Assembly: GCA_031261015.1 (NCBI GenBank)
Contig: JAISKG010000180.1
Span: forward strand, 1 to 10,697
Reading direction: 5' to 3'
Length of the DNA: 10,697 nucleotides
Origin: Dysgonamonadaceae bacterium
Lineage (GTDB): Bacteria; Bacteroidota; Bacteroidia; Bacteroidales; Azobacteroidaceae
The position numbers and the translations under genes were made by a program. This document shows positions 1 through 10,697 of the stretch, one piece after another. How positions within the stretch are numbered: position 1 is the stretch's first letter; each line of letters begins with the position of its first letter. Under the pieces are notes generated by a model. It did not search any database. It saw nothing but the letters and a program-made list of their open reading frames with translations, and was not told where the DNA came from.

Positions 1-1241
1 AAGGAAAAATGGCGCAAAGAATCCAGTTTTTGAAATACCGTTATGCGCGCAAGATTTTGCATTTTACTTATCGCGATCCCTATAAACACGGGAAAGGAGT
101 GAATGCTTTGATTCCCTTGCTTTGCCACCGGTTTTTCACGATAGAATCCGCACAACAACTTGTCCGAAAAGTTCTTACACGATACGACTTCGATGCAAGT
201 TCGCTCGTTGCCGATTACGACGACCGTTCGCGCAGCATGATCTTGGAAAAAAGCATTTTCGGCGAGCCTACCCCCATTCTTTTTGAGGGTAAAACCGTTT
301 ACGGCGTCGCAAAACCCGACATTTACCTGACACGTAAATACGGAAACTACAAGCAGATACCCGATCCGAAAAAACAAAAACAACATAATTTTTATCTCTT
401 GGAACTGAATAAGCCTTACCGGGAATATCAAGATTATATTCGCCCGTTGCAACTTCGTCTTTTGAATATATTGACCACGTTTGATCAAGTTTGCCGGGAA
501 CGCGGTTTACGTTATTACCTCATGGCCGGCACTTTGCTCGGAGCCGTTCGCCATCAAGGCTTTATCCCTTGGGACGACGACATCGACGTAGGAATGCCCC
601 GCGCCGATTACAATTTACTCATTGCTCACGCTCAAGAATGGCTGCCTCAAAATTACGAGATGGTTTGTGCGGAAAACACGCCGGCCTATCCTTTCCCTTT
701 TGCAAAAATGCAGGATGCAGAAACCACTTTTATTGAACGTCGAGGATTTAAACACGTCGGCGGAATTTATGTCGATGTATTTCCATTGGACGGCGTTCCG
801 TCGGGAAAAATCGCTCGGAAACGGCAATTTTTTCAATACAAATTCTGGACAAAAATACTGTATTTTACTTGTCGCGATCCGCATAAGCATGGTCATGATA
901 CAAGTTCATTAATTCCACTTTTATGTCGTAAATTATTCACTCCTGCAGCTATACAAAAAAGGATCCGGAAAATTCTGACGCGTTATTCTTTCGATCAAAG
1001 TGTTCTTATTGCCGATTATGACGATGGTATCAAAGGTGTGATGGATAAAAAAATTCTCGGAAACGCTACGCCTTTGTCATTTGAAGGCAAACAACTCTTG
1101 GGTATTGAAAAATACGATGAATATCTTACACAAAAATACGGCGATTACATGCAGATTCCGGAGCAAGGGAAGCAGCGGCAGCACGGCTTCTATTATTTGA
1201 GCTTGGGAAAACCGTATCGGGAGTATAAAGGTAAAGGGTAA
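1..1241 (+). CDS. LicD-family phosphotransferase, tandem-domain fusion, 5' end outside window
   Basis: LicD-family proteins are nucleotidyltransferase-fold enzymes that transfer phosphocholine or other phospho-substituents to surface glycans. Counting from the ATG at 9, residues ~140-410 form a complete LicD unit: the GTLLGAVRH motif follows M172, and WDDDID (188-193) carries the expected metal-binding acidic residues. Residues 1-~138 match the C-terminal half of that same unit at about half of 144 positions (RDPxKHG, IPLLC, LTRYxFD, ADYDD, LTxKYGxY and KPYREY occur in both). The ATG at 9 is probably not the start: the preceding in-frame codons GGA AAA plus ATG GCG read GKMA, which aligns with GKIA in the second copy, and the frame is open to base 1. 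The gene therefore probably encodes two fused LicD units, with the first catalytic half upstream of the window. It ends at TAA 1239-1241, 18 bases from the convergent lipoprotein gene. Phosphocholine as the substrate is not established; surface-glycan modification is inferred from the family. Confidence 0.85.
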   Translation, partial: GKMAQRIQFLKYRYARKILHFTYRDPYKHGKGVNALIPLLCHRFFTIESAQQLVRKVLTRYDFDASSLVADYDDRSRSMILEKSIFGEPTPILFEGKTVYGVAKPDIYLTRKYGNYKQIPDPKKQKQHNFYLLELNKPYREYQDYIRPLQLRLLNILTTFDQVCRERGLRYYLMAGTLLGAVRHQGFIPWDDDIDVGMPRADYNLLIAHAQEWLPQNYEMVCAENTPAYPFPFAKMQDAETTFIERRGFKHVGGIYVDVFPLDGVPSGKIARKRQFFQYKFWTKILYFTCRDPHKHGHDTSSLIPLLCRKLFTPAAIQKRIRKILTRYSFDQSVLIADYDDGIKGVMDKKILGNATPLSFEGKQLLGIEKYDEYLTQKYGDYMQIPEQGKQRQHGFYYLSLGKPYREYKGKG

Positions 1242-1259
1242 AAATTATATATTCAATTA

Positions 1260-2036
1260 TTATTCAATATCTTCCTTCGTAATATCAATCGTACAAATAG
1301 GATTCCCTTTGCTGTCATTATAAATGTAGCGATAGGAAAAACCATGTTCCAGACAGTTCATTGTAGCAAGAGTACCTGTTAAGTTCTTGATCATGGCCGG
1401 CTTTGAGTTAGCGATAAAAGCATTTACGTCCTTTTTGGCAGTTTCTTCCACTTCGCCTTGCAAAGTGCAGGTATATTCGTCGATCAGCCCGTCTTCAAGA
1501 AAGCGTACGGTCGTCATAGTGATGCCGTTTCCCATCTCCAGCGGTAACATTTTTTGTATCGATTGCACTTCCAGTTTGGAGCTTTCAATCAGTCCGATAG
1601 TGATTTCGTCATCCGAATCTTCGGGCAAGGGATTGTTGTAATCTTCCGGAGTAATGAGCACATCGTACAAATGTTTGCCGTTGGCGTCGGAATAGGAATA
1701 CAGGTACTTGATGCCGAATTTTTTGATTGTATCGAACTCAGGACTGTCCTGCAAGGTACGAATGATTGCTTTTTTCGCGCCGGCGCTCACAAGCGATTCT
1801 TGAAAATCAGCGCCTTCCGTATCCATTAAAATAGTCGCTAAAAATTTCAGCGTTAAGTCAGGAGCCGCTTCGCATCTGTCCATTCTGATAAATTCGTTTA
1901 ATTGCTGAGGAAGCTGCTTATTGTACTGTTCGGCAGTTACTTCCAAAAACTTTTGCGCTACATTCGAACAAGCAAAGAAGCCAAACGAAAGAACCAATAA
2001 AACGATGACGGAAAATGTTTGTTTACATGTTTTCAT
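1260..2036 (-). CDS. Lipoprotein of unknown function with internal duplication
   Basis: This is a 258-residue protein that I do not recognise. A basic and hydrophobic N-terminus (residues 1-22) ends in F-F-A-C, with Cys23 as the likely lipidation site, so the mature protein is probably anchored in the outer or inner membrane. The rest is soluble-looking, with no further membrane segment. Two halves resemble each other: residues 88-133 and 212-257 align without gaps, sharing a K-x-A-x-I start, a G-x-x-Y-x-Y-x-Y-x-D core, a conserved Gly and an I-T-x-E-D end (about 14 of 46 identical). An acidic stretch around 139-144 (EDSDDE) separates the halves. The start ATG follows a TAnnTTTG box by a short leader. 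The gene converges on the LicD gene and lies downstream of the tRNA-Leu terminator, so it is probably transcribed alone. The ORF itself is well supported by signal peptide and length; function is unknown. Confidence 0.8.
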   Translation of the reverse strand: MKTCKQTFSVIVLLVLSFGFFACSNVAQKFLEVTAEQYNKQLPQQLNEFIRMDRCEAAPDLTLKFLATILMDTEGADFQESLVSAGAKKAIIRTLQDSPEFDTIKKFGIKYLYSYSDANGKHLYDVLITPEDYNNPLPEDSDDEITIGLIESSKLEVQSIQKMLPLEMGNGITMTTVRFLEDGLIDEYTCTLQGEVEETAKKDVNAFIANSKPAMIKNLTGTLATMNCLEHGFSYRYIYNDSKGNPICTIDITKEDIE

Positions 2037-2063
2037 AATGTATATAGTATAAAATTTGAATTA

Positions 2064-2071
2064 CAAAGATA
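2064..2071 (-). promoter_or_regulatory. Candidate -7 box for the lipoprotein gene
   Basis: The minus strand reads TATCTTTG here, matching the Bacteroidetes -7 consensus TAnnTTTG, about 27 bases before the lipoprotein ATG. No clear TTTG -33 box is found 19-20 bases upstream, where the tRNA terminator stem lies, so this is a weak call resting on one box and its position. Confidence 0.45.
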
Positions 2072-2102
2072 AAAAAGCAGAGAAATTTCATCTTTCCTCT
2101 GC
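2071..2102 (-). terminator. Rho-independent terminator of tRNA-Leu
   Basis: On the minus strand, GCAGAGGAA, an 8-base loop and TTTCTCTGC form a 9-bp stem (one G-U pair), followed directly by six T residues. It begins only 5 bases past the tRNA 3' end (arms within 2077-2102, T-tract 2071-2076). The position and form are those of an intrinsic terminator for the tRNA transcript. Confidence 0.8.
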
Positions 2103-2107
2103 TTCAG

Positions 2108-2191
2108 TACCCAGAGCCGGGGTCGAACCGGCATGGAAGTGAATCCACTGGTGTTTGAGACCAGCGCGTCTACCGATTCCGCCATCTGGGC
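2108..2191 (-). tRNA. tRNA-Leu (anticodon CAA)
   Basis: The minus strand folds into a class II cloverleaf of 84 nt. The acceptor stem pairs GCCCAGA with TCTGGGT (first pair G-U), the D-arm contains GGCGGAATCGGTAGACGC, the anticodon stem CTGGT/ACCAG encloses loop CTCAAAC with anticodon CAA, a long variable arm follows, and the T-arm is GCCGG-TTCGACC-CCGGC. The discriminator base is A, as expected for leucine. The 3' CCA is not encoded and must be added after transcription. It reads UUG codons. Confidence 0.96.
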
Positions 2192-2209
2192 TTGTCGAAA
2201 AGACGGATG

Positions 2210-2240
2210 CAAAGGTAGAAAAACTTTTGAATATAGCAAA
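2210..2240 (-). promoter_or_regulatory. Promoter of tRNA-Leu
   Basis: On the minus strand TTTG (2237-2240) is followed by exactly 19 bases and then TACCTTTG (2210-2217), a full match to the Bacteroidetes primary sigma consensus TTTG-N19-TAnnTTTG. Transcription would start about 12 bases before the mature tRNA 5' end. Confidence 0.8.
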
Positions 2241-2260
2241 TGACTTGTTATCTTTTTTAT

Positions 2261-2268
2261 TACATTTG
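2261..2268 (+). promoter_or_regulatory. Candidate -7 box for aroB
   Basis: TACATTTG matches TAnnTTTG and lies 19 bases before the aroB ATG at 2288. No TTTG is seen at the usual -33 distance, so only half of the promoter is supported. It sits back to back with the tRNA promoter on the other strand. Confidence 0.5.
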
Positions 2269-2287
2269 CCGGATAAATTTTCAAAAC

Positions 2288-3385
2288 ATGAAACAGCAAA
2301 TTATTCGTTGCAGCAACATAATCAATGATTTAAGCGATCTATTACGCTCGTTGAACTACGACGGTTTATTTCTCCTGACCGACCATCATACGCAAAAATT
2401 TTGTTTGCCGCTCGTTGAGGCCATCTCCGAAATTCAATCAGCATGGAAATTTTCCATCCCGGCAGGCGACGAAAACAAAACGATGCAAACGCTTTCCCAA
2501 GTGTGGAAATTCCTTTCGGATAACGGCGCCAACCGGAAGTCGTTGCTTATCAACCTCGGCGGCGGAATGTTGACCGACTTGGGCGGATTCGCTGCCGCAA
2601 CTTTCAAACGGGGCATCCGGTTTATCAACATTCCTACAACGCTTCTGGGTGCGGTGGATGCGGCCGTCGGTGGAAAAACGGGCATCAATTTCAATGGTTT
2701 GAAAAACGAAATCGGAGCGTTTGCACCGGCGATTGCGGTATTGATCGATTCCTATTTTTTCAAAACATTAGATAGAACGAATTTATTATCCGGTTATGCG
2801 GAAATGTTGAAACATGCCTTACTAACCTCTCCCCAACCCTCCCCACAAGGGAAGGAGCTTGCCCCCTCTTGTGGAGAGGGATGGGAGGAGGTCATACGTT
2901 TTGATTTTGAAAAAATAAATTATACCCGATTGAATCATCTTTTATTCGAATCGGTCTTGGTCAAAGAACGAATCGTCGAAAAAGATCCCACCGAACAGGG
3001 AATACGCAAAGCGCTAAACCTCGGCCATACTTTCGGACATGCTTTCGAAAGCCTTTCTTACGAATTGCAACGCCCTGTGCCGCACGGTTATGCCGTCGCT
3101 TGGGGACTCGTTTGCGAATTATACCTTTCGTTCGTTAAACTCGGATTCGATAAAGAAATTTTATCGCGCATCATTCGTTTTGTGAAAGAAAATTACGGCA
3201 GCTTCGCTTTCGATTGTAATCAATACGAGCAAATCTTCGCTTTCATGCAACATGACAAGAAAAACGAATCGAAAGACGTCAATTTTACTTTACTGAAAGC
3301 CGCCGGCGAAATCGAAATCAACCAAACGGCTGATAAAAAGGAAATTGAAGAAACCTTGGATTTTTACCGAGATTTTTTCGATTAA
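2288..3385 (+). CDS. aroB: 3-dehydroquinate synthase
   Basis: The enzyme converts DAHP to 3-dehydroquinate, the second step of the shikimate pathway to aromatic amino acids, in the cytoplasm with NAD+ and a divalent metal. Family marks are all present: the NAD-binding GGG (91-93) and MLTDLGGF, the IPTTLLGAVDAAVGGKTGIN segment, and the metal ligands E172 (GYAEMLKH), H247 (NLGHTFGH) and H266 (PHGYAVAWG). ATG 2288 is chosen because MKQQIIRC starts the usual N-terminal region; an earlier in-frame ATG at 2240 would start upstream of the candidate promoter. The protein has 365 residues. Residues ~181-198 (S-P-Q-P-S-P-Q-G and onward to G-E-G) do not look like AroB and are encoded by an imperfect inverted repeat; the normal sequence resumes at W199. 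All catalytic residues are kept, so the enzyme is probably active. The gene ends 3 bases from the convergent EEP gene. Confidence 0.96.
   Translation: MKQQIIRCSNIINDLSDLLRSLNYDGLFLLTDHHTQKFCLPLVEAISEIQSAWKFSIPAGDENKTMQTLSQVWKFLSDNGANRKSLLINLGGGMLTDLGGFAAATFKRGIRFINIPTTLLGAVDAAVGGKTGINFNGLKNEIGAFAPAIAVLIDSYFFKTLDRTNLLSGYAEMLKHALLTSPQPSPQGKELAPSCGEGWEEVIRFDFEKINYTRLNHLLFESVLVKERIVEKDPTEQGIRKALNLGHTFGHAFESLSYELQRPVPHGYAVAWGLVCELYLSFVKLGFDKEILSRIIRFVKENYGSFAFDCNQYEQIFAFMQHDKKNESKDVNFTLLKAAGEIEINQTADKKEIEETLDFYRDFFD
2826..2891 (+). repeat. Palindromic REP-like element inserted in frame in aroB
   Basis: Two 26-base arms (2826-2851 and 2866-2891) are inverted copies of each other at about 21 of 26 positions, around a 14-base centre. 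The arms are C-rich then G-rich, unlike the surrounding gene. Read through, the element encodes Pro/Gly/Ser-rich peptide of about 18 residues in AroB just after helix residues containing the metal ligand E172. Its form is that of dispersed palindromic repeats able to insert in frame in proteins; whether other copies exist in this genome cannot be seen here. Confidence 0.75.
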
Positions 3386-3388
3386 CCC

Positions 3389-4438
3389 TTACTCTCCATT
3401 ATTATAATACTTCACCAAATACACCACCACCGGAAAATGGTCGCTATACCCATTCAAAAAAACATCGCCGCTGTGCGTGCGCAACGGATAGCCTTTGTAC
3501 CGCCCGGTCTGCTCCGTCAAAAAATCAGCATTAAAAATTTCAACTTTCCAGTATTTTAAAGTGGAGTGGTCGTTGCCGAGCAGATTACCGGAAAGCATGA
3601 TTTGATCAAACAAGTTCCAGCCACCGTTGTAAGCCAGCGAACCGATACCTTTGGCAAACAATTCGGCCATCGGATTGAAGATGCCAAACTCACCGACGTC
3701 GTTTTTCTTGCGCTTGGCATTCAATACTTTGCTCACGCTCGCGTTGGTCGGATCGTCGTTCAAGTCGCCCATGATGAAAATCTTGGCGTCGGGATCGGCA
3801 GCCATGATAGAATCGGTGATATGCTTCGTCAACGTAGCAGCAGCCACACGAAGATAACGGGAAGCTTGCTCGCCGCCACGCCGCGACGGCCAGTGATTCA
3901 CAATCACATTCACCCGCTCGCCGTCCAGCAATCCCGACACAAGTAATTGATCGCGCGACCGGAACTTCGGATTATCGGCCAACCTGAAAAGGTAGGGTTT
4001 GCTTGATGTTACCGTGAAAAACGCCGGATTATACAGCAACGCGACGTCCACCCCGCGCGCATCGGGCGAATCGTAATGGACAATCCCCAAATTCCGGCTC
4101 GCCAGATTCGGATTTTTCACCAAATCTTCCAGTACTGTGCGGTTTTCCACTTCCGATACGCCAATAAAAGCCGGCCCCAGCGGACAGGTTTCTTTCGCCA
4201 ACTGACTAATCGCGTAGGCCATATTATTGATTTTCTTCCAATATTTATCGCTGTTCCATTTCTTCGTTCCCTGCGGAGAATATTCCAGATCGTATTGCGA
4301 ATTATTGTTGATCGTATCGAAAAGATTTTCCAAATTGTAGAACGCTACGGAATAAGGAACTAACTTTTTGCCTTGTCCGCACATAACCGACGGAACCATA
4401 AGCAATAACACTGCTAAAAGATTTAATAACTTTTTCAT
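3389..4438 (-). CDS. Secreted endonuclease/exonuclease/phosphatase (EEP) family hydrolase
   Basis: EEP-fold enzymes (DNase I/exonuclease III/inositol phosphatase-like) cleave phosphodiester or phosphomonoester bonds with a divalent metal. The 349-residue protein shows the family motifs in order: FYNLENLF (33-40, Asn metal site), SEVEN (95-99, metal Glu), VNHWPSR (180-186, His182), GDLNDDP (224-230, Asp225/Asn227) and YSDHFPV (331-337, Asp333-His334 catalytic pair). All key residues are present, so it should be active. Residues 1-19 form a signal peptide; Cys20 after V-M is a poor lipobox, so a soluble periplasmic or exported protein is more likely than a lipoprotein. Its substrate (DNA, RNA, nucleotide, lipid headgroup or sugar phosphate) cannot be read from the sequence. 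It diverges from the TonB receptor operon across a shared 182-base control region, suggesting related function, and converges on aroB with 3 bases between stop codons. Confidence 0.88.
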   Translation of the reverse strand: MKKLLNLLAVLLLMVPSVMCGQGKKLVPYSVAFYNLENLFDTINNNSQYDLEYSPQGTKKWNSDKYWKKINNMAYAISQLAKETCPLGPAFIGVSEVENRTVLEDLVKNPNLASRNLGIVHYDSPDARGVDVALLYNPAFFTVTSSKPYLFRLADNPKFRSRDQLLVSGLLDGERVNVIVNHWPSRRGGEQASRYLRVAAATLTKHITDSIMAADPDAKIFIMGDLNDDPTNASVSKVLNAKRKKNDVGEFGIFNPMAELFAKGIGSLAYNGGWNLFDQIMLSGNLLGNDHSTLKYWKVEIFNADFLTEQTGRYKGYPLRTHSGDVFLNGYSDHFPVVVYLVKYYNNGE

Positions 4439-4468
4439 AATGTCAAAACAATTTAAAGATTGATGCTA

Positions 4469-4476
4469 CAAATATA
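4469..4476 (-). promoter_or_regulatory. Candidate -7 box for the EEP gene
   Basis: The minus strand reads TATATTTG, a TAnnTTTG match, about 30 bases upstream of the EEP ATG at 4438. No TTTG is found at -33, so the call rests on the -7 box and position. Confidence 0.45.
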
Positions 4477-4493
4477 GTTCATATCTTTGAATT

Positions 4494-4525
4494 TTTGTTT
4501 AATTCGGAAACTTTCCTTACATTTG
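4494..4525 (+). promoter_or_regulatory. Candidate promoter P1 of the TonB-receptor operon
   Basis: TTTG (4494-4497) is followed by 20 bases and TACATTTG (4518-4525), close to the consensus spacing of 19. The implied leader is close to 90 bases. The -7 box overlaps the left arm of a perfect inverted repeat, so transcription from here could be blocked or assisted by a bound regulator. Confidence 0.55.
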
Positions 4526-4539
4526 TAACAGAAATGTAA
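4506..4539. promoter_or_regulatory. Operator-like palindromes in the divergent control region
   Basis: TTACATTT (4517-4524) and AAATGTAA (4532-4539) form a perfect 8-bp inverted repeat with a 7-base spacer, directly preceded by a second small palindrome GGAAA-C-TTTCC (4506-4516). No T-tract follows, so it is not a terminator. AAATGT recurs at 4559-4564. The placement over candidate promoter P1 suggests a binding site for a dimeric regulator; I cannot name the regulator. Confidence 0.45.
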
Positions 4540-4572
4540 CCATTCGTTCATGGGAATGAAATGTTCCGTTTC

Positions 4573-4580
4573 TACTTTTG
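4573..4580 (+). promoter_or_regulatory. Candidate promoter P2 (-7 box) of the TonB-receptor operon
   Basis: TACTTTTG matches TAnnTTTG and lies 40 bases before the receptor ATG, which is a usual leader length. No TTTG is seen at the -33 distance. It is an alternative, or an addition, to P1. Confidence 0.45.
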
Positions 4581-4620
4581 TTGCGGAAAGAATTAATACT
4601 AAATAATTAGCGTGTGTTTC

Positions 4621-7164
4621 ATGAAAAAAATCTACATTCCTCTTGTACTTCTCTTATGTTGTATAACGGCAAAAGCCCAAGAACCAGCGGATTCGGTCCC
4701 CTCGTTCTCGAAAAACAGAATAGAGAATGTGTTCATCTTCTTAGATGAAGAAACCTTTGGGGAGGATTCCGAGCAGGGCGATTTCAACGTTTCGTCGCTG
4801 ATGACTTCCTCCAACGACATTTACTTGTCGAACAGTAATTACAATTTTTCCGCCGTGCGCTTCAAGGTGCGGGGTTACGACAACCGCTACTCCGACGTGT
4901 TCATCAACGGAATCAATTTCAACGATGCCGAACGCGGCGGTTTCAGCTACGGAATGATTGGCGGCCTAAACGATGCAACCCGTAATCAGGATGTCATCAA
5001 CGCCACTTCGCCTTCGCGCTTCAATTTCGGACAGATCGGCGGAAGTTCCAACATCAGTACGTGGGCAAGCGGTTACAGTCCCGGATCCAAAGTAGGCGTC
5101 GCTTACACCAACCGCAATTACAAATTGCGCGGAACCGCCATGTATTCGACCGGCGTGATGGACAATGGCTGGGCGCTGTCGGGCATGCTGGCTTACCGCT
5201 GGGCCGACCAAGGTTTCATCAAAGGAACGTTTTACAACAGTCTCGGAGCCTTCTTTTCCGCCGAAAAAATCCTGAACGACAAAAACAATCTTTCGTTCAC
5301 CTTCTTCGTCGCTCCTACCCAACGGGGACAAGCTTCGGCTACCACAGAGGAAATTGCCGATTTGCTCGACGACCATTATTACAACTCCAATTGGGGCTAT
5401 CAAAATGGGAAAGTGCGCAATTCGAGAATTGTTACAACCTGGGAGCCGACTTTTATTGCCTCGCATCTCTGGAAAATCAGCAACAATACGCAATTGCAAA
5501 CCGGTATAGGTACGAAATATAAAAGATATGGAAGTACGGCGATCGAATACGCCAGCGCCAACAATCCACGACCGGACTATTACAAGAATCTTCCGAGCTA
5601 CCACACTGGGGAAGCACGAGAAAAAGCTCAGCAAGACTGGTTAAATGATATTAACTATCGCCAAGTCAATTGGGACGGCATTTACGATCAAAATAGAACT
5701 CCTCAAGCCAAAAAAAACGGAGGCGTTTATACTTTGGGAGAACGCATGAACAATCAACTCAATGCAACGCTCAATTCCACGTTGACCACGAAGCTCAACC
5801 GGAATATTACGATGATGGCTGGAGTAGAAGCTCGCTATACCAAAGGGATGCACTACGAAACCATTGCCGACTTGCTGGGCGCCTCTTATTTTTTGAATGA
5901 AAATTCTTTTGCTAGAACCGACATTAAACTCGCAGATAATCCTTACGCTGCTTTTTACGACCTGAATAATCCGAATACAAAAGCAGTGAAAGGCGATCGT
6001 ATCCGTTACGATTACGACATTCATGTGCGCGACGCCAATGTTTGGGTTCAAAACGAGCACCGTTATGCCAAATGGGATGTTTACTATGGTTTCAAGTTTG
6101 GTTACAACGATTTTTACCGCTACGGAAATATGCGCAACGGCTTAGCTCTTGATAATTCCTATGGCAAAGGCAAACTGCATTCATTTGTTGAGCAAAGCAC
6201 GAAATTCGGATTGACTTATAAACTTTCCGGCCGGCACATGTTCTCCGGAAATGTCAGTTATTCGATACTTCCACCGCTGGCCGACAATGCCTATATTTCT
6301 TCGCGCGTGAAAGACGACGCTGTCGCCGACCTGAAAGACGAAAAAGTTTTCTCGGCCAATGTCAATTATACGATCGCTACTCCTGTAGTAAAAGGACGGG
6401 TTACCGCTTTCCAAACCAATTTCTACGATCAAGCCGAATTATACCATTATTTTGATGACGGCAACCATACTTTTTCCAATTTGTCGTTATCGGGAATCAA
6501 TAAAATACATCGAGGCGTGGAATTGGGTTTAGAAGCAGCTGTTACCTCAGCGCTTAAGCTTTCGTTCATCGGTACTATGGCGGAATATTTTTACAACAAT
6601 CGTCCGACCGGAACATGGAGTTCCGAAAACGGAGCTTTCCCCGATAGAACGGACACTTATTATCTGAAGAATTTCTATGAAAGCGGAACACCGCAAACTG
6701 CCGGCTCGTTTGGAGTCCATTATTTTTATAACTACTGGTTCTTCGATGCTACTTTTAATGCTTTCGACCGTACATACATTGATATTTCTCCAATCAGAAG
6801 AAGAGAAGACGCACTTGGTGAGCTTCTATCGCACTTGATTGACGAAGCGAGGAACGAGATTCCTCCGAGAGATGAAGTGACTCTCAAGGAAGTAGAGGCT
6901 AAAGTAGATGAAATTATCCCTCAGGAAAAATTTGCCGGAGGCTATACCATTGATTTTTCTATTGGTAAGTCGCTTATTCTCAAACGGAAATATCGTTTGA
7001 ACATCAACATGCAATTCAATAACATATTGAATAACATCAACTTGAAGACAAACGGATATGAATACGCCCGTTTCGACTTCGCAACTCAAGCTGTAAAAGT
7101 ACCCTCTTTCTATTATTACGCTCAAGGATTCAATTGTTTCCTGACGGCAAACTTCAGATTTTAA
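4621..7164 (+). CDS. TonB-dependent outer-membrane receptor
   Basis: An 847-residue outer-membrane transporter driven by TonB-ExbBD that would import a large or scarce ligand. Residues 1-19 are a signal peptide with A-K-A cleavage before Q20. Residues ~56-150 form the plug, with VRGYDNRYSDVFINGINF (83-100) and GQIGGSSNIST (137-147) as typical plug motifs. The rest is rich in alternating aromatic beta strands and ends in Phe (FLTANFRF), the usual C-terminal signal of outer-membrane barrels. There is no N-terminal carboxypeptidase-regulatory-like domain and no SusD gene beside it, so it is not a standard SusC. A charged, probably helical stretch at ~724-770 interrupts the late barrel strands and may be an extracellular loop. 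ATG 4621 is preferred to GTG 4612 because MKK starts the signal peptide. The next gene follows after 29 bases, in the same probable operon. The ligand is unknown. Confidence 0.88.
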   Translation: MKKIYIPLVLLLCCITAKAQEPADSVPSFSKNRIENVFIFLDEETFGEDSEQGDFNVSSLMTSSNDIYLSNSNYNFSAVRFKVRGYDNRYSDVFINGINFNDAERGGFSYGMIGGLNDATRNQDVINATSPSRFNFGQIGGSSNISTWASGYSPGSKVGVAYTNRNYKLRGTAMYSTGVMDNGWALSGMLAYRWADQGFIKGTFYNSLGAFFSAEKILNDKNNLSFTFFVAPTQRGQASATTEEIADLLDDHYYNSNWGYQNGKVRNSRIVTTWEPTFIASHLWKISNNTQLQTGIGTKYKRYGSTAIEYASANNPRPDYYKNLPSYHTGEAREKAQQDWLNDINYRQVNWDGIYDQNRTPQAKKNGGVYTLGERMNNQLNATLNSTLTTKLNRNITMMAGVEARYTKGMHYETIADLLGASYFLNENSFARTDIKLADNPYAAFYDLNNPNTKAVKGDRIRYDYDIHVRDANVWVQNEHRYAKWDVYYGFKFGYNDFYRYGNMRNGLALDNSYGKGKLHSFVEQSTKFGLTYKLSGRHMFSGNVSYSILPPLADNAYISSRVKDDAVADLKDEKVFSANVNYTIATPVVKGRVTAFQTNFYDQAELYHYFDDGNHTFSNLSLSGINKIHRGVELGLEAAVTSALKLSFIGTMAEYFYNNRPTGTWSSENGAFPDRTDTYYLKNFYESGTPQTAGSFGVHYFYNYWFFDATFNAFDRTYIDISPIRRREDALGELLSHLIDEARNEIPPRDEVTLKEVEAKVDEIIPQEKFAGGYTIDFSIGKSLILKRKYRLNINMQFNNILNNINLKTNGYEYARFDFATQAVKVPSFYYYAQGFNCFLTANFRF

Positions 7165-7193
7165 TAAATAATAAACAAAAAAAATACAAGAAT

Positions 7194-9269
7194 ATGAAAA
7201 CATTAAAAGGACTATTCGCATTATTGATTCTCTGTTGCACTTTTTTCGCATGCGACCAAAGAGAATTTGATGTTCCTCCCTACGAAAAGCCGGTGGAATT
7301 TACAGGCAAAGCCAATTTGACCATCAAAGAATTTATCGAAAAATATCAGGCAGTAGAAGATACATTGAAGGTAACGGCTAATGATACGATCGAAGGTTAT
7401 GTGATTGCTAACGATGTTTCGGGAAATATCTATAAACAATTGGTTATTCGAGACGAAACAAGTGCATTGATCATCAACATTGATCAAACTAACATGAAGA
7501 ACCTCTTTCCCGTAGGACAAAAAATCATCATCGAATGTAAAGGCTTTTATGTAGGCCGCACCTATGGAATGTTTCAAATGGGCGGCTACTACAAAAGTGG
7601 CAACTACAACTCAATTGGCCGTATAGAGTGGCCGCTTGTTAAAGATAAAATTCACCTTTCGGGCGAACCTGATCCCGATATTGCGATTTGCCAGCCGCAA
7701 GTGGTCACAGCAAGCAGCTATGCCGACTTGTCGAATGCAGTGAACGTAGGAAAACTTTATAAATTGGAAGGCGTAGTCTGGGCTGATGGCGGTAAAAAAA
7801 TATTTGCCGCAGAGGCCGAAGTTTCCGGAGGTGCAGTGGACCGTGTCGTTTCTTTTAAGACCGATAATAGTAAAACAGTGACCGTAAGAAACAGTATTTA
7901 TTCCGATTTTGCAAGTAAAATGGTGCCCGAAGGAACCGGCGATGTAGTCGGTATCCTCACTCACTACAACGGCAAACCTCAATTCCTGATCCGCTCGCTC
8001 GATGACGTACAAGGTTTCTCCAGCAGCACGCCCGACGGAAGCAAAGACAATCCCTGGGATGTTACGTATGCAATCGGCCACCAAGACGGCGAAACCGAAG
8101 GCTGGATCAAAGGCTATATCGTAGGAACGGTTGCCGCCGGCGTAAGCGAAATCAAAGCGAACAGCGACCTCGTGTTTACCGCTCCGTTTGACGTGCCGAA
8201 TTACGTAGTGATTGCCGCAAGCGCGAACGAAAGAGATTGGACAAAATGTGTTGTTGTGAACTTACCGGCAGGTTCGGCCATCCGCACCGACGTGAACCTG
8301 CCCGATCATGCCGATAATGTAGGCAAATCATTGGCCGTTAAAGGAATCTTGAAAAAAGCGCCGCTGGGTGCTGCCGGATTAAGCGTAGCAACCGGAGCTG
8401 CCGCCGACTTTATACTGGGCCCCGGCGGAAGCGTTAATCCGGGAGGAGGCGACGGAACGGAAAACAATCCTTATTCCGCCGATCAGGTAGTAGCTATGGG
8501 CAAAGGCGTGAATGTAACCAATGTCTGGGTAAAAGGCTACATCGTAGGATGCGTACCCGATCAATACCTTGCGAACGCAGTCTTCACCGCTCCTTTCTCT
8601 TCACAAGCCAATATTCTGATTGCTTCTTCTGCAAGCGAAACCACTGCAACGAACTGCGTACCTGTTCAATTGGTAACGGGAACTATCCGAACCGCATTGA
8701 ACCTTTCCGCCAATCCGGGAAACAAAGGCAAAGAAGTCCTCTTGAATTGCGATTTGATTGCCTACTTCGGAGTGGCCGGTATTAAGAATATCGTTTCTTA
8801 CAAATTGAACGGAGAAGGTCCGGTTGACCCGCCCGTTGATCCTCCCGTTGACCCGGGCACCGGCGACGGACAGTCTGCTGCAACCGCTTATTCCGTTGCG
8901 GCGGCGATTGCCAACCAGGGCGGTTCGACAAGCACTACACAAACATGGACAACCGGTTACATTGTCGGTTGCGTGAAAAGTGGAAAGACCTCAGTAGCTT
9001 CTGCCGATGATGTATGGCTTGGCGTGACTTCCGGTTGGGACTTGGCTACCAATGTCATTATTGCCGATTCGAAAACAGAAACGGACATCAACAAATGCGT
9101 GATTGTCAACCTTCCGGCAGGGAAACCTTTGCGTACGGAAGTGAATTTGCTCGACAATCCCGGAAACTATCAAAAAACGCTGACGGTGAAAGGCGTATTG
9201 CGCACTTACTTCGGTAAAGCGGGTTTGAGAGATTCGGCCGGCGCAGCGGAAGATTTCATATTGCAATGA
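7194..9269 (+). CDS. Surface lipoprotein with one DUF5689-like and three DUF6359-like domains
   Basis: The 691-residue protein has a lipoprotein signal (1-19) ending in T-F-F-A-C with Cys20, followed by DQREFD, an acidic stretch compatible with surface export in Bacteroidetes. Residues ~40-275 resemble DUF5689 (NLTIKEFIEKY, IEGYVIANDVSGN, QLVIRDETSALIINID). Three repeats then resemble DUF6359: ~283-408, ~420-538 and ~557-690, each with an N-P/A-Y/W start, W-x-x-GYIVG, an xVxIAxSxxE strand, a CVxVxL segment, an I/L-R-T-x-x-N-L helix and a G-x-x-G-L/I end. The linkers are Gly-rich (409-423) and Pro-rich (543-554, PVDPPVDPPVDP). The strand pattern suggests OB-fold-like binding domains; that is inference, and nucleic acid binding is not shown. 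ATG 7194 gives the signal peptide; in-frame codons upstream belong to the receptor overlap. It probably partners the receptor at the cell surface, in the place SusD usually holds. Confidence 0.85.
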   Translation: MKTLKGLFALLILCCTFFACDQREFDVPPYEKPVEFTGKANLTIKEFIEKYQAVEDTLKVTANDTIEGYVIANDVSGNIYKQLVIRDETSALIINIDQTNMKNLFPVGQKIIIECKGFYVGRTYGMFQMGGYYKSGNYNSIGRIEWPLVKDKIHLSGEPDPDIAICQPQVVTASSYADLSNAVNVGKLYKLEGVVWADGGKKIFAAEAEVSGGAVDRVVSFKTDNSKTVTVRNSIYSDFASKMVPEGTGDVVGILTHYNGKPQFLIRSLDDVQGFSSSTPDGSKDNPWDVTYAIGHQDGETEGWIKGYIVGTVAAGVSEIKANSDLVFTAPFDVPNYVVIAASANERDWTKCVVVNLPAGSAIRTDVNLPDHADNVGKSLAVKGILKKAPLGAAGLSVATGAAADFILGPGGSVNPGGGDGTENNPYSADQVVAMGKGVNVTNVWVKGYIVGCVPDQYLANAVFTAPFSSQANILIASSASETTATNCVPVQLVTGTIRTALNLSANPGNKGKEVLLNCDLIAYFGVAGIKNIVSYKLNGEGPVDPPVDPPVDPGTGDGQSAATAYSVAAAIANQGGSTSTTQTWTTGYIVGCVKSGKTSVASADDVWLGVTSGWDLATNVIIADSKTETDINKCVIVNLPAGKPLRTEVNLLDNPGNYQKTLTVKGVLRTYFGKAGLRDSAGAAEDFILQ
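8823..8858 (+). repeat. Three 12-base tandem repeats encoding a Pro-rich linker
   Basis: Three imperfect 12-base units (gttgacccgccc, gttgatcctccc, gttgacccgggc) encode V-D-P-P twice and V-D-P-G, linking the second and third DUF6359-like domains. Such units expand and contract easily, so linker length may vary between strains. Confidence 0.8.
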
Positions 9270-9315
9270 AATTGAAAATTAAAAGAATAGAAATATAACA
9301 TTAAAAAAATCATTT

Positions 9316-10697
9316 ATGAAAAAGTTAATCACCTTAGTAATGTGTCTTTGCGCATTGGGATTTTCGAATCTTCGTGCAGATAATGTTTTTTATGAAACTT
9401 GTGGAACAACAGCGCCTACAAGTGGAACTCGTCCGACTCCCGCCAGTTATCAAGGATGGGATAACCAAGGTCTTGTGGATTTTGACGGAAACGTGGATCT
9501 TCGCGCAACAACTCAATTAAGTAGCCATGTATGGTTTGCTGCCAATAATGACAAAAATTTGACTATTAGCGGCATCAACACTTCCGGCAAATCAAACTTG
9601 AAGCTTTCTTTTAAAGTAGCGTATGGCGCAACCGGCGGAAATGCTAACAAAATGCTTGTAGTTGCCAAAGACCTTGCCGCAGGGGGAAGCGATATTACAA
9701 TCACGGTTCCCGACCAAGCATTAGGAGCTTCGAACGTATATTCCGAAATTAACAACTTGTCCGGAATTCCTGCTACAACGAATCTGCAATTGACATTCAC
9801 CGTACTTGGAGCCACTAATGCCCAAGGTTATCGTTTGGATGACATTTTGATCACTTCGGGAAATGCTCCGATTTTCAGCGACAACAATGATTTGGCAACA
9901 TTGACGGTCAGCACCGGTACATTAGATCCGGAATTTGATCCGGCAATAACCACGTATTCGGTTGTTTTACCGACAGGCACAACGACTGTTCCTTCCGTTC
10001 AATACACTTTGGCAGACGCTACGGCAGCCGCGGTGAAAACCGATGCAACGTCGATTCCCGGTTCTACTACGATCGCAGTAACAGCTGAAAACGGCGACAA
10101 AAAAACCTACACGGTAAATTTCAGTGCAACGCCGCCCGCCGGAGAGTGGATCGAAACTTTTGAAACGGGACCTTCTAAAACCAGTTATACTTATGGCGAA
10201 TATCAAGGAACAGCCGCACTTTGGGGCGCAGCCGCCGTTATCGCCAACAACGACAATTCAGATAAGAAAAACGGGCTTTATTCGGCTCGCCTGAGAGATC
10301 CGCGACCCAATTACGATGCTGCTCATTACATCGAAATGAAACAAGATAAAGGCAATGGAGCCGGCGTAATTTCGCTTTATCACGGTATGTATGGAACGCA
10401 CACGGGCGGAACCTACAAATTGGAAGTTTCCAATAACAGTGGAAGCACTTGGAACGCATTTGTTGCCGAAGTGGAAGAAGTTCCTGCCACATTGACGAAG
10501 ATCTCGTTTACCGCCAATGTGCCGGGCGACATCCGAATCAAGATCACAAAAACCAATAGCGCCAATAATTCTTCGATCAACATCGACGACATTTCGATTA
10601 CCAACTATCCGGGAACAGGCCTATCGCAAATCGGTAATGACCTGAGCGTTTATACGACTAACAGCACGCTCCACATAGTCGGTTACGACGGAAAATC
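9316..10697 (+). CDS. Secreted multi-domain beta-sandwich protein, 3' end outside window
   Basis: The frame is open from ATG 9316 to the last base (460 codons) with no stop. Residues 1-21 are a signal peptide (cleavage L-R-A before D22) without lipobox. Residues ~22-185 look like a jelly-roll beta-sandwich ending in RLDDILI. Residues ~188-275 match the cadherin-like beta-sandwich family (LATLTVSTGTLDPEFDPA, TTYSVVLP, TAENGDKKTYTVNF). Residues 276-~430 form a second jelly-roll-like module (WIETFETGPSKTSYTYG, KNGLYSARLRDPR, INIDDISITN) of the kind often seen in extracellular Bacteroidetes enzymes. From ~440 (LSVYTTNSTLHIVGYDGK) the sequence resembles the start of a type IX secretion C-terminal sorting domain, implying export to the surface and a true end about 70-80 residues beyond the window. 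No enzymatic motif is visible. It follows the lipoprotein gene by 46 bases without terminator, so it is probably the third gene of the operon; an adhesive or ligand-binding role is inferred. Confidence 0.8.
   Translation, partial: MKKLITLVMCLCALGFSNLRADNVFYETCGTTAPTSGTRPTPASYQGWDNQGLVDFDGNVDLRATTQLSSHVWFAANNDKNLTISGINTSGKSNLKLSFKVAYGATGGNANKMLVVAKDLAAGGSDITITVPDQALGASNVYSEINNLSGIPATTNLQLTFTVLGATNAQGYRLDDILITSGNAPIFSDNNDLATLTVSTGTLDPEFDPAITTYSVVLPTGTTTVPSVQYTLADATAAAVKTDATSIPGSTTIAVTAENGDKKTYTVNFSATPPAGEWIETFETGPSKTSYTYGEYQGTAALWGAAAVIANNDNSDKKNGLYSARLRDPRPNYDAAHYIEMKQDKGNGAGVISLYHGMYGTHTGGTYKLEVSNNSGSTWNAFVAEVEEVPATLTKISFTANVPGDIRIKITKTNSANNSSINIDDISITNYPGTGLSQIGNDLSVYTTNSTLHIVGYDGK

Follow-up and report, generated by a model that had tools for sequence, protein, structure and literature searches.

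The window, that is, the whole stretch of 10,697 nucleotides of contig JAISKG010000180.1 analysed here, carries a gene for a secreted EEP-fold enzyme that diverges from an operon encoding a TonB-dependent transporter, a lipoprotein with one DUF5689 and three DUF6359 domains, and a further secreted protein. This arrangement bears out the layout proposed in a first-pass annotation of the same DNA. The features are as follows:

3389..4438, minus strand: secreted EEP-fold nuclease/phosphoesterase (Exo_endo_phos_3), with signal peptide and intact active-site residues
4439..4611, no strand: divergent intergenic region between the EEP and receptor genes
4469..4476, minus strand: TANNTTTG match pointing at the EEP gene; weak, with 11 matches in the window against 9.3 expected
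4494..4525, plus strand: promoter-like site of Bacteroidota type, TTTG-N20-TACATTTG, pointing at the receptor operon; weak
4612..7164, plus strand: TonB-dependent transporter (the receptor), likely start ATG at 4621
7194..9269, plus strand: lipoprotein with DUF5689 at residues 40-272 and three DUF6359 domains, modelled as a string of OB folds
9316..10697, plus strand: secreted protein in the fourth position (P4), 460 aa before the contig end truncates it

The consensus behind TTTG-N20-TACATTTG, which we take to be the Bacteroidota-type promoter, matches twice in the window against 0.49 expected, a weak signal, as two or more matches were obtained in 17 of 200 shuffles. At the low-coordinate end of the window lies a LicD-family protein (3-1241, plus strand; PF04991, E=1.9e-49), whose start is cut by the contig. 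By eye, the first part and the C-terminal part of this protein look alike, perhaps reflecting two LicD-like units in a row; no direct DNA repeat of at least 30 bases was found. It is followed by a 258-aa protein with a lipoprotein-like N-terminus and no Pfam or NCBIfam family above the cut-off (1260-2036, minus strand), a tRNA-Leu (caa; 2107-2191, minus strand) and the gene for AroB, 3-dehydroquinate synthase (2240-3385, plus strand). The latter holds a short insert-like stretch, LLTSPQPSPQGKELAPSCGEGWEE, with the look of a repeat element and no inverted repeats around it. Candidatus Azobacteroides, Candidatus Symbiothrix and Dysgonamonadaceae supply the named proteins that match best. Candidatus Symbiothrix dinenymphae, of the Bacteroidales, is reported to be an ectosymbiont of bristle-like appearance on the protists of termite guts (PMC2717939), and the window bacterium is probably a relative of such symbionts and of termite-gut origin.

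With regard to the receptor, the predicted model contains a plug domain within a beta-barrel, which identifies it as a TonB-dependent transporter; residues 14-63 have a pLDDT below 50. It lacks the N-terminal carboxypeptidase-regulatory domain found in most of the relatives listed, including P0122, which is 60% identical to it, and the receptor of locus L106. This domain is variable within the genus, since P0149 of genome G302 also lacks it. The nearest folds among the matches listed are FecA, YncD/PqqU, FhuA and BtuB. No SusC-type chain stands among the 50 fold matches listed, which excludes nothing. A profile search of the PDB with the receptor alignment gave only four weak N-terminal matches, headed by a 'SusC homolog' chain of 85 residues (E=6e-4), and single-protein sequence searches of the PDB with the window proteins gave nothing meaningful.

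The SusC/SusD glycan pairs of Bacteroidota combine a TonB-dependent transporter and a lipoprotein in one operon. The window likewise has both in one operon, but the partner is a string of OB folds, and a family profile search of the seven window proteins (E<=0.1) gave no SusD match; the claim that the lipoprotein sits beside the receptor without a SusD partner is thus upheld. The surface lipoprotein BtuG has a different fold from that of the window lipoprotein. The window pair also differs from BtuB/BtuG of Bacteroides thetaiotaomicron (PDB 8blw, 8bmx, 8p97, 8p98) in that the ligand of BtuB is vitamin B12.

The lipoprotein model consists of successive OB-fold barrels, and DNA-binding proteins are its top PDB matches in Foldseek. 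It is the individual barrels that match, whereas the whole string does not: the tandem alignments have TM-scores of 0.09-0.16 by query and an rmsd mostly of 7-23. A profile search of the PDB with the lipoprotein gave no matches. OB folds also bind sugars and proteins, and the pI of 4.9 together with the absence of any basic domain calls for caution regarding nucleic-acid binding. Nevertheless, the modelled folds suggest that the lipoprotein, which would be anchored in the outer membrane and is probably surface-exposed, may bind DNA. Against NF052645, the M949_1556 family, it scores 110 bits (cut-off 475) over profile positions 7-275 of 457, and DUF6359 domains stand where the choice-of-anchor J/DUF5017 end would be. 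Two of six lipoproteins from other loci pass this model (L106 and L115), and the other four fall below its cut-off. In the literature searched, a single paper mentions DUF5689 and none mentions DUF6359.

The EEP enzyme matches PF19580 with 428 bits (cut-off 27). The residues that we take to be metal-binding or catalytic are intact and invariant in the alignment. It falls outside NF033681, the ExeM/NucH DNases (24 bits, cut-off 300), and a profile search of the PDB gave no matches. Like ExeM, NucH and Xds, it is a secreted protein of the EEP nuclease type, but it has a single domain. ExeM, which its authors regard as highly similar to Xds in domain structure, is reported to combine an oligonucleotide-binding 'YcgR/YhcR-like' region with an EEP domain, both needed for DNase activity (PMC6085458). 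In the window, by contrast, OB folds and EEP domain are encoded by separate neighbouring genes; this layout is a further hint, by analogy, that binding and cutting may belong together here. Judged from its sequence, the window EEP probably has DNase activity.

Receptor matches (E<=1e-20) were found in 54 of 296 genomes sampled across the phylum, 46 of them strong (E<=2e-49, own genome included) and 8 weak; the strong match is split into two pieces in G012 and G222. Leaving the window aside, 45 strong loci (L071-L115) were retrieved. A DUF5689 protein is encoded on the same strand within two open reading frames downstream of the receptor in 44 of them, and an EEP gene lies near the receptor in 28, as the immediate divergent neighbour in 26 and close by on the same strand in two. 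The co-occurrence in related genomes does not speak against the earlier reading, and synteny ties the EEP to the receptor in these 28 loci. The strict set of four genes did not hold up: 17 loci lack an EEP neighbour, 13 of them from one genus (g7), and relatives of the fourth gene were found only in L048, L049, L061 and L062. One EEP-less locus outside g7, L104, stops at a contig edge. The 13 loci from named records include 12 with the lipoprotein and two, both from Sphingobacterium, with the EEP; for 10 loci of nearer relatives, several of which are cut by contig ends, the counts are seven and five. Of five loci with weaker receptor matches, L119 was set aside for its overlap with a true locus, and none of the other four has either gene. 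DUF5689 matches above 140 bits all lie beside this receptor, except for one on another contig (G017), while the wider families occur in 135 (DUF5689) and 203 (EEP) of the 296 genomes. In L048, a fimbrillin-like protein (8206-9633, plus strand; Mfa_like_1, E=3.6e-61) is encoded directly upstream of the Sphingobacterium receptor, and a related reading frame occupies the same place in L049.

Within the genus, non-linked EEP proteins are present in 18 of 23 genomes. The 14 that were fetched are 32-38% identical to the window EEP and stand apart from it in a midpoint-rooted FastTree phylogeny, read with support values left aside, in which the window EEP groups with the EEPs of other receptor loci. 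As G331, which has no receptor match, encodes an EEP with an E-value of 5e-118 (L148) that the tree places outside the linked group, the E-value marks linked EEPs inside the genus only. The linked EEP (E<=7.3e-125), the strong receptor and Endonuclease I are all confined to the same four of the 23 genomes (G000, G302, G307 and G308); the chance of one such coincidence is 1 in 8855 if genome kinship is ignored. The linked EEP of G302 lies on a different contig from the receptor. The receptor match in G313 is a weak one (2.7e-31), and G298 and G317 (99% complete, 1.0 and 1.2 Mb) lack the receptor, the linked EEP and Endonuclease I. In a wider sample of the genus, 5 of 38 genomes have the receptor. 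The fifth, G342, carries a 42-base tandem repeat downstream of the lipoprotein gene (L156, 5652-5824; 4.1 copies, 97% matches) that runs to the contig end. Two competence-related tracers were discarded: HHH_3 (ComEA-like) occurs in 292 of the 296 genomes, the listed ones being mostly frames of 700-850 aa, presumably Tex-like, and is uninformative; ComEC occurs in 288, without following the locus. The window's own genome, 72% complete, yielded no DprA, which is present in G302, G307 and G308.

The fourth protein shares 53% identity across 438 aa with a protein of 760 aa in the same position in G308, where the order is receptor, lipoprotein, P4 and Endonuclease I (L061). In G302 (L062), the receptor is followed by a DUF5689 lipoprotein with a P4-like end, a DUF6359/DUF6383 protein and two Endonuclease I genes. 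A single Endonuclease I gene is present in the window's own genome, at the broken end of contig C94, which ends within it; it is 63% identical to the one that follows P4 in L061. These observations suggest, but do not prove, that the gene adjoins the window beyond the contig end. Outside the genus, Endonuclease I is untied from the receptor. It was found in 6 of 16 genomes of the same order, four of these with a strong match to the receptor, and its neighbours are unrelated genes in both stretches that were fetched (L130, L131). Beside the receptor it is rare, with one case among the 45 phylum loci: in L089, from another family, it lies near the EEP of the receptor locus (13555-15150, minus strand).

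The closest parallel that we found is in Riemerella anatipestifer, where natural transformation requires both of the adjacent genes RA0C_RS04915 and RA0C_RS04920 (PMC8459023). In that organism pilus homologs were not found, and for the passage of DNA over the outer membrane there is a speculative model in which DNA binds RS04920 and passes through RS04915, the step from double to single strand being left to an unidentified protein (PMC8459023). As in the window, a receptor-type outer-membrane protein is adjoined by a DUF5689 protein; such a lipoprotein lies downstream of the receptor in the window and in 44 of its 45 relatives. Differences from the R. anatipestifer-type locus are the missing carboxypeptidase-regulatory domain of the window receptor, the three DUF6359 domains in place of choice-of-anchor J/DUF5017, and the Endonuclease I genes in the sister operons of the genus. 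An EEP neighbour is not named in the main text of PMC8459023, figures aside, where 'endonuclease' refers to restriction enzymes only. The window genes are probably equivalent to RA0C_RS04915 and RA0C_RS04920, a link drawn from domain make-up, gene order and the model NF052645, with the proteins compared by description. NF052645 is named after R. anatipestifer M949_1556, a gene covered by the review PMC12566107. Our literature search found the two RA0C tags in PMC8459023 only, and no title on either gene or on M949_1556 in the Riemerella transformation literature from 2022 on. PMC8459023 is inconsistent on distribution, describing the homologs as widespread in Bacteroidetes and the receptor homolog as confined to Flavobacteriaceae; we found receptor relatives in named Sphingobacterium and Bacteroidales records as well. 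Flavobacterium johnsoniae has all the homologs, yet is not transformable under the same conditions (PMC8459023).

We consider it fairly probable that the locus is a pilus-free module for the capture and import of DNA at the outer membrane. The lipoprotein would hold extracellular DNA by its string of OB folds and hand it to the transporter, which, energized by TonB, would move DNA or long oligonucleotides to the periplasm; DNA would thus pass through this receptor. The secreted EEP, joined by Endonuclease I in the sister operons, would cut or trim DNA before or during uptake. The imported DNA could serve as food, as genes, or as both. Gene content, conservation, predicted folds and EEP residues are observed, and it is published that both R. 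anatipestifer genes are essential. The first-pass annotation had proposed the scavenging of nucleic acid or another phosphate-containing polymer. Nucleic acid stands as the likely ligand, and the Endonuclease I genes in same-genus operons together with the Riemerella mutants make DNA likelier than another polymer; import of DNA has to be considered besides scavenging. We hold DNA capture and import slightly less firmly because four of the six related lipoproteins miss NF052645 and Endonuclease I is untied outside the genus. Other points against it are the 17 loci with no EEP neighbour, the acidic lipoprotein and its low TM-scores, the failure of ComEC to follow the locus, the lack of a DprA match in the window's own genome, and, in R. 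anatipestifer, the reported attribution of the tonBB effect to iron and the lower transformation after phosphate removal (PMC8383284).

A purely nutritional role appears rather unlikely. Here, EEP and Endonuclease I would digest DNA, the lipoprotein would hold it, and the receptor would take up short oligonucleotides or nucleotides as a source of phosphate, nitrogen and carbon, transformation in Riemerella being a special or secondary use. The single Endonuclease I gene in the same-genus operon L061 and the two in L062 fit this, as does the patchy distribution in the genus, which ComEC and DprA do not follow. The nuclease types are the same two as Dns and Xds of Vibrio cholerae, which, to our knowledge, are not linked to a receptor. 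With Dns, of the Endonuclease I superfamily, and Xds, V. cholerae is reported to grow on DNA as a phosphate source, and Dns hinders its transformation (PMC3212620). By analogy, co-secreted DNases could destroy transforming DNA, which argues against DNA import. The Vibrio parallel favours feeding in the genus; the Riemerella mutants favour the import of usable DNA. Feeding alone leaves unexplained why both Riemerella genes are essential for transformation; Endonuclease I is near only one of the 45 phylum loci, and no nucleotidase or nucleoside family is found among the seven window proteins.

It is quite improbable that the receptor imports an unrelated ligand, such as a metal chelate, a cofactor or a phosphorylated glycan, and that the R. 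anatipestifer defect arises indirectly, via the envelope or iron. The nearest listed folds are compatible with this, yet a shared transporter fold is uninformative on the ligand, and a metal or vitamin importer would have no evident use for a string of OB folds or for linked nucleases. In R. anatipestifer, iron limitation is reported to lower transformation, and tonBA and tonBB mutants transform less, the tonBB effect being ascribed to iron (PMC8383284). The fimbrillin-like protein beside the Sphingobacterium locus and the kinship with the bristle-like Symbiothrix (PMC2717939) could point to a surface assembly that holds DNA as an adhesive for protist attachment or biofilm, with no import; the transporter would then be pointless and the nucleases would dissolve the adhesive, which leaves very little room for this explanation. 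That the genes are chance neighbours, as the 17 loci without an adjacent EEP might suggest, is already contradicted by the receptor-lipoprotein pair in 44 of 45 loci, the separate EEP grouping and the co-occurrence in 4 of the 23 genomes of the genus, and can practically be dismissed.

Returning to DNA capture and import, we put forward a bolder version only tentatively, as a possible but doubtful elaboration. It envisages a TonB-powered, pilus-independent importer in which the OB string would thread DNA into the transporter and the dedicated EEP would supply the strand-processing step of the Riemerella model; relatives of termite-protist symbionts, armed with Endonuclease I, would import prey or host DNA as food and genes. 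The system itself is known rather than unknown: we regard it as the Bacteroidota transformation locus in a variant form, in which the lipoprotein ends differently and sister operons hold extra DNases. What is new is the OB-fold model of the lipoprotein, the separate EEP group, the Endonuclease I genes in same-genus operons and the joint presence in four of 23 genomes. The well-studied cases of Gram-negative DNA uptake use type IV pili. If the module is the route by which DNA enters R. anatipestifer, DNA would join the cargo of TonB-dependent transporters, the linked nuclease would be a candidate for the missing processing enzyme of Riemerella, and the capacity for DNA uptake may extend to many Bacteroidota.
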